Assembly: GCF_023015985.1 (NCBI RefSeq)
Contig: NZ_JALKAO010000001.1
Span: forward strand, 682,001 to 746,000
Direction: 5' to 3'
From: Marivita sp. S6314
GTDB taxonomy: Bacteria > Pseudomonadota > Alphaproteobacteria > Rhodobacterales > Rhodobacteraceae
DNA length: 64,000 bases
Of the stretch, positions 1 to 64,000 are shown one piece after another; position 1 is the stretch's first letter, and every line of letters starts with the position of its first letter. A model generated the notes under the pieces. That model was not told the DNA's origin. It saw only the letters and a list, made by a program, of their open reading frames with translations, and did no database searches. A program made the position numbers and the translations under genes.

Positions 1-77
1 TGCAGCAAATCGGCATCGGACCCCATCGGCCACGGCCCAAAACTTTCGCCCATATCGGCGTTCAGATCGACATGCAT
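1..77 (-). CDS. pxpA: 5-oxoprolinase subunit A (LamB/YcsF family), N-terminal fragment
   Basis: Only the first 25 codons lie in the window; the gene runs off the left edge. The reading MHVDLNADMGESFGPWPMG matches the conserved start of the LamB/YcsF (PxpA) family. PxpA acts with PxpB and PxpC in ATP-dependent hydrolysis of 5-oxoproline to glutamate. The ATG lies 2 nt after the stop codon of pxpC, so the three genes form one minus-strand operon in the order pxpB-pxpC-pxpA. The family call rests on the N-terminal motif plus the neighbours. Confidence 0.85.
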   Translation of the reverse strand, partial: MHVDLNADMGESFGPWPMGSDADLL

Positions 78-79
78 GG

Positions 80-1102
80 TTAAGGCTCCTGTTCTTCGAT
101 GTGACCTGCGGTGGCCCCGCTGATCAATTGGTAGCTGAGCAAATCGCGAATCTGCGCCGGGTCGCGGATCAGCGGCGTCACCGCCTTGGGCAACTGCGCC
201 AGATAGGCCTGCATGCGCTCTTGCGCGATCAGCGCATCGGCGCGCGACACCCAGTCAAAGGTGATGCTGCCCCCCGGCGGGGTTTGCACCGCGCGGGACA
301 GATCGGCGGGAATCACCGTGCCGATGCGGGGATATCCCCCGGTGGTCTGGCTTTCGCTCAGCAGCAGGTACGGCGCGCCATCGCCGGTGACCTGAATATC
401 GCCCGGCACGATGGTTTCGGACAGGATATTCAAGCCACCTTTGGCAAAAAACCCATCGCCGTCCGAATTTAACCGGATCCCCATCCGGTTGGCCCGCGCA
501 TCGCGGTGAAACGCGGTCTGGCCGAACCGCAGCCGCGTGTCGGCGTCAAACACGTCGGACTGGAAGCTTTCCATAACCCGCAGCACCCCGCCGCTGAAGC
601 GCGGATCAACAGGCAGGGTCAGGCCCACCTCTGTCTTGGCATCCGGACCCACGGGCACATGATCGCCTGCGACAACCGGCTGTCCAACCCCGGCCGCCAG
701 ATGCGCCGACTGCGCGCCAAGGCGGGTTTGCGTGGCAAATCCCCCACCCACATGCAGGTATCCGTAACTGCCAGAGGTGACCGCGCCGATCTCAAGCATT
801 GCTCCCTGCGGGAGCATATGAGACGCGTTCCAGGCAAGGGTTTCGCCGTCCAGCGTCACGCGCATCGGTGCCCCCGTCAGGGCAATACGCAGCGGCGCTG
901 TGGCCTCGAACACGCCGCCTGATCCGGGCAATTCCAATGCCGCAGAGGACGGTAACTGGCCCAGCAGCGCCGCCCCTTCGGCCAGCGCCAACCGGTCCGC
1001 CGCGCCGCCGCGTGACAGGCCAAAGGCCAGAAACCCGGTGCGGCCCATATCCTGAACCGTGGCCCCCGGCACGATGCGATGCACAATCAGCGCGCGCGTC
1101 AT
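80..1102 (-). CDS. pxpC: 5-oxoprolinase subunit C (biotin-dependent carboxyltransferase-like, KipA family)
   Basis: The protein has 340 residues, a normal length for the PxpC/KipA family (allophanate hydrolase subunit 2 fold). The N-terminal VQDMGRTGFLAFGLSRGGAA is the family signature, and the C-terminal segment YPRIGTVIPADLSRAVQTPPGG is also typical. It partners PxpB in the 5-oxoprolinase complex, which recycles pyroglutamate to glutamate in the cytoplasm. Its start overlaps the pxpB stop by 4 nt, implying translational coupling. Some members of this family were formerly annotated as urea or allophanate carboxylase components; the presence of pxpA favours 5-oxoprolinase. Confidence 0.88.
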   Translation of the reverse strand: MTRALIVHRIVPGATVQDMGRTGFLAFGLSRGGAADRLALAEGAALLGQLPSSAALELPGSGGVFEATAPLRIALTGAPMRVTLDGETLAWNASHMLPQGAMLEIGAVTSGSYGYLHVGGGFATQTRLGAQSAHLAAGVGQPVVAGDHVPVGPDAKTEVGLTLPVDPRFSGGVLRVMESFQSDVFDADTRLRFGQTAFHRDARANRMGIRLNSDGDGFFAKGGLNILSETIVPGDIQVTGDGAPYLLLSESQTTGGYPRIGTVIPADLSRAVQTPPGGSITFDWVSRADALIAQERMQAYLAQLPKAVTPLIRDPAQIRDLLSYQLISGATAGHIEEQEP

Positions 1103-1845
1103 CGGATCACCTGTATCTCGGCCCCGCCATCGGGGTCAGAGCGCGCGTTTTCCAGCACGTCACGGTCCACCGGCACAAACTGCACCTCGTCGCCAGGGCG
1201 CAGGAAAAACGGATCATCGCTGTCAGGCCGAAACAGCTTTAACGCGGTTTGCCCGACATGCCGCCACCCCGTGGGATTGGTGACCGAAAACAGCACCAAT
1301 TGCCGGATCGCCAGCACCAACGCGCCTTCGGGCACCGCTTGGGTCAGGTTCGTCTGGCGCGGAATGTTCCACGCCTCGGGCAGCAGGCCCAGATAGGGCT
1401 GGCCCGGTGCAAAGCCGATGGTCTGCACCCGCACCCGCGCCTCGGACAGGTCCTTAAGCGCGTCGTCCCGGCTGCGCCCCGCCGCAGCAGCGGACTCGTC
1501 AAATTGCGGGGCCAGATCGCCGCCATAGACCGTCGGCACGCGAATGAATCGGCGCCCCTGGGGCAGCGGCGCGGCGTGCCAGTCCTGCTCTTGCAAAAGA
1601 TCGGTGAGCGCGCGCGTGACCGCATCCAGCGACACGCCCAGCGGATCAAAGCGCACAAAGACCGACACAAGCGACGGCGCGCATTCCTCGATCCCGGCGA
1701 TGCCTGCGCGGTCCACCGCTGCGGAAAAGGCCAGCGCCGCGCGATTGGCGGGTTCGCTCAGGCCATCACCAAACGTCACCAGAACCCCGCCCAGCCCGGC
1801 GGGTCGGATCAGGGGATCAAACGGTTTGGAAAGGGCGTCATCCAT
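1099..1845 (-). CDS. pxpB: 5-oxoprolinase subunit B (KipI / allophanate hydrolase subunit 1 family)
   Basis: This 248-residue protein carries the PxpB/KipI landmarks: a VPTVYGGDLAPQFDE segment near residue 110 and a GFAPGQPYLGLLPE segment near residue 150, the counterpart of the family GFxPGFxYL motif. It is the first gene of the minus-strand pxpB-pxpC-pxpA operon. In Bacillus the homologue KipI inhibits the sporulation kinase KinA, but in operons with pxpA and pxpC the role is 5-oxoproline hydrolysis. No promoter was identified in the short gap before it. Confidence 0.88.
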   Translation of the reverse strand: MDDALSKPFDPLIRPAGLGGVLVTFGDGLSEPANRAALAFSAAVDRAGIAGIEECAPSLVSVFVRFDPLGVSLDAVTRALTDLLQEQDWHAAPLPQGRRFIRVPTVYGGDLAPQFDESAAAAGRSRDDALKDLSEARVRVQTIGFAPGQPYLGLLPEAWNIPRQTNLTQAVPEGALVLAIRQLVLFSVTNPTGWRHVGQTALKLFRPDSDDPFFLRPGDEVQFVPVDRDVLENARSDPDGGAEIQVIR

Positions 1846-1884
1846 GCCCCAAGGCCTACCACGCGTATCGCCCGAGGCAAGATG

Positions 1885-2076
1885 CTAGTGCAGCTTGTCT
1901 TCGGGGGGTTGCGCGGCCTCTGCGGCCTCCAATGCCGCTTCGATGTCGTCCGGATCTTCGGACGGCACCGCGTAGTGGCCGGTCAGCCAGCGGCCCAGAT
2001 CCACATCGGCGCAGCGTTTGGAACAAAACGGCCGCACCTCGGGGCGCGTGTCTTTTCCACAAATCGGGCAGCTCAT
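1885..2076 (-). CDS. yacG: DNA gyrase inhibitor YacG (small Cys4 zinc protein)
   Basis: This 63-residue protein starts [12 protein letters not shown] and continues PFCSKRCADVDLGRWLTGHY, which gives the CxxC...CxxxC zinc ligands and the DLGRW motif of YacG. In E. coli, YacG binds GyrB and inhibits gyrase. The C-terminal part is acidic and probably flexible. Its ATG overlaps the stop of the RNase E/G gene by 4 nt, so it is the last gene of the infA-maf-RNase-yacG run. Confidence 0.9.
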   Translation of the reverse strand: MSCPICGKDTRPEVRPFCSKRCADVDLGRWLTGHYAVPSEDPDDIEAALEAAEAAQPPEDKLH

Positions 2077-3095
2077 GTCAGCACCATGCTCATAGGCAAC
2101 CTGTCACGTTTGCGTTGCAGTTCAATATGCCCCAGCGGGGTCCATCCAACAAACACCGTTTCGACGCTGTCGCGCTTCAACGCCGCCCGCAGCGCGCTTT
2201 CGATCTGACGCCGGTCTTTCTTGGCCGACGGGGCCGGATCAATCACGATCTGGCCGCCCAACCCGCGCAACCGAAGCTGGCGCGGCAGGTCTTTGACCGA
2301 GGCCAGATTCGCCTTCAACCCAGCCGCCGGGCTGGTGTCCCCACCGGTGTTCACGTCCACCGCCACCAAGGCGCGGGTCGGTTCAATCGCCATCGACGCA
2401 GGCCCGCCAAGAGGCACATCGCGCGATGTCAGCTGGTCCACCGCGTCCAGAACGCCATGGCGCTCGAAACTGCCATCGATGTTGTCGATCTCGGCTTTGT
2501 CCGTCCATTCGCGCCACGCCAGCAGGTGCGGCCCATCACCTTCGATCAACAGCTCTGCATCGCCGTCTTTGTCGGCCATCACCTGCGTCGCAAGATCGGC
2601 CATCGCGGCAATGTCATCGGCGATTTCGTCCGCGTCCGACCCTTCGCAGGACGACCGCAGGATCAGGCCAAACTGGCCTGCATCCATGATCTCGTGTGCA
2701 ACGGCCAAAAGCGCTTCGCGCGCGTCGTCATCCTTGATCCGGCGGGACACGTTGATGCCCGGCGCATCGGGCGTCACGATGGCGTAGCGGCTTTTGAACA
2801 GCACTTTCGCCGTGACCGGAATGGCCTTGCCCGGTTCCGCATATCCGGTGACCTGCACCAACAGCGGCTGCCCCGGGGACAGGCCCTTGACCTGCCGGAC
2901 AAACGCGGTGCCATCAGGCGTGCGCAGGAACATGCCGCCCTGCCCTTTCATCGGGCGTTCGACAATCGCGCGATAGATTGTGCCCGGTGCCGGCAGGTCG
3001 GTCGCCACAAAGAAATCCTGCAGCAGCCCGTCCACCATCAGCGCCGCGGCTTCGCGGTTGCCGATATGGTCGAGTGCAATCGTCGTGCCCTTCAT
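2073..3095 (-). CDS. short ribonuclease E/G family protein
   Basis: The 340-residue protein has an N-terminal S1-like part (roughly residues 1-110) and a catalytic DNase-I-like part. The two metal-site segments are visible: [12 protein letters not shown] near residue 240 and [11 protein letters not shown] near residue 285, equivalent to the D303/N305 and D346 regions of E. coli RNase E. It is shorter than E. coli RNase G (about 490 residues). It lacks the CPxCxG zinc-link that joins RNase E protomers, having only one cysteine, in an SSCEGS segment. It is translationally coupled to maf upstream and yacG downstream. It probably takes part in RNA processing, but substrates cannot be inferred. 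Confidence 0.85.
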
Positions 3096-3670
3096 GTTCG
3101 ACCCTCATAGAGCGGGTATCCCGCCGCCACCAAAAGCTGCGCGGTCTCGGCCAGTGGCAGGCCGACAACCGCGCTGAAACTGCCGCTGATCCATGGCACA
3201 AACGCGCCTGCCGGTCCCTGGATGGCATACCCGCCTGCTTTGCCCTGCCAGTCGTTGCTGGCCAGATAGGCGTTCACTTCGGCGTCGCTCAGGGATTTCA
3301 TCTTTACCTGTGTGACCACGTCGCGTTCCCACAGGCGGTCGCCGCGCCGGACAGCAATCGCCGTCACCACGCGGTGTCGCCGCCCCGACAGGGCATACAG
3401 AAACTGCGCCGCTTGTGCCGCATCTTCGGGTTTGCCCAGAATCCTGCGCCCCAGCGCAACTGTCGTGTCGGCAGACAGGACAATTTCATCCGGCCCAGCC
3501 GGGATGGCCATGGCCTTTTCACGCGCCAGCCGCACGCAATAGGGGCGCGGCAATTCACGCGGCCGCGGGTCTTCGTTGATGTCGGGCGGGCGAATATCGT
3601 CCGCCTCGACCCCGATCTGCGCCAACAGCTCGCGCCGCCGGGGGCTGCCGGACCCAAGCACGAGCTTCAT
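3092..3670 (-). CDS. maf: Maf-like nucleotide pyrophosphatase
   Basis: The 192-residue protein begins [20 protein letters not shown], the Maf signature SxSPRRxELL, and contains [19 protein letters not shown] near residue 65, which includes the catalytic acidic residue region. Maf proteins hydrolyse non-canonical or modified nucleoside triphosphates (dTTP, UTP or m7GTP, depending on the subfamily). The subfamily cannot be fixed by eye. It lies 7 nt downstream of infA and overlaps the RNase gene by 4 nt. Confidence 0.9.
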
Positions 3671-3677
3671 GGAACGC

Positions 3678-3896
3678 TTACTTGAAGCGATAGTTGATCC
3701 GACCCTTGGTCAGATCATACGGCGTCATTTCAACCTGAACCTTGTCGCCTGCCAGAACCCGGATGCGGTTCTTGCGCATTTTGCCTGCCGTGTGCGCGAT
3801 GATCTCATGGCCGTTTTCCAGCTCGACCCGAAACGTCGCGTTAGGCAGGAGTTCCTTAACGACACCGGGAAATTCGAGCGTATCTTCCTTGGCCAT
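3678..3896 (-). CDS. infA: translation initiation factor IF-1
   Basis: The 72-residue protein reads [20 protein letters not shown] and ends [10 protein letters not shown], the standard IF-1 sequence (a single S1/OB fold). IF-1 binds the 30S A-site during initiation. The ATG at 3896-3894 was chosen over an in-frame ATG six codons upstream because AAAGGAG sits at ideal distance before it and IF-1 normally starts MAKE. It heads the operon with maf, the RNase gene and yacG. Confidence 0.97.
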
Positions 3897-3914
3897 GGTT
3901 TCTCCTTTGTTCAT

Positions 3915-3936
3915 CGTCCCGTCAAACTTCGGGACG
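3915..3936 (-). promoter_or_regulatory. inverted repeat in the infA leader
   Basis: CGTCCCG at 3915-3921 and CGGGACG at 3930-3936 can form a 7-bp stem with an 8-nt loop just 5' of the infA ribosome binding site on the minus strand. It may end transcription from the nitrilase gene or shape the infA leader. No T-run follows, so a role as a terminator is unproven. Confidence 0.4.
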
Positions 3937-3978
3937 CGCCACTAAATGGGGGCAATCGTGCCAATTATCAAGGGCAAT

Positions 3979-4863
3979 TCAGCCCAGATGCTGCGTTGCG
4001 ACAATACCGTCACGTCCCTCTTGGTCGCTCCAATGGCGCCGGTTCAGCACGACACCGTCGGCGCGCACATGGGCAATGCTGGCCAGATCAACCTCGGCAT
4101 AGGTCCATCCGGGTGCGTTGAGCGTGCCTTCGGCCAGAACCCCCGTGGCCGGGAATCCGGTGTCGGGCGGGCCAAAAACCCCGCCCATTCCGGTGTTTTC
4201 ATCCACCGCCTGCGACCAATCACAAGCCCCAACCGTTGACGACATGACCGTCACACACTGGTTTTCCAACGCCCGCGCCATGGCTCCGATGCGCACCCGC
4301 GAATAGCCGGTCAGGGCTTCGGTGCAGGACGGCACCAGAATCAGGTCCGCCTCGGCCACCGCGCGGGCCAACAGCGGGAATTCGCTGTCATAACAGATCA
4401 GAATCGCGATCTTGCCCAGGGCCGTGTCGAAGATCTTGAGCGGCCCACCCGCCCGCACGCCCCACTCTTCACGCTCGAATCGGGTCATGATCTGCTTGTC
4501 CTGATGCCCCCGGCTACCATTGGGTGCAAAAAACCGCGCGCGGTTGACCGGTCGGTCCCCGAATTCGGGATCAAACACCGGGGCTGAAGCCGCAAGAATG
4601 TAGACCCCATACTGCGCCGCCAGCCGCGCATGCACATCATCCGCTGCGGGCACGTGTTCGGACACCGCGTGCAAAGACCGCTCCAGATCATACGCGACAT
4701 CACGCCCGGCAAGCGTGGCCAGCTCCATCGCGCCGTATTCCGGAAACACCAACAATTGCGCGCCGGTCCCGGCCGCCTCCCGAACCCAGCGTTCCAGCGT
4801 GTCGGCATAAGCGTCAAAGGACGGCAAAAACGCCATCGGATAAGCGGCGGTTGCGATCTTCAT
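3979..4863 (-). CDS. carbon-nitrogen hydrolase (nitrilase superfamily)
   Basis: The 294-residue protein shows the Glu-Lys-Cys triad of the nitrilase superfamily: Glu42 in LLVFPEYGAMEL, Lys in HQDKQIMTRFE, and Cys in KIAILICYDSEFP. Members hydrolyse amides, nitriles or carbamoyl groups; the substrate is not predictable here. The ATG at 4863 (MKIATAAYPMAF) was chosen because it overlaps the stop of the upstream GNAT gene by 4 nt; the longer reading has a non-conserved extension. The run of coupled genes (LMW phosphatase, SnoaL-like, GNAT, nitrilase) suggests one transcript. Confidence 0.85.
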   Translation of the reverse strand: MKIATAAYPMAFLPSFDAYADTLERWVREAAGTGAQLLVFPEYGAMELATLAGRDVAYDLERSLHAVSEHVPAADDVHARLAAQYGVYILAASAPVFDPEFGDRPVNRARFFAPNGSRGHQDKQIMTRFEREEWGVRAGGPLKIFDTALGKIAILICYDSEFPLLARAVAEADLILVPSCTEALTGYSRVRIGAMARALENQCVTVMSSTVGACDWSQAVDENTGMGGVFGPPDTGFPATGVLAEGTLNAPGWTYAEVDLASIAHVRADGVVLNRRHWSDQEGRDGIVATQHLG

Positions 4864-5456
4864 GCGGGATCCTTTTCCAAATGGCGCATCCAGACCTGCA
4901 GCGGCTTGGCGGTCTCCTCGGTCTGGTCCACGTCTTTCCAACGGAACTGCGCGACCGCCCCGTCCAACGGTGTGTACCAGCGTTTGCGCCAGAACCCGTG
5001 CAGCGATTGGTACTGCTCCGGCTTCAGCGGATGATCGTCAGGCCGCACCACGCTGCAAAACGCCGAATAGCGCGCACCCAGATGCCGGGCATGCGCTTCG
5101 CGGGTGTCAAAGAACCGATGCCCAATGCCGTGCCCGCGATACTGGGGCAGCAACACGGATTCGGCACAGTAAAACACGTCGCTCAACGGGATATCTGCCT
5201 TGGCAAACGCAGCGCCAAAATCATCGGCGTGATCAGCCATCGGCGTCCCGGTTGACGCACCGACAAGACGCGCACCGTCAAAGGCGCCGACAAGGATCGC
5301 ATCCTTGCTTTTGCGATAGGTGTCCAGATAGGCCCGCTCGTAGTCGAGATCGCCATCATAAAGATACGGCCAGTCCCGGAACACCGCGATGCGCAAGGCC
5401 GCGACATCCTCAAGCGCGACATCCAGCGCCGCCCCGGTCAGCACCTCGACCCGCAT
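4860..5456 (-). CDS. GNAT family N-acetyltransferase
   Basis: The roughly 198-residue protein contains LLPQYRGHGIGHRFFDTRE, the acetyl-CoA binding R/QxxGxG/A motif of GNAT enzymes, followed by a helix. The substrate is unknown. Two starts are possible: a GTG at 5459, which overlaps the upstream stop by 4 nt, or the ATG at 5456 used here, which overlaps it in a TGATG arrangement. Its 3' end overlaps the start of the nitrilase-family gene by 4 nt, and the pair may act on one small metabolite. Confidence 0.82.
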   Translation of the reverse strand: MRVEVLTGAALDVALEDVAALRIAVFRDWPYLYDGDLDYERAYLDTYRKSKDAILVGAFDGARLVGASTGTPMADHADDFGAAFAKADIPLSDVFYCAESVLLPQYRGHGIGHRFFDTREAHARHLGARYSAFCSVVRPDDHPLKPEQYQSLHGFWRKRWYTPLDGAVAQFRWKDVDQTEETAKPLQVWMRHLEKDPA

Positions 5457-5851
5457 CACGAGACCTGTTTGATCCAGTCACTCAGGTTGTAATAGGTCAC
5501 CACGCGGGTGATCTTGCCATCCCGCATCGAAAAGAACGACCCGGCGGGCAACCGGTACCCCTGCCCCGTCGCCGGCGGCAGGCCCGCGTCACTTTCCAGA
5601 TAGGTGCCGTTGACCATGAATTCCGCCGCGCCGCGTGTCCCGTCCTCGGCGTCAAAGATCACCAATTCGGTCAATGTCTCGTCATAGCAGCGTGCCATAT
5701 GCTGGCAAAACGCCTCAAAAGCCTCGCGCCCGATGCGCACGTCGCCTTCGTTTACGTGATGCGCAATATCGTCGGACAGGCAATCCACCATCCCGGCGAT
5801 ATCCTTGCGATTAAAGGCATCAAAATATCGTTCAATCGTTGCACGTGTCAT
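5456..5851 (-). CDS. SnoaL-like / NTF2-like protein
   Basis: The 131-residue protein has the NTF2-like cone-fold pattern: an N-terminal helix RYFDAFNRKDIAGMVDCLSDD, an FMVNGTYLES strand in the middle, and FSMRDGKITRVVTYYNLSDWI at the C-terminus. Such proteins include ketosteroid isomerases, cyclases and binding proteins, so no reaction can be assigned. The ATG at 5851 was preferred to one 15 nt upstream because it gives a 4-nt overlap with the LMW phosphatase stop, matching the other junctions in this run. Confidence 0.75.
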   Translation of the reverse strand: MTRATIERYFDAFNRKDIAGMVDCLSDDIAHHVNEGDVRIGREAFEAFCQHMARCYDETLTELVIFDAEDGTRGAAEFMVNGTYLESDAGLPPATGQGYRLPAGSFFSMRDGKITRVVTYYNLSDWIKQVS

Positions 5852-6297
5852 GCGGCTGCTCCCCATTTGTTCCGAAGGCGATCCATCAGTTGGTCCCGTG
5901 TCTGCCGATAGGAATTCAGTTTCTGTTCGCGCGTCTCGCCCAGACCCGTCGGATCCATGATCGGCCAGTATTCCACCGACAGATGATAGAACCGCGTCAG
6001 ATCCAGCGCACGGCGTTGCGATGCGGGCGACAGCGCGACGATCAGGTCAAACCCCGACAGCGCCTCGCCGTTTTCTTCCAACTCGTCAAAGCTGCGCGAC
6101 CGGTGACGGCTGAGCGCCACATCAATCTCGTCGCAGACCGCAATCGCAAACCCGTCAATCTCAAGGTCGTTTACCACCCCAACCGATTGCACATAGGTTT
6201 CAAAGCCATAGAGCTTCTTCATGATGCCTTCGGCCATCGGAGACCGCACCGCGTTATGGTCGCAGCAAAACAGGATCGATTGCGGCAACGCCCCCAC
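5848..6297 (-). CDS. low-molecular-weight protein tyrosine phosphatase family protein
   Basis: The 149-residue protein starts MGALPQSILFCCDHNAVRSPMAEG, containing the C(x)5R(S) phosphate-binding loop with the second cysteine of the pair as nucleophile, and has a late WPIMDPTG segment with the general-acid Asp of the family. It could act as a protein phosphatase or an arsenate reductase-like enzyme; nothing nearby favours arsenic. It follows the UPF0262 gene by 2 nt. Confidence 0.82.
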   Translation of the reverse strand: MGALPQSILFCCDHNAVRSPMAEGIMKKLYGFETYVQSVGVVNDLEIDGFAIAVCDEIDVALSRHRSRSFDELEENGEALSGFDLIVALSPASQRRALDLTRFYHLSVEYWPIMDPTGLGETREQKLNSYRQTRDQLMDRLRNKWGAAA

Positions 6298-6299
6298 GC

Positions 6300-6779
6300 T
6301 TAACCCCCGAAGTGCAGCACGCAGATCAGCGTGAACAGGCGGCGCGCGGTATCATCATCCACCGCGACCTTGCCCTCCAACCGCTCTTGCAGAATGCGCG
6401 CGCCTTCGTTGTGAATGCCGCGCCGCGCCATGTCGATGGTTTCGATCTGGCTGGGCGGCAGGGTCTTCACCGCATCGAAATAGGATTTGCAGATCTGGAA
6501 ATAGTCCTTCACCACCTGCTTGAACGGCGTCAGCGACAAATGAAATTCGGCCGCCTTATCGTGGCTTTGGGTTGTCACATCGAACACCAGCCGTTTGTCA
6601 CGGATCGACAGGCCCACATTATAGGGGCCCCTTGGCACAGGCCGTCCGTCCCGGTCAGGCAGTTCAAAGGTGTTGTGCTCCATCAGGTCGAACATCGCCA
6701 CGCGGCGTTCCTGTTCGATCTCGGGCGTTGGCGGCGGCAGGTTGCCGTCATCCAGTTCGATATGGGCAATACGCGTCAT
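6300..6779 (-). CDS. UPF0262 family protein
   Basis: The 159-residue protein begins MTRIAHIELDDGNLPPPTPE and contains DLMEHNTFELP and GPYNVGLSIRDKRLVFDV, recognisable as the alphaproteobacterial UPF0262 family of unknown function. No catalytic motif is visible. In relatives it often sits beside hisD and the LMW phosphatase gene; here the phosphatase gene follows directly but hisD is absent. Confidence 0.85.
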   Translation of the reverse strand: MTRIAHIELDDGNLPPPTPEIEQERRVAMFDLMEHNTFELPDRDGRPVPRGPYNVGLSIRDKRLVFDVTTQSHDKAAEFHLSLTPFKQVVKDYFQICKSYFDAVKTLPPSQIETIDMARRGIHNEGARILQERLEGKVAVDDDTARRLFTLICVLHFGG

Positions 6780-6841
6780 AGGCGGTGGTCCTCGTTCTGC
6801 GCCCCTCCCTAACGCGCGGTTTCAGATCACGCAATCAGAGC

Positions 6842-8068
6842 CTAGCTCTCATCGCGCTGTTCGTCGTCTTTGGGCACCAAACCATAGCGCGCGGCAAGTG
6901 CCCAGACATGACGCGGCACCATGTTCTTCATTTTGGCAGGATGGGCGCGACGCAGATGCAGGATCGTCTCGATCGCTTTCATCTCGACCCGCGCGCGGGC
7001 AAATTCCAACCCGCGCGGCCCGGTGCGCGGCTGCAGCCACGCCACGATGGGCCGCACCCAATCCGGCATCCGGCGCAACGGCAATCCCCCTGCCGCGCGT
7101 TCGGTATTGGCCAGAAACCCTGTGACCGCCGCCGCGCGCTTGCCTTTGTCGGTCAGGGCAGAGGTCACCACCCGGTCGCCCAACCGGTCCAACACCGCCG
7201 CCCCGCGCGCATTGCGCACGATCAACCATTGATCGCCATCACCACCCATGTAGCCGACGGTGATATCCGCCAACCGGTTGGTGTAATCCACGCAGGTCTT
7301 GCAGGTCATCGGAAAGAAATTCTGCGGCAGGTCCGACAGGGGCAGCTTCAGAAACGGCACAAAGCGCGGCGCGCGCCCGTCACTAAAGCGCAGCTCCACC
7401 CGGTAATCGGCGCGAAACTCCAGGTAGGACACCGTTTCGGGCTGGTCTTCCAGCAGCCCCAGAAAGGTATGAAAATTCTCGGTTGTGGTGTTGTCCGAAC
7501 AGGGCGTGCCGATCACCGTGATCTCGTCAAACCCCAGTTCGGCCTCAAGCACCCGCAAGGCATAGATCTGACACGGCACCCCGATCACCGCGATACGCCG
7601 CAATCCCATCTCGCGCGCAGGCTCCAGCAGCGCCAGCAAGGGCCCGTAGCCCATGCGCATCCCCCGGCACTGCGCCATCTCGGCCGCGTCCGTGACGATC
7701 ACCGGCATCGGTTTCCAACGATCCGAAGGGTCCGGCGCCGTGGCAATCACCCCGTCCACCGCCCCTGCCCGCAACAGCTCTGCCGCAAGGGCCGTGGTCA
7801 ACCCGGTCCATTGCGCCCCCTCTGCTGCTGGCTCAAGCCGCGCACGGTACATGGCATGGGTGACACCAAAAAACGCCTCATCCGCCGCGCCCACCAGCCG
7901 CCCGTGGATCCGCTGTTCCAACGTCTCGTAATCCGGCTGAATAAACTGGCAGGCCCGCCCGCAGGCCCGGCCATCGCCTATCCGCGACACGCCACAATCG
8001 GTACACAGGCCGGACCGCGGCGCTCCTCCCAGTTCGGGCGCTCTCAGCCCAACGCGTCCGCCATCCAT
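6842..8068 (-). CDS. FrhB/BciB/HCAR-like Fe-S flavoprotein (F420 hydrogenase beta-subunit family)
   Basis: The 408-residue protein begins with an Fe-S motif LCTDCGVSRIGDGRACGRAC (near residue 20) and has a second cluster motif CKTCVDYTNRLADITVGYMG near residue 255. This is the layout of the family containing archaeal FrhB, chlorophyllide 8-vinyl reductase BciB and 7-hydroxymethyl-chlorophyll a reductase. The CxxCxDYxNxLAD motif is closest to BciB/HCAR as I recall them. The ATG at 8068 follows GGAGAG at good distance; a TTG five codons upstream is less likely. A 26-bp palindrome fitting the PpsR consensus lies about 22 nt upstream. A role in bacteriochlorophyll synthesis is inference. Confidence 0.75.
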   Translation of the reverse strand: MDGGRVGLRAPELGGAPRSGLCTDCGVSRIGDGRACGRACQFIQPDYETLEQRIHGRLVGAADEAFFGVTHAMYRARLEPAAEGAQWTGLTTALAAELLRAGAVDGVIATAPDPSDRWKPMPVIVTDAAEMAQCRGMRMGYGPLLALLEPAREMGLRRIAVIGVPCQIYALRVLEAELGFDEITVIGTPCSDNTTTENFHTFLGLLEDQPETVSYLEFRADYRVELRFSDGRAPRFVPFLKLPLSDLPQNFFPMTCKTCVDYTNRLADITVGYMGGDGDQWLIVRNARGAAVLDRLGDRVVTSALTDKGKRAAAVTGFLANTERAAGGLPLRRMPDWVRPIVAWLQPRTGPRGLEFARARVEMKAIETILHLRRAHPAKMKNMVPRHVWALAARYGLVPKDDEQRDES

Positions 8069-8090
8069 TGTCCGACTCTCCAATCAACCC

Positions 8091-8116
8091 AATGTGTCAA
8101 CTTTACTTGACACATT
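8091..8116. promoter_or_regulatory. 26-bp perfect inverted repeat, candidate PpsR/CrtJ operator
   Basis: AATGTGTCAA at 8091-8100 and its exact complement TTGACACATT at 8107-8116 flank the 6-nt spacer CTTTAC. The inner 18 bp, TGTCAACTTTACTTGACA, fits the TGT-N12-ACA consensus of the photosynthesis repressor PpsR/CrtJ, including the common TGTCA...TGACA form. It sits about 22 nt before the ATG of the BciB-like gene, where a repressor would block transcription. Other dyad-binding repressors remain possible. Confidence 0.6.
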
Positions 8117-8233
8117 GCCAATTGAACAGCCTGCGCTTCTTCTTTTTAAAAATATGCACACGCAAGGACGCCACAACAGCACGCCCTTGATGGTCCGCGT
8201 TGCGACCCCAACCGCGCCAGAAACCAGCGCGCG

Positions 8234-9316
8234 TCAGCGCACCTTGAGCGTGGCCAGCCCGATCAGCGCCAGGATGAGCGAGATGATCCAGAACCGGATC
8301 ACGATCTGCGGCTCGGCCCAGCCCTTCTTTTCATAATGGTGATGAATCGGGGCCATCAGGAACACCCTTTTGCCCGTGCGCTTGAAATACAGCACCTGGA
8401 TAATCACCGACAGCGCTTCGACCACAAACAACCCACCGACAATCGCCAGAACGATCTCGTGTTTGGTGGCCACCGCAATCGCCCCCAACGCGCCGCCCAA
8501 AGCCAGAGACCCGGTGTCGCCCATGAACACCGCCGCGGGCGGCGCATTATACCACAGGAACCCCAGCCCGCCGCCGAAGATCCCAGCGGTAAAGATCAGG
8601 ATCTCGCCGGTTCCCGGCACGTAATGCACATCCAGGTATTCGGTGAAATCGACCCGACCAACGGCATAGGCAATGACGCCCAGCGTGCCCGCCGCGATCA
8701 TCACCGGCATGATGGCCAACCCATCCAGACCGTCCGTCAGGTTCACCGCATTGGCGGCACCGACGATGACGATCACCGCAAAAGGCACAAAGAGATAGCC
8801 CAAGTTCAACAGCGTGTCCTTGAACACCGGGAAGGCCAGCTTGTTGGTCAGCCCTTCGGGATGATACTGCGCGGCCCAGTACCCGGCGAGGGCTGCAATC
8901 ACAAAACCCAGCAAAAGCCGGACCTTACCGGACACACCTGCGGTGTTTTGCTTGGACACCTTGGCGTAATCATCGGCAAACCCGATCAGCGCAAAGCTCA
9001 TGGTGACAAAAAGCACCATCCAGACAAACGGATTGTCCAATCGCGCCCAAAGCAGGGTCGAGGTCAGCAACGCGCCGACGATCAGCAATCCCCCCATCGT
9101 GGGCGTTCCGGCTTTGGAAAAATGGCCCTCAGGTCCGTCTTCGCGGATCGGCTGGCCCTTGCCCTGTCGCTTGCGCAACACGTTGATCAGCGGACGTCCG
9201 AACAGGAACCCGAACAACAGCGCTGTCAGAAACGCGCCCCCTGCCCGAAAGGTGATATAGCGAAAGAGGTTGAAAAAATCGCCCCCGTCCGACAGAGCGG
9301 TTAACCAATACAACAT
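8234..9316 (-). CDS. mraY: phospho-N-acetylmuramoyl-pentapeptide transferase
   Basis: The 360-residue multispanning membrane protein makes lipid I from UDP-MurNAc-pentapeptide and undecaprenyl phosphate. Visible MraY motifs are FADDYAKV near residue 115, [12 protein letters not shown] near 190, [12 protein letters not shown] near 265 and [12 protein letters not shown] near 325. The start [10 protein letters not shown] at 9316 lies 4 nt after the murF stop; the longer reading begins inside murF. It is the last cell-wall gene of the cluster in this window. Confidence 0.96.
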
Positions 9317-9320
9317 ATAC

Positions 9321-10766
9321 TCAAGATCCTTCCAGCGCGTCGCGCGGGCCGCCTTCGCCCATATTCCGAATGGCGTCAACCACGCGCGCCAGCCCCATCG
9401 ACAGCGATCCCTTGACCATCACCACATCCCCGGCATCCAGAAGACGGGGCAATTGCGCCGCCATGTCCTGCGCCGTGTCGCACCACAAACCGCGTTGTGC
9501 TTCGGGCAGCGCATCATGCAAATGCCGCATCAGCGGGCCGACACAATGGACAAGGTCCAATTGCTTGGTGGCGTCCAGATCGGCCAACCCGGCATGCAGA
9601 TCGGGTCCGGTTGGACCCAGCTCTTTCATATCACCCAGCACCGCGATGCGGCGTCCGCGACTGACCCGTCCGATGTCGTGTTGCACCGGTGCTGCCGCCA
9701 GAACTGCCAGCGATGCCGCGGTGGATGCCGGGTTGGCGTTATAGGCATCGTCAAACAGGGCCAGCGTCGCGTTCGGGTCCGACCCGTCCAGCGTCACGAT
9801 GACATGCGCCCCGCGCCCTGCCCCCGGATGCCAGCGCCCGATGGCGGCCAATGACAGCGCGCGGTCCAGATCCAGCACCTCGCACACCGCGAGCACCGCC
9901 GCGCCGTTCAGGGCAAAGTGCCGTCCCGGCGCATCGATCTTGTAAAGCAGGCTGGCCGAGGACATCTCGGCTTCGGCCACGCAATGCCCGTCGCCTTCGC
10001 GAATCGACGTCACGCGCATGTCGCACGCGTCGGATTCGCCAAAGGAGATGCTGGTCCGCGCCGTCGCGGCGGCTTTGGCCCCAAGGATCGCGCTGGTCGG
10101 CAGATCGCCGTTCCAGATCGCGGTGCCGCCCGGTTCCAGCCCGTCAAAGATCGACGCTTTTTCATGCGCGATCCCCTCGATATTCTCGAACGCTTCCAGA
10201 TGCGCGGGCGCAACGATTGTCACCACCGCCACATGAGGCCGCGCCAGTTTGCTCAGCGGCGCAATCTCGCCGGGATGGTTCATCCCGATCTCGATCACCG
10301 CGAAATCCGTCTCTGCAGGCATCCGCGCCAGGGTCAGCGGCACACCCCAATGGTTGTTATAGCTGGCCTCGGCGGCATGCACCGCCCCATGCGCGCCCAG
10401 TACGGTGCGCATCATCTCCTTGGTCGAGGTCTTGCCCACCGACCCGGTGATCCCGACCACCTTGGCCCCCGTCCGAGCCCGCGCCGCGCGCCCCAGCGCT
10501 TCCAACCCGGCTTGCACATCCTCCACAATCAGCAAGGGCGCGTCGTCCGGCACCCCCTCCGGCACGCGGCTGACGAGGGCCGCCGCCGCCCCGTTTGCCA
10601 AGGCCTGCGCCACGAAATCATGCCCGTCGCGTGCGGCTTTCAACGCCACAAACAAATCACCCGGCTGCAAGGTCCGGGTGTCAATCGAAACGCCATCGGC
10701 AGTCCAGTCCGTGGTGGATGTCCCACCTGTCGCCGCAACCGCGTCCGCATGTGTCCAAAGCGTCAT
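9321..10766 (-). CDS. murF: UDP-N-acetylmuramoyl-tripeptide--D-alanyl-D-alanine ligase
   Basis: The 481-residue Mur ligase adds D-Ala-D-Ala to the UDP-MurNAc tripeptide. It has the P-loop [16 protein letters not shown] near residue 105, the central-domain segment [14 protein letters not shown], and [11 protein letters not shown] near residue 340, all standard for MurF. The start overlaps the murE stop by 4 nt. Confidence 0.96.
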
Positions 10767-12247
10767 GCCAGTTTCCCATCCAAGGCCGCGACCGCAACGC
10801 TGGCCTGCTCTGCATCATCAAACGGAAACACCGTGTCGCCGACAATCTGTCCGGTCTCGTGGCCCTTGCCGCAGATCAGCAACGCATCGCCCGGTCCCAC
10901 CGCATCCACGCCGCGCAGGATCGCCTCGGCCCGATCCTCCACTTCGGTGGCCTCGGGCGCGCCTTCCAGCACGGCGGCACGGATCGCGGCCGGGTCCTCG
11001 CTGCGCGGATTGTCATCGGTGACAAACACCACATCCGCATGTTCCGCAGCCGCCGCCCCCATCAACGGGCGCTTGCCGGGATCCCGGTCTCCGCCAGCAC
11101 CCACAATCGCCACAAGCCGTCCCATGACATGCGGGCGCAGCGCCTGACAGGCGGTCGCCACCGCATCCGGGGTATGGGCGTAATCGACGTAAACCGCGCC
11201 GCCATTGGTGCGCGTCGCGGCAAGCTGCATCCGCCCGCGCACCGTTTCCAGTTCCGGTAAAACACTGAACACCCGATCCGGTGTCGCGCCGCAGGCGATC
11301 ACAAGCCCGGCGGCCACCATGACGTTTTCGGCCTGAAACCCGCCCACCAGATTGAGCCGCGTCTGAAAAGTCTCGCCGCCGCATTTGATACGCACGTCCT
11401 GCCCGGTGGCGTCGAAGCGCTGGGCCAGCAGCACCATATCGGCGCCTGTGTCGCGGCCCACGGTCATGACCTCTTGCCCACGCGCACGGGCAATCGCCAG
11501 CATATCCACGCCGCGCGCATCGTCGATATTGATCACAGCGATCCCGTCTTCCGGCAGAACCCGCGCGAAAAGTCCCGCCTTGGCATCGAAATAGGCCTCA
11601 AAACTGTCGTGGTAATCCAGGTGATCCTGCGTGAAATTCGTAAACCCGGCGGCACGCAGATTGACGCCGTCGAGTCGCCGCTGCGCCAGCCCGTGCGACG
11701 AAGCCTCCATCGCCGCGTGCTGGATACCCGCCTCTGCCGCGCCCGCAAGTGCCCGGTGCAGGGTGATCGGTTCCGGCGTGGTATGCGCCAAAGGCGCTTC
11801 CCAATCGCCTTCGACACCGGTTGTGCCCAGATTGACCGCAGGTTCGCCCAAAAGCTGCCAGATGCGGCGCACGAAGCTGGCGACGCTGGTTTTGCCATTG
11901 GTGCCGGTCACCGCGACCATCGTGTCAGGCTGCTGTTCGAACCAAAGTGCCGCCGTAAAGGCCAGCGTCTGGCGCGGGTCCGCCGCGATGACCACGGCCG
12001 CCGTGGACGCATCAAGCACATCCTGCGCGATCTGCACGCCCTCTGTGTCGGTCAGAACGGCTGCCGCCCCCATGCGCAGCGCGTATTGAATGAACTCGGC
12101 CCCGTGCATGTTGGTGCCCGGCAGGGCCGCAAACAGGTAGCCCTCTTTGACATCGCGGCTGTCGACCGCCAATCCGGTCACAAACGCATCCGCACCGCCC
12201 CGTGCGGTCAATCCCAGATCGGCCAGGCTTTTGGCGTCTGCCCCCAT
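10763..12247 (-). CDS. murE: UDP-N-acetylmuramoyl-L-alanyl-D-glutamate--2,6-diaminopimelate ligase
   Basis: The 494-residue Mur ligase has P-loop VAVTGTNGKTSVASF near residue 110, TTPEPITLHRAL and MEASSHGLAQ segments, and VTDDNPRSEDP near residue 405. The DNPR motif is the signature for meso-diaminopimelate as the added amino acid rather than lysine. It lies 43 nt downstream of ftsI and overlaps murF by 4 nt. Confidence 0.96.
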   Translation of the reverse strand: MGADAKSLADLGLTARGGADAFVTGLAVDSRDVKEGYLFAALPGTNMHGAEFIQYALRMGAAAVLTDTEGVQIAQDVLDASTAAVVIAADPRQTLAFTAALWFEQQPDTMVAVTGTNGKTSVASFVRRIWQLLGEPAVNLGTTGVEGDWEAPLAHTTPEPITLHRALAGAAEAGIQHAAMEASSHGLAQRRLDGVNLRAAGFTNFTQDHLDYHDSFEAYFDAKAGLFARVLPEDGIAVINIDDARGVDMLAIARARGQEVMTVGRDTGADMVLLAQRFDATGQDVRIKCGGETFQTRLNLVGGFQAENVMVAAGLVIACGATPDRVFSVLPELETVRGRMQLAATRTNGGAVYVDYAHTPDAVATACQALRPHVMGRLVAIVGAGGDRDPGKRPLMGAAAAEHADVVFVTDDNPRSEDPAAIRAAVLEGAPEATEVEDRAEAILRGVDAVGPGDALLICGKGHETGQIVGDTVFPFDDAEQASVAVAALDGKLA

Positions 12248-12290
12248 GACGCACCCCTTGTTTCGCGGCTCTTGTGACGGATCGGGTCCG

Positions 12291-14078
12291 TCAGTTCGAG
12301 GTGTTGACGATGCCTGTCAGATGCCTTGTTTCGACCTCCGGACGCAAGCCCAGAAGCGGCGCGACGCGGCGGATCATTTCGGCCGCCACTGGAACAGCGG
12401 TCCACCCGGCCGTCCGACGCGGTTTCTTGCCACTGGTTTCAACCGGTTCGTCCAGCGTCACGATCAGCACGTATTTCGGGTCGTTGGTGGGAAAGACCGA
12501 CGCAAAGGTGTTGATGACCTTGTCTTTGTAGTACCCGCCCCCGCGCGCCCTGGGTTTGTCGGCTGTGCCGGTCTTGCCGCCGACATAGTAACCCGGCACC
12601 TCGCCAAAACTTGCGGTGCCCTTGGTCACAACTTTGCGCAGCATTTCAACGGATTGCGCGGCGGTGCGTTCGCTCATGACGCGCGGGCCAAGGCGGGGCC
12701 CGTCCTGTTTCAACAGCGTCGGCTGCACGTAATGCCCGCCATTGGCCAGCGCGGCATACCCGGCGGCCAGATGCAGCGGGCTCGTGCTGATCCCATGCCC
12801 GTAGGAAATCGTCACGGTGGAAATATCCGCCCAGCGCGGCGGCAAAAGCGGCTGTCCGCCCGGCGCTTCGACGATCTCAAGCGGGACCGGTTCAAAAAAG
12901 CCAAGGCTCTTGAGAAATTCCTGCTGCCGCGTCTTGCCGATCTGCAACGCCAGCTTGCCGGTGCCCCGGTTCGAACTTTTGACAATGATGTCCGACACCG
13001 ACAGCGATCCGTAATTCTTGTTCCCAAACTCGCCGATGGAATGACCGTTCACGCGCATGGGCGGCGCTGTGTTGATGATCGTGTTCGGATTGACCAACCC
13101 AAGCTCAAGCGCCTGCGCAGACGCAAACACCTTGAAGGTCGAGCCCAGCTCATACACGCCCTGCACCGCGCGGTTGAACAACGGGCTGTCTGATGGTTCT
13201 CCTTCTGTCAACGGACGCGGGCGGTCGTTGGGGTCGAAATCCGGCAGCGACGCAATCGAGATCACCTCGCCGGTGTGCACATCCATCAACACGCTTGCCG
13301 CGCCCTTGGCGTTCAGCAGCTTCATCCCCCCCAGCAGCACACGCTCTGCCGCCGCCTGAATGGTCAGGTCAATGGACAGCTCCAACGGCGCGCCTTCACG
13401 GGCCGGGTCGCGCAGTTCCTTGTCAAAGTACTTTTCGATCCCCGCCGTGCCGATCACTTCGGCAGAATGCACACCCTCGCGGCCAAAGCTGGCCCCGCCC
13501 AGGATATGCGATGCAAGCGCACCATTGGGATAAAGACGCATCTCGCGCGGCCCGAAAAGCAGGCCGGGTTCGCCGATATCGTGCACCTGTTGCTTTTGCT
13601 CGGGACTGAGTTTCTTGCGCACCCACATGAACTTACGCTTGCCAGTGAAATCTTTGCGCAAACGCTCTTCGTTCAGTTCCGGGAAGATCTTGACCAGTTC
13701 CGCCGCCGCCCGAATGGGGTCGATCATCTGCTGCGGATGCGCATAAAGCGAAAACGTCTCCATGTTGGTCGCCATGATGCGACCTTGGCGATCCACGATA
13801 TCCGCGCGGCTGGCGATGATCGACGCGCCTGTGGATTGCGCGCGTGGCTCTGCCGGTTCAGAGGCGGCCAGCGTGCCCATCCGCGCACCGACGACGCCAA
13901 AGGCGCAAAAGAACATGACCGCCATGACCAGCAGCCGCCCTTCGGCCCGCGACCGCGCCTTGTCGCGCATCTGTTCATGCCGGATGCGCAGGTTTTCCTT
14001 TTCAATCGCGTCGGGGTTTTCCCCCTTCTGACGCGCCTCAAGAATCCGGGCAAGCGGGCGCAGCGGCGTGCGGATCAT
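12291..14078 (-). CDS. ftsI: penicillin-binding protein 3 / FtsI, septal transpeptidase
   Basis: The 595-residue class B penicillin-binding protein has a cytoplasmic N-terminus, one membrane segment (LLVMAVMFFCAFGVVGAR near residues 49-66), a pedestal domain and a C-terminal transpeptidase. The active-site motifs are STFK in YELGSTFKVFASA, SSN in KSSNRGTG, and KTGT in GGKTGTADK. It cross-links septal peptidoglycan. Its start overlaps ftsL by 4 nt. Confidence 0.96.
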   Translation of the reverse strand: MIRTPLRPLARILEARQKGENPDAIEKENLRIRHEQMRDKARSRAEGRLLVMAVMFFCAFGVVGARMGTLAASEPAEPRAQSTGASIIASRADIVDRQGRIMATNMETFSLYAHPQQMIDPIRAAAELVKIFPELNEERLRKDFTGKRKFMWVRKKLSPEQKQQVHDIGEPGLLFGPREMRLYPNGALASHILGGASFGREGVHSAEVIGTAGIEKYFDKELRDPAREGAPLELSIDLTIQAAAERVLLGGMKLLNAKGAASVLMDVHTGEVISIASLPDFDPNDRPRPLTEGEPSDSPLFNRAVQGVYELGSTFKVFASAQALELGLVNPNTIINTAPPMRVNGHSIGEFGNKNYGSLSVSDIIVKSSNRGTGKLALQIGKTRQQEFLKSLGFFEPVPLEIVEAPGGQPLLPPRWADISTVTISYGHGISTSPLHLAAGYAALANGGHYVQPTLLKQDGPRLGPRVMSERTAAQSVEMLRKVVTKGTASFGEVPGYYVGGKTGTADKPRARGGGYYKDKVINTFASVFPTNDPKYVLIVTLDEPVETSGKKPRRTAGWTAVPVAAEMIRRVAPLLGLRPEVETRHLTGIVNTSN

Positions 14079-14422
14079 GGGTTCGCTCCTGCGCTGGAAA
14101 TCTCAACCGGCTCGGTGATCGGCAATTCCGGAGGTGTCGGGTAAGCGATCTGGTCCACCCGGCCAAACTGATCGGGCTGCAGCGGCATCAGACCCAACCG
14201 TTCGAAATTGATCTCGGCCAGATCGCGCAGCCGGTCGGGACGGTTCAGATAGGCCCATTCGGCCCGGAGCACCGCCAATCGTGCGCGGGCATCGCGGATG
14301 TCGGCCCGGATGGCCTGTGCCTCACCCAGCGCCGCCTGTGTCTTGTAATTCTCGTGATAGGCCCAAAACGCCGCGGCGATCACGGCCAGGAAGGTCACAA
14401 CATACATCAGCGAACGCATCAA
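14075..14422 (-). CDS. ftsL: cell division protein FtsL
   Basis: The 115-residue bitopic protein has one N-terminal membrane segment ([20 protein letters not shown]), then a coiled-coil-prone stretch ([21 protein letters not shown]) and the [14 protein letters not shown] segment typical of alphaproteobacterial FtsL. It acts with FtsB and FtsQ in the divisome. Position between rsmH and ftsI and 4-nt overlaps on both sides support the call. Confidence 0.92.
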
Positions 14423-15411
14423 CGATCCTCCTTCAGTTGGGGCAAAGCGATCTGGCCCGCATCAATCTCACCGGCAGGCGCATCGGTGCGGCGCGCCACG
14501 CGCAATTTGGCCGACCGCGCCCGCGGATTGACCGCGACTTCATCGGGGTCCGGGCCAATCGCTTTGCGGCTGACAATGTCAAACGCAGGTGTTTCTGCTT
14601 CGATTTCAGGCGCATAGCGGTTCGCACGCCCGGTTTGGCCCGCCCGCGTCTGGATGAAACGCTTGACCATCCGGTCCTCGACCGAATGAAAGCTGACCAC
14701 CGCCAGCAGACCACCGGGTTTCAATGCCCGCTCCGCCGCCATCAGCCCTTGCATCAGCGCGCCGTATTCGTCGTTCACGGCAATCCGCAACGCCTGAAAG
14801 CTGCGCGTCGCGGGGTGGGACTGGTTCGGCTTGGGGCGCGGCAGGCAGGTTTCGATGATGCCCGCCAGCTCCAGCGTCCGCGTGATCGGGCTAACCTTGC
14901 GCGCCGCGACAATGGCCTTGGCGATGCGGCGCGAAGCGCGCTCTTCACCGTATGTATACAGAATATCGGCAATATCGAACTCGTCAGCCTCGTTCACGAT
15001 ATCCGCCGCCGACGGCCCGTCCTGCCCCATGCGCATGTCCAGGGGACCATCGCGCATAAAGGAAAAGCCCCGTTCGGCCAGATCCAGCTGCATCGACGAC
15101 ACGCCAAGATCCAGAACCACCCCGTCAACACCCGAGGCGATCTCGTCCATCTCGGCAAAATTGGCCTGATGCAGCTCGATGCGCCCGTCATAATCGGGCA
15201 GCCATTTCGCCGCCATCTCATGCGCCAGCGGGTCCCGGTCAATGCCAATGACTTTGTCCGCGCCGGCCTCAATCAGCCCGCGCGCATAACCCCCTGCGCC
15301 GAACGTGCCGTCGATCCAGACACCCGATACGGGCGCAACGGCTCTGAGCAAGGGCGCGAGCAGGACAGGAATGTGCGGGTCATGTGAGGGCGAGGCAGCG
15401 GCAGCAGACAT
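14419..15411 (-). CDS. rsmH: 16S rRNA (cytosine(1402)-N4)-methyltransferase
   Basis: The 330-residue protein (formerly MraW) binds SAM through [31 protein letters not shown]-type Rossmann motifs near residues 30-60; [13 protein letters not shown] near 100 and [20 protein letters not shown] near 235 are family signatures. It methylates C1402 of 16S rRNA. The start is 3 nt past the mraZ stop. Confidence 0.96.
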
Positions 15412-15414
15412 CGT

Positions 15415-15924
15415 TTAGCCCCCTGACGGCCCATCAAGGAAGATGAGCGGATCAACATCGTCTGGCAAGTCGTCCAGCCACTCATCCGTGGCGGCCTGCT
15501 CTTCGGCCTCAAAGGTCTCGGGTTCCCAGATCTGGAAGGTGTCCCCGGCCCCGATAAAGAACGCCTCGGCCGACAGGCCGATTTTCTGACGCAGCTTGGC
15601 GGGCAACACGAGCCGCCCCGTGTCGTCCACGCTGGTCGCGTGTGACTGACCATTGAACAGGCGTTGCAGCATCTTGCGCTCAACCGATCCCCGTGGGAGC
15701 GCCTCGATCTTTTCGTCCACCTCTTCGATGGCCTGCATTGTATAACATTCAAGATATTTGCGGCGCTTGTCGCCGTAGACAATGACCAGTTCGGGGTTCA
15801 GCCCCTCGGTGTAGTTCGGATCCCCCGCTTCCAGCACACGGCGAAACGAGGCCGGGATGGACACCCGACCTTTGCCATCAACCTTGTGATGGCTTTCACC
15901 TCTGAACCTTAGCTTGCGGGTCAC
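15415..15924 (-). CDS. mraZ: transcriptional regulator MraZ
   Basis: The protein has two AbrB-like half domains, seen as HKVDGKGRVSIPASFRR near residue 12 and DTGRLVLPAKLRQKIGL near residue 97. MraZ represses the division and cell-wall operon it heads by binding TGGG repeats. The start is uncertain. I chose the GTG at 15924 (MTRKLRFRGESHH, about 169 residues) because the longer reading to 15987 begins with a non-conserved stretch; AGAGGA lies about 12 nt upstream. Confidence 0.9.
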   Translation of the reverse strand: MTRKLRFRGESHHKVDGKGRVSIPASFRRVLEAGDPNYTEGLNPELVIVYGDKRRKYLECYTMQAIEEVDEKIEALPRGSVERKMLQRLFNGQSHATSVDDTGRLVLPAKLRQKIGLSAEAFFIGAGDTFQIWEPETFEAEEQAATDEWLDDLPDDVDPLIFLDGPSGG

Positions 15925-16190
15925 TGCCCTACGGGTCCTCTCGTTATCGGATCCGGAAACGGAAACGGCGGGTTGATCTGCTGCCACTGATCAACCCGCC
16001 GTCCGAGTCCCGTCTCCGGGAAGTCCAGCTGCGCGCGCCACCTGGGGGGATGTCTGCTCGCCCGCGCGCCGGATCTCTGTGTTTGATGAAAGCGGGTGCC
16101 TGTATGAAACCTGCTATTTTTTTATTGTTTGGATACCGCGTTGAGGTCTTGGTGCCTCGCTTGCTGTTCCTGCTCTCATCTCGTGCATTA

Positions 16191-16233
16191 GGGATGCCAT
16201 GGGAAAGCATGGGTCGCAACAGTTTTTTATGGG
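16191..16233 (+). repeat. 10-bp-phased GGG repeats, plus orientation
   Basis: GGG occurs at 16191, 16201, 16211 and 16231, preceded by AT in three of the four cases (ATGGGA or ATGGGT). One step of the ladder, 16221, is missing. The spacing is one helical turn, as in MraZ boxes (TGGG repeats), but the orientation is opposite to mraZ transcription. Confidence 0.5.
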
Positions 16234-16456
16234 AAAAAGTCACTAAACCTTGTTTCAGAGAAGGCCTTAACACAGCATCTTGTGGGTAAAATGGCGCTTT
16301 TTACGGCAGATGATCCACCCCGCTTGCAAATAGCCACAATATCTTGTGCTCCGCGATCAACCTCAGAACGGCCCATAATTTCCCGAAAGCACAAGAAACA
16401 AAAGCAGAACATTGTTATGCAGCATCATCCAGACACGCAAAAAACGCTCCGAGTCA

Positions 16457-16574
16457 CCCCGAAACACCCCCGAATCTCCACTTGATTCGACTCGATGCCC
16501 CAGCCTTCCCGAAGTCTGTCCCATCATTTCCCATGACCGCGTGATCCCGCCGGTCGCGTCCCATGATGTCCCAT
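16457..16574 (-). repeat. 10-bp-phased TGGG repeats in the dcw leader, candidate MraZ boxes
   Basis: On the minus strand ATGGGA is found at 16570-16574, 16560-16564, 16530-16534 and 16520-16524 (as CCCAT on the plus strand), all in one 10-bp register. Further G-runs at 16467-16470 and 16457-16460 are again 10 bp apart. E. coli MraZ binds TGGG repeats with about this period upstream of its own operon. The array reads in the same direction as mraZ but is about 600 nt from its start. Confidence 0.5.
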
Positions 16575-16622
16575 CGCGGTCCTTGCATTGTGACCGATGC
16601 GCTTGTACGCCAATTTTGTCAT

Positions 16623-16769
16623 GGTCCGGGCAACACCCGGTGAAAAGGGAACGTGGTGCAAACCCACGACTGCCCCCGCAACTGTAAGCGGCGAACGTGT
16701 TCGGCATATGCCACTGGGAAACCGGGAAGGCCCGAGCCACGTGAAGACCCGCAAGTCAGGAGACCTGCC
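16623..16769 (+). promoter_or_regulatory. cobalamin (AdoCbl) riboswitch
   Basis: The element runs from the P1 region GGTCCGGGCAACACCCGG through AAAAGGGAA, GGTGCAAACCCACGACTGCC, CCCGCAACTGTAAGCGG and GCCACTGGGAA to the B12 box GCAAGTCAGGAGACCTGCC. All core pieces of the B12 riboswitch are present in order. It lies about 120 nt upstream of btuC on the same strand. A GC-rich stem at 16789-16805 follows, with no T-run, so control may act on translation or through Rho. High cobalamin should turn off the uptake operon. Confidence 0.95.
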
Positions 16770-16890
16770 GTGACAGATCACCCTACATCCGCGCGGGGCG
16801 CGCGGGGTGTAACGGTTCTCCGGCGTGGTGGCGTTCACCGTCCCTGGCATGGCCCGGGACAGACAGGCACACACGCGGGAGACAGGAGCG

Positions 16891-17871
16891 ATGCGGCTCT
16901 TTGGTGCTCTGATGGTTTTGACGGGGGGGATGTTCCTGACATCGCTCTTTGTCGGCTATGCCGCGATCCCGCTTGGGGACGGCATGGCCGCGCTGTTCGG
17001 CGCGGGCGATCCCCTGTTTGTCACAGTGATGCAGGACATCCGCCTGCCCCGCACCCTGCTGGCGGCGATGGTTGGCGCGTCATTGGGTCTGGCCGGGGCG
17101 GCGATGCAGGGCTTTCTGCGCAACCCGCTGGCCGAACCGGGGCTGATCGGCGTGTCCGGGTCGGCGGCGCTTGGTGCGGTCATTGCGCTGCAAACCGGGT
17201 TTGCCGCGACCTTTCTGCTGGCGCTTCCCCTCACCGCCCTTGTATTTGCCGGGGCGGCCGTGGGCCTGATCCTGCTTTTGGCCGGGCCGCGCGGGTCGTC
17301 GCTGACGCTGATCCTTGCGGGGATCGCGGTGTCGGCCTTTGCCGCAGCACTCACCTCGCTGACGCTCAACCTGTCGCCCAACCCCTATGCCGCGTCCGAA
17401 ATCGTATTCTGGATGATGGGCAGCGTCGCGGACCGGGCAATGACCCATGTCTGGCTGGCGCTTCCGATCATGGCGCTGGGGTGGCTGGCGCTGGCCACAT
17501 TGGGCCGGGGCCTTGATGCGCTGACGCTGGGCGAAGACGCGGCCGAGGCGATGGGCATCTCGCTCAGCACCCTGCGTCTGCAACTACTGTTCGGCACCGC
17601 TGCCGCTGTGGGGGCCGCCACGGCGGTTGCCGGTGCGGTTGGCTTTGTGGGGCTTGTTGTGCCCCACATCCTGCGCCGCTTTGCCCATGGTCAGCCCTCG
17701 ACCCTGCTCTGGGCCTCTGCCCTTGGCGGGGCGGCGATGGTTCTTGCCGCCGACCTTGCCACACGCCTGATCCTGCCGGACCGCGATCTGAAACTTGGCG
17801 TTGTCATGGCCCTGATCGGGGCACCCTTGTTCCTCCACCTGATTTACAAAACCCGGAGGGAAATCGCGTGA
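16891..17871 (+). CDS. btuC: vitamin B12 ABC transporter permease (FecCD family)
   Basis: The 326-residue protein has the multi-helix FecCD permease pattern: QDIRLPRTLLAAMVGASLGLAG near residue 50, EPGLIGVSGSAALG, GSSLTLILAGIAVSA and FVGLVVPHILRR. This family imports B12, siderophores or haem. The upstream cobalamin riboswitch makes B12 the likely substrate. The ATG at 16891 follows ACAGGAGCG; the longer frame has no such site. The next gene overlaps by 4 nt. No btuF-type binding protein gene is adjacent. Confidence 0.87.
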   Translation: MRLFGALMVLTGGMFLTSLFVGYAAIPLGDGMAALFGAGDPLFVTVMQDIRLPRTLLAAMVGASLGLAGAAMQGFLRNPLAEPGLIGVSGSAALGAVIALQTGFAATFLLALPLTALVFAGAAVGLILLLAGPRGSSLTLILAGIAVSAFAAALTSLTLNLSPNPYAASEIVFWMMGSVADRAMTHVWLALPIMALGWLALATLGRGLDALTLGEDAAEAMGISLSTLRLQLLFGTAAAVGAATAVAGAVGFVGLVVPHILRRFAHGQPSTLLWASALGGAAMVLAADLATRLILPDRDLKLGVVMALIGAPLFLHLIYKTRREIA

Positions 17872-18626
17872 CCCTCCTGTCGCTCAAAAACCTGACCGTC
17901 CGGCGCGGTGAATGCCCTGTCGTCGATAACGCCACCCTGACAATCAAAGACGGCGAATGCGTTGGCCTGATCGGCCCCAACGGCGCTGGCAAAACCTCGC
18001 TCCTGCGCGGTGCGCTTGGCCTACTGCCGCATGAAGGACAGAGCAACCTTGCCCAACTGCCCGCCAAAGACCGGGCCGCCGAGGCCGCGTGGCTGCCGCA
18101 AAAACGCGAAATCGCGTGGCCTATGTCTGTTGAACGTGTCGTCGCATTGGGTCGCCTTCCCTATCTTGCCCGTGGCGCATCTTTAGCGCGCGAAGATGAA
18201 GACGCGGTAAACGCCGCCCTGTCGCGCATGGGGCTGACCAATTTCCGCGACCGCATCGCAACGCAGCTGTCCGGCGGCGAACAGGCGCGCGTGCTGATCG
18301 CGCGTTCTTTGGCACAGGACACGCCGCTGCTTCTGGCGGATGAACCGATTGCCGGGCTTGATCCCGCCGCCCAGATCGCCACGCTCGACGTATTCCAGGG
18401 CCTCGCCCGCGAAGGCCGGGCGATCTTTACGTCGCTGCATGATCTGTCGCTCGCTGCACGCTACTGCACACGCCTTGTCGTGATCAGCCAGGGCCGCATC
18501 GCGGCGGACGGCCCAACCGACCAAGTCCTGACAAAAGACATGCTGGCCGAGGTCTTTCACCTGCGCGCCGATATCGTGCTCACCTCGTCCGGACCGCTTG
18601 TTGAACCGCTGGGTGTGCTCAGATGA
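17868..18626 (+). CDS. btuD: vitamin B12 ABC transporter ATP-binding protein
   Basis: The 252-residue ABC ATPase has Walker A GPNGAGKTSLL near residue 37, a Q-loop at WLPQKRE, signature LSGGEQARV near 135, Walker B LLLADEPIAGLDP and the H-loop SLHDLS. It starts with GTG in a GTGA overlap with btuC, so the two are coupled. It should energise the BtuC permease. A haem or siderophore system has the same architecture; the riboswitch supports cobalamin. Confidence 0.87.
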   Translation: MTLLSLKNLTVRRGECPVVDNATLTIKDGECVGLIGPNGAGKTSLLRGALGLLPHEGQSNLAQLPAKDRAAEAAWLPQKREIAWPMSVERVVALGRLPYLARGASLAREDEDAVNAALSRMGLTNFRDRIATQLSGGEQARVLIARSLAQDTPLLLADEPIAGLDPAAQIATLDVFQGLAREGRAIFTSLHDLSLAARYCTRLVVISQGRIAADGPTDQVLTKDMLAEVFHLRADIVLTSSGPLVEPLGVLR

Positions 18627-18696
18627 CGCGCCTGTCCGATAGATTGCCATCGCGGCCCACCGCGCCTCGCGCCACCGCTGACAAGGACATCCCCCT

Positions 18697-19326
18697 ATGA
18701 TGACCAACACAGTCGACTTTCTGAACCGTGGCGGCCCGGCGCTTTGGGTCATTGCCGGATTAAGCATCGTCACCCTGGGCCTGATCCTGTGGAAACTCTG
18801 GAGCCTGTCCCGCCTTGGCGCGTGGCGGCGCGAGGCCACGGAAACCGCCGTGACCCTATGGCAAAGCGGCCATCGCGACACTGCACAGCAAGGTCTGCAG
18901 AGCAGAACCGGCCTGCGCGCGCGGGTGGTCAAATCCGCAATGGCGGCACAGCAGGCCATGTCACCGGACGATGCCCGCGAAGAAACCTCCCGCGTGGCGC
19001 GTGGCGCGTTGCTGGAGGCCGGCACCGGATTGCGCGCGCTTGACCTGATCGCCACCATCGCACCGCTTGTCGGCCTGCTGGGCACCGTTCTGGGGATGAT
19101 CGAGGCGTTTCAGGCCCTGCAGGACAGCGGCGCGCGCGCCGATCCGGCGGCACTTGCGGGAGGCATCTGGCAGGCATTGCTGACCACGGCGGCGGGCATG
19201 GCCGTGGCGATTCCCGCCTCCATGGCGCTTAGCTGGTTTGACAGCGTGAATGACCGCCTTGCGCATGACTTCGATGATCTGGCCACGCGCGTGTTTTCAA
19301 AACCCGGAGCAAGGACCGATGCTTGA
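18697..19326 (+). CDS. exbB: ExbB/TolQ-family proton channel protein
   Basis: The 209-residue protein has an N-terminal membrane helix (ALWVIAGLSIVTLGLILWKL) and the MotA/TolQ/ExbB core: ATIAPLVGLLGTVLGMIEAFQAL and WQALLTTAAGMAVAIPASMALSW. It forms the proton-driven motor for TonB with ExbD. A ribosome binding site AAGGACAT precedes the ATG. It overlaps the next gene, exbD, by 8 nt. Location behind btuCD under a cobalamin riboswitch suggests a TonB system for B12 uptake. Confidence 0.88.
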   Translation: MMTNTVDFLNRGGPALWVIAGLSIVTLGLILWKLWSLSRLGAWRREATETAVTLWQSGHRDTAQQGLQSRTGLRARVVKSAMAAQQAMSPDDAREETSRVARGALLEAGTGLRALDLIATIAPLVGLLGTVLGMIEAFQALQDSGARADPAALAGGIWQALLTTAAGMAVAIPASMALSWFDSVNDRLAHDFDDLATRVFSKPGARTDA

Positions 19327-19693
19327 TCTGCGCCGCAGCGTAAAACGCCGTCGCATCGGGCTGACCCCGATGATCGACGTGGTGTTCCTGTTGCTGGTCT
19401 TTTTCATGCTGGCCGCCCGATTCGGGGCAACCGACGCCATTCCGATCACGCTGTCGGCTGGCGGACCCTCCGGTTACGAAGGCCCGCCGCGCCTGCTGAC
19501 GGTGTCGCCCGACGCGTTGCGCGTAAACGGGATCGACACGCCGGACGCCGTCGCCGCATTGGCGGAATTGATGCCTTCCGACGATGCGGTGATCGTGCTC
19601 AGACCCGCCGACAGCGCGTCGGTGCAACGTCTGCTTGACGTGATGAGCCAATTGCGCGCGGCCGGATGGACCAATCTGGTGGTGCTGGAATGA
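19319..19693 (+). CDS. exbD: ExbD/TolR-family protein, first copy
   Basis: The 124-residue protein starts MLDLRRSVKRRRIGLTPMID, followed by one membrane helix VVFLLLVFFMLAARF. The Asp in TPMIDVVFLLL is the conserved membrane proton-binding residue of ExbD. The ATG at 19319 lies inside the end of exbB. A second, distinct ExbD-like gene follows at once, as in systems that need two ExbD proteins. Confidence 0.88.
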   Translation: MLDLRRSVKRRRIGLTPMIDVVFLLLVFFMLAARFGATDAIPITLSAGGPSGYEGPPRLLTVSPDALRVNGIDTPDAVAALAELMPSDDAVIVLRPADSASVQRLLDVMSQLRAAGWTNLVVLE

Positions 19694-20079
19694 AGGCAGG
19701 GCTGACACGGATGCGCCGCCCGCGCCGGACCAGCCGCGAACCGGTTGTGCCGATGATCAATGTTGTCTTTCTGCTGCTGATCTTCTTCCTGATGACCGCC
19801 CAGATCGTGCCGCCCGCGCCGTTTGACATCACCCTGCCCACCGCCGGTGGCGAAGACGATGCCGCCCGCGACACGCTCTATCTGGGTGCTGACGGCACGA
19901 TGGCCTTTGCCGATGCGCGCGGCGATGCCGCCCTGGCGGCGGCTGTCGCTGCCTCAGAGCAATCCCCCCTGCGCGTTCTGGCCGATGCGCAGCTCGACGC
20001 CGCAACGCTGGCCCGCACGCTTGCCAGTCTGACGGCGCTCGGGGCAACCGCGATTGACCTTGTGACAGAGGGCGGCTGA
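19690..20079 (+). CDS. ExbD/TolR-family protein, second copy
   Basis: The 129-residue protein has basic residues, then EPVVPMINVVFLLLIFFLMTA, the ExbD membrane segment. Here the usual Asp of PMID is Asn (PMIN), so the key protonatable residue is changed in this copy, while the first copy keeps it. The C-terminal half is a periplasmic ExbD-like domain. The ATG overlaps the previous stop (ATGA). It may be a structural partner with the first copy carrying the proton site. Confidence 0.85.
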   Translation: MKAGLTRMRRPRRTSREPVVPMINVVFLLLIFFLMTAQIVPPAPFDITLPTAGGEDDAARDTLYLGADGTMAFADARGDAALAAAVAASEQSPLRVLADAQLDAATLARTLASLTALGATAIDLVTEGG

Positions 20080-21071
20080 TGCGGGTTGTCGAAGTCGCCC
20101 TGTTTCTGACCCTGTCCGGTGCCCTGCATGTCGCAGCGCTGACGCTGGCCCCCCCGCAGACCGGCGGCAGTGGCGGTGGTGAAGGCGGGACCGCCGATTT
20201 GTCCCTGACAGCGGCATCCCCCACCCTTGCGGCGATGGTCGACGCGTGGGATCGCCCGCCCGAGACCAGCACCGCCCCGGTGATGCAGCCGCCGCAACCG
20301 GCACCAGAGGCACCAAGGCCCACAGCCGAAAGGGCGGTCCTCACACCACCCGCGCCAGAAACACTGGCCCACGCGGCCCTTGCCCCGATGCCCCCCGATC
20401 TGGATACCCGGCTCCCGGCCCCGCCTGTTCCGTTGGCGCAAACCGACCTGGGCCAGTTCGAAGCCCCGGCTCTGCCGTTACCGGCAGCCCTGCCGCGCAC
20501 AACGCAGACCGAACGCCCCATGAGACACCGGCCGGACGCCGCAGTGCCCAATGCGGCAAGCGATGCCCTGCCAACAGTGGACACCGCCCCGCCGCGCGGC
20601 GCGTATGCCCCCACGGCGTCGCTTCGGCCCGAAGCCCGGACCGTTCGCAGGGCGGCCCCCGCAAAAGCCAAACCTGCACCGTCTGCTGCACGCCCGGCGC
20701 AAACCGCGCGCGGATCAGGCCAGTCGTCCAGCTCGGCAGTAGCACCCAAGACAAAAGCCCCGGCCGCAGCCGGTCCGTCAAAAGCGCAACTGGCGCAGGC
20801 TCAGGCCAGCTGGGGCGCAAAAATCCGGTCCTCCGTCGCCCGCGCGCAGCGCTATCCCAACGGCACACGCGCCCGTGGCACCGTCAAACTTCAGATCAGT
20901 GTCAGCCCGGCGGGACGGGTTGTGGGGGTGTCGGTTGTGCAATCGTCGGGGGACCGCCGGTTGGACAAGGCGGCCCTCGCGGCGGTCAAGCGCGCACGTC
21001 TGCCGCGCGCGCCCAAGGGACTGACCGCCGCCAGCTACCGGTTCAACCTGCCGCTCTCGTTCAAGCGATAG
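20079..21071 (+). CDS. tonB: TonB-family energy transducer
   Basis: The 330-residue protein has an N-terminal membrane helix (VEVALFLTLSGALHVAALTLA), a long Pro/Ala-rich middle (about residues 60-235) that can span the periplasm, and a C-terminal TonB domain with YPNGTRARGTVKLQISVSPAGRV and SSGDRRLDKAALAAVKRARLP. It starts at a TGATG junction with the second exbD. It should energise an outer-membrane receptor encoded elsewhere. Confidence 0.9.
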   Translation: MRVVEVALFLTLSGALHVAALTLAPPQTGGSGGGEGGTADLSLTAASPTLAAMVDAWDRPPETSTAPVMQPPQPAPEAPRPTAERAVLTPPAPETLAHAALAPMPPDLDTRLPAPPVPLAQTDLGQFEAPALPLPAALPRTTQTERPMRHRPDAAVPNAASDALPTVDTAPPRGAYAPTASLRPEARTVRRAAPAKAKPAPSAARPAQTARGSGQSSSSAVAPKTKAPAAAGPSKAQLAQAQASWGAKIRSSVARAQRYPNGTRARGTVKLQISVSPAGRVVGVSVVQSSGDRRLDKAALAAVKRARLPRAPKGLTAASYRFNLPLSFKR

Positions 21072-21079
21072 GCCAGGCG

Positions 21080-22147
21080 TTACGCCATGCCGCCGCCGAT
21101 CAGGCGGTCGGCCAGCGCGGCATAAGCGTCTGACATCTTGCCCGAACTGCTGGCGATTGGCGCACCGCCATCTCCGGCAAGCCGCGTGTCCAGATCAAGC
21201 GGCAACTGCGCCAGCAACGGAATGCCGCGTTTTTCGGCCTCTTCCGCCACGCCGCCGGCCCCGAACACATGGCTTTCGCCGCCACAATGGGGACAGGTGA
21301 ACACGGCCATGTTCTCGATCAGCCCAAGAACCGGTGTTTTCAGTGTGTCGAACATATCAAGCGCCTTGCGCGCATCCAGCAGCGCCACATCCTGCGGGGT
21401 GGAAACCACGATGGCACCCGACACCTGTGCCTTCTGACACAATGTCATGGCCACGTCGCCGGTGCCCGGTGGCAGATCCACGATCAGAACATCCAGCGTG
21501 CCCCAGGCCACTTGCGACAACATCTGTTGCAGCGCCCCCATGAGCATCGGACCGCGCCAGACCACGGCCTTGTCCTCGGGCAGCATCAGGCCGATGGACA
21601 TCACCGTCACCCCATGCGCGGTCAGGGGTTCAATGGTCTTGCCATCCGGGCTGGCCGGTTTTTGCGACACCCCCATCATGCGCGGCTGGCTGGGGCCATA
21701 GATATCTGCATCCAGCAACCCCACGCGCCGCCCGGCCCGTGCCAGTGCCACCGCGAGATTGGACGAGACAGTCGATTTCCCGACCCCGCCCTTGCCAGAG
21801 CCAATCGCCAGAATGCGGTCAACACCGGACGGTTTCATGGATCCCGCCTGCGGTTTCGGGTGTCCGCCGATCTTCAGCCCTTTCGGAGGGGCCTTGCCGT
21901 CGCTATGGGCGGTCAGCGCAACAGTGACCTGCGCGACACCGGGCAATTCGGACACCACCGCTTCGGCGGCCTTGCGCACCGGCTCCATCAGGCGGGCGAT
22001 CTCGGGCGACGGCGCTTCGATCACGAAACGCACCTGCCCGCCTTCGACCTGTACCGCCCGCACAAGATCTGCCGATATCAGGTTTTCACCGTCCGGAAGC
22101 GCCACACGCGCCAATGCCGAGCGGATGTCCTCAACTGTTATACGCAT
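21080..22147 (-). CDS. mrp: Mrp/ApbC-family iron-sulfur carrier ATPase
   Basis: The 355-residue protein has an N-terminal MIP18/DUF59-like domain (residues 1-90) and a ParA/Mrp ATPase domain with the deviant Walker A GSGKGGVGKSTVSSNLAVAL near residue 115, DADIYGPSQPRMMG, and a CPHCG Fe-S ligand motif near residue 280. It transfers Fe-S clusters to apoproteins. The ATG at 22147 follows AAGGAGAA; the longer reading lacks this. It is convergent with tonB. Confidence 0.92.
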   Translation of the reverse strand: MRITVEDIRSALARVALPDGENLISADLVRAVQVEGGQVRFVIEAPSPEIARLMEPVRKAAEAVVSELPGVAQVTVALTAHSDGKAPPKGLKIGGHPKPQAGSMKPSGVDRILAIGSGKGGVGKSTVSSNLAVALARAGRRVGLLDADIYGPSQPRMMGVSQKPASPDGKTIEPLTAHGVTVMSIGLMLPEDKAVVWRGPMLMGALQQMLSQVAWGTLDVLIVDLPPGTGDVAMTLCQKAQVSGAIVVSTPQDVALLDARKALDMFDTLKTPVLGLIENMAVFTCPHCGGESHVFGAGGVAEEAEKRGIPLLAQLPLDLDTRLAGDGGAPIASSSGKMSDAYAALADRLIGGGMA

Positions 22148-22260
22148 GCGCGTTCTCCTTGGCTGTCGTCTGCAAGTGGCACTCGACACGCGGTCCTGCA
22201 ACCGTCCGCCCGCAAATTACCCACCTCTTAGAAGGATTGCTGAAATTTCCACCATTTAGC

Positions 22261-22279
22261 CTATGCAATTGCTGCATAG
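22261..22279. promoter_or_regulatory. 19-bp inverted repeat between mrp and the DUF1127 gene
   Basis: CTATGCA and TGCATAG flank ATTGC to give a perfect 7-bp-arm dyad. A related TGCAGTTGCAGCA stretch follows about 25 nt downstream. It lies between divergent genes and may be an operator for either. The cognate regulator is unknown. Confidence 0.45.
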
Positions 22280-22370
22280 CGGCATTGAAGCAAATGGATA
22301 TTGTGCAGTTGCAGCATTTGCCTATCTTTGGCTCAACGAAACGCAGACGATATTCGAGACAGAGACACAC

Positions 22371-22589
22371 ATGGCATACCAGAGCAACATCACATCGATC
22401 GCACCGCAAAGCCTGTCTGAACAGCTTTCGGCTTATATCACAGACTTCCGCGCCGCGCTGGCGCGTCGGAAGGTCTACCGCAACACGCTTAACGAACTGC
22501 GCACGCTTGGCCCGCGCGAGCTGGATGACCTGGGTCTGAACCGCTCCATGCTCAAGCGCATCGCCTACCAGGCGGCGTACAAAGCCTAA
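22371..22589 (+). CDS. DUF1127 small protein, CcaF1-like
   Basis: The 72-residue protein ends with a DUF1127-type Arg-rich helix pattern: FRAALARRKVYRNTLNELRTLGPRELDDLGLNRSML. In Rhodobacter sphaeroides a DUF1127 protein (RSP_6037, CcaF1) sits in the same position, directly upstream of the CcsR1-4 sRNAs, and has been described as an RNA-binding protein. The same arrangement is seen here. The ATG at 22371 was chosen by length and composition; the upstream part of the frame is not protein-like. Confidence 0.88.
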   Translation: MAYQSNITSIAPQSLSEQLSAYITDFRAALARRKVYRNTLNELRTLGPRELDDLGLNRSMLKRIAYQAAYKA

Positions 22590-22634
22590 GGCTTACGCAG
22601 GTCTGCTGCCACACGCGCAGCCTGCTCTACGGAT

Positions 22635-22666
22635 CGGACGCCCTCTCCTCCTCCCTGGGCGCTCCG
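22635..22666 (+). ncRNA. CcsR-like sRNA hairpin 1
   Basis: CGGA-CGCCC and GGGCG-C-TCCG form a stem with one bulge. The loop is TCTCCTCCTCCCT, with the CCUCCUCCC motif that defines CcsR sRNAs. It is the first of four such hairpins directly downstream of the DUF1127 gene and probably processed from one transcript. Confidence 0.82.
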
Positions 22667-22670
22667 TATA

Positions 22671-22709
22671 TGACGGTGACATCTCTCCTCCTCCCTGGTG
22701 TCACCGTCA
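22671..22709 (+). ncRNA. CcsR-like sRNA hairpin 2
   Basis: TGACGGTGACA at 22671-22681 pairs perfectly with TGTCACCGTCA at 22699-22709, exposing a 17-nt loop TCTCTCCTCCTCCCTGG. A CTTTTT run follows at 22711. The stem sequence differs from the other three copies while the loop is conserved. Confidence 0.82.
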
Positions 22710-22740
22710 CCTTTTTCCGGGTCATTGACCCAATCGAGAT

Positions 22741-22769
22741 CGACACCTTCTCCTCCTCCCTGGGTGTCG
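22741..22769 (+). ncRNA. CcsR-like sRNA hairpin 3
   Basis: CGACACC at 22741-22747 pairs with GGTGTCG at 22763-22769 around a loop holding TTCTCCTCCTCCCT. It has the same design as copies 1, 2 and 4. Confidence 0.82.
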
Positions 22770-22777
22770 TGAACTGG

Positions 22778-22816
22778 AACGGTGATGCCTCTCCTCCCTT
22801 GGCATCACCGTTTTTT
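22778..22816 (+). ncRNA. CcsR-like sRNA hairpin 4, also the cluster terminator
   Basis: AACGGTGATGCC at 22778-22789 pairs with GGCATCACCGTT at 22801-22812. The loop TCTCCTCCCTT is shorter than in the other copies. A run of six T ends it at 22816, so this hairpin also looks like the Rho-independent terminator of the DUF1127-sRNA transcript. Confidence 0.83.
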
Positions 22817-22850
22817 GTTTTCTGGGACCCGCTTTGAACGGCACAGGCGG

Positions 22851-22895
22851 ACGGGATTTCGAAATCCCGTGCCCAAGGCCATTCGAATGGCCTTG
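22851..22895. repeat. paired perfect palindromes (copy A)
   Basis: ACGGGATTTCGAAATCCCGT (22851-22870) is a perfect 20-bp palindrome. It is followed after 3 nt by a perfect 22-bp palindrome at 22874-22895 built on CAAGGCCATTC and its complement. Centres are 24 bp apart. It lies between the sRNA cluster and valS, about 107 nt before the valS start. Confidence 0.75.
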
Positions 22896-23001
22896 CACTT
22901 TCCCCGCCCCTTTGGGTTTTCCTTTGCCCGCCCATTCGCTAGATGAGGCGCAACAGAACACCTGTGGCCGCCTGTTGCGGCACAAAAGCGGAACCTGACC
23001 C

Positions 23002-26000
23002 ATGGCGATGGACAAAAAATTCGACGCGGCAGAGGCCGAAGCCCGGCTTTACAAGGCCTGGGAGGACAGCGGCACGTTCAAGGCGGGCGCAAACGCGTCG
23101 CGCGACGACACGTTCTGCGTGATGATCCCGCCGCCGAACGTGACCGGGTCGCTGCACATGGGCCATGCGTTCAACAACACGTTGCAGGATATTCTGGTGC
23201 GCTGGCACCGGATGCGCGGGTTCGACACGCTCTGGCAGCCGGGCACCGACCACGCCGGGATCGCCACCCAAATGGTGACCGAACGCGAAATGGCCGCCAA
23301 TGGTGAGCCGTCGCGGGCAGAAATGGGCCGCGAGGCGTTTCTGGATCGCGTCTGGCAGCAAAAGGTCAAATCGCGCGGGACAATTATTGGTCAGTTGAAG
23401 CGTCTGGGCGCGTCTTGCGACTGGTCGCGCGAGGCGTTCACCATGGGGGGTGCTGCGGGAGATCCGGACGCGGGCAAAGGCGCACCGAATTTTCACGACG
23501 CGGTGATCAAGGTCTTTGTTGAGATGTACAACAAGGGTCTGATCTATCGCGGCAAACGGCTCGTGAACTGGGACCCGCATTTCGAAACCGCGATTTCCGA
23601 TCTTGAGGTCGAGAATGTCGAGGTTGCGGGCCATATGTGGCACTTCAAATACCCGCTCGCGGGGGGAGCCACCTATACCTATGTCGAGAAAGACCAGGAC
23701 GGCAATGTCACGCTTGAGGAAGAGCGCGACTATATCTCTATCGCCACAACCCGCCCTGAAACGATGCTGGGCGACGGTGCGGTGGCCGTGCATCCGTCGG
23801 ATGAACGCTATGCGCCGATCGTCGGTCAGCTGTGTGAGATCCCGGTGGGCCCGAAAGAGCACCGCCGCCTGATCCCGATCATCACGGATGAGTACCCCGA
23901 CCCTGATTTCGGCTCGGGCGCCGTAAAGATCACCGGCGCGCATGACTTCAACGACTACCAGGTCGCCAAGCGCGGCGGCATTCCCATGTACCGCCTGATG
24001 GCCACAAAGGGCCAAATGCGCGACGACGGTGCGCCCTATACCGAAGCGGCCGAGGTTGCCGGTGCCGTGGCGCGCGGTGAACGGACGTTGGGTGAGGCGG
24101 AGACCGATATGCTCAACCTCGTGCCCGATCACCTGCGCGGGCTGGACCGGTTCGAGGCCCGCAAGGCTGTGGTGGACGAGATCACGGCCGATGGTCTGGC
24201 GGTGATGACCTCCGCCGATGATCCGCGGTTGGGCAAGAGCCGGGCAGAAGCCCGGCCTACGCAGGACGACGAAGACGAAAGTAGGCCGGGCGTCAGCCCG
24301 GCACCCGACATGGTGCCGCTGGTCGAGGCCAAGCCGATCATGCAGCCCTTTGGCGACCGCTCCAAGGTGGTCATCGAACCGATGCTGACCGACCAATGGT
24401 TCGTGGACGCGGAAAAGATCGTTGGCCCGGCCCTTGATGCGGTGCGCAATGGCGACGTGACCATTGTGCCGGAATCGGGGGAGAAGGTGTATTACCACTG
24501 GCTTGAGAACATCGAGCCGTGGTGCATCTCGCGTCAGCTGTGGTGGGGGCATCAGATCCCGGTGTGGTACGGGTTCGATCTGGCCCGCGAAGGATTCCGC
24601 GATGACGAGGGCGACGGCGCGCTTGATCTGGTCGAAATGGCCCGGTTGCTGGACTCGCAAAGCCTGCTGAAAGGCAATGAACGGCATCACGCGGCGGCGG
24701 CGTTTGAGGACGTTCAGGCGCAGTTTGCAGACGTGTTGTCAGGGCTGCCAACGCCACTGAACCATGCCCGCGTAATTGAGGTCGAAGACCGCGCGGCGGC
24801 GGCGCATGCGCTTGCGGCAAGTCTTGCGCAGTATGAAGCGCATAATCAGGATCCGACGAAACTGGTCTATCCCGTCTGGCGCGATCCCGACGTGCTGGAC
24901 ACGTGGTTCTCGTCCGGTCTCTGGCCCATCGGCACGCTGGGCTGGCCCGAGCAGACGCCGGAACTGGGCAGGTACTTTCCGACCTCGGTTCTTGTCACCG
25001 GGCAGGACATCTTGTTCTTCTGGGTTGCCCGCATGATGATGATGCAACTGGCCGTGGTTGATGAGATCCCGTTCAAGGACGTCTATCTGCATGGCCTCGT
25101 GCGCGACGCCAAGGGCAAGAAGATGTCCAAGTCGCTCGGCAACGTGGTCGATCCGCTTGAGATCATCGACGAATACGGCGCAGATGCGCTGCGGTTCACC
25201 AATGCGGCGATGGCCTCATTAGGCGGCGTGCTGAAACTCGATATGCAGCGGATCGCGGGGTATCGGAACTTTGGCACCAAGCTGTGGAATGCCACGCGCT
25301 TTGCGGAAATGAACGGCGTGTTCGAAAACCGCACGCCAAGCGCCGACATTCCGCGTGCCACCGCCACCGTGAACACCTGGATCATCGGGGAGACCGCCCG
25401 CGTGCGGGCCGAGGTGGATGCGGCGCTTGACGCCTACCGGTTCGATGATGCGGCGGCGGCGCTCTACCGCTTTGTCTGGGGCAAGGTTTGCGACTGGTAT
25501 GTCGAATTCGCCAAGCCCCTGCTGGATGAGAAAGCGCCAGAACGGGCGGAAACGCAGGCCGTCATGGGCTGGGTCATCGACCAGTGCCTGATCCTACTGC
25601 ACCCGATTATGCCGTTTATCACCGAAGAACTCTGGGGGGTGACGGGCGACCGGTCCAAGATGTTGATCCATGCGGATTGGCCCAGCTATGGCGACGATCT
25701 GATCGACGCCGAGGCCGACCGCGAGATGAACTGGGTGATCAGCCTGATCGAAGGCATCCGATCGGCGCGGCAGCAGATGCACGTGCCGGTGGGGCTGTAC
25801 CTGCCGCTGGTTGTCAAGGACATGGACGCCGCCGCCCGTTCCGCGTGGGAGCGCAACGAGGTGTTGATCAAACGCCTTGCCCGGATCGAAGCCTTGACCG
25901 AGGTCGAGAGCTTCCCGAAAGGCTGCGCCACGGTTCCGGCGGTTGGGGCAACCTTTGGCATGCCCCTGGCCGACATCATCGATGTCAGCGCGGAAAAGGA

Positions 26001-26190
26001 CCGGTTGGAGAAATCGTTGCAAAAGCTGGCCAAGGAAATCGGCGGGTTGAAGGGGCGTTTGGGCAACCCGAAATTCGTCGACAGCGCCCCGGACGAGGTG
26101 GTCGCCGAAACCCGCGCCAATCTGGCCGCCCGCGAAGCCGAAGAAGCCAAGCTGAAAGACGCGGTGGCGCGTCTGGCAGAACTGGCCTGA
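23002..26190 (+). CDS. valS: valyl-tRNA synthetase
   Basis: The 1062-residue class I synthetase has the HIGH-type motif HMGHAFNNT near residue 52, the KMSKS motif KKMSKSLGN near residue 708, and a C-terminal coiled coil ([28 protein letters not shown] region) typical of ValS. It charges tRNA-Val. The editing domain lies in the middle. Around residues 413-434 the protein contains a polar insert encoded by a palindromic DNA repeat (see separate feature). The start at 23002 gives [20 protein letters not shown], the usual alphaproteobacterial beginning. Confidence 0.97.
24239..24302. repeat. REP/BIME-like palindromic repeat inside the valS frame
   Basis: Two inverted units face each other: GCCGGGC-AGAA-GCCCGGC-CTAC (24239-24260) and GTAG-GCCGGGC-GTCA-GCCCGGC (24281-24302), separated by a 20-nt polar-coding spacer. 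The frame stays open, and the repeat encodes the Arg/Ala/Pro/Asp/Glu-rich segment between [10 protein letters not shown] and [10 protein letters not shown]. Such GTAGGCCGGGC...GCCCGGC units are normally intergenic repeats. Confidence 0.75.
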
Positions 26191-26200
26191 ACCACGCACC

Positions 26201-26259
26201 AACGCCCCGCGCGGGGCGTTGCCCGGCGGGGTGTGTCGGTGTTGGGGTCGTGCCCCAAC
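26201..26259 (+). terminator. probable valS transcription end (two stem-loops)
   Basis: A 20-bp perfect palindrome (26201-26220) begins 10 nt past the valS stop. A second hairpin GTTGGGG-TCGTG-CCCCAAC (26241-26259) is followed by CGCTTTTGGAAAG. The second has a short T-run, giving a weak intrinsic-terminator look. Confidence 0.5.
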
Positions 26260-26491
26260 GCTTTTGGAAAGAAGCGGCGCCGCCCCGAGGGTCGACCGCC
26301 TTTGCATATGTGCCGGGGTTGCCCCCGTGACTGCACTACTGGCCTTTGTCAGTCAGCGTGATCGCCTCACGCCACGGGCAAAGTCTGGTCTGTCGCGGCA
26401 TGGGAGTGACCCTTCCCGCTCGATGCGCATCGTGGGGGCACTCTGCGCGGCACAAGGTTAACACTCTCTCAGTCGCCCGAGCGTTGCGTGT

Positions 26492-26536
26492 AAGGGGTTT
26501 CGAAACCCCTTGGCCAAGGCCTTTCGAAAGGTCTTG
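26492..26536. repeat. paired palindromes (copy B)
   Basis: AAGGGGTTTCGAAACCCCTT (26492-26511) is a perfect 20-bp palindrome. A 22-bp palindrome at 26515-26536 follows after 3 nt; it is built on CAAGGCCTTTC with one mismatch. Centres are 24 bp apart, as in copy A. It ends 3 nt before the stop codon of the minus-strand TPP enzyme. Confidence 0.75.
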
Positions 26537-26539
26537 CGA

Positions 26540-28135
26540 TCAGCCCGTGATGTCGGGTGTGACCCGGATGACCGTTGGGACCGGGGCGTCAAACGCCTGC
26601 AGAACCGCGTCCTGCATCGCCTCCAGCGTGTCTGGCTGCACGGCCAATGCGCCATAGGCGTTCGCCAGAGCCAGGAAATCGGGGTTGCGCGCGACAACCG
26701 CGTTGGGCGCGATCTGGCTGCGGACCATGCTGTCCTCGATCTCGCCCAGCTTGCCGTTGTCCCAGACAAGGATCGGCAGGGACAGGCCCAGTTCGACCGC
26801 CGTACCCAGTTCCTGAAGCGTGTATTGCAGCCCGTAATCCCCGGCGATGGCCAGCGTCGGCAAACCCGGTCGGGCCACCGCGCCGCCGATGGCCGCGGGC
26901 ATCGCGTATCCCAGCGTGCCAAACCCGAACGGATGATGCCAGTGCCCCGGTCTGGGCATGTCCCACACCTCCTTGGCGGCATAGGCAAACTGCGTCATGT
27001 CGGAATAGATCATCGTGTCATCCGGCAGGACCGCTTTCAGCGCGTCGCAGACCGGCAGGAGACCGGGCCGTTCGGCGTCGATCTCTGCCCGCCACGCGGC
27101 GCGTTGCCGGGCGACCTGTGCCGCGTCCCATTTCGCGGGCTGGTCTTCGGTCCGGGCCGGGATGGCGATGGTCATCGCGCGCAGAAATTCGCCCGCGTCC
27201 GCAAGGATCGCCGTATCCTGCGGCGACAATCTGTCAAAGCAGGCGGGGTCGATATCCACCCGGATCATCGGCGCGGTGTGCCCCAGCGTGGGCCGCCACA
27301 GATCGACATCCGACAAGGCGGATCCAACGACAATCACAAGATCCGCTTCGGCGGCGATCTTGGCGCAGTCCGGGCGGGCCAGCGCGCTTCCGAAGTAGAG
27401 CGGCGCGTCGCCCGGCACCAGACCCCGTCCGGCATAGGTGACCATCGACGCCGCCCCGGTTTGCCGCAACAGATCCGGGATCACATCCGCCGCCCCCCGC
27501 GCCCCGCCACCAAACACGATGAGCGGTTTGCGCGCTGCAAGCACGGCGGCAACCGCCGCATAGACATCATCGTGGCGTGCGGCCGGATAGGTGGGGCGCC
27601 GTTTGAGTGGCTGTGGTGCCGGATCCGCCAATGCGCCCAGCGTCTGGATGGGCACCTGCATGTGAACCGGACGGGCGCGGGTGCTTGCAAATTCGTTCAG
27701 CGCACGGTCGATCAGCGCATAGGCCGAGGCCGCGTCGCGGGCCTCTTCCGACCAGGCACAGACCGCGTCCGCCGCCGCGCGCTGATCGCGCATCTGGTGC
27801 AATTGTCCCCGCAGGGCCGAGGTTTCGTCCAGACAGGACGAGATCGCCAGCACCGGCACGCTGTCGGAATAGGCCTGCCCCAGCGGCGTCAGGATATTGG
27901 TCAGACCCGGCCCGCTGATCACATAGGCCACGCCCGGCTTGCCCGATGCGCGGGCATAGCCATCGGCCATGAACCCCGCCCCCTGTTCGTGGCGCGCCAG
28001 AACATGGGTGATCCCGGCCTGTTCGATCCCGCGATACAGCTCGACATTGTGCACACCGGGAATGCCGAAGATCGTGTCGACGCCCCGGTCCTTCAACATG
28101 TGCGAAATTTGCGCCCCAAGCGGTTGTTTGGTCAT
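26540..28135 (-). CDS. thiamine pyrophosphate-dependent decarboxylase (acetolactate synthase-like)
   Basis: The 531-residue protein has the three-domain TPP-enzyme layout: the cofactor-activating Glu in LARHEQGAGFMADGYAR near residue 50, a central Rossmann-like domain near 190-320, and the TPP-binding segment IAGDYGLQYTLQELGTAVELG near 430. The MTKQPLGAQISHMLKDRGVDTIFGIPG start resembles 5-guanidino-2-oxopentanoate decarboxylase (AruI-like) more than anabolic IlvB, and no ilvN small subunit is nearby. The substrate is uncertain. The ATG at 28135 overlaps the trkH stop (TGATG). Confidence 0.8.
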   Translation of the reverse strand: MTKQPLGAQISHMLKDRGVDTIFGIPGVHNVELYRGIEQAGITHVLARHEQGAGFMADGYARASGKPGVAYVISGPGLTNILTPLGQAYSDSVPVLAISSCLDETSALRGQLHQMRDQRAAADAVCAWSEEARDAASAYALIDRALNEFASTRARPVHMQVPIQTLGALADPAPQPLKRRPTYPAARHDDVYAAVAAVLAARKPLIVFGGGARGAADVIPDLLRQTGAASMVTYAGRGLVPGDAPLYFGSALARPDCAKIAAEADLVIVVGSALSDVDLWRPTLGHTAPMIRVDIDPACFDRLSPQDTAILADAGEFLRAMTIAIPARTEDQPAKWDAAQVARQRAAWRAEIDAERPGLLPVCDALKAVLPDDTMIYSDMTQFAYAAKEVWDMPRPGHWHHPFGFGTLGYAMPAAIGGAVARPGLPTLAIAGDYGLQYTLQELGTAVELGLSLPILVWDNGKLGEIEDSMVRSQIAPNAVVARNPDFLALANAYGALAVQPDTLEAMQDAVLQAFDAPVPTVIRVTPDITG

Positions 28136-29586
28136 CAGGCTCTCCAGAAAGTCACGGTGAAGATGGCGTAAACCGCCAGAAGTTCGAGCCGGCCCAGCAG
28201 CATCCCGATGGACAGCATCCATTTGGCGGTGTCGTTCAGGCCCGCGAAATTGCCCGCCGGGCCAATTTCATCCCCCAGACCGGGGCCGATATTGGCCAGC
28301 GCAGCCGCCGCCCCCGAAACCGAGGTTGTCAGGTCCAGCCCGGTCATGCCCAAGGCCACGGACAAGGCGCCAAGGGTCACGACGAAGAACACGAAGAACG
28401 AAATCACCGAGTTGAGGACTTCGTCACTCACCGGGCGGCCTTCGTAGCGCGGCATGAACACGCCATGCGGCGACCGCACCTTGCGCAGCTGCACCCAGAT
28501 CGACGCGAACAGAAGCTGATAGCGGAAGATCTTGATCGAACAGGCGGTCGAGCCCGCACAGCCGCCGATCAGGCCGATAAAGAAGAACGTCGCCACCGCC
28601 ATTGGCCCCCAAAGCCCGTAATCCTGCGAGGCGTAGCCGGTGCCGGTGATGATCGACACGACGTTGAACAGGGTCTTGCGGACGGCCTCTTCGTCATTTG
28701 CGCCCATCACAAGCATTCGCCAGAGCAGCAACAGCAGCACCAGCACAAACACCGTGGCCAGGAACACCCGGATCTGGCTGTCGCGCAGCAGCGGTTTGAT
28801 ACTGTGGCCCGTGGTCAGCTGCACGTAGCGCACAAAGGGCAGCGCGGCGAGCAGCATGAACACGGTAGCGACATATTCGGTGGCCGGGCCAAACGCGCCG
28901 AACGACGCGTCGTAATTGGCGAACCCACCGGTGGCGACGGTGGTCATGGCATGCACGGTGGCGTCAAAGACCCCCATTCCGGCAATCAGGTAAGAGGTGG
29001 CACAGGCCAGCGTCAGCCCGACATAGATGCTGGAGATCGAGGCCGAAATCTCGGTCGCGCGGGGCAGGATTTTGCCCATGGTGTCAAAGCTTTCGGTGCG
29101 AAAGATCTGCATACCCCCGACCCGTAGTTCGGGCAGGAACACCATCGCCACAACGATGATACCGATGCCGCCCAGCCATTGTAGCAATCCGCGCCACAGC
29201 AGCAGGCCTTTGGGCAGCTCTTCCAACCCGGAAAACACCGTTGATCCGGTGGTGGTCAGCCCCGACATGGCTTCGAAAAACGCGTCGACGAACCGGGCCT
29301 CTGTCGCGCCCAGCACAAACGGGATGGCCCCGAAGATCGGCAAAGCCACCCACACCCCGGTGGTGAGCAAAAAGGTCTGCTGGATCGACAGACCCTCGCG
29401 CACCCCGTTGGCGCAGGCCAACGCGATGAGACCACCGGAAAACATCGTCAAAACAGCGCTTTGCAGGAAGACCGGCCATTCGCCGCGCCCCTCGGCCAGA
29501 TCCACGAGCAACGGCAGCAACATCGTTGCCCCGAGCACGGTCACCAGCAGGCCAATCACATATGCAACGGGACGGATGTCGAACAT
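28135..29586 (-). CDS. trkH: TrkH-family potassium uptake protein
   Basis: The 483-residue membrane protein has the repeated pore-loop segments of TrkH/KtrB, for example AMSGLTTTGSTVFSGLEELPKGLLLWRG near residue 105, MTTVATGGFANYDASFG near 215 and NVVSIITGTGYASQDYG near 310. It imports K+ with a TrkA-type regulator encoded elsewhere. It overlaps the TPP-enzyme gene, though no functional link between them is evident. Confidence 0.93.
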   Translation of the reverse strand: MFDIRPVAYVIGLLVTVLGATMLLPLLVDLAEGRGEWPVFLQSAVLTMFSGGLIALACANGVREGLSIQQTFLLTTGVWVALPIFGAIPFVLGATEARFVDAFFEAMSGLTTTGSTVFSGLEELPKGLLLWRGLLQWLGGIGIIVVAMVFLPELRVGGMQIFRTESFDTMGKILPRATEISASISSIYVGLTLACATSYLIAGMGVFDATVHAMTTVATGGFANYDASFGAFGPATEYVATVFMLLAALPFVRYVQLTTGHSIKPLLRDSQIRVFLATVFVLVLLLLLWRMLVMGANDEEAVRKTLFNVVSIITGTGYASQDYGLWGPMAVATFFFIGLIGGCAGSTACSIKIFRYQLLFASIWVQLRKVRSPHGVFMPRYEGRPVSDEVLNSVISFFVFFVVTLGALSVALGMTGLDLTTSVSGAAAALANIGPGLGDEIGPAGNFAGLNDTAKWMLSIGMLLGRLELLAVYAIFTVTFWRA

Positions 29587-29644
29587 AAGCGCTAGCGTTG
29601 GCCTTGGATCTGCGGGGTGTCAAGCACATGCGCGGCGTGGTGTG

Positions 29645-30814
29645 TCACGCGCGGCGCAGTCTGGATTTCAGAAGATGCACGATGCCGCCCAGCACCAATC
29701 CCCAGACCGCCGCGCTCAGTCCGAAAACGGCCATGCCGGAGGCGGTGGTCAAAAAGGTCACGGCGGCGGCTTCGCGATAGGTTTCATCGGCGAGCGCCGA
29801 CGTGGCCGAACTGGTGAACACGCCGATCAGGGCCACCCCTGCCAATGTGCCCAAGAGCAATGGCGGCGCGGCGGCGGCGACCGCGGTGATCACCGCGGCA
29901 AACAGGCCGAACAGGCAGTAGAATACCCCGGTGGTGACCGCGGACCAGTACCGTTGTCTAGGGTCGGGATGCGAGTCCGGGTTGGCGCACAAGGCCGCTG
30001 TGATGGCTGCAAGGCAGATCGCGGCAGAGCCGAACACCGCACTGACGCCGCTTGCCACGCCCACCGTTGTGAGCAGCGGTCCGGGGGGCGGCGTGTAGCC
30101 AAAGCTGCGCAAGACGGCAATGCCGGGGATGTTCTGGGTCGCCATCGTCACAATGAACAACGGAATGCCGATGGTCAGCACACCGGCAACACCCGCCTCT
30201 GGCATGACAAGCACCGGGCGGGTCAGGATGTGGTCAGGCATCGGTATGGCAAACCCGGTTGACCAACCCACAAGCGCCAGCGCCACCACCACAGCAGCCG
30301 GGACGGCGTAGAGGCGGTTGACCAGCCCCACGACAAACCATGTCAGGACAACCGGAACCGCCACCATTGGGGCCGCTGCCAGCGCCTGAAACGGCACCAG
30401 ACAAAGCGGGATCAGAACACCGGCCAGCATCGCCTGCGCCAACGGGCCGGGAATGCGTGTGATCAGCCGATTAAGGGGCCGCCACAGACCCGCCAGGATG
30501 GTCAGCGCCGCAGCCACGAGGAACCCGAACACCGCTTCGTTGAAACCGCCTGCCGTGGCGGGCGTCACCGCCAGCAGCGCCACACCCGGCGTCGACCAGG
30601 CCACGCTGATCGGGTCTTTCTTCCACAAAGACAAAAGTATCCCGGCCAAGCCCATGGCAAGCGCGGCAAACAGCAATCCGGATGCCGCCTGACCCGCAGA
30701 CGCCCCAACCGAGGTCAGCCCCTGCAAGACAATCGGAAACGAGCTGAAAAACCCCACGATGGCCGCGACAAAGCCGGTGGACACGGTTTGCAAGGGAGGA
30801 ATGGAATACGCCAC
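29645..30814 (-). CDS. benE: BenE-family benzoate/H+ symporter-like transporter
   Basis: The 389-residue protein has about twelve membrane segments. It starts with the SIPPLQTVSTGFVAAIVGFFSSF pattern, and ISVAWSTPGVALLA near residue 70 is characteristic of BenE. BenE proteins take up benzoate or related acids. No aromatic-degradation genes are nearby, so the substrate is open. The gap of 58 nt before trkH holds nothing obvious. Confidence 0.85.
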   Translation of the reverse strand: MAYSIPPLQTVSTGFVAAIVGFFSSFPIVLQGLTSVGASAGQAASGLLFAALAMGLAGILLSLWKKDPISVAWSTPGVALLAVTPATAGGFNEAVFGFLVAAALTILAGLWRPLNRLITRIPGPLAQAMLAGVLIPLCLVPFQALAAAPMVAVPVVLTWFVVGLVNRLYAVPAAVVVALALVGWSTGFAIPMPDHILTRPVLVMPEAGVAGVLTIGIPLFIVTMATQNIPGIAVLRSFGYTPPPGPLLTTVGVASGVSAVFGSAAICLAAITAALCANPDSHPDPRQRYWSAVTTGVFYCLFGLFAAVITAVAAAAPPLLLGTLAGVALIGVFTSSATSALADETYREAAAVTFLTTASGMAVFGLSAAVWGLVLGGIVHLLKSRLRRA

Positions 30815-30908
30815 GATGGACCGGCACGGCTTTCACGTCAGAACAACCGGGCCTTGGTAGGCCGACGCATCGCCAAGGGCAAGTGCAGCAGCCTCTGTCC
30901 TGGTGGGC

Positions 30909-32006
30909 TTATCCGACGTGGAACAGCGTCGAAAACAGTTTCGGATCAATGCTTTCGGACGCAAACAGATCGCCTTCGGTCAGCACCGACACGGCATCGT
31001 GGCTGTGCAGGCTTTCCTGATGGCTGGCCAGAACCCGGTAATCCCCGATCAACGGGTCTGCCTGAAGCTGTTCGGCAAACAGCCGCGCGGCATCTTCGAC
31101 AAAAATCGGATTGGCCGCGTTCAGTTCTGCAAAGGCCTGTTCGTCTTCGCGCTTGACCATCACCTGCGTTTCGGTGGGCACGGCACGGCGGCACATGTCG
31201 ATCAGGTCTTCGAACCACAGGCATTTGCCGTCCTTGACCTCGACCGAGATCCGCGCGACCGAGCGCTGCGAATGCGGTGTCGCCAACTGGCCACGTTCGC
31301 GGCGGGCATGTTCGGACAATTCCAGCGAACAGGGGCAGGTCGAGCTGTAGACATAGTCCAGATGCATGATGCTGCGGCGCACACCGTCCGTGTCCACCAG
31401 TTCCAACGCGATGTCGTAATACTGGTAGCCGGACAGCCCCGACCGCAGGCTGTTCACCTTCATCGGGAAAGACAGCCGCATGTTGATGCGCGCGTCAAAG
31501 GACTCCAGATCGCTTTTGTAATCATCCAGCGCCGCTTCGATCACGCCAAAGCTGAAGGTTTTGCCGGCGTGAAGATAGAATGACCGCATGATGCGGCTCA
31601 TGTTGATGCCTTTTTTGTCGGCCTCGAGGCTGACGGTGCCGGTCACGCTGGTCTCCAGCGTCAGATCGCCATTGTCGCGCGTGTGATAGTTGATCGGCAG
31701 GCGGAAATTGGAGATGCCAACATGCTGGATGCCGCGATTTGCGCCCCGGATCAGCGCCGATGGACCGTTCTGCAGGTCCGGCAACGTGTCTTTATAGGCG
31801 GGGCTGACGGCGAAATCCTCTGGATAGTCGCGCGCCAGAACCGGGTAAGCCGTGTCCGTTCCCGTCACCAGACGCCGCAGCGCGGGGTCCACCGCGTCGA
31901 TCTCGGCGTCTTTCGACGTGCCGACCCACTGACGCAGCAGCGCAAGCGCGTTTTCCGCCTCTTCGCGGCTCGGCGTTTGGTCGATCTTGGGTGTATGAAC
32001 GTTCAT
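30909..32006 (-). CDS. folE2: GTP cyclohydrolase FolE2
   Basis: The 365-residue protein is the FolE2 (GCYH-IB) type: HVGISNFRLPINY near residue 100, SLEADKKGINMSRIMRSF near 130 and YSSTCPCSLELSEHARRERGQLATPHSQRS near 230, with the conserved Cys in CPCS and a His downstream. It makes dihydroneopterin triphosphate for folate, without depending on zinc. The start MNVHTPKIDQ at 32006 is usual for the family. No FolE1 gene is visible in the window. Confidence 0.93.
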   Translation of the reverse strand: MNVHTPKIDQTPSREEAENALALLRQWVGTSKDAEIDAVDPALRRLVTGTDTAYPVLARDYPEDFAVSPAYKDTLPDLQNGPSALIRGANRGIQHVGISNFRLPINYHTRDNGDLTLETSVTGTVSLEADKKGINMSRIMRSFYLHAGKTFSFGVIEAALDDYKSDLESFDARINMRLSFPMKVNSLRSGLSGYQYYDIALELVDTDGVRRSIMHLDYVYSSTCPCSLELSEHARRERGQLATPHSQRSVARISVEVKDGKCLWFEDLIDMCRRAVPTETQVMVKREDEQAFAELNAANPIFVEDAARLFAEQLQADPLIGDYRVLASHQESLHSHDAVSVLTEGDLFASESIDPKLFSTLFHVG

Positions 32007-32123
32007 GTGCAGGGCCCCCCGCCCGTTGGTCACCTCTCTAACATAGAGAACAGGCACAGGTTTTTCTACCTTAGACATAGACGATAGCGATCGCCCGCTA
32101 TTCGCCGAAACGGAGCATCGCGT

Positions 32124-33305
32124 CTAGTTTGCGTCATCCAGCGCCGACAGGAGATCCTCGATCAGGTCTTCGCAATCTTCGATCCCGACCGACAACCGCA
32201 CCAGACCATCGGTGATTCCCAGCGTCGCACGCTGCTCTTCGCTCAGCCGTTGATGGGTGGTGGTTGCAGGATGGGTGACGATGCTTTTCGCGTCCCCGAG
32301 ATTGTTGGAAATCACGATGATCTCAAGCGCATTCAGGAACCGGAACGCCGCTTCCTTGCCGCCTGCCAGTTCAATTGCCAGCATGGTGCCGCCCGACCCC
32401 AGCTGCCGCTCTGCCAGCGCTGCCTGCGGATGCGACGCAAGTCCGGGATAAATCACCTGCTTCAGCGCCGCGTGCCCGTCCAGCGCCTCGGCGATGGCCT
32501 GAGCGGAATGCGCCTGTGCCCGCACCCGCAGATCAAGCGTTTCCAGCCCCTTGACCTGAACCCAGGCCGTGAAGGGCGACATGGAACCGCCGGTGTGCTT
32601 CATATAGGGTTCGACCGTCTTGCGGATGTGATCGGTCGTGCCAAGGATCACGCCCCCCAACGTGCGGCCCTGCCCGTCAATGTGCTTGGTCGAAGAGTAG
32701 ATCACGACATCCGCCCCCTGCCCAAGCGCGTCTGAAAACACCGGGGTGGAAAACACGTTGTCCACGATCACCAGCGCGCCCTGCGCATGGGCGATTTCAG
32801 AAACCGATTCGATATCAACGAGTTCCAGCGTCGGGTTCGACATCGATTCAAAAAACACCGCCTTGGTGTCGGGCCGGATCGCGGCGCGCCATTGGTCCAG
32901 ATCCGCGCCATCCACCAGCGTCACTTCGACGCCAAAGCGCGGCAGGATGTCTTCAACAATGTAAAGACAAGACCCGAACAGCGCGCGCGCAGAGACAAGA
33001 TGATCCCCCGCCTTGAGCACGGACATCAGCGCGCCGTTGACCGCCGCCATACCGCTGGCGGTGGCAAAAGCATCCTCGGCCCCTTCCAAAAGCGCGATCC
33101 GCTCTTCGAACATCGCCACGGTCGGGTTGCCGTAACGCGCGTAGATATATTCGTCCGGACCCGATTTGATGAACCGCTGTTCGGCCTGTTCGGCGCTGTC
33201 ATAGACAAAGCCCTGCGTCAGGAAAATCGCCTCTGACACTTCGTTCCACTGGCTGCGTTTGGTGCCGCCATGCACCAGCCGGGTGCGCGGTTTTCTATGT
33301 TTCAT
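32124..33305 (-). CDS. metZ: O-succinylhomoserine sulfhydrylase
   Basis: The 393-residue PLP enzyme of the Cys/Met metabolism family has the cofactor Lys in ADVVIYSSTKHIDGQGR near residue 205 and YARYGNPTVAMFEERIALLEG near 60. It makes homocysteine from O-succinylhomoserine and sulfide. The ATG at 33305 is used because the longer frame runs back through the riboswitch terminator. The SAM-II-type riboswitch and terminator upstream indicate repression by SAM. Confidence 0.95.
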   Translation of the reverse strand: MKHRKPRTRLVHGGTKRSQWNEVSEAIFLTQGFVYDSAEQAEQRFIKSGPDEYIYARYGNPTVAMFEERIALLEGAEDAFATASGMAAVNGALMSVLKAGDHLVSARALFGSCLYIVEDILPRFGVEVTLVDGADLDQWRAAIRPDTKAVFFESMSNPTLELVDIESVSEIAHAQGALVIVDNVFSTPVFSDALGQGADVVIYSSTKHIDGQGRTLGGVILGTTDHIRKTVEPYMKHTGGSMSPFTAWVQVKGLETLDLRVRAQAHSAQAIAEALDGHAALKQVIYPGLASHPQAALAERQLGSGGTMLAIELAGGKEAAFRFLNALEIIVISNNLGDAKSIVTHPATTTHQRLSEEQRATLGITDGLVRLSVGIEDCEDLIEDLLSALDDAN

Positions 33306-33334
33306 ATCGTCATCTTTCCGGGCCACAGCCCAAC

Positions 33335-33366
33335 AAAAAAACCCCGTTCGGCCAAGGCGAAAGGGG
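33335..33366 (-). terminator. intrinsic terminator of the metZ riboswitch
   Basis: On the minus strand CCCCTTTCG and CGAACGGGG form a stem with one mismatch and a CCTTGG loop, followed by seven T (33341-33335). It lies between the SAM aptamer and the metZ start, as expected for the expression platform of a transcription-terminating riboswitch. Confidence 0.85.
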
Positions 33367-33373
33367 CTTTCGT

Positions 33374-33432
33374 CGGGCCTTTTAGCAGCATGTTTAACGT
33401 GGCCCGCAATCCGGTAACAAATCGCCACATGG
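33374..33432 (-). promoter_or_regulatory. SAM-II-type riboswitch upstream of metZ
   Basis: On the minus strand GTGGC and GCCAC form the P1 stem around GATTTGTTACCGGATTGC, followed by ACGTTAAACATGCTGCTAAA and AGGCCC. This matches the SAM-II (metA) core: GAUUU, ACCG, UUGC, then GUUAAA, GCUGCUAAA. SAM-V shares much of this core and is the main alternative. It precedes metZ, the usual target in alphaproteobacteria. Confidence 0.87.
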
Positions 33433-33472
33433 GTGCCTTAAGACGATTTTAGAGATCGGTCAACTCGCGCGT

Positions 33473-33515
33473 TGTTTCCGTTAACGGAAACATCCGGACG
33501 CGTCGACGCGTCCGG
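33473..33515. repeat. paired perfect palindromes (copy C)
   Basis: TGTTTCCGTTAACGGAAACA (33473-33492) is a perfect 20-bp palindrome. After 1 nt a perfect 22-bp palindrome built on CCGGACGCGTC follows (33494-33515). Centres are 22 bp apart. It begins 5 nt beyond the 3' end of the helicase gene (stop at 33521). Confidence 0.75.
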
Positions 33516-33520
33516 CCCCG

Positions 33521-35890
33521 TCAGAAGGGCACATCATCTGCAGCGCAGATAAACCGCGCGACGACCTTTTTCAGACCGGCTTTTTCAAATTCGATCTCCA
33601 GCTTGTCGCCCTCGATCCCGGTCACCGCGCCATAGCCGAATTTCTGGTGAAACACCCGTTCGCCCAGCGCATAGGCCGAAATGGCGGTGGCGTCGATCAC
33701 GGTGTTGCGCGCCTCGGAGGGCTGGCTGATCGGGCGTTCGGCTGACCGGGCCTGCAGGCGTTTCCAGCCCGGCGAATTGTAGACATTGGCGCTTGCCGCT
33801 TTTTCGTGCAGGTCCGACCCCGCCATCGTCTGCACCGCCGGAGACGCCATGCCAGCCGCACCGTACCCGCCGCCATACAGCCCGGGGGGTGTCAGCACCT
33901 CGACATGGGTTTCGTCCAGTTCGTCGATAAACCGCGATGGCAGGGCCGATTGCCACTGGCCAAACACACGGCGGTTGGCGGCAAAGGAAATCGTGCAGAT
34001 TTCCTCGGCGCGGGTGATGCCGACATAGGCCAGCCGCCGCTCCTCTTCGAGCCCTTTGACACCGGATTCGTCCATGCTGCGCTGCGACGGGAACAACCCG
34101 TCTTCCCAGCCCGGCAGAAACACGGCGGGAAATTCCAAACCCTTGGCGGCGTGCAGCGTCATGATCGACACTTTCTCTCCGTCGCCGCCCTTGTCATTGT
34201 CCATGATCAGGCTGACATGTTCGAGGAACCCCTGAAGGTTTTCGAACTCTTCCAACGCCTTGACCAGTTCCTTGAGGTTTTCAAGTCGCCCCGGCGCTTC
34301 GGGCGTTTTGTCGTTCTGCCACATGCCCGTGTAGCCGCTTTCGTCCAGCACGATGCCCGCCAGTTCGGGATGCGTCACGTCCGTATCCCCCGCCATCCGG
34401 CCCCATCGCGCCAGATCCGCCACCAGCTGCGCCAGCTGTGTGCCGCCTTTGCCCTTGATCAGCCCCTGTTCAACCGCAAGCCGCGCGCCTTCGACCAAAG
34501 GCACGCCATTGGCGCGCGCCACCGTCTGGATGGTTTGCTGTGCCTTGTCGCCCAGACCGCGTTTGGGCGTGTTGACGATGCGTTCAAACGCAAGGTCATC
34601 GTCGGGGGACACAACCACCCGGAAATAGGCCATGGCATCGCGGATCTCCATCCGTTCGTAAAACCGCGGACCACCGATGACGCGGTAGGGCAGACCAATG
34701 GTCAGGAACCGGTCCTCGAACGCGCGCATCTGGTGCGACGCCCGCACGAGGATCGCCATATCATCCAGCGACACCGGTGCCATTCCCCGCGTGCCGCGCT
34801 GCATGGCTTCGACCTCTTCCCCGATCCAGCGAGCCTCTTCCTCGCCATCCCAATGGCCGATCAGCCGGACCTTTTCGCCGTCGTTCTTGTCAGTCCACAA
34901 TTCCTTGCCCAGACGGGAAGAATTGCCCCGGATCACCGAACTGGCCGCCGCAAGGATATGCGGCGTGGACCGGTAATTCTGTTCCAGCCGCACCACGTGC
35001 GCGCCTTCGAAATCCTGTTCGAACCGCAGGATGTTGCCCACTTCGGCGCCGCGCCAGCCATAGATCGACTGGTCATCATCACCAACGCAGCAGATGTTCT
35101 TGTGCCCGCCCGCCAGCAGCCGCAGCCACAGGTACTGGGCCACGTTCGTATCCTGGTATTCATCCACCAGAATGTAGCGGAACCAACGCTGATATTGGTC
35201 CAGCACGTCCGGATGGGTCTGGAAAATCTCGACCACGTGCAGCAGCAGATCGCCGAAATCCACCGCGTTCAGTTCTTTCAGGCGCGCCTGATACTGCGCA
35301 TAGAGTTTCGGACCCTGATGATTATACGCCCCGGCATCCGCCGCAGGCACTCTGCCGGGGGTGATCGCGCGGTTTTTCCATCCGTCAATGATCCCGGCCA
35401 GTTGCCGCGCGGGCCAGCGTTTGTCGTCAATGCCCGCCGCCTGCACCAGTTGCTTCAAAAGCCGCAGCTGATCGTCTGTGTCGAGAATCGTGAAATTGGA
35501 TTTCAACCCCACCAATTCGGCATGACGGCGCAGAAGCTTGACACAGATCGAATGAAAGGTGCCGAGCCAGGGCATGCCTTCGACGGTCTGACCCAACAGC
35601 CGCGCGACGCGCTCTTTCATCTCGCGCGCGGCCTTGTTGGTAAAGGTCACCGCCAGAATCTCGTTCGGGCGTGCCCGTCCGGTGTTCAGCAAATGCACAA
35701 TCCGGGTGGTCAGCGCCTTTGTCTTTCCGGTGCCCGCACCGGCAAGCATCAGCACGGGTCCATCCAGCGTCTCGACCGCCTGACGCTGGGCCGGGTTGAG
35801 ATCATCCAGATAGGGCTGCGGCCGCGCGGACATCGCGCGGGCCGAGAGTGAGGCGTGCTCGAACGCCTCCATTTCATCAAAACTGCTCAT
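33521..35890 (-). CDS. UvrD/PcrA-type ATP-dependent DNA helicase
   Basis: The 789-residue SF1A helicase has motif I AGAGTGKTKALTTRI near residue 45, the VDEYQDTNVAQY motif II region near 240, GDDDQSIYGWRGA motif III near 265, and MTLHAAKGLEFPAVFLPG and YVGITRAEE motifs V and VI. It ends with a PcrA/UvrD-like C-terminal domain (KFGYGAVTGIEGDKLEIEF). It unwinds DNA in repair and replication. The start MSSFDEMEAFEH at 35890 was preferred; the 116 codons upstream are not protein-like and include palindromes. Confidence 0.92.
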   Translation of the reverse strand: MSSFDEMEAFEHASLSARAMSARPQPYLDDLNPAQRQAVETLDGPVLMLAGAGTGKTKALTTRIVHLLNTGRARPNEILAVTFTNKAAREMKERVARLLGQTVEGMPWLGTFHSICVKLLRRHAELVGLKSNFTILDTDDQLRLLKQLVQAAGIDDKRWPARQLAGIIDGWKNRAITPGRVPAADAGAYNHQGPKLYAQYQARLKELNAVDFGDLLLHVVEIFQTHPDVLDQYQRWFRYILVDEYQDTNVAQYLWLRLLAGGHKNICCVGDDDQSIYGWRGAEVGNILRFEQDFEGAHVVRLEQNYRSTPHILAAASSVIRGNSSRLGKELWTDKNDGEKVRLIGHWDGEEEARWIGEEVEAMQRGTRGMAPVSLDDMAILVRASHQMRAFEDRFLTIGLPYRVIGGPRFYERMEIRDAMAYFRVVVSPDDDLAFERIVNTPKRGLGDKAQQTIQTVARANGVPLVEGARLAVEQGLIKGKGGTQLAQLVADLARWGRMAGDTDVTHPELAGIVLDESGYTGMWQNDKTPEAPGRLENLKELVKALEEFENLQGFLEHVSLIMDNDKGGDGEKVSIMTLHAAKGLEFPAVFLPGWEDGLFPSQRSMDESGVKGLEEERRLAYVGITRAEEICTISFAANRRVFGQWQSALPSRFIDELDETHVEVLTPPGLYGGGYGAAGMASPAVQTMAGSDLHEKAASANVYNSPGWKRLQARSAERPISQPSEARNTVIDATAISAYALGERVFHQKFGYGAVTGIEGDKLEIEFEKAGLKKVVARFICAADDVPF

Positions 35891-35959
35891 GCCGGGCAAG
35901 ATAGCGTTGCCGCGCCAAGAGATAAAGATGTTCTGATAATGTTCACATATCCACAGGGG

Positions 35960-36003
35960 CCTTTCCGTTGACGGAAAGGGTCGGAGTTTTCGAAAACTCC
36001 GAC
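35960..36003. repeat. paired palindromes (copy D)
   Basis: A 20-bp near-perfect palindrome at 35960-35979 (core TTTCCGTTGACGGAAA, one central wobble) is directly followed by a perfect 24-bp palindrome at 35980-36003 built on GTCGGAGTTTTC. Centres are 22 bp apart. The first half shares TTTCCGTT(A/G)ACGGAAA with copy C. It lies between two gene starts, so it cannot simply be a terminator. Confidence 0.75.
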
Positions 36004-36041
36004 GCTGGACAATCCCCGCGGCCTGGCCCCAAATGCGCGGC

Positions 36042-37214
36042 ATGGATCTGCATGCCCGATACCCTGCCCTGAGCGATCTCAAAGCCCGCGCAAAGCGGCG
36101 TATTCCAAAATTTGTCTGGGAATACCTTGATTCTGCCACCGGCACCGAAGCCACATTGCGGCGCAATCGGACAGCGCTCGACCAGGTGTTGTTTGCGCCG
36201 TCGATCCTGCATGGTGAACTGGAGGTGGACCTGACCACAGCCCTGTGCGGCCAGAGCTATGATCTGCCGGTCGGGATCAGCCCCGTGGGCATGTCCGGCC
36301 TGATCTGGCCGGATGCAGAGCGCAAGCTGGCGCGCGCGGCAACGGCGGCCAACATGCCGTACTGCATCTCAACCGTGGCAACCCGCACCCCGGAAGAGGT
36401 CGCGCCGCATCTGGACGGCAATGGCTGGTTCCAGATGTACCCGCCGCGCGACGAAGGCATCCGGACGGACATGCTCAAGCGGGCCAAGGACGCCGGGTTT
36501 TCAACGCTCGTGCTGACGGTTGATGTGCCGGTGCCGTCGCGCCGCGAACGGCAGGTGCGTTCGGGTCTGACGACACCGCCCAAACTGACCCCGCGCTTGG
36601 CAGCGCAGGTGGCGATGCGACCCACCTGGGCGATGGGCACGGCGCGGCTTGGCATGCCGCGGATGCGCCTGATTGATGATTACGCTGGCAAAGTGACCGG
36701 GCTGAGTTCCACGCAACACGCCGGGTACCTGCTGCGCACCTCGCCGGATTGGGCCTATGTCGATTGGCTGCGCGATGCCTGGGACGGCGCGTTTTTTGTC
36801 AAAGGTGTGCTGAACCCGAACGATGCGCCACGGCTGGAACGGGCCGGTGTTGATGCGATCTGGATGTCCAACCACGCGGGACGCCAGTTTGATGCCGCGC
36901 CCGCGCCGATCGAAACCCTATCCGAGATGCGCGCCGCCACGACACTGCCGCTGATTCTGGACAGCGGGATCGAAGGTGGGCTGGACGTGTTGCGCGCCAT
37001 CGCGCTGGGGGCGGATTTCGTCATGTTGGGACGGGCGTGGCATTATGCGCTGGGGGCGTTGGACACCGACGGACCGGCGCATCTGGTCGATATATTACGC
37101 AAGGATATGGCCGCGAATCTGGGGCAACTGGGCGCGGTGCGCCCTGTCGATCTGAGGGGTCGGGCGCTGCAGTCCGGCGCGACACAGGTCGCCATACCCA
37201 GTACTACCCATTGA
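36042..37214 (+). CDS. lldD: FMN-dependent alpha-hydroxy-acid dehydrogenase (L-lactate dehydrogenase-like)
   Basis: The roughly 390-residue TIM-barrel flavoprotein has KFVWEYLDSATGTEATLRRNR, PVGISPVGMSGLIWPDAE, VLTVDVPVPSRRERQVR, GVDAIWMSNHAGRQFD near residue 280 with the catalytic His, and DSGIEGGLDVLRAIALGADFVMLGR, all typical of the lactate/glycolate oxidase family. Substrate may be L-lactate, mandelate or glycolate. An ATG three codons upstream (36033) is an alternative start. Pyruvate carboxylase follows 57 nt downstream, which fits lactate use. Confidence 0.85.
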   Translation: MDLHARYPALSDLKARAKRRIPKFVWEYLDSATGTEATLRRNRTALDQVLFAPSILHGELEVDLTTALCGQSYDLPVGISPVGMSGLIWPDAERKLARAATAANMPYCISTVATRTPEEVAPHLDGNGWFQMYPPRDEGIRTDMLKRAKDAGFSTLVLTVDVPVPSRRERQVRSGLTTPPKLTPRLAAQVAMRPTWAMGTARLGMPRMRLIDDYAGKVTGLSSTQHAGYLLRTSPDWAYVDWLRDAWDGAFFVKGVLNPNDAPRLERAGVDAIWMSNHAGRQFDAAPAPIETLSEMRAATTLPLILDSGIEGGLDVLRAIALGADFVMLGRAWHYALGALDTDGPAHLVDILRKDMAANLGQLGAVRPVDLRGRALQSGATQVAIPSTTH

Positions 37215-37271
37215 GAATGTAACGAAACCTTACTATCCAGCCGTCACTATCCCTAAGGTCAGGACAGCCAC

Positions 37272-40200
37272 ATGCCCGAATTCAAAAAGATCCTTGTCGC
37301 CAACCGCGGTGAAATCGCCATCCGCATCATGCGCGCCGCCAATGAAATGGGGAAAGCAACGGTTGCGGTCTATGCCGAAGAGGACAAACTGGGCCTGCAC
37401 AGGTTCAAGGCGGACGAGGCGTATCGGATCGGCGAAGGCCTTGGGCCGGTGGCCGCCTATCTGAGCATCGACGAGATCATCCGTGTGGCCAAGGAATCGG
37501 GCGCGGACGCGGTGCATCCGGGATACGGGCTTTTGTCAGAGAATCCGGAACTGGTGGATGCCTGCGCGGAAAACGGGATCACCTTTATCGGGCCCAAGGC
37601 CGAAACCATGCGCGCCCTGGGTGACAAGGCCAGCGCGCGGCGCGTCGCGATTGAAGCCGGTGTCCCGGTGATCCCGGCGACCGAGGTTCTGGGGGACGAT
37701 TTCAAGGCCATCGCCAAAGAGGCCGAAGAGATCGGCTATCCGTTGATGCTCAAGGCGTCCTGGGGCGGTGGCGGACGTGGGATGCGTCCGATCAATGGCC
37801 CCGATGAGCTTAAGGAAAAGGTGCTTGAAGGCCGTCGCGAAGCGGAAGCCGCGTTTGGCAATGGCGAGGGTTATCTGGAAAAGATGATCATCCGCGCGCG
37901 CCATGTCGAAGTGCAAATCCTGGGCGACAGCCATGGCACCATCTATCACCTGTACGAACGGGACTGCTCGGTCCAGCGCCGCAACCAGAAGGTGGTGGAG
38001 CGCGCCCCTGCCCCGTACCTGTCCGAGGCGCAGCGTGAAGAGATCTGCGAATTGGGTCGCAAGATCTGTGCCCATGTGAATTACGAATGCGCGGGCACGG
38101 TTGAATTCCTGATGGATATGGAAACCGGCAATTTTTACTTCATCGAAGTGAACCCCCGCGTGCAGGTTGAACACACCGTCACCGAGGAAGTGACCGGGAT
38201 CGACATCGTGCAGGCGCAAATCATGATCGCCGAGGGTAAATCGCTGGCCGAGGCCACAGGCAAGGCGTCGCAATACGACATCCGCCTGAACGGTCATGCG
38301 TTGCAAACGCGGATCACCACCGAAGACCCGCAGAACAACTTCATCCCCGATTATGGCCGCATCACGGCCTACCGGGTGGCGACCGGCAATGGCGTGCGTC
38401 TGGACGGGGGCACGGCCTATTCAGGTGCGGTAATCACGCGGTACTACGATTCGCTGCTGGAAAAGGTGACCACCTGGGCGCAGACGCCGGAAAAGGCGAT
38501 TTCGCGGATGGACCGCGCCCTGCGCGAATTTCGCATCCGGGGTGTGTCCACCAACATCGCCTTTGTGGAAAACCTGCTCAAGCACCCGACCTTCCTGAAC
38601 AACCAGTACCACACCAAGTTCATCGACCAGACGCCCGAGCTGTTCCAGTTCCGCAAGCGCCGCGACCGGGCGACCAAGGTGCTGACCTACATCGCGGATA
38701 TCACCGTGAACGGGCATCCCGAGGTTGCCGGACGGCCCAAGCCTGCCGAGGATTTGAAACCCGCGCGCCCCCCGAAAGCCAGGGCCGATGTGCCCGCCGC
38801 GGGCACCAAGACCTTGCTGGACGAAAAAGGCCCGCAGGCCGTCGCCGACTGGATGCTGGCGCAAAAGGGCGTGCTGATCACCGACACCACCATGCGCGAC
38901 GGGCATCAGTCCCTGCTCGCCACACGCATGCGGTCGATTGACATGATCCATGTCGCGCCTGCCTATGCCGCCAACCTGCCGCAGCTCTTCAGCGTCGAAT
39001 GCTGGGGCGGTGCGACCTTTGATGTGGCCTACCGGTTCCTGCAGGAATGCCCGTGGCAACGCCTCCGCGACTTGCGCGCGCGGATGCCGAACATCATGAC
39101 CCAGATGCTGCTGCGCGGCGCGAACGGCGTTGGCTACACCAACTACCCGGACAACGTGGTGCAGTTCTTTGTGCGTCAGGCGGCGGAAACCGGTGTGGAC
39201 GTGTTCCGCGTGTTCGACAGCCTGAACTGGGTCGAAAACATGCGTGTCGCGATGGATGCGGTGCTGGACACGGGACGCGTGTTGGAAGGCACGATTTGCT
39301 ATACGGGCGATCTGAATGACCCGGATCGGTCCAAGTACAACCTGAAATACTATGTCCAGATGGGTCAGGACCTGAAAGCGGCCGGGTCGCACGTCCTGGG
39401 CCTCAAGGACATGGCCGGTTTGATGAAACCCGCCGCCGCCACGGCGCTGGTCAAAGCGCTGAAAGAAGAGGTCGGCCTGCCCGTCCACTTCCACACACAT
39501 GACACATCGGGTGCTGCGATTGCGTCGATCATGGCCGCTGCCGAGGCGGGTGTGGATGCGGTGGATGCCGCGATGGACGCGCTGTCTGGCAACACATCGC
39601 AGCCCACGTTGGGATCGGTGGTCGAGGCCCTGCGCCACACCGACCGCGCCACCGGTCTGGACATGTCCGCCATCCGCGAGATTTCAAATTACTGGGAAGC
39701 GGTGCGCGGGCAGTACGCGGCGTTTGAAACCGGTCAGCAAGCCCCCGCATCAGAGGTCTACCTGCACGAAATGCCCGGCGGCCAGTTCACCAACCTCAAG
39801 GCGCAGGCCCGCAGTCTGGGGCTTGAGGAACGCTGGCACGAGGTTGCGCAGACCTATGCCGATGTGAACCAGATGTTCGGTGACATTGTAAAGGTCACGC
39901 CCTCCTCCAAGGTGGTGGGCGACATGGCGCTGATGATGGTGTCACAGGGCCTGACCCGCGCGGATGTCGAAAACCCGGATGTCGAGGTGTCCTTCCCCGA
40001 CTCGGTGGTCGACATGATGAAGGGCAGCCTCGGACAGCCCTCCGGCGGCTGGCCGAAAGCGATCCAGAAAAAGATCCTCAAAGGTGAAAAAGCCTTCACC
40101 GACCGCCCCGGCAAACACGCCGCGCCGGTTGATATCGAAGAGACGCGCAGCACGCTGGTCAAAGAGCTTGAGGGCAAAGCGGTCGATGACGAGGATCTGA

Positions 40201-40715
40201 ACGGGTACCTGATGTATCCCAAGGTGTTCCTGGATTACATGGGCCGCCACCGCACCTACGGCCCCGTGCGCACCTTGCCGACCAAGACGTTCTTCTATGG
40301 CATGCAGCCGGGCGAAGAGATCAGCCCAGAGATCGACCCCGGCAAGACATTGGAAATCCGTCTGCAGGCGGTGGGCGAAACCAACGATGACGGCGAAGTC
40401 CGCGTGTTTTTTGAGCTCAACGGCCAGCCACGCACGATCCGCGTGCCCAACCGCAAGATCAAGGCGACGACCATGGCACGTCCCAAGGCCGAAGCGGGCA
40501 ACGCCAACCATATCGGCGCGCCGATGCCCGGCGTGGTCGCATCCATCGCGGTCCAGCCCGGCCAGAAGATCAAGGAAGGCGATCTGCTGCTGACCATCGA
40601 GGCGATGAAGATGGAAACCGGCCTGCATGCCGAGCGCGATGCAGTTGTGAAGGCAGTGCATGTGACCCCCGCCGCGCAGATCGACGCGAAGGATCTGTTG
40701 GTCGAGTTGGAATAA
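37272..40715 (+). CDS. pyc: pyruvate carboxylase
   Basis: The 1147-residue protein has the complete single-chain layout: an ATP-grasp biotin carboxylase domain (residues 1-460, with KASWGGGGRGMR near 160 and EVNPRVQVEHTVTEE near 295), a carboxyltransferase TIM barrel (about 530-800, with DTTMRDGHQSLLATRMR and FHTHDTSGAA), and a C-terminal biotinyl domain with EAMKMETG, Lys1113 being the biotin site. It forms oxaloacetate from pyruvate. Confidence 0.97.
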   Translation: MPEFKKILVANRGEIAIRIMRAANEMGKATVAVYAEEDKLGLHRFKADEAYRIGEGLGPVAAYLSIDEIIRVAKESGADAVHPGYGLLSENPELVDACAENGITFIGPKAETMRALGDKASARRVAIEAGVPVIPATEVLGDDFKAIAKEAEEIGYPLMLKASWGGGGRGMRPINGPDELKEKVLEGRREAEAAFGNGEGYLEKMIIRARHVEVQILGDSHGTIYHLYERDCSVQRRNQKVVERAPAPYLSEAQREEICELGRKICAHVNYECAGTVEFLMDMETGNFYFIEVNPRVQVEHTVTEEVTGIDIVQAQIMIAEGKSLAEATGKASQYDIRLNGHALQTRITTEDPQNNFIPDYGRITAYRVATGNGVRLDGGTAYSGAVITRYYDSLLEKVTTWAQTPEKAISRMDRALREFRIRGVSTNIAFVENLLKHPTFLNNQYHTKFIDQTPELFQFRKRRDRATKVLTYIADITVNGHPEVAGRPKPAEDLKPARPPKARADVPAAGTKTLLDEKGPQAVADWMLAQKGVLITDTTMRDGHQSLLATRMRSIDMIHVAPAYAANLPQLFSVECWGGATFDVAYRFLQECPWQRLRDLRARMPNIMTQMLLRGANGVGYTNYPDNVVQFFVRQAAETGVDVFRVFDSLNWVENMRVAMDAVLDTGRVLEGTICYTGDLNDPDRSKYNLKYYVQMGQDLKAAGSHVLGLKDMAGLMKPAAATALVKALKEEVGLPVHFHTHDTSGAAIASIMAAAEAGVDAVDAAMDALSGNTSQPTLGSVVEALRHTDRATGLDMSAIREISNYWEAVRGQYAAFETGQQAPASEVYLHEMPGGQFTNLKAQARSLGLEERWHEVAQTYADVNQMFGDIVKVTPSSKVVGDMALMMVSQGLTRADVENPDVEVSFPDSVVDMMKGSLGQPSGGWPKAIQKKILKGEKAFTDRPGKHAAPVDIEETRSTLVKELEGKAVDDEDLNGYLMYPKVFLDYMGRHRTYGPVRTLPTKTFFYGMQPGEEISPEIDPGKTLEIRLQAVGETNDDGEVRVFFELNGQPRTIRVPNRKIKATTMARPKAEAGNANHIGAPMPGVVASIAVQPGQKIKEGDLLLTIEAMKMETGLHAERDAVVKAVHVTPAAQIDAKDLLVELE

Positions 40716-40728
40716 GCGACAAACGCGG

Positions 40729-40750
40729 GTGACGGCTTCTTGTCCGTCAC
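40729..40750 (+). terminator. possible pyc transcription end
   Basis: GTGACGG at 40729-40735 pairs with CCGTCAC at 40744-40750 around an 8-nt loop, 14 nt after the pyc stop. There is no T-run, so it may protect a 3' end or act with Rho rather than be an intrinsic terminator. Confidence 0.4.
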
Positions 40751-40893
40751 TCGCCGACTCGTTCAGGCGACCATGTCCGCCGGTGACTAAACCGGTCAGA
40801 AATCCGGGGTTCCGACACCGCAGGCATTCGGTCAGTGGCTAGGTGTCTGGACACGCCCCTTGCTCTGGACATGACGACACACCCGACACCGGC

Positions 40894-41790
40894 TCAGCCG
40901 TCTTCCTGCCCCGTCGATCCGTATTCCAGCCATGCCCGATCCTCTGGCGTCAGGCAGGACTGCATCACCGCGTCATAGGCCGCCAGTTCACTATCGCTCA
41001 GCTTGCCAATCCACTTTCCGCAGGTTCCGCTGTGGAAAAAATCAGTGTCGGATTTCATGAATCCCGTACCACCTGCCGGGGCATACCGATCGGCATGGGT
41101 GCGCATGTGATCAAAGCTGGCTGACTGGATCAGCTGCTCCATAACCGCATCAGAATGCGTGATGTTCAGAAGGCGGGCCACCCGGGCAAAGGTTCCGGGC
41201 AAATCACGGATCATATCTGCGTAGTGAAACATCGACACGTTGGATCGGCCGGCACGCGACAGCGCGCATTTGTAATGCCGCAGGATATGCGCAAGCGGCA
41301 GGGCATCGCCGTCGAAACCCTCGGGACCGCCATCCAGAAACCGCCGGAAGGTGACGCCGTCCGCATCATCCTCCGGATACCACAGTCCAAACCACGGCAT
41401 CGGGATGTTCTGCATATGTGTGCGGCATGAAAAATGCGCATCCAGCGGATGGCGGAACACGCAGATATACTGTGCCTGATCGTCAAGCGGCAGCCCGTCC
41501 AGCGGTGTGTGGCTTTTCAGGCAGCGCCGATGGGTCATCGCGTCAAGACGTTCGGCCACCTCGGACATTTCGCGCACGCGGATATCGACCCAGGGCATCT
41601 TGACCGACAGGTTCGTTTCAACATCCGGATCGCCGGAAAACAGCAACGCGACGATGGTTTGCATCCATGTCGTGCCGCTTTTTGGCGGGGTCACCGCGAT
41701 CACATCATCGGGACGGATGCTGACCCTGTCCCACCGCCTGCTGTCGGTCAGCGGCCCAAGATAGAGCTTGCGGTCGGGTGTCTCTGTCAT
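40894..41790 (-). CDS. sulfotransferase domain protein
   Basis: The 298-residue protein has the PAPS 5'-phosphosulfate loop TPPKSGTTWMQTIV near residue 33, the 3'-phosphate segment CVFRHPLDAHFSC near 110, and FFHSGTCGKWIGKL near 260, which matches the C-terminal RKGxxGDW loop of cytosolic sulfotransferases with changes. It should transfer sulfate from PAPS to a small molecule; the acceptor is unknown. No biosynthetic cluster surrounds it. Confidence 0.85.
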   Translation of the reverse strand: MTETPDRKLYLGPLTDSRRWDRVSIRPDDVIAVTPPKSGTTWMQTIVALLFSGDPDVETNLSVKMPWVDIRVREMSEVAERLDAMTHRRCLKSHTPLDGLPLDDQAQYICVFRHPLDAHFSCRTHMQNIPMPWFGLWYPEDDADGVTFRRFLDGGPEGFDGDALPLAHILRHYKCALSRAGRSNVSMFHYADMIRDLPGTFARVARLLNITHSDAVMEQLIQSASFDHMRTHADRYAPAGGTGFMKSDTDFFHSGTCGKWIGKLSDSELAAYDAVMQSCLTPEDRAWLEYGSTGQEDG

Positions 41791-42120
41791 ACCGGGCCTC
41801 CTGCGCCTGTGTCAGGAAAGGCGAAGGATCTTCCAAAATCAAGGGGCGCAGCGCAGACCTACTGTCTGGATCAACCGCTATTGACAGCCCCCGGTTGGCG
41901 TTCATCAGCATTTTTCGGATGCACACGGGCCGTATGTCGGAGAAGCGCTCCGCGTTAGGTGTTCGCCACGTGAACAGTCGCGATGCACCAAACCCGCCGT
42001 GGCGCCCAAAGCCTCGCGCAACCCTTTTTCCGCGCGTTTGAGCACCCTGTACGTTTCGCGCAATTTTCCCCTTGCACCCGCGCACAACACCCACTAAATC
42101 CGCCTCACCAGATTGGCAGC
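41791..42120. other. intergenic region between the sulfotransferase and tRNA-Gly genes
   Basis: This stretch of about 330 nt has no convincing gene; the frames through it have poor composition. A promoter for the tRNA genes is visible at its right end (separate feature). Nothing else is evident. Confidence 0.5.
42072..42100 (+). promoter_or_regulatory. probable promoter of the tRNA-Gly pair
   Basis: TTGCAC at 42072-42077 and TAAATC at 42095-42100 are separated by 17 bp. The tRNA starts 20 nt downstream. The spacing fits a sigma-70 promoter. Confidence 0.5.
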
Positions 42121-42195
42121 GCGGGCGTAGCTCAGGGGTAGAGCATAACCTTGCCAAGGTTAGGGTCGGGCGTTCGAATCGCCTCGCCCGCTCCA
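42121..42195 (+). tRNA. tRNA-Gly(GCC), copy 1
   Basis: A 75-nt cloverleaf: acceptor GCGGGCG/CGCCCGC, D arm GCTCAGGGGTAGAGC, anticodon loop TTGCCAA (anticodon GCC), T arm with GTTCGAATC, and an encoded CCA. Confidence 0.97.
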
Positions 42196-42218
42196 ATCCG
42201 GTCAAAACTGATGGCAGC

Positions 42219-42293
42219 GCGGGCGTAGCTCAGGGGTAGAGCATAACCTTGCCAAGGTTAGGGTCGGGCGTTCGAATCGCCTCGCCCGCTCCA
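42219..42293 (+). tRNA. tRNA-Gly(GCC), copy 2
   Basis: Identical to copy 1 over all 75 nt, and preceded by the same GGCAGC. The starts are 98 bp apart, so this is a tandem duplication. The encoded CCA ends directly at the stop codon of the minus-strand GNAT gene. Confidence 0.97.
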
Positions 42294-42764
42294 TCAGGCC
42301 TCTTTCTTCAAAGATTTATACATCTCGGCCCGGCGCAGGGTTTCCCCGGACCGGATGACGGTTTCCTGTCGGACAACGCGAAACCCGTGCCGCGCAAAGG
42401 CCGGCTGCGCCATCAGACTGGCATGGGTGCAGAGCCCGGCACAGGTCCGCGCGCGCGCGTGCTCTGTCACGGCGTCCAGAAGCTGCGCAAACCGCCCCTG
42501 CCCGCGCGCGTCGGGCAGGATATAGGCCAGATCAATATAGCCAGCCGGATCAACGGTCATAAACCCAACGATGTCCGGCCCCTCTGCAGACAGAACCACG
42601 TGATGCTGCGCCAACCGCGCGGCCCAGCCTGGCCCGGCATTGACCCGGGGCATCCAGGCCCTGCGCTGCGCGTCCGTGTAGGGGCTGGGCCCTTCGCGGA
42701 TGGCGCGGAACATGATCTGTCCCAGACAGTCATAATCGGTGCGGGTCGCAACGCGGCAGGTCAT
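42294..42764 (-). CDS. GNAT family N-acetyltransferase
   Basis: The 156-residue protein has a GNAT pattern with [32 protein letters not shown], where the RGQGRF segment is the acetyl-CoA binding loop. The substrate is unknown. Its stop codon abuts the CCA of the second tRNA-Gly on the opposite strand. It is divergent from hisB. Confidence 0.85.
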
Positions 42765-42872
42765 GCCCTCTGCTTGGCACGTCCGACACGACGCCGCAAT
42801 GATGTGCCACAGTGGCTTGGCGCGGCGCGGGCACAGGCCTATAAGGCCGCTGATCTGAAAGGGATATCACAT

Positions 42873-43460
42873 ATGCGCAGCGCAACCGTGACGCGGAATA
42901 CGGCAGAAACCAGGATCACCGTCGAGATCACTCTCGACGGCACAGGCCAGTACGACAACCAGACCGGCGTGGGGTTCTTTGACCACATGCTGGACCAGCT
43001 GGCCCGCCATTCGCTGATCGACATGAAAGTGCGCTGCGACGGCGATCTGCATATCGACGATCACCACTCGGTCGAGGATGTGGGCATCGCGCTGGGACAG
43101 GCGCTGACCCAGGCGGTCGGCGACAAGCGCGGGATTGTCCGCTATGGCGCGTGCCTCCTGCCGATGGATGACGCACTAGTGCGCGCGGCGTTGGATCTGT
43201 CGGCGCGGCCGTTCCTCGTCTGGAACGTCGATCTGCCCGCTTCCAAGATCGGCACATTCGACACCGAACTGGTGCGCGAGTTCTTCCAGGCGTTCAGCAC
43301 CCATGGCGGCATCACACTGCATGTGGATCAACTGCACGGGATCAACAGCCACCACATCGCCGAAGCCGCCTTCAAGGCCGTCGCCCGCGCCCTGCGCGAC
43401 GCGCTTGAGGTCGATCCCCGCAAATCAGACGCGATCCCGTCCACCAAGGGTGCCTTGTAA
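42873..43460 (+). CDS. hisB: imidazoleglycerol-phosphate dehydratase
   Basis: The 195-residue monofunctional HisB starts [19 protein letters not shown] and has the metal-binding motifs [14 protein letters not shown] near residue 35, [16 protein letters not shown] near 65 and [15 protein letters not shown] near 155. It performs the sixth step of histidine synthesis. The ATG follows GAAAGGGATATCACAT. HisH starts immediately after its stop codon. Confidence 0.96.
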
Positions 43461-44096
43461 GTGCTGACAGCCATCATCGATTACGAAAGCGGCAACCTGC
43501 ATTCGGCCGAAAAAGCCTTTCAGCGGATGGCCATTGAAACCGATGCCGGGTCCGTCACCGTCACGTCTGATCCTGACGTGATCGCCAAGGCCGACCGGAT
43601 CGTCCTGCCCGGCGATGGTGCGTTTCCGGCCTGTGCTGCGGCATTGCGCGCCTCAGGCGCTTTTGACGCGATGGTCGAAGCCGTTGACGTCAAGGCCCGC
43701 CCCTTCCTTGGCATCTGCGTCGGCATGCAACTGATGGCGCGACAAGGGCTGGAATATGAACCAACAGACGGGCTGGGCTGGATCGACGGCGTTGTGGACC
43801 GGATCACACCCAAGGACACGGCGCTGAAAGTGCCGCATATGGGCTGGAATGACCTGGTGATCGACGCACCCCACCCGGTTCTCGACGGCATCACATCCGG
43901 AGAGCACGCCTACTTCGTGCACTCCTACCAGATGCGCGTCGACACCCCGGATCAACGGATAGCCCATGTCGATTACGGCGGCGATGTCACCGCGATTGTG
44001 GCCCGCGACACCATGGTCGGGTTCCAGTTCCACCCCGAGAAAAGCGCCGCCACAGGTCTTCGGATGATCGCCAACTTCCTCAGATGGCGCCCCTGA
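43461..44096 (+). CDS. hisH: imidazole glycerol phosphate synthase subunit HisH
   Basis: The 211-residue class I glutamine amidotransferase has the nucleophile Cys in PFLGICVGMQLMARQG near residue 80, AYFVHSYQMR near 150 and the catalytic His in FQFHPEKSAATG near 195. It supplies ammonia to HisF. It starts with GTG directly behind the hisB stop. Downstream, a 25-bp element and two stem-loops separate it from the convergent DUF2147 gene. Confidence 0.95.
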   Translation: MLTAIIDYESGNLHSAEKAFQRMAIETDAGSVTVTSDPDVIAKADRIVLPGDGAFPACAAALRASGAFDAMVEAVDVKARPFLGICVGMQLMARQGLEYEPTDGLGWIDGVVDRITPKDTALKVPHMGWNDLVIDAPHPVLDGITSGEHAYFVHSYQMRVDTPDQRIAHVDYGGDVTAIVARDTMVGFQFHPEKSAATGLRMIANFLRWRP

Positions 44097-44097
44097 G

Positions 44098-44122
44098 CGT
44101 CTCTGTTTGTCAAATACCTCGG
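44098..44122 (+). repeat. 25-bp 3'-end element, copy 1 (after hisH)
   Basis: CGTCTCTGTTTG, two variable bases, then AAATACCTCGG begins 1 nt after the hisH stop. The same element (22 of 25 bases) occurs just 3' of ftsY in the sense direction. Both are followed by a hairpin with GGCAGCGCC in its sequence. Confidence 0.65.
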
Positions 44123-44124
44123 AG

Positions 44125-44167
44125 TTTGAGGCAGCGCCTCAAAACCGCCTGCCCCACCGGGGCAGGC
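44125..44167. terminator. two stem-loops between convergent hisH and DUF2147 genes
   Basis: TTTGAGGC-AGC-GCCTCAAA (44125-44143) and GCCTGCCCC-ACC-GGGGCAGGC (44147-44167) are strong hairpins. On the minus strand the second is followed by no T-run, but A-rich DNA (AAAAA at 44168) gives T's before it; on the plus strand AAAA follows both. They probably end one or both converging transcripts. Confidence 0.55.
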
Positions 44168-44196
44168 AAAAACGGCGCGCGCAGCGCACATCTTGA

Positions 44197-44583
44197 TCAG
44201 TTGACGCGGGTCCAGGTCTGGCCACGGCAAATGCCCAAAACGCATCCTTCAACCTTCAACCGGTTGCCATTCAGCGTCATCTTCGAATTGTAGGTCTTGT
44301 CGCGGTCCGGGGCCCAGATCTTGCCGCCCATATACGCGCCACCGCCTTGCGGTTTCATCGCCCAGATCATCTTGCGCCCGATATTCGGCGACGCGATCTT
44401 CTTGCCGTTTGCATCATAGCCCTGCCCCAGCGTGCCGCAGATCTCGGCCCCGCAGGTGGTGATCGTGACAAAGCCGAAATTGCCGTCGTCACCCGGTTGG
44501 GTTTTCCACGTGCCGACCACCGGGTCCGCCAGTGCCATTGTCCCGGCCAGTGCAAAACCGGCGGCGAGTGCCATCATCTTCAT
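44197..44583 (-). CDS. DUF2147 family exported protein
   Basis: The 128-residue protein has a signal peptide (MKMMALAAGFALAGTMALADP, cleavage probably after ALA) and a DUF2147 domain: VVGTWKTQPGDDGNFGFVTI, WAMKPQGGGAYMGGKIWAPDRDKTY and MTLNGNRLKVEGCVLGICRGQTWTR. Members are secreted or periplasmic beta-barrel-like proteins of unknown function. The ATG at 44583 follows AGGGAGG. It sits antisense between hisH and hisA. Confidence 0.88.
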   Translation of the reverse strand: MKMMALAAGFALAGTMALADPVVGTWKTQPGDDGNFGFVTITTCGAEICGTLGQGYDANGKKIASPNIGRKMIWAMKPQGGGAYMGGKIWAPDRDKTYNSKMTLNGNRLKVEGCVLGICRGQTWTRVN

Positions 44584-44719
44584 CGTTCCGTCCTCCCTCA
44601 GAGTGGTGCGGCAATCCTGACCGACCCGGTGCAAACGGATCAAGATTGACGCTGGGTCGCGTTGCAAGTGCCGTTCCGTCATGTCAAAGCGCGGGGGGAA
44701 TTCTGACCGGAGACCAGCC

Positions 44720-45448
44720 ATGATCCTTTACCCAGCGATTGACCTCAAAGATGGCCAGGCCGTGCGCCTGCTGCGCGGGGACATGGAAAAATCGACGGTG
44801 TTCAACGATGATCCCGCCAGCCAGGCGATGGAGTTCGTCGAGGCCGGGTGCACCTGGTTGCACCTTGTCGATCTGAACGGTGCGTTTGCGGGCGAGCCGG
44901 TGAATGCGGCGGCGGTTGAGGCCATTCTGGCCCGCACCAAGGTCCCGGCGCAACTGGGCGGGGGCATCCGGGATATGGCAACGATTGAACGCTGGCTCGA
45001 CAAGGGTCTGCAGCGGGTGATCCTTGGCACCGTGGCGGTTGAGAACCCCGATCTGGTGCGCGAGGCCGCAAAGGCGTTTCCGGGCCACGTCGCCGTGGGC
45101 ATCGACGCGCGCGACGGCCGTGTGGCCACCAAGGGCTGGGCCGAGGAGACCGATGTCATGGTCACCGATCTGGCCCGGTCGTTCGAGGACGCAGGTGTGG
45201 CGGCGATCATCTATACCGACATCAACCGCGACGGCGCGATGCAGGGGCCGAATGTAGAGGCCACCGCCGATCTGGCCCGCGCCGTGTCGATCCCGGTGAT
45301 CGCGTCGGGTGGGGTGTCGTCGCTGGACGACCTGATCGCACTGCGCGACTGCGGGGCTAACCTGAACGGCGCAATCTCGGGCCGCGCGCTTTATGACGGG
45401 GCGATTGATCTGAAAGAGGCGTTGTCGGTGATGTCCGCAGCCACTTAG
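44720..45448 (+). CDS. hisA: phosphoribosylformimino-5-aminoimidazole carboxamide ribotide isomerase
   Basis: The 242-residue TIM-barrel enzyme starts [20 protein letters not shown], with catalytic Asp8, and has [11 protein letters not shown] near 45 and [14 protein letters not shown] near 165, with the second catalytic Asp. It performs the fourth step of histidine synthesis. The ATG at 44720 is set by the conserved beginning. Its 3' end overlaps the stop of a minus-strand papain-like gene by 4 nt. Confidence 0.95.
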
Positions 45449-45909
45449 ATCGTTGCCGGGTCCCGGACCAGAAGATAGCCGCGACACCTTTGGGTGTTGA
45501 AGGTCTTGATCGACACCGTCGCCGTGCCTCCGACATCGACAGGTTCCGGATCGTTGTAGAACACGGTCCCGCCATCGTCGCCTTCAGTACTGCAACCGGT
45601 GATGACAACGGCATGGCCGTAGCCTTTCCAAAGCGTTCCCGCCCAGATCGGTCCATAGTTTGACAGCGTGTCGATCAGCGACGCAGCGGTGAAATCATGT
45701 GTGGCAGACTGAAGAAAGACCATGTCTTCGTTACGGGCCAATGTGGCGACCTCTTCGAACAAAATGATCCGGCCTTCCTGCCATACGTTGGGCATCCCGT
45801 ATCGCGGGCCTGCCTCGTAATAATACCCGATCATACAGGCGCTGGCATACCAGCAACTCAACGCGAGGCGTTGCGGGATCAGCGGCACGTTTAGCTTTAC
45901 TTCAGCCAT
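45445..45909 (-). CDS. stand-alone papain-like cysteine protease (AvrRpt2-like fold)
   Basis: The 154-residue protein shows a minimal papain-like pattern: [23 protein letters not shown] with the oxyanion Gln and nucleophile Cys19 followed by Trp, HAVVITGCS with the His in WKGYGHAVV, and FYNDPEP as the Asn/Asp region. This fits the Papain_cyst/C39-like group. No signal peptide or secretion domain is visible, so substrate and site of action are open. It lies convergent with hisA and divergent from hisF, unrelated to histidine synthesis. Confidence 0.72.
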
Positions 45910-46208
45910 GGTAATCGGTCTCCGGAAATAAAATGTTTTTGGAAGTTATGTAAAAAGAATGCCCCCGAATCGCGTTTCGATCAACTCTTACGCCGGACTG
46001 GAGAGGCCACGCCGCCTGTTATGACCTCGTACGCCCGTCCATTTTGCGTCGTCTGCCAGGCGTCATGGGTGCGGTAATCCAAGGCGATCAAGGGCGCTGG
46101 CCGGCCTTGCGATCTCATCCTGCGTCACGACATCAAATTGCGTTTCTCCAAAGGGATAGACACCATCGGCCTCTTTCCTCGCAGGCGGATTGCGACTATC
46201 ACGCGGGC
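45910..46208. other. intergenic region between the papain-like gene and hisF
   Basis: This region of about 300 nt separates divergent genes. The part next to the protease gene (45925-45965) is AT-rich. No dyad, riboswitch or small gene stood out. It should contain the promoters for both genes. Confidence 0.4.
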
Positions 46209-46967
46209 ATGTTGAAAACCCGGATCATTCCCTGTCTCGATGTTGCCGATGGCCGTGTGGTCAAAGGTGTGAACTTTGTCGATCTGCGCGACGCCGGTGA
46301 CCCGGTGGATGCGGCTCGCGCCTATGATGCGGCAGGGGCGGACGAGATTTGTTTCCTCGACATCCACGCCACCCACGAGAATCGCGGCACGATGTTCGAC
46401 GTGGTCACCCGCACGGCAGAGCAGTGCTTTATCCCGCTGACCGTGGGCGGTGGCGTGCGGACCGTCGCGGATGTGCGGGCGTTGTTGCTGGCGGGGGCCG
46501 ACAAGGTGTCCTTCAATTCCGCCGCCGTCGCCAACCCCGACGTGGTGGCCGAAGCCGCAGATCAATTCGGCAGCCAGTGCATCGTGGTGGCGATTGACGC
46601 CAAGACCGTATCCCCCGGCAAATGGGAAATCTTCACCCATGGCGGACGCAAACCCACGGGCATCGACGCTGTGGAGTTTGCCAAAACCGTGGTCGCCAAG
46701 GGTGCGGGGGAAATCCTGCTGACCTCAATGGACCGCGACGGCACCAAGGCCGGGTTCAACCTGCCCCTGACGAAAGCCATTTCGGACGCGGTGGACGTGC
46801 CGGTGATCGCCTCGGGCGGCGTTGGCACATTGGATCATCTGGTCGAAGGCGTGACCAAAGGTGGCGCCAGCGCTGTGCTGGCAGCCTCCATCTTTCACTT
46901 TGGCGAATACACAATTGGCGAGGCCAAGGCCCATATGGCAGAGGCGGGTATCCCGGTGCGGCTATGA
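46209..46967 (+). CDS. hisF: imidazole glycerol phosphate synthase cyclase subunit HisF
   Basis: The 252-residue TIM-barrel protein starts [20 protein letters not shown], with catalytic Asp11, and has [13 protein letters not shown] near 45, [14 protein letters not shown] near 80 and [15 protein letters not shown] near 170, with the second Asp at about 177. It closes the imidazole ring with ammonia from HisH. The start is set by the conserved N-terminus. HisE overlaps by 4 nt. Confidence 0.96.
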
Positions 46968-47272
46968 CGTTGGAAGAACTGGAAACCATCATCGCGACCC
47001 GCGCAGCGGCCAGCCCCGACGACAGCTGGACCGCCAAGCTGTTGGCCAAAGGCCCGGAAAAATGCGCCGAAAAATTTGGCGAAGAAGCGGTGGAAGCGAT
47101 CATCGAGGCGGTCAGGAATGACCGGGACAAATTGACGTCCGAAGCCGCCGATGTCCTGTTTCACCTGCTCGTGATGCTGAAATCGCGGAACGTGGCCCTG
47201 GCGGATGTGATGGCCGAACTGGACCGCCGTCAGGCGCAATCCGGGCTTCAGGAAAAGGCGTCACGGTCCTGA
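46964..47272 (+). CDS. hisE: phosphoribosyl-ATP pyrophosphatase
   Basis: The 102-residue all-alpha protein has the HisE/MazG-type metal motif [18 protein letters not shown] and [14 protein letters not shown]. It performs the second step of histidine synthesis. Its ATG overlaps the hisF stop (ATGA). Confidence 0.94.
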
Positions 47273-47318
47273 TAGCCGAAAATCAAATCTGTATTCTGAA
47301 CGCCTGACACCAACTTAG

Positions 47319-47408
47319 ACACCGTTCACACCGTACTCACACGGATGGAACACCCGTTTTCCACAGCCTTTGGTACCTTGGCGATGCGCACCGTTTTTTT
47401 GCGCATCG
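47319..47408 (+). promoter_or_regulatory. upstream region of the MNIO locus: short direct repeat and hairpin
   Basis: ACACCGT occurs twice at a 9-nt period (47319-47325 and 47328-47334). A 9-bp dyad CGATGCGCA / TGCGCATCG (47382-47390 and 47400-47408) encloses a T7 run. The repeats could be an operator; the dyad could be a leader or an attenuator. No clear sigma-70 or ECF promoter was seen. Confidence 0.35.
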
Positions 47409-47449
47409 ACTGCTGCATTTTCAATTCCTCTTAACCCAAAGGTGTTTCC

Positions 47450-47872
47450 ATGAAAGACGTAGACATTGCATCCCCCGTTCGTGTGACCATGCCTGCCTCG
47501 GTTGCCGCTGACATCGGCGTATTCAAAAAGGCGGTTGGCACGATCCTTGATAAACTGGGCTGTCCGGCCTGTTGTTCCGGCCATGACATCCGGTTCGACA
47601 TCCACCGCGATCTTGTGTTCCGCGATCTGGAATCGCGCGGCATGCCTCGGGCGATGGCAGAGGTAAAACCCCGCCCTGCGGCAAACACCGTTGCGCTGGC
47701 CCCCGAAACCGGTGCCCAGATCGACAACGTGTTTCGCGCCATCGACAAGATCGCTGAATTCACCGGCTGCGGCGCGTGTTGCTCGGGCCATGATCTGCGG
47801 CTGCAATTCGAGCAGAACTTCCTGCTGGATGAACAGCTGAATGTCGACGCCGCAGCCGTGCGGTTCGGGTAA
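47450..47872 (+). CDS. putative RiPP precursor-like protein with two CxACCSGHD motifs
   Basis: The 140-residue protein has two similar halves about 69 residues apart. Residues 24-48 end in GCPACCSGHDIR and residues 94-117 end in GCGACCSGHDLR, each after a VF..A...I helix-like stretch. All six cysteines (38, 41, 42, 107, 110, 111) lie in the two motifs. There is no signal peptide. Its stop codon abuts the ATG of an MNIO (DUF692) enzyme, the usual place for an MNIO substrate peptide. In this enzyme family cysteine or aspartate residues near such motifs are modified. Whether it is cleaved to a small product or stays a modified protein is unknown. Confidence 0.65.
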   Translation: MKDVDIASPVRVTMPASVAADIGVFKKAVGTILDKLGCPACCSGHDIRFDIHRDLVFRDLESRGMPRAMAEVKPRPAANTVALAPETGAQIDNVFRAIDKIAEFTGCGACCSGHDLRLQFEQNFLLDEQLNVDAAAVRFG

Positions 47873-49309
47873 ATGTCCGCGATGTTCCAGCCGCCAAAGC
47901 TGGGCATCGGGATGATCTTTTCGGCGGCGCTCACACCATTTCTGCGCCGCCGTCCCGACGCTTTGGACGTGCTTGAAATTGAACCGCAAACGCTTTGGCT
48001 CGCCGATGACCCGATCGACGGCCCGTTTGCCGAATTCCGCCCGGCGCTTGAGGCCTTTTCCGAATTGCCACAGGCGAAACTCGTGCATTCCGTCGGCGTG
48101 CCCCTTGGCGGCACACGCAGGCCTGATCCGGGGCAGATGGCGTTGCTCAAGGCGACGGCGGATCGTTTGAACAGCCCGTGGGTATCGGAACATTTGTCCG
48201 TCGCCGGCACACCGCATCAATCCGCCGGGTTCCTGTTGCCACCGCTGCAAACCGAAGACGGCGTCGCAACGGCCGTGGCCAATATTCAGGCCTTCAAAGC
48301 CGGTCTTGGACGACCCGTCGCCGTGGAAACGGGTGTGGCGTATCTCAAGCGTAAAGCGTTCGAAATGCCGGATGGCGTGTTCCTGCGCCGGGTAGCGGAA
48401 GAGGCCGATTGCGGACTGCTGCTCGACCTGCACAACCTGTGGTGCAACCATATCAACGACCGGATCGACATTGATGAAACCCTGTCGCAAATCCCCTTCG
48501 ACCGGGTGTGGGAGGTGCATCTGGCGGGCGGTGAAGAGATGGGAGGCGTCTGGCTTGACAGCCATTCCGGGGCCATGCCCGACGCGCTGGCCGCCCGCGC
48601 GCGCGAGGTGATCGCCGAGCTTCCGAACCTGGGCGCGGTGAATTTCGAGATTTACGACACGTTCCTTGAACGGGTGGATGACGCCGAATTCGATCAGATC
48701 GTCGAGGATTTGCGCAGCATCTGGGCGCATGCCGGTCAAAGCCGCAGTGACCTGCGCCCGTTTGATATCGTCACACCTGTGGACAGCCACGACACCTCGC
48801 CCGCGCAATGGGAGGACAGCCTGACCCGCGCGGTCTGGAAATCCGATCCGTCCGGCCACCTCTGGCCCGAGGATCACCCGCTTTTGACGCTTTATGCGTT
48901 TCTTGCGCGGTCGTTCCGGGGCTCCCTGCTCACACGGGCGTTGCCGCGTGCGGTGCGCTACGGACTGCTGCGTGACGGGGACCGGTTTGAACAGACACTG
49001 TCGGCTTATTTCGATGCCCAATCGCCGCAGATGTTCGCCCCATTGGAGGCCGCCGCATTCCGGAACTGGCTGATCGCGCAGGGCGAACATGATCCGCTGA
49101 TGCTGGGGCTTCTGGACTATGACATGGCGTTTATCGAAATGCTGACATCAGACACCCCGAAGATCGTGCGCTTTCCCGGTGATCCGGCCCCGGTGTTCGA
49201 GGCCTTGGTCGAAGGCCGTTTGCCTGCGCAACCAAAGCCACCGGAGTGGGAACTGGAGATATTACCCGACGCAACGTCCGACGGGTTTTCTGCTCAATCG
49301 GCGGGATAA
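47873..49309 (+). CDS. multinuclear non-haem iron oxidase (MNIO, DUF692) fused to a partner-like C-terminal domain
   Basis: The 478-residue protein has an N-terminal DUF692 TIM barrel with putative metal ligands: Glu35/Glu37 (LEIEPQ), His72 (LVHSVG), Glu106-His107 (SEHLS), Glu152 (VETG), Asp185/His187/Asn188 (LDLHN), His216 (EVHLAGG), Asp229/His231 (WLDSHSG) and Glu259 (NFEIYD). MNIOs (MbnB, TglH, ChrH, BufB) modify Cys or Asp in peptides. The normal length is near 280; residues 300-478 form an extra helical domain whose end (LDYDMAFIEMLTSDTPKIVRFPG) resembles the separate partner proteins that bind the precursor. The ATG directly follows the stop of the CCSGHD gene. Confidence 0.85.
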   Translation: MSAMFQPPKLGIGMIFSAALTPFLRRRPDALDVLEIEPQTLWLADDPIDGPFAEFRPALEAFSELPQAKLVHSVGVPLGGTRRPDPGQMALLKATADRLNSPWVSEHLSVAGTPHQSAGFLLPPLQTEDGVATAVANIQAFKAGLGRPVAVETGVAYLKRKAFEMPDGVFLRRVAEEADCGLLLDLHNLWCNHINDRIDIDETLSQIPFDRVWEVHLAGGEEMGGVWLDSHSGAMPDALAARAREVIAELPNLGAVNFEIYDTFLERVDDAEFDQIVEDLRSIWAHAGQSRSDLRPFDIVTPVDSHDTSPAQWEDSLTRAVWKSDPSGHLWPEDHPLLTLYAFLARSFRGSLLTRALPRAVRYGLLRDGDRFEQTLSAYFDAQSPQMFAPLEAAAFRNWLIAQGEHDPLMLGLLDYDMAFIEMLTSDTPKIVRFPGDPAPVFEALVEGRLPAQPKPPEWELEILPDATSDGFSAQSAG

Positions 49310-49310
49310 C

Positions 49311-49778
49311 CTAGAGCTTGGACGAGATCACCCCGGTGTTGAACCCGCCCATGCGCAACTCGCCGAAGAGCCGCTGGTATTCGATCTTGGGACAGCGGTT
49401 CATCACCACGTCCACACCGCGCGCTTCGGCTTTTGCCGCCGCCTCCGCGTGTTCGACGCCGATCTGCATCCAGATGGTTTGCAGGTCGGGGAACGCCTCC
49501 AGCGCCGCGTCGACGATCGGCGGCACGGCATCGGACCGGCGGAAGATGTCGACCATATCCACCGGCGCAGAGATATCGGACAAGCTGGCGACGATCTCCG
49601 CGCCGAAAAGCCGTTTGCCCGCATGGCCCGGATTGACCGGGATCACCGTGTATCCCTTGAGCGCCAGATAACGCGCGACGTAGTAGGACGGGCGGACCGG
49701 ATTGGTAGACACACCAACGACCGCGACGGTTTTCGTCCGTTTGAGAATGTCGCGCAGGAAGGTGTCTGAGTAGGTCAT
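49311..49778 (-). CDS. CoA-binding domain protein
   Basis: The 155-residue protein is a single Rossmann-like CoA-binding domain: TVAVVGVSTNPVRPSYYVARYL near residue 18, YTVIPVNPGHAGK, and NRCPKIEYQRL near the end. Such YccU-type proteins have no firm role. It is convergent with the MNIO gene, with 1 nt between the stops. Confidence 0.85.
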   Translation of the reverse strand: MTYSDTFLRDILKRTKTVAVVGVSTNPVRPSYYVARYLALKGYTVIPVNPGHAGKRLFGAEIVASLSDISAPVDMVDIFRRSDAVPPIVDAALEAFPDLQTIWMQIGVEHAEAAAKAEARGVDVVMNRCPKIEYQRLFGELRMGGFNTGVISSKL

Positions 49779-49800
49779 GGGCTGACCCTAAACAGGTCCT

Positions 49801-49836
49801 TGAAAAAGAAAAAGCGCCCAAGACTAGCTTGGGCGC
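49801..49836 (-). terminator. intrinsic terminator on the minus strand
   Basis: GCGCCCAAG (49814-49822) pairs perfectly with CTTGGGCGC (49828-49836) around ACTAG. On the minus strand the stem is followed by TTTTTCTTTTT (49813-49803). This is one of the best intrinsic terminators in the window. It ends a transcript coming from the DUF2235 side, or a small RNA in the gap. Confidence 0.8.
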
Positions 49837-49965
49837 AAGTGTTGGAACGAGGGACAGTGAAGGATGCGCGGATGTTCCACTCCCGCGCCTCTGGATATTA
49901 GGTAGGGTCTCCCCATGGGGTTTAAAGGGCGCGCCCAATAAATTTGATAACGTTTTTGTCAGGAA
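49830..49965 (-). ncRNA. candidate small RNA or long 3' UTR
   Basis: Between the DUF2235 stop and the terminator lies about 130 nt with GGGCGCGCCC and CCCCATGGGG palindromes and a GCGCGG/CCGCGC hairpin on the minus strand. The sequence is not coding. It could be a free sRNA or just the 3' UTR of the DUF2235 gene. No known RNA family was recognised; 6S and SRP motifs were not convincing. Confidence 0.3.
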
Positions 49966-51024
49966 TTAGGTGGACACAGCCCCCCTAGCCGTTGCCTCCT
50001 GTGCCAGCGTGACCGTTTCGTGTATCCGTTCGGACGGATCAGCGCCCACCTTGCGCCGCCGACGGTGCAGGAACAACGATCCCCATCCGCGCCAATTGCC
50101 CGAAGACGGGGCGGTGGGATCCTGCTCGAACCGCGTGCGCCAGTCTGCGGGCAGATCAAGCCCAACCGCGTTGGCCCGGTCCAGCATCCAGACCAGCGGG
50201 ATGTTCGCCAGAGGTCGCGCCTGCTCTCGGCCACGCAACTGGCCCCCAATGTCGCCATGCACACCCTTGAACCACACCTGTTCGACATGCCCGCTCCATC
50301 CCGGTGGGCAGGTCCAGAGCACAGGCGCATAGGCCATGCGGGTTTCATCATAGGCCAGCGCATGAAACCCGTGTTCGATGGACGGGCCAAGCTGGTCGTT
50401 GTGAAAGGCGTGATGGGCATCTGTCAGACGCCACAGCAGCGGCAGCCGCAATCCAAGCGCCTTGACCGTGTCCCACACCCCGACCACGGCAATCGGCGCG
50501 GCGTCGTGGCAGAAGAGTCGGGAAAAATCCCGCGCCGCGTCGCTGTCGGGCGATGACCGGTACAGGCGATAGGCCTGCCGGATATTGCGTTCGATGGCAT
50601 GTTCCGCGCGCAACAGGCCGATTTGGTCAAGCACCCCGGCCAGCGACCGCACCGCGAAGGCCCCGCGCGAATAGCCGAAGAAATAGATGTGATCGCCGGG
50701 GCGATAGCGCGAGGCCAGAAACCCGTAGGCGCGGCAGATCTGGCGGTTGATACCACGTCCGGTCATCACGTGGGGAAGACTGCGCCAATCCGCCATTTGC
50801 AGACCGGATTCGTAGTAAAGTGACAGATCGCCACCGACCTCCTGCAACAGGCGGTACAAGCGCCCGGCATTGGTTTCCTCTCCGGGCAGCAGGGACGACA
50901 GGGTGCCGTCCAGGATGATGACATGGATCCTACGGCCCCGGCGCACGGAAACCGGGGACTGGCCCGCAGCAAACCGCCTGCGGAACCAGCCGAGGACACG
51001 GTTACTCAGCCGCGACGCGCGCAT
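49966..51024 (-). CDS. DUF2235 alpha/beta hydrolase (Tle1-like phospholipase catalytic domain)
   Basis: The roughly 352-residue protein has the DUF2235 triad: nucleophile Ser in YFFGYSRGAFAVRSLAG (GxSRG), Asp in VVGVWDTVKALG and His in VWFKGVHGDIGGQ. Related domains are phospholipase effectors of type VI secretion (Tle1) and also house-keeping hydrolases. No VgrG, PAAR or immunity gene is nearby. The ATG at 51024 overlaps the end of the upstream gene by 23 nt; a later start near RRGRRIHVIILDG is possible because no ribosome binding site is evident. Confidence 0.78.
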   Translation of the reverse strand: MRASRLSNRVLGWFRRRFAAGQSPVSVRRGRRIHVIILDGTLSSLLPGEETNAGRLYRLLQEVGGDLSLYYESGLQMADWRSLPHVMTGRGINRQICRAYGFLASRYRPGDHIYFFGYSRGAFAVRSLAGVLDQIGLLRAEHAIERNIRQAYRLYRSSPDSDAARDFSRLFCHDAAPIAVVGVWDTVKALGLRLPLLWRLTDAHHAFHNDQLGPSIEHGFHALAYDETRMAYAPVLWTCPPGWSGHVEQVWFKGVHGDIGGQLRGREQARPLANIPLVWMLDRANAVGLDLPADWRTRFEQDPTAPSSGNWRGWGSLFLHRRRRKVGADPSERIHETVTLAQEATARGAVST

Positions 51025-53299
51025 CCTGCAACATGCCCCAGACCCGGTGTGGCGTGAACGGCATATCCGCCTGGCGGACACCTTCGGACCACAAGGCATC
51101 CTGTACCGCGTTGGCAATGGCGGCCAGCGCCCCGACGGTGCCCGCTTCGCCGCAGCCCTTCATCCCCATGGGGTTGGTGGTCGACGGCACCGGTTCGGTT
51201 TCAAATCCAATCATGGGCAGATCATCGGCCCGTGGCATCGCGTAGTCCATGAACGTTGCTGTGAGCAACTGCCCGTCTTCGCTGAACACCACATGTTCCG
51301 TCAGCGCCTGACCAATGCCCTGGGCCACGCCACCATGCACCTGACCTTCGGCCAGCATCGGATTGATCAGATTGCCAAAATCATCCACCACGGTGTAGCG
51401 GTCCACGACCACAACCCCGGTCTCGGGGTCGATTTCAACTTCGCTCACATGCGCGCCATTCGGGAAGGACCGCGCCTCAAGCGTTGCGGTGGCGGTGTAG
51501 GTCAAAAGGTCATCCCGCCCCGCATCCCGCGCCATTTGCGCAACATCAAGCATGGTTGGCGTGACATTCGACGTGCCGATGCGGAAACGTTCATCATCAA
51601 AGCTGACCTCGCCTGGATCAACGCCCTGTGTGTCGGCCAGGAAGGTCGAAAACGCCGTGACGATGTCACTGACCGCCTGCAGGGTCACGTTGGTCTGAAC
51701 GGTCACCGACCGGGACCCGCCAGTGCCACCGCCGCGCGGGATCAGGTCACTGTCGCCCTGGATGCACCGAATCCGGTCGGCGGGGATGCCGGTTTGGTCG
51801 GACAGGAACTGCACAAACACCGTTTCGTGCCCCTGCCCGTTCGATTGCGTGCCGACATAGATGCTGGCCCCGCCATCGTCATCGAACGTCACCTTCACGT
51901 CTTCCGACGGAGCGCCCAGAATGCTTTCGATATAGTAGCACAGCCCTTGCCCCCGCAGTTTGCCCGCCTTGGCCGACGCTGCACGACGCGCGGCGAACCC
52001 GTCACGATCGGCGACCCGCGCGGCATGGTCGAGAACACGCTCGAAATCGCCAACGTCATAGGTCTCGCCGGTCGTCGAGACGTATGGAAACTGGTGCGGC
52101 TTGATAAAGTTCAGGCGGCGCAAGTCCCATGGATCGACACCCAGTTCTCGCGCCGCCCGGTCCATCAGGCGTTCGATCAGGTAAATCGCTTCGGGTCGCC
52201 CTGCCCCGCGATAGGCATCGACCTGCGTGGTGTTGGTGTAAATCCCCTCGACCCGCAGCCAGCTTGTCTGCACGTCATAGACCCCCATCAGCACTTTGGC
52301 GAAAAGATCGGTCTGGATCGCCTGCGCGAAATGCGAATTATACGCGCCCATATTGGCCACCGTGTGCACCCGGTAGGCGGTGATCCGGTTGTTTTCGTCA
52401 AAGGCCAGTTCGGCCCGATGGCCCAGATCGCGTCCGGCATTGTCCGACAGCATCGCCTCGGTCCGGTCAGACATCCAGCGCACCGGGCGGTTCAGCGTGC
52501 GGGCGGCAAAGGCCGTCAGGAAGTTTTCCGGATAGGGCATGCCCTTCATCCCGAACCCCCCACCGGTGTCCGGGTTGGTGACGCGGATGTCGTCCTCTGA
52601 CAGGTTCAGAACGCGGGCAAGCTGGCTTTTGTGCACCCAGACCCCTTGCGCGTTCAGGGCCAGATGCAGCCGACCGTCGCGCATTTCGGCGTAACAGCCG
52701 CGCGGCTCCATCGCATTGACGATGATGCGGTTGTCTTCAACCTCAAGCGACACGGTCCGGTGGGCCGCCGCAAACGCCTTGGCGGTCGCGTCTTCATCGC
52801 CCTTGCCCCAATCAAAGGCCCGATTGTCCGGTGCTTCGGGGTGGATCGGTGACCCGCCCGCGGCGCGCTCCAGATGCACGGGCAGATCGTCGTATTCGAA
52901 CTCAATCAACTCGGCCGCATCCTTGGCCTGTTGCAGCGTCTCGGCCACGATATAGGCCAAGGCTTCGCCCACAAACCGCACCCGTGACTTGGCCAGAAGC
53001 GGGCGAAACGGGTCCGCACCCTTGGAGCCATCGCGGTTGGGAACGGTTGTGCCCCACAATCCCTTGGTGATGCCCGCCGCTTCAAGGTCTTCTTGCGTCA
53101 GGACAAGATGCACCCCTTCGGCGTCACGCGCCGCGCTGACATCCAGTGTTGTGATCTCGGCATGGGCCACCTGAGACCGCAGCACGTAGCCAAACAGCGC
53201 GCCGTCGGGCGCAATGTCATCCACATAGCGCCCCTGCCCGGTCAGGAATCGCACGTCTTCCGTGCGCACAACCGATTGGGATTTGCCGAATTTTTCCAT
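51002..53299 (-). CDS. xanthine dehydrogenase-family molybdopterin-binding large subunit (form II CoxL-like)
   Basis: The 765-residue protein has the aldehyde oxidase/xanthine dehydrogenase a/b hammerhead at the N-terminus (RFLTGQGRYVDDIAP), GGGFGMKGMPYPE near residue 255, and VDAYRGAGRPEAIYLIERLMD near 365. AYRGAGR is the active-site form of form II CO-dehydrogenase-like enzymes; true CoxL has AYRCSFR. The FAD and 2Fe-2S subunit genes usually found beside it are absent. The substrate is unknown. The start MEKFGKSQSVVR at 53299 is the family beginning. Confidence 0.85.
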   Translation of the reverse strand: MEKFGKSQSVVRTEDVRFLTGQGRYVDDIAPDGALFGYVLRSQVAHAEITTLDVSAARDAEGVHLVLTQEDLEAAGITKGLWGTTVPNRDGSKGADPFRPLLAKSRVRFVGEALAYIVAETLQQAKDAAELIEFEYDDLPVHLERAAGGSPIHPEAPDNRAFDWGKGDEDATAKAFAAAHRTVSLEVEDNRIIVNAMEPRGCYAEMRDGRLHLALNAQGVWVHKSQLARVLNLSEDDIRVTNPDTGGGFGMKGMPYPENFLTAFAARTLNRPVRWMSDRTEAMLSDNAGRDLGHRAELAFDENNRITAYRVHTVANMGAYNSHFAQAIQTDLFAKVLMGVYDVQTSWLRVEGIYTNTTQVDAYRGAGRPEAIYLIERLMDRAARELGVDPWDLRRLNFIKPHQFPYVSTTGETYDVGDFERVLDHAARVADRDGFAARRAASAKAGKLRGQGLCYYIESILGAPSEDVKVTFDDDGGASIYVGTQSNGQGHETVFVQFLSDQTGIPADRIRCIQGDSDLIPRGGGTGGSRSVTVQTNVTLQAVSDIVTAFSTFLADTQGVDPGEVSFDDERFRIGTSNVTPTMLDVAQMARDAGRDDLLTYTATATLEARSFPNGAHVSEVEIDPETGVVVVDRYTVVDDFGNLINPMLAEGQVHGGVAQGIGQALTEHVVFSEDGQLLTATFMDYAMPRADDLPMIGFETEPVPSTTNPMGMKGCGEAGTVGALAAIANAVQDALWSEGVRQADMPFTPHRVWGMLQDARVAAE

Positions 53300-53339
53300 G
53301 TCGTGCCCGCGCCCCAAAGCCTCATCTCTGAGCGCGACA

Positions 53340-54533
53340 CTAGCCTGCGAGGCGGTCCTGTCCACCATGTTCGTGCAGATCGGTCAGGTCGATGACCTCT
53401 GACGCGCCATACCCGTTGAACCCTGTGACCAGGGCCGACGTATACGCGCCCGCCCCTTCGACAAGAATATAGTCTTCCTCGGCGATGCCGACCGGAAGCT
53501 GCCATGTGCTGGGCAAGACATCCAGACTGTCACAGGTTGGGCCGAAGATCGAAAACGCCTCAGCCGGGCCCTCTACCGGCTGGCCGATTGTGCCAAGCAC
53601 GGTTTTCGCACCCGGCACGGCCATGTCCCGCCATTCCCCCAACGCGCCGTAGACGCCGTCATTCATGTAAAGCGCGTGACCGCTGCGTGTCTTGACCCGC
53701 AGCAACAGCCACATCGCGTCCGACACCATGGCGCGCCCCGGTTCGCACCAAAGCTGGGGGGCGGTGTCGGGGAAATACCGGGCATGTGCCGCGCGCACCG
53801 CGTCAAAGATCGCCGCAAGCGATGGATCACTGCGCGACGCCAGCGCCGGAAATCCGCCACCCACGTTCAGCGATGCCAGGCGCACCCCCGCCCGCTGCGC
53901 GGCGTCGGCACAGGCCGCGATATAGCGTGTCCAGGCCGTCGGATCGGTGCATTGCGTTCCGGGATGAAACGTCATGGAGGTGACATGGCCCATCTGCCGC
54001 GCCTGTCGGAGAAGCGCCACGGCCTCGTCAAATCGAGCCCCGAATTTCGTGCCGAAATCATACGCCGCCCCGGACATCGGCAAGGTCAGCCGGACCGCAA
54101 TGTCGCTGCCGGAGGGCAGATCTGCCAATTTGTCCAGCTCTGACGCGCGATCCACCGACCACGACGCCACCCCCATCGCCTTTGCTGCCGCGATTTCACC
54201 CCGCGACCGGACGGGGTTGTGGTAATGCAACCGCGCCTTCGGGTGCGCGGCACGGACGGCGTGCATCTCGGCAACCGAGGCGACGTCGAATGTGGTGATG
54301 CCGTCTTGCGCCAGAGCCTGCAAGACCTGAGGATGCGGATTGGCTTTGACCGCATAGCTGACCGCGCCGGGAAACCCCTTGAGGAACCGTGCTGCCGTGT
54401 GGCGCAATTGGTCGGGCCGAAACAGGAAAACCGGAATGTCCGGTTGCCTGGACTGCACGAACTCGGAAACCACGTTGCGATCCCGCGCGGTTTCGAACCG
54501 CGCATGTTTGATATCTTCTGCCCCGGCGACCAT
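53340..54533 (-). CDS. ornithine/lysine decarboxylase (PLP, alanine-racemase fold)
   Basis: The 397-residue enzyme has the PLP Lys in VSYAVKANPHPQVL near residue 62, FHPGTQC near 190 with the family His, LNVGGGFP near 225, WCEPGRAMVSD near 263, and IFGPTCDSLDVLPS near 340, where the Cys completes the active site at the dimer interface. It should make putrescine and/or cadaverine. A Lrp-type regulator is divergent, suggesting control by an amino acid. Confidence 0.9.
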   Translation of the reverse strand: MVAGAEDIKHARFETARDRNVVSEFVQSRQPDIPVFLFRPDQLRHTAARFLKGFPGAVSYAVKANPHPQVLQALAQDGITTFDVASVAEMHAVRAAHPKARLHYHNPVRSRGEIAAAKAMGVASWSVDRASELDKLADLPSGSDIAVRLTLPMSGAAYDFGTKFGARFDEAVALLRQARQMGHVTSMTFHPGTQCTDPTAWTRYIAACADAAQRAGVRLASLNVGGGFPALASRSDPSLAAIFDAVRAAHARYFPDTAPQLWCEPGRAMVSDAMWLLLRVKTRSGHALYMNDGVYGALGEWRDMAVPGAKTVLGTIGQPVEGPAEAFSIFGPTCDSLDVLPSTWQLPVGIAEEDYILVEGAGAYTSALVTGFNGYGASEVIDLTDLHEHGGQDRLAG

Positions 54534-54542
54534 GTCTGCCTC

Positions 54543-54599
54543 CTGAAATGCTGCCTTACCTTTCAGTTTTCCGCGAATTCGTGACAGTGTGGAGTGTCA
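54543..54599. promoter_or_regulatory. dyads between the decarboxylase and Lrp-type genes
   Basis: CTGAAA (54543-54548) and TTTCAG (54561-54566) form one inverted repeat; TGACA (54582-54586) and TGTCA (54595-54599) form another with an 8-bp spacer. They lie between divergent genes and may be Lrp-type binding sites, which are loose palindromes. Confidence 0.4.
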
Positions 54600-54639
54600 T
54601 TTCTTGCCAAAGGGAGTCAATTTGCAGCAGTATGACGAC

Positions 54640-55080
54640 ATGACTGAGCATATCGACGAAAAAGATGCACGATTGATCGCCTTGTTGCGCGCAGATGCGC
54701 GTGCGCCGGTGGCGGAACTGGCCCGTCAGTTGGGGCTGGCCCGCACCACGGTGCAGGCGCGGATTGACCGGTTGCTGGCGAAAGGTGTGATTGCTGGGTT
54801 TACCGTGCGCACCGGGGATGCGGTGGCGGCCCCGATCCGGGCGACGGTGCTTGTGGCCATCGCCCCACGCACCGGCCCTGCGGTGGTTGCGCGGCTGCGC
54901 GCCCTGCCCAATGTCGAAGCGGTTGTCACGGTGTCGGGCCGCGCCGATCTGATTGTCGACCTCAGCGCGCGCACGACGCGGGATCTGGATACAACCCTGG
55001 ACGATATCGCCGAAGCCAAGGGAGTCCAAAGCTCAGAAAGCTTTATTCATCTTTCGACCAAGATCGACCGCCGGGGTTAA
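54640..55080 (+). CDS. Lrp/AsnC-family transcriptional regulator
   Basis: The roughly 146-residue protein has an N-terminal HTH (IDEKDARLIALLRADARAPVAEL, then ARQLGLARTTVQARIDRLLAKG) and a C-terminal RAM ligand domain (VLVAIAPRTGPAVVARLRALPNVEAVVTVSGRADLIVDL). Start choice is open: the ATG at 54640 lacks a close ribosome binding site, while a TTG at 54622 has GGGAG 5 nt before it. It probably regulates the divergent decarboxylase gene. Confidence 0.87.
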   Translation: MTEHIDEKDARLIALLRADARAPVAELARQLGLARTTVQARIDRLLAKGVIAGFTVRTGDAVAAPIRATVLVAIAPRTGPAVVARLRALPNVEAVVTVSGRADLIVDLSARTTRDLDTTLDDIAEAKGVQSSESFIHLSTKIDRRG

Positions 55081-55676
55081 TCGTCTTCCGCGGTGCTGTA
55101 TTTCTGGATCAACCCGGCCTGCGCGATAAAGAAGAAAAACAGCGCACCGGTCAGGACAAACGTTTCGAAATAGACCCAGAATTCGGTGGTTTGCGTGCGC
55201 CAGACCAACTCGTTCGAAGCCGCCAGCAAAAAGAAAAACGCCGTCATGCGTTTGGTCAGGATCATCCAGCCCTCATGCTCCATCGGAAGCAGTTCGCCCA
55301 TGACCACCCGCAGGTAGCTTTGCCCACGCAGCAACCCGATAGCCAGAACCCCGCCAAGAAGCAGGTACACCATCGTGGGTTTCATCTTGATAAACCGATC
55401 ATCATTCAGCCAGACCGTCAGCCCGCCAAACACCACCACCAGCACAGCCGTCACGATCTGCATGCGGCTGATATGCCCGGTGAGCCACCACAACAGGCCC
55501 ATGGACGCCAGGATCACCGGGATAAATCCGGCCGTGACGATGACAAACCCGTCGTAATCGGTGCTGCCGATCGTGAAGACCTCGTCCTTGAGATAGATAT
55601 ACGCCACGAAGAACCCGATCACCGGGCCCAGTTCCAGCGCCGATTTCACCCATTGAGGAACGTTCCGGTGTGCCAC
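55077..55676 (-). CDS. yciB: inner membrane protein YciB / IspZ (septation protein A)
   Basis: The 199-residue protein has about five to six membrane helices and the YciB landmarks LELGPVIGFFVAYIYLKD near residue 15, YDGFVIVTAGF and EGWMILTKRMTAFFFLLAASNELVWR near 135. It takes part in envelope maintenance and division. Its 3' end overlaps the Lrp gene stop by 4 nt in convergent orientation. It follows the EamA gene by 1 nt. Confidence 0.93.
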   Translation of the reverse strand: MAHRNVPQWVKSALELGPVIGFFVAYIYLKDEVFTIGSTDYDGFVIVTAGFIPVILASMGLLWWLTGHISRMQIVTAVLVVVFGGLTVWLNDDRFIKMKPTMVYLLLGGVLAIGLLRGQSYLRVVMGELLPMEHEGWMILTKRMTAFFFLLAASNELVWRTQTTEFWVYFETFVLTGALFFFFIAQAGLIQKYSTAEDD

Positions 55677-55677
55677 T

Positions 55678-56583
55678 CTAGCCTCCTACTTCCACGATAA
55701 CCGCCCCTAGCGCGATCAGGGCCATCAGCGCAATCCTGCGCGGCCCCACGGTTTCTTTCAAAAACACCCAGCCGATGACAGCTGCAAACACGGTCGAGGT
55801 TTCCCGCAGCACCGCCGCTTCACCCACCTGGTCCAGCCGCGTGGCCACCATGATGGAGCCAAAACTGAGAAAGGCCACCAGCCCGCCGATCACACCTCGG
55901 AGAGCCAATGGCGGCAAGGCGGGTTTGTAGGTCATCGTGCGGTACCGCAACGCGGCCAGAATGGGCATCGCCACACCATCAATCATGAAAAACCACGCCA
56001 GAAAGGTGAACGGGTCCGCCGTGGCCCGGATGCCATAGGCGTCAAACGTGGTGTAAAGCGCCACGAAGAGCCCCGTCGCCAAGGCAAAGGCCAAAGCCGC
56101 AGGCAGCGTGGCGCGGTCGGCTTCCAGGAAAATCAGGTTGTAGACGGCCAGCCCGAAGATCCCCATCAGCAGAACCCCCAGCCCTGTCCATTGGATCAGG
56201 GTAAAGCTTTCGCCGAAGATCAGGTACGCGCCGATGACCGTGAACAAGGGTCCGGTGCCCCGGACAACCGGGTAGACCACCGTGTAGGCGCCCTTGGTGT
56301 AGGCCTGCGCCTGCAGCAGTTTATACGCGAGGTGAATGACAAACGCCCCGGCAAAGATCGGCCACATATGCGGTTCCGGCCACGGCACCACGAACAGCGC
56401 AAAAGGTGCCGCCATCAGGCAATAGCTGGCATCAATCGCCCCACGCGACAGCCACGGATCGTGACGGCCCTTCTGCAGCGCGCCGAAGATCGCATGCAAC
56501 ACGGCCGCCATCAGTGCGAGGCTCAATGCAACCTGATGTCCCTGCGGCGTGCCTTCGAGCGAGATCAGCCAGTCGCTGATCAT
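55678..56583 (-). CDS. EamA/DMT-family transporter
   Basis: The 301-residue membrane protein has about ten helices in two EamA repeats; the second contains SFGSIMVATRLDQVGEAAVLRETSTVFAAVIGWVFLKE, with the Glu-rich loop and FLKE end typical of drug/metabolite transporters. The substrate is unknown. The stop is 1 nt from the yciB start, so the two are probably co-transcribed. Confidence 0.87.
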   Translation of the reverse strand: MISDWLISLEGTPQGHQVALSLALMAAVLHAIFGALQKGRHDPWLSRGAIDASYCLMAAPFALFVVPWPEPHMWPIFAGAFVIHLAYKLLQAQAYTKGAYTVVYPVVRGTGPLFTVIGAYLIFGESFTLIQWTGLGVLLMGIFGLAVYNLIFLEADRATLPAALAFALATGLFVALYTTFDAYGIRATADPFTFLAWFFMIDGVAMPILAALRYRTMTYKPALPPLALRGVIGGLVAFLSFGSIMVATRLDQVGEAAVLRETSTVFAAVIGWVFLKETVGPRRIALMALIALGAVIVEVGG

Positions 56584-56592
56584 GGGTGGGGG

Positions 56593-56644
56593 ACGGATTT
56601 TCGAAAATCCGTGTCAGGGGCGCTGCCCCTCGGCGCTTCGCGCC
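56593..56644. repeat. palindrome plus two hairpins between ftsY and the EamA gene (copy E)
   Basis: ACGGATTTTCGAAAATCCGT (56593-56612) is a perfect 20-bp palindrome. It is followed after 3 nt by AGGGGC-GCT-GCCCCT (56616-56630) and then GGCGC-TTC-GCGCC (56632-56644). The first part matches the 20-bp member of copies A-D; the second is replaced by looped hairpins. Confidence 0.7.
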
Positions 56645-56649
56645 TCACC

Positions 56650-56674
56650 CCGAGGTATTTTTCAAACAGAGATG
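56650..56674 (-). repeat. 25-bp 3'-end element, copy 2 (after ftsY)
   Basis: On the minus strand CATCTCTGTTTG, two variable bases and AAATACCTCGG follow the ftsY stop by 3 nt. It matches copy 1 behind hisH at 22 of 25 bases and has the same orientation relative to the gene. Confidence 0.65.
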
Positions 56675-56677
56675 CCT

Positions 56678-58057
56678 TCATTCAGCAGCAAGTCCGGTCA
56701 GGGCGGCGGCAAATTCTTCGGGATCGAATGGCGACAGGTCGTCGATCTGTTCGCCGACCCCGATGGCGTGAATCGGCAAGCCGAACTTGTCTGCCAACGC
56801 CACCAGAACGCCACCCTTGGCGGTGCCGTCCAGCTTGGTCATCACAAGGCCCGACACATCGGCAAGGTCCTGAAAGGTTTTGACCTGGCTGACCGCGTTC
56901 TGGCCTGTGGTGGCGTCCAGCACCAGCAGCGTATTGTGCGGCGCGTCCGGGTCTTTCTTGCGGATCACCCGAACGATCTTGGCCAGTTCCTCCATCAGGT
57001 CCTGCCGGTTCTGCAGGCGGCCTGCGGTGTCGATCATCAAGAGGTCCGCGCCTTCGGCCTGGGCTTTGGTCATGGCGTCAAACGCGAGGCTGGCCGGGTC
57101 CGAACCTTCGGGGGCTGTCAAAACCGGCACCCCGGCGCGGTCGCCCCAGACCTGCAATTGCTCTACGGCGGCGGCGCGGAACGTATCGCCTGCCGCGATC
57201 ACCACGTTTTTGCCAGCGGCGCGAAACTGGCTGGCCAGTTTGCCAATGGTTGTGGTTTTGCCCGATCCGTTCACTCCCACCACCAGCACCACCTGCGGTT
57301 TGGTGGGATAGAGCGGCAAGGGTCGCGCGACCGGCTCCATGATGCGGGCGATCTCCTGGGCCAGCAGTTCCTTGATCTCCCGCACGCTGAGTTTCTTGCC
57401 AAATCGCCCTTCGGCGATGTTGGCGGTCACGCGCAACGCCGTGTCCACGCCCATGTCAGCCTGGATCAGCAGCTCTTCAAGCTGCTCCAGCATGTCATCA
57501 TCCAGTTCGCGGCGCACCTCGGTCTGCGCGGCCGAACGACCCAGCAGACGGCCGAGAAGACCGGGCTTGGCTGGCTCTGCGGCTGGCACGGTGTCCTGCA
57601 GCCGGGGCGCAATGTCCTGGGTGCGGAACGGTGTGGGGGTGGGCACCGGGTTTTCGACCGGAGGCGCGACAGGCGTCTCTTCGACCGGGTCTGGAATAGG
57701 ATCCGTTTCCTGCGGAATTTCGACCGGCGGCTCGGGTACGTCCGGTTCCGCTGGCAGATCCGGGGCTGGCGGATCGGTGGGCACAGACGGCGGAAGGTCC
57801 GGCGCGGGTGTGGGGTCCTGCGGCGGCGGCGCTTCGACGGGCGGCGGCGCGACGGGCGCGGGGTCTTGTGGCGGCAGGTCCGGCGCGGGCGGGGTCGGTG
57901 GAATGTCAACCGGTTTGACCGGGGGCGTTTGCTGCGGCGTCTCCACCTCGGGCGTCGGGGTTTCTTCGCCCCCATCCGAGACAATCGCGTCGAGCCCTTC
58001 GTCCAGCTTGGACGAGGATTTGAAGAGCTTGTTCTTGAGCTTGCCAAAAAAGGACAT
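56678..58057 (-). CDS. ftsY: signal recognition particle receptor FtsY
   Basis: The 459-residue GTPase has the NG domain with VVLVVGVNGSGKTTTIGKLASQF (G1) near residue 260, GDTFRAAAVEQL, LLMIDTAGRLQNRQDLMEEL (G3) and VMTKLDGTAKGG (G4). The start MSFFGKLKNKLFKSSSK gives a basic amphipathic lipid-binding helix. Residues about 30-165 are an acidic Pro-rich A domain made largely of PxPP and DLPP-type repeats. It receives ribosome-nascent-chain complexes at the inner membrane. Confidence 0.95.
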   Translation of the reverse strand: MSFFGKLKNKLFKSSSKLDEGLDAIVSDGGEETPTPEVETPQQTPPVKPVDIPPTPPAPDLPPQDPAPVAPPPVEAPPPQDPTPAPDLPPSVPTDPPAPDLPAEPDVPEPPVEIPQETDPIPDPVEETPVAPPVENPVPTPTPFRTQDIAPRLQDTVPAAEPAKPGLLGRLLGRSAAQTEVRRELDDDMLEQLEELLIQADMGVDTALRVTANIAEGRFGKKLSVREIKELLAQEIARIMEPVARPLPLYPTKPQVVLVVGVNGSGKTTTIGKLASQFRAAGKNVVIAAGDTFRAAAVEQLQVWGDRAGVPVLTAPEGSDPASLAFDAMTKAQAEGADLLMIDTAGRLQNRQDLMEELAKIVRVIRKKDPDAPHNTLLVLDATTGQNAVSQVKTFQDLADVSGLVMTKLDGTAKGGVLVALADKFGLPIHAIGVGEQIDDLSPFDPEEFAAALTGLAAE

Positions 58058-58253
58058 GCGCGGCCTATATGTTCCGGAACGTTTCCCTTCAGTTAGTGGG
58101 TTGTTGTCCGAGATGGAAGGCTGTCGCGCGCAGAGCGCGGATCCGACGGGTTTTGGAGGCGGGCTCAACAAGGTGGTGCGGATCGGACAGGTCGCGGGTT
58201 TCTGCCGTCGATGTCATTTGTGCTGACGGCTTTTATTGGCTACGATTCCGAGC

Positions 58254-58655
58254 ATGAAACAGCTTATGACCCGCGCCGCTTTGATCGGCTTGATGGCCTT
58301 TCCCGTTGGGGCGGCGGAACCGTTGTCCGGTGCCGAGTTTGAATCCTATGTCACCGGAAAAACGCTGTATTTCGGTCAGAATGGCGATGCTTACGGGGTT
58401 GAGGAATACCTGGATGATCGCCGGGTGCGATGGTCGTTTCTGGACGGCCAATGCAAAGACGGGATCTGGTATGAAGAAGGTGAGCTGATCTGCTTTGTCT
58501 ATGAGGACAACCCGAACCCGCAATGCTGGTCCTTTTTTCGCGACCGCGACGGGTTGCGGGCGATCTTTCAGAACAATCCAGAGGCAACGACGCTGTACGA
58601 AGCCCGGCAGAGTGATGAGCCGATGATGTGTCTTGGTCCGGAGATCGGCGTTTGA
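58254..58655 (+). CDS. small exported protein of unknown function
   Basis: The 133-residue protein has a signal peptide (MKQLMTRAALIGLMAFPVGAAEPL) and then a domain with FESYVTGKTLYFGQNGDAYGVEEYLDDRRVRWSF, ICFVYEDNPNPQCWSFFRDRDGL and a C-terminal MMCLGPEIGV. Cysteines at GQCKDG, LICF, PQCW and MMCL may form two disulfides. Similar proteins occur in Rhodobacterales but I know of no function. The ATG at 58254 gives the signal peptide directly. Confidence 0.8.
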   Translation: MKQLMTRAALIGLMAFPVGAAEPLSGAEFESYVTGKTLYFGQNGDAYGVEEYLDDRRVRWSFLDGQCKDGIWYEEGELICFVYEDNPNPQCWSFFRDRDGLRAIFQNNPEATTLYEARQSDEPMMCLGPEIGV

Positions 58656-58706
58656 TCCGTGGCAGGATTATTTCGATCCGCAAAAAGAATTTATTAAACC
58701 CGGTGA

Positions 58707-58730
58707 CAGAAACTTCGTACGAAGTTTCTG
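58707..58730. repeat. single perfect 24-bp palindrome
   Basis: CAGAAACTTCGT and its complement ACGAAGTTTCTG form an uninterrupted palindrome centred on TACG-type symmetry. It resembles the 22-24-bp member of the paired palindromes but has no 20-bp partner. It lies 3' of the small exported protein gene. Confidence 0.65.
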
Positions 58731-58799
58731 GGAACGCGCCAGTAAAAATTAAGAGCACCCGTGGCCGACATGGCCGCGCCTTTTGGCGGGAGCACACAA

Positions 58800-58827
58800 A
58801 AAAGGCTGGCCCCGAGGCCAGCCTTTT
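58800..58827. terminator. bidirectional intrinsic terminator
   Basis: AAAAGGCTGGCC (58800-58811) and GGCCAGCCTTTT (58816-58827) form a perfect 12-bp stem with loop CCGA. A-run and T-run flank it, so it can stop transcripts from both the convergent exported-protein gene and the Bax-inhibitor gene. Confidence 0.9.
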
Positions 58828-58848
58828 ATCGTCAAACAATGTCTGACG

Positions 58849-59592
58849 TTATTCGCGATTGCCGAACAGCTGCAACAGGAACATGAACATGTTGATGAAG
58901 TTCAGGTACAGGCTCAACGCGCCCATGATCCCGGATTTCGCCATCCATTCGCTGTCGCCATGCGCGGCGTGCTGAAGATAGGTGTTCTTGATATTCTGCG
59001 TGTCATACGCGGTCAGACCCGCGAAAATCAGCACACCCAGGATCGACACCGCGAAGGCAATCGCGGGAGACCCGAGGAAGATGTTGACGATCGATGCCAC
59101 GATCAGACCGATCACGCCCATGATCAGGAACGCGCCCCAACCCGAGATGTCTTTCTTCGTGGTGTAGCCCCAAAGCGACAGGCCAGCAAAGGCGATCGAT
59201 GTCACCAGGAACACCTGCGCAATCGACATGCCGGTGAAGGCCACGAAGATCCAGCTCAGGCTCAGGCCCATGACGGACGCGAAGACATAGAAGAACGTCT
59301 GCGCCCCGGCTGCGGACAGTTTATTGATCGCCGCGCCGAACAGGAACACCATTGCCAGCGGCGCGAACATTACGATCCAGCCAAGGATGTTCGGCTGAAG
59401 CGTCGCCGGGTCGCGGAAAACCGCAAGCAGTTGTGGGCTTGTGCCAACCGCCCAAGCGACCGCGAAGGTCAGCAACATGCCAATCGACATGGTCGCATAG
59501 ACCTTGTTCATATGCGCGCGCAGACCCTCATCAATCTGGGCGGCACGGGCGCCGGCGGCACCGGTCGTCCGGATTGTGTTATACTCAGCCAT
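58849..59592 (-). CDS. Bax inhibitor-1 / YccA family membrane protein
   Basis: The 247-residue protein has about seven helices and the family segments HMNKVYATMSIGMLLTFAVAWAVG near residue 28 and GLTAYDTQNIKNTYLQ near 200, the latter holding the conserved Asp region of BI-1 channels. It may conduct Ca2+ or modulate FtsH, as YccA does in E. coli. Two hairpins lie in its leader. Confidence 0.92.
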   Translation of the reverse strand: MAEYNTIRTTGAAGARAAQIDEGLRAHMNKVYATMSIGMLLTFAVAWAVGTSPQLLAVFRDPATLQPNILGWIVMFAPLAMVFLFGAAINKLSAAGAQTFFYVFASVMGLSLSWIFVAFTGMSIAQVFLVTSIAFAGLSLWGYTTKKDISGWGAFLIMGVIGLIVASIVNIFLGSPAIAFAVSILGVLIFAGLTAYDTQNIKNTYLQHAAHGDSEWMAKSGIMGALSLYLNFINMFMFLLQLFGNRE

Positions 59593-59758
59593 TTATCCCT
59601 CCGAATGAAACTCAGGCGTTTCCCGCACCTGCGAGAAACAGATGCATCAAATATCGGTTGTCCTTCCCCGCATTTCAAGCGTCGAGATGCGGGGGATCGG
59701 GTAAAAAATACATTTGATTTGCATTTTTCAGAGGGAAAACGTCAGAATTGGCTGAAAT
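59593..59758 (-). promoter_or_regulatory. structured leader of the Bax-inhibitor gene
   Basis: CCCCGCAT (59666-59673) pairs with ATGCGGGG (59687-59694), and a second, weaker GTTTC/GAAAC hairpin lies nearer the gene. Some alphaproteobacterial ybhL genes have a conserved leader RNA, but I could not match it. The DUF1127 gene ends at 59759, so the region also serves as its 3' end. Confidence 0.35.
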
Positions 59759-59980
59759 TCAGCGTTTCCAAGGGGCTGTTGTGTCCCAGATCGGCCGCGC
59801 GGCTTCTGCCGCTGCGACATCTTGCGCAATCCCGATATCCGCCAGCAGATGCGCGTCAAGCGCCGCCAGTTGCGCGCGGCTGCGCCGCAGGGCCAGAGCG
59901 GCATTCACGCGCTCCAGAACGGTTGCTTGCGACGTCCGGGCGTAAGACCGGCCAAATACGTTTTCCATCATGCTCATCAT
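59759..59980 (-). CDS. DUF1127 small protein
   Basis: The 73-residue protein has the DUF1127 helix pattern RVNAALALRRSRAQLAALDAHLLADIGIAQDVAAAEAARPIW. Such Arg-rich proteins are often linked to stress responses or RNA binding. It is the second DUF1127 gene in the window. It is divergent from a LysR gene, a pairing common in this group. Confidence 0.87.
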   Translation of the reverse strand: MMSMMENVFGRSYARTSQATVLERVNAALALRRSRAQLAALDAHLLADIGIAQDVAAAEAARPIWDTTAPWKR

Positions 59981-60056
59981 GTCACTACCCTTTCACATCC
60001 GTGATGAATTTCACTCAACCCATCGTCTTGCCTGATGCATATGGGCTTGTTATGCT

Positions 60057-60073
60057 CATTTGTGAAACGAATG
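60057..60073. promoter_or_regulatory. candidate LysR-type binding site
   Basis: CATT-TGTGAAACG-AATG is an inverted repeat with an ATT-N9-AAT core, the LysR T-N11-A format. It lies between the divergent DUF1127 and LysR genes, about 33 nt upstream of the LysR start. Confidence 0.45.
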
Positions 60074-60105
60074 TTTTTGAACTCAATCATCAAGGAATGT
60101 GATGT

Positions 60106-60984
60106 ATGCGCAATCTGGACATCACGACGCTTCGATCCTTCATCGCCGTTTCAGATTCCGGCGGTGTGACGCGCGCGGCGGCTTTCCTGAACCTCACGCA
60201 ATCGGCGGTGTCGATGCAGATCAAACGGCTGGAAGAAAGTCTTGATCTGACGCTGCTCGATCGGCAGGGGCGCGGGGTTGCGCTGACCTCTGCGGGGGAA
60301 CAACTGCTCACATATGCCCGGCGCATCGTTGAACTGAACGACGAGGTTTACGGCAAGCTGACCAATACGGTCTGGGAGGGCGAGGTGGTCCTCGGCGTGC
60401 CGCATGACATCATCTATCCCGCGATCCCCAATGTCATGAAAGCCATGCAGCGGGATTTCCCAAGGGTCAAAGTGCAGTTGCTCAGCTCGTACACCAGTGA
60501 CCTCAAGGATCAGTTCGCGCGCGGTACGGTGGATGTCATCCTCACAACAGAAACCAAACCCGACAGCACGGCCGAAATTCTGATGAAAGTCCCGTTGCGC
60601 TGGTACGGCGCGCCCGGTGGGCAGGCGTGGAAAAACTCACCGATCCCGGTGGCGTTTGGCAATCACTGCTCGTTCCGACCGGTGGCCTTGCGCAGTCTGG
60701 AAGACAAGGGCGCAACCTGGGATCTGGTTCTCACCTCCGACAGTGACCGCGCCATTGACGTGGCGGTCAGCGCCGATCTGGCGATCACGTCGGTGCTCGA
60801 AGGACACGAACCCCCACAATTCGAAGCGATTCCCAGCAGCGCGGATTTGCCCGATCTGGGGCATCAATCGGTTGCGCTTTACCGTGGAACTGCGCGGTCG
60901 CAGATCATCGAGCCGCTCTGCACCTTGCTGCGCCGCGAATTTGCGTCGATCTCGGGTGTCGATCTGCGGGCCGCTGCCGAATAA
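60106..60984 (+). CDS. LysR-family transcriptional regulator
   Basis: The 292-residue protein has the N-terminal winged HTH (LDITTLRSFIAVSDSGGVTRAA, then LNLTQSAVSMQIKRLEESLDLTLLDRQGRGV) and a periplasmic-binding-like effector domain. The co-inducer is unknown. It probably controls the divergent DUF1127 gene, judging from position and the candidate site between them. Confidence 0.92.
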   Translation: MRNLDITTLRSFIAVSDSGGVTRAAAFLNLTQSAVSMQIKRLEESLDLTLLDRQGRGVALTSAGEQLLTYARRIVELNDEVYGKLTNTVWEGEVVLGVPHDIIYPAIPNVMKAMQRDFPRVKVQLLSSYTSDLKDQFARGTVDVILTTETKPDSTAEILMKVPLRWYGAPGGQAWKNSPIPVAFGNHCSFRPVALRSLEDKGATWDLVLTSDSDRAIDVAVSADLAITSVLEGHEPPQFEAIPSSADLPDLGHQSVALYRGTARSQIIEPLCTLLRREFASISGVDLRAAAE

Positions 60985-60987
60985 CCG

Positions 60988-61953
60988 TCAGTCCCTGATG
61001 CGGATCACCACTTTGCCCGTGGATTTCCGCGATCGCAGCAACTCAAGCCCCTCTGCAACCTGGTCAAATGGCAGGGCGTGGCTGACATGCGGTTTCAGCT
61101 TTCCGTCGGCATACCACTCCAGAAGCGTGGCAAGGCTCTTGGTGACGATGTCGGGCCGGAATTGCAGGTATCCGCCCCAATACACCCCCAGCACGGACAG
61201 GTTCTTGACCAGCAGATGGTTCGATTTGATCTGCGGAACCGTGCCACTGGCAAACCCGATGGGCAGCAACCGCGCTTCCGGATTGCAGGATCGGAAGGCA
61301 GCGTCAAACTGTTCGCCACCAACCGGATCATAGACCACATCCGCCCCGCCCAGGGATTTCATCTCGGCGCGGATATCGGCGGAGTGCGCATCAATCAGAT
61401 GATCGGCACCGGCGGCCTGTGCCGCCTTGAGCTTGTCTGCCCCGCGCGCGCAGGCCACGACAGTCGCGCCCATCAGCTTGCCGATTTCAACCGCCGTCAG
61501 CCCGACACCCCCGGCGGCCCCCAATACCAGAAGGGTTTCTCCCGGTTGCAGGCGGGCCCGGTGGTCAAGCGCCAGATGACTGGTGCCATAGGCGATCTGG
61601 AACGCCGCCGCATCGACCATCGGCATGTCATCCGGCAGGCGCACAGCGCGCGCGGCGTCAAAACAGCCAAACTCCGCAAGCCCCCCCTGCCCGCCAAACA
61701 CCGCGACACGATCCCCGACAGCAAGACCGCTCACCGAGTCGCCGACCGCATCAACACGCCCCGCGACTTCCATCCCCAGGGTAAATGGCAGGTCCGGGGT
61801 GTCCTGATATGTGCCTTTGACCATCAGAAGATCGGCGAAATTCAGTCCACAGGCGTGAATCTCGACGCGAATCTCTCCAGAAGCAGGCTCTGGCATTAGG
61901 GTTTCCTTAAAGCCTGGCGTGGCATCATGGCTCTGAACTTGAAACGCCTTCAT
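60988..61953 (-). CDS. NADPH:quinone oxidoreductase-family protein (zinc-independent MDR)
   Basis: The 321-residue protein has HACGLNFADLLMVKGTYQD near residue 33, the Rossmann motif LLVLGAAGGVGLTAVEIGKLMGA near 145 and VVYDPVGGEQFDAAF near 220. It lacks zinc ligands, as in QOR-type enzymes. It may reduce quinones or enoyl-type substrates. The ATG at 61953 follows AGGACAATCCT. Confidence 0.88.
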   Translation of the reverse strand: MKAFQVQSHDATPGFKETLMPEPASGEIRVEIHACGLNFADLLMVKGTYQDTPDLPFTLGMEVAGRVDAVGDSVSGLAVGDRVAVFGGQGGLAEFGCFDAARAVRLPDDMPMVDAAAFQIAYGTSHLALDHRARLQPGETLLVLGAAGGVGLTAVEIGKLMGATVVACARGADKLKAAQAAGADHLIDAHSADIRAEMKSLGGADVVYDPVGGEQFDAAFRSCNPEARLLPIGFASGTVPQIKSNHLLVKNLSVLGVYWGGYLQFRPDIVTKSLATLLEWYADGKLKPHVSHALPFDQVAEGLELLRSRKSTGKVVIRIRD

Positions 61954-62246
61954 AGGATTGTCCTGTCTGGAATTATCATTTACCTGCGCAGCGTTACGCG
62001 CTTGCCGTCGCCGCCGCAAGCGCCCCACACAGCGTCAAATCACAATCGCTGAAAGGACGTCGTTAACGTTTTTTTATCATTTTTGTCGGTTCCCAAGCAA
62101 AATTCTTGCTCCAACTCATGTCATGCTATAGCGTCGACGCACCAACAATCGGATAGGTTGTTTCTTGGGGTTACTCTTAGCCAGGATATCCGCAATGCCA
62201 ACCGACAGTAAAAAAAGTTCCGATTGATCTGACGAAAGGGAGCACG
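61954..62246. other. intergenic region upstream of the XRE regulator
   Basis: This region of about 290 nt between divergent genes has a TATAGC -10-like element at 62127-62132 with TTCTTG about 18 nt before it. It also has AT-rich DNA around 62060-62100. No dyad or small gene stands out. Confidence 0.4.
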
Positions 62247-62630
62247 ATGGCACATCCTGTTGACATACATGTTGGAAAACGGGTCCGGCATCGTCGGTGG
62301 TTGGTGGGCATGACCCAACAACAACTCGCCGAAAAAGTGGGAATCAAGTTTCAGCAAATCCAGAAATACGAAACCGGCGCAAATCGCGTCAGCGCATCCC
62401 GGCTTTGGGATATCGCTGATGCGCTCGACGTGCCGGTGGCGTTTTTCTTTGAAGGCATCGAAGAGGCACAACAAGAAGGCGCGGCTCCAGCCACGGCGTC
62501 TGATGCGGTCCCCTCTGACCTGTTGGGCGATAAAGAAGCGCTGGATCTGGTCCGGTCGTACTATGCGATTCCGGAAAATCAGCGGCGTCGCCTGTTCGAA
62601 CTGGCACGCGTTCTGTCGGACGTTGCATGA
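62247..62630 (+). CDS. XRE-family helix-turn-helix regulator
   Basis: The 127-residue protein has an HTH of the Cro/C1 type (GKRVRHRRWLVGMTQQQLAEKVGIKFQQIQKYETGANRVSASRLWDIADAL) and a C-terminal helical tail (EALDLVRSYYAIPENQRRRLFELARVLSD). This tail is common in a widespread alphaproteobacterial group of XRE proteins that are host chromosomal regulators rather than phage repressors. A good ribosome binding site GAAAGGGAG precedes the ATG. Confidence 0.9.
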   Translation: MAHPVDIHVGKRVRHRRWLVGMTQQQLAEKVGIKFQQIQKYETGANRVSASRLWDIADALDVPVAFFFEGIEEAQQEGAAPATASDAVPSDLLGDKEALDLVRSYYAIPENQRRRLFELARVLSDVA

Positions 62631-62686
62631 ATTGAACCGTCGCCTAAGGTGGCCCGATCTAACGGGCGACGCTTAGGGGGCGATTC

Positions 62687-63496
62687 ATGACCAGGTTTTC
62701 CAGCACCGAAGCCACCGACCTCTGGGCGGTGGCTGAACGTATGGCGGACGCCGCGCGGGATGCGATCCTGCCGCATTTCCGGTCACGCAACCTCAGCACC
62801 GACAACAAACTGGCATCCGGCTTCGACCCCGTCACCATTGCAGACCGCGCCGCCGAAACGGCCATGCGCGCGGTGCTGGCCGAACACCGTCCCGATGACG
62901 GCATCCTTGGCGAAGAACATGGCAGCGTTGAGGGCACAACCGGCCTGACCTGGGTGCTTGATCCGATCGACGGCACGCGGTCGTTTATCAGCGGCACACC
63001 CACCTGGGGCGTCCTGATCGCGCTTTCCGATGACACCGGGCCGTTCATGGGCCTGATCGACCAGCCCTATGTCGGTGAACGCTTCATGGGCGGATTGGGA
63101 CAGGCCCGCTGGACCGGCCCCGGCCGCGATGATGTGCTGCAGACAACAACCACCGCGACGCTCGCAGACGCCACATTGTTTTCCACCTTCCCCGAGATCG
63201 GAACAGAGGACGAACGGCGCGCGTTCCAGCGCGTGTCCGAGGCGGTCAAACTGACACGCTACGGGTGCGACTGTTACGCCTACGCACTGCTCGCCGCCGG
63301 GCAAATCGACCTCGTAATCGAAGCCGGATTGAACGCCTATGACATCCAAGGGCCCATCGCGGTGATCGAGGCCGCAGGCGGCATCGTGACGGATTGGACC
63401 GGCGCCCCGGCACATCACGGCGGCACCGCGCTCGCCGCGGCAACGCCGGAATTGCACGCTCAGGCATTGAATAAACTTTGCGGTGCATCACAATGA
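62687..63496 (+). CDS. hisN: histidinol-phosphatase, inositol-monophosphatase family
   Basis: The 269-residue protein has GILGEEHGSV near residue 75, WVLDPIDGTRSFISGTPTWG near 93 and AYDIQGPIAVIEAAGG near 222, the metal-binding motifs of the IMPase fold. The RSFISG segment and length match HisN of alphaproteobacteria. It would supply the histidinol-phosphatase step that the monofunctional HisB lacks. The start has weak spacing but MTRFSSTEATDLWAVAERMADAARDAIL reads as the family N-terminus. Confidence 0.87.
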   Translation: MTRFSSTEATDLWAVAERMADAARDAILPHFRSRNLSTDNKLASGFDPVTIADRAAETAMRAVLAEHRPDDGILGEEHGSVEGTTGLTWVLDPIDGTRSFISGTPTWGVLIALSDDTGPFMGLIDQPYVGERFMGGLGQARWTGPGRDDVLQTTTTATLADATLFSTFPEIGTEDERRAFQRVSEAVKLTRYGCDCYAYALLAAGQIDLVIEAGLNAYDIQGPIAVIEAAGGIVTDWTGAPAHHGGTALAAATPELHAQALNKLCGASQ

Positions 63497-64000
63497 AAAC
63501 GCTTCTGAAAAACTGTCAACACATTCTGACGATGGATGACGATCTGCAAGAAATGACAGGTGTCGACATCCTGATTGAAAACGGGGGCATTCAGTCCATT
63601 GGAGCAGAGACCGAAACTGCCGATGTTCACATCGACGCGTCCCATTGCGTTGTCACCCCCGGCCTGGTGAACACGCATCACCACCTGTACCAAACCCTGA
63701 CACGGGCCGTGCCCGGCGGGCAGGACGCGTTGTTGTTCGGCTGGCTGCAAACGCTCTATCCGATCTGGTCCCGATTCGGGCCGGAAGAGATGTTTGTCTC
63801 GGCACAGATCGGACTGGCGGAACTGGCCTTGTCCGGCTGTTCGCTGACCTCTGACCACCTTTATCTCTATCCCAACGGCGCGCGTCTTGATGACACCATC
63901 GCGGCCGCGTCCGAGATCGGGATGCGCTTCCACCCGACGCGCGGCGCAATGAGCATCGGCGAAAGCGATGGCGGACTGCCGCCAGACAGCCTCGTCGAAG
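63493..64000 (+). CDS. amidohydrolase, 8-oxoguanine deaminase-like (partial, runs off the window)
   Basis: The first 169 codons are present. The start MKTLLKNCQHILTMDDD and the metal motif PGLVNTHHHLYQTLTRAVPGG near residue 60 match the atrazine-chlorohydrolase/8-oxoguanine deaminase group of the amidohydrolase superfamily. FGWLQTLYPIWSRFGPEEMF is also typical. It overlaps the hisN stop (ATGA), so it is co-translated with hisN. The C-terminal half lies outside, so the exact substrate is open. Confidence 0.82.
   Translation, partial: MKTLLKNCQHILTMDDDLQEMTGVDILIENGGIQSIGAETETADVHIDASHCVVTPGLVNTHHHLYQTLTRAVPGGQDALLFGWLQTLYPIWSRFGPEEMFVSAQIGLAELALSGCSLTSDHLYLYPNGARLDDTIAAASEIGMRFHPTRGAMSIGESDGGLPPDSLVE

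Follow-up and report, generated by a model that had tools for sequence, protein, structure and literature searches.

The precursor gene precedes the MNIO gene in bufferin clusters (Antoine et al. 2025, PMC12452194, in the accessible part of its text), and the bufferins carry signal peptides. In the systems of PMC13097082, according to the part of it available, formation of a 5-thiooxazole corresponds to a loss of 4 Da per Cys. The accessible text of PMC12452194 also covers 3-thiaglutamate, where TglI is a separate protein from TglH and the target of TglHI is a C-terminal Cys; the Vibrio methanobactin-like system, where MovX has an extra winged helix-turn-helix domain, no partner protein and a C-terminal Asn as target; and aminopyruvatide, which is made from a C-terminal Asp. 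Besides the extra domain of MovX, MNIO/nitroreductase fusions are reported there. The iron ligands of TglH are H71, H107, E151, D184, H216 and E258, together with N187, D229 and H231 (PMC10880893, in the part accessible). The closest described entry is cluster IV of PMC12452194, ten sequences of 119-146 aa with 5-6 Cys and a CxxCC motif, labelled "Adjamnio-IV - MNIO". In what is accessible of that paper the family amounts to a table row and one sentence, which names it a possible new precursor family and gives no mechanism, and the term adjamnio occurred in this one paper only in the literature searched.

The window analysed here, a stretch of 64,000 nucleotides from Marivita sp. S6314 (contig NZ_JALKAO010000001.1, positions 682,001 to 746,000), contains on its forward strand two genes that fit this description, both with ATG starts. 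The first (47450..47872) encodes a 140-aa putative substrate protein of the adjamnio-IV type with two tandem units, as judged from the ORF, its relatives and an HMM; the second (47873..49309) encodes a 478-aa MNIO/DUF692 enzyme. Both ORFs are as the initial annotation described them, with 0 bases between the stop of one and the start of the other, and the six Cys of the small protein all fall within its two motifs (C38, C41 and C42; C107, C110 and C111). The protein ends in Gly, and its N-terminus is not hydrophobic, the highest Kyte-Doolittle mean over 12 residues in the first 40 aa being 1.39, where the signal peptide of the bufferin from the same genome reaches 2.39; this agrees with the earlier view that no signal peptide is present.

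The likeness to adjamnio-IV extends to the length of 140 aa, the six Cys, the CPACC and CGACC motifs, the missing signal peptide, the position of the gene before that of the MNIO and the absence of a partner gene; all 11 alphaproteobacterial proteins have 5-6 Cys and 10 of the 11 measure 140-145 aa. Half of the 20 proteins gathered here lie outside the 119-146 aa range: seven single-unit proteins and those of loci L025 (169 aa), L030 (162 aa) and L023 (148 aa by the start used). Identified by these features, and not by sequence against the published alignment (Fig. S3), the CCSGHD protein family is very probably adjamnio-IV. The system had been put forward as a candidate undescribed one, a claim that does not stand, since the pair itself is very probably already tabulated. 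New here are the duplication, the near-universal C41, the conservation of the ligands, the seemingly partner-like domain and a site holding the pair only; the accessible adjamnio-IV text makes no mention of a fused partner domain, a single-unit form, a target Cys or the chemistry. The strings ACCSGFD, CCSGHD, CCSGFD and CPACCSG gave nothing in the literature searched. Nor did a search for MNIOs fused to a DUF2063-like domain, which included the accessible parts of PMC12257519, PMC13174530, PMC13097082, PMC12710340 and PMC8692599, with supplements and most subscription papers outside its scope. Taken as a whole, the locus is best explained as a self-contained two-gene MNIO system with a fused partner, in which C41 and C110 are oxidised, an account that we hold to be fairly probable.

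Occurrence and pairing of the two genes

The two-gene system is rare. The small protein was found in two of 101 close genomes, both of the same genus as the source; in the order, five of 390 genomes had it. The scan of a larger set, 84,980 species genomes, with an alignment of five returned 282 pattern matches, 16 of which encode relatives; it requires exact peptide patterns, so the figure is a lower bound, and the source genome possibly lies outside the scan. The 16 relatives span five phyla and comprise ten alphaproteobacteria, a Pseudomonadales bin, an Anaerolineales bin (Chloroflexota), a Cyclobacteriaceae bin (Bacteroidota), Glutamicibacter and Acrocarpospora (Actinomycetota) and a Synechococcaceae bin (Cyanobacteriota). 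Searches centred on single genomes turned up the system once among 296 genomes of an actinobacterial class and once among 146 of the cyanobacterial phylum, each time in the genome at the centre, and gave matches in three of 148 Bacteroidota genomes: the centre, a divergent locus (L077) and a chance-looking one (L078). A full enzyme at E below 1e-60 was present in one of 61 genomes of the family of L077, again the centre. In many of the genomes 10, 20 or 40 of the initial candidates were scored, and some members were possibly missed by these counts.

An MNIO gene adjoins the small gene in 16 of 16 scan loci and again in L077, which bears out the initial reading of a substrate candidate with Cys motifs beside an MNIO and shows the pairing to be strict. 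Leaving out L020 and L027, the intergenic spacing is -14 to +18 bases in 15 of 16 measured pairs and +141, by the start used, in L025. At L020 (6398-7854, Paracoccus amoyensis) there is a change of frame within the enzyme match, next to an open small gene; at L027 the enzyme match begins upstream of the open ORF. Homologues widespread without a DUF692 neighbour, the case that the initial annotation had set against itself, were not encountered, as the neighbour-less matches were weak and chance-looking. In the class and phylum searches the 140-aa protein itself was the only strong match, and eight other match rows from seven genomes (G104 appearing in both searches), with E from 7.9e-5 to 0.008, look like chance. 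Among these, loci L031, L033 and L037 were rejected as relatives, being weak matches inside unrelated-looking longer ORFs with no MNIO neighbour, and the other four places yielded nothing at E 1e-3 on rescanning. L078 was likewise rejected, as a weak match in an ORF that lies over a longer opposite-strand ORF, also with no MNIO. Plasmids gave no match for the 140-aa or the Glutamicibacter small protein, and viruses none for the latter in a search that reaches close relatives only.

The divergence of the two genes is modestly correlated over eight alphaproteobacterial rows (Mantel r 0.46, with 68 of 5000 permutations as high) and more strongly over all 16 (r 0.92, 0 of 5000), where deep splits dominate. 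Against L015 (Marivita hallyeonensis) dN/dS is 0.18 for the small protein and 0.12 for the enzyme at a dS of about 1.4, near saturation; across six genome pairs both genes give 0.04-0.27, dS being near saturation in some. Judging by the recurrence of the family, the low dN/dS and the score of unit 2 described below, which exceeds that of shuffles, the pair is more than chance ORFs.

A duplicated unit with one near-universal cysteine

Searches of the protein families told little about the small protein. There was no NCBIfam match at E up to 1 for the 140-aa protein or at E up to 10 for seven relatives; Pfam gave sub-threshold matches only, DUF2282 (PF10048) not being among them at E up to 1, and no PDB sequence matched at E up to 5. 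A single-unit HMM was built from five proteins of 71-86 aa, two in L026 and one each in L027, L028 and L029. It matches twice in each of the ten two-unit proteins submitted, which did not include L018, L019 and L020. In the 140-aa protein the first match (residues 10-59, 71.4 bits) lies in unit 1, the canonical form, at about residues 8-66 (47471..47647), and the second (residues 91-133, 33.8 bits) in unit 2, a diverged copy, at about residues 78-135 (47681..47854), both on the forward strand like the motifs within them. Residues 71-140 alone score 36.5 bits, and shuffles reach at most 5.3 (264 of 300 shuffles reported). These paired matches show the 140-aa protein to have been built by tandem duplication of a unit of about 55 aa, which occurs singly in Actinomycetota, Bacteroidota and a gammaproteobacterium; the Glutamicibacter protein measures 75 aa and that of Acrocarpospora 71 aa. 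In the alphaproteobacterial proteins unit 1 is canonical and unit 2 diverged, eight of the 11 reading GHxACATGCD there; L025 and L030 show the opposite arrangement, with the diverged unit first and the canonical one second.

Motif 1, GCPACCSGHDI, covers residues 37-47 (47558..47590), and motif 2, GCGACCSGHDL, residues 106-116 (47765..47797), C110 being the counterpart of C41. The presence of CCSGHD in both units explains why the protein looked so striking. The duplicated CxACCSGHD reported initially is real in this protein; for the second motif it does not hold as a family rule, since among the 11 alphaproteobacterial proteins nine have His in place of C107 and eight have Ala in place of C111. 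Thirteen two-unit and seven single-unit proteins should contain 33 units, and a pattern allowing C or G at position 41 found all of them. Their consensus is G, then C (21), H (11) or Y (1), two variable positions, C (32) or G (1), C (21), A (9), Y (2) or F (1), S (23), T (9) or A (1), and G. The equivalent of C41 is thus kept in 32 of 33 units (28 of 29 when the near copies L018 and L019 are set aside), and C38 and C42 in 21 apiece; at position 46, 27 units have D, four have N and two have K. One of the exact scan patterns, GC[PQ]ACCSG, contains C38, C41 and C42, so that Cys conservation in the canonical units is partly built in, and it is the diverged units and L077 that single out C41. C41 and C110 would therefore be the best candidates for the target, in a list narrowed from six Cys and two Asp.

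The same pattern bears on the idea that the CCSGHD protein binds metal through unmodified Cys and His, the gene pairing reflecting a shared metal physiology. A CxxCC motif with H or C at position 45 could do so, and a tyrosinase gene is found close to the Pseudomonadales pair; however, C38 and C42 vary, the Cys-bearing copy in L077 retains only two motif Cys, and the pairing with an MNIO is strict in five phyla, so that we consider this account highly improbable. Beside that copy and the enzyme, L077 (6339-6605, reverse strand) encodes a paralogue in which all motif Cys are replaced (GYPDGYAGF), which tells against a purely Cys-based role.

The catalytic domain and its possible chemistry

The enzyme matches PF05114 (MbnB_TglH_ChrH) with E=1e-40 and 140.1 bits, over a cut-off of 25. 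Its catalytic domain, about residues 1-295 (47873..48757, forward strand), aligns with TglH (PDB 8hci/8hi7/8hi8, the chain identity being taken from the papers) in such a way that the nine ligands of the latter correspond to H72, H107, E152, D185, H216 and E259 and to N188, D229 and H231. All nine are invariant in the 15 family enzymes aligned, L020 and L027 being left out as broken. The full set of putative metal ligands announced for this MNIO is therefore upheld, and iron binding at these nine positions is putative.

Among NCBIfam models BufB is the best, at 118.9 bits, far below its cut-off of 310; HvfB (83.5 of 360), ApyH (78.8 of 400), ChrH (48.5 of 600) and MbnB (25 of 325) follow, the last being an equivalog model for methanobactin. 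The BufB, HvfB, ApyH and ChrH models match 15 of 15 aligned family enzymes and MbnB 6 of 15, BufB having the best E. In a tree of the first 300 residues, with 11 BufB and four plasmid DUF692 proteins for comparison, 14 family enzymes are set apart by a branch whose support is 100/100, and a length of 2.19 separates them from the BufB side.

With the bufferins and captophorins (BufABC, HvfABC, FonABC) the pair shares the best model and a Cys-motif protein encoded before the MNIO; unlike them, it has no signal peptide, no separate DUF2063 gene, no adjacent DoxX gene and no DUF2282 match. The source genome (39 contigs, 3.77 Mb) contains one other DUF692 gene, which belongs to an ordinary bufferin operon of DUF2282 protein, MNIO, DUF2063 and DoxX (L014 3325-5955, in contig C11 of G000 at about 769-772 kb), whose bufferin does match PF10048.

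From the relation to BufB, 5-thiooxazole would be the likeliest product, with a loss of 4 Da at each site. Although the likeness to BufB favours thiooxazole chemistry, the long branch is a reason not to take it for granted. The enzyme might instead modify the protein by other chemistry: at the Asp after the motif, as in aminopyruvatide, by thioamide formation or carbon excision at Cys, or through a cross-link between two residues of the motif. The ApyH score close behind that of HvfB, the distance from BufB and the prevalence of D at position 46 are in line with this; the N and K found at that position, the constancy of C41 and the internal place of the motif, aminopyruvatide being made from a C-terminal Asp (PMC12452194, accessible part) and the 140-aa protein ending in Gly, speak against it. 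On balance, we see such chemistry as rather unlikely.

A possible partner-like domain at the C-terminus of the enzyme

Beyond the catalytic domain all 17 enzymes aligned (L027 and L077 included) have a C-terminal domain of about 170 residues, which in the 478-aa enzyme spans about residues 308-478 (48794..49306, forward strand). It has no Pfam match, and its profile matched no known partner protein among PDB sequences. When profiles were compared with hhalign, 15 enzymes against 29 DUF2063 proteins of bufferin operons gave a score of 24.7 and a probability of 5%, and nothing in global mode; 17 enzymes against the 29 gave 28.4 and 16%, with a maximum of 19.8 for 60 column shuffles and 11.6 for the reversed target; and 17 against 31 gave 35.0 and 52% over 83 columns in order. 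In the last case E is 0.00014 for one comparison, and none of 200 column shuffles, a lenient control, reaches the score (maximum 20.6). An RRE-like tail bears a weak likeness to the last part of the DUF2063 partner, 4 of 150 shuffles being as high. That the C-terminal residues form a fused DUF2063-like partner (PME) domain is moderately supported by these comparisons.

Two other sources of comparison were set aside: some tblastn matches of the enzyme that extended beyond the DUF692 gene in bufferin operons, the Azospirillum genes being in different frames, and plasmid DUF692 loci L100-L103, where no clear PME-type 2 gene was seen.

The initial annotation had noted that a separate partner gene is absent, and in this it was right: the sole DUF2063 match in the source genome is in the bufferin operon, and the next gene after the enzyme is on the opposite strand and encodes a CoA_binding_2 protein, not DUF2063. 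What it had not foreseen is that the enzyme itself seems to carry a partner-like domain, which is perhaps why the gene is missing. The arrangement recalls TglHI, an MNIO with a recognition domain, and MovX, an MNIO with an extra domain, although in the former the recognition domain is a separate protein, in the latter the extra domain is of another kind, and in both the target lies at the C-terminus.

The small protein could also be regarded as a partner or metal-delivery subunit, the target of the enzyme being encoded elsewhere. It is without a leader/core layout, its L077 paralogue is without motif Cys, and two-unit proteins retain one diverged unit. This reading is distinctly unlikely, given that a partner-like domain is apparently already part of the enzyme, that the gene precedes the MNIO gene as bufferin precursors do (PMC12452194, accessible part), that one Cys is near-universal and that the site in the genus holds no other gene.

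Proposed mechanism

We propose that a multi-iron catalytic barrel and a DUF2063-like partner domain are naturally fused in the enzyme. In the model, it would recognize a small unit devoid of signal peptide, probably folded as beta-alpha-loop-beta according to the sequence pattern, and use O2 to oxidise one near-universal Cys of the GCxACCSGxD loop, that is, C41 and C110. The substrate would be the whole small protein with the motif in the middle of a domain, and not a leader followed by a C-terminal core. As the whole protein would be the substrate and no linked protease or exporter is seen, the product is probably a modified mini-protein that remains cytosolic and perhaps binds copper or another soft metal; this is the weakest step. 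More tentatively, and possible at best, the pair might constitute a minimal mobile MNIO unit with catalyst and partner in one polypeptide, in which a folded 55-aa substrate domain is modified at one loop Cys and kept cytosolic, giving a protein-derived cofactor or metal site and not a secreted RiPP.

If the fused-partner reading is true, two genes, one enzyme chain, a small substrate and a named Cys would make a very simple MNIO test system. It bears on (i) which MNIOs work without a partner protein, a question left to future studies in the accessible text of PMC12452194, and (ii) whether MNIOs modify folded, non-exported proteins.

The genomic site

The pair is flanked on the left by hisE (PRA-PH; 46964..47272, forward strand, PF01503 E=6.9e-21) and on the right by the CoA-binding-domain gene (49311..49778, reverse strand, PF13380 E=7.7e-38), which is present in all 17 genomes of the genus. 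In 14 of these the site is closed, hisE lying 15-137 bases from the CoA gene; in the source genome and in G015 exactly the pair, and nothing else, stands between them, which indicates that no third gene is needed at the site; in the remaining one (L087) the locus ends early. One gain with many losses, or a recent gain, both fit this pattern. Other relatives occupy other sites, and near kin share flanks: by labels assigned by eye, the pairs of L016, L023 and L024 are also beside hisE, those of L017-L019 beside uvrB and the rest beside other genes, and L020 and L022 have the same downstream gene. Among the neighbours listed for 12 other loci no common third gene was noticed by eye, and a visual comparison of 17 upstream regions brought out no motif in common.

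A papain-like C70 protein (45445-45909, reverse strand, PF12385 E=2.7e-19) is encoded among the his genes 1.5 kb upstream of the pair; as a leader protease it was dropped, having no relative in the other loci examined. Upstream of the small gene, at 47383-47407, a perfect 8-base inverted repeat, GATGCGCA/TGCGCATC, with a 9-base loop was seen by eye. In the Pseudomonadales bin (L026) the tyrosinase gene is located upstream of the pair (2123-3379), and two similar papain-like fragments, the first recognized by eye, flank it (4683-4886 and 8240-8509).
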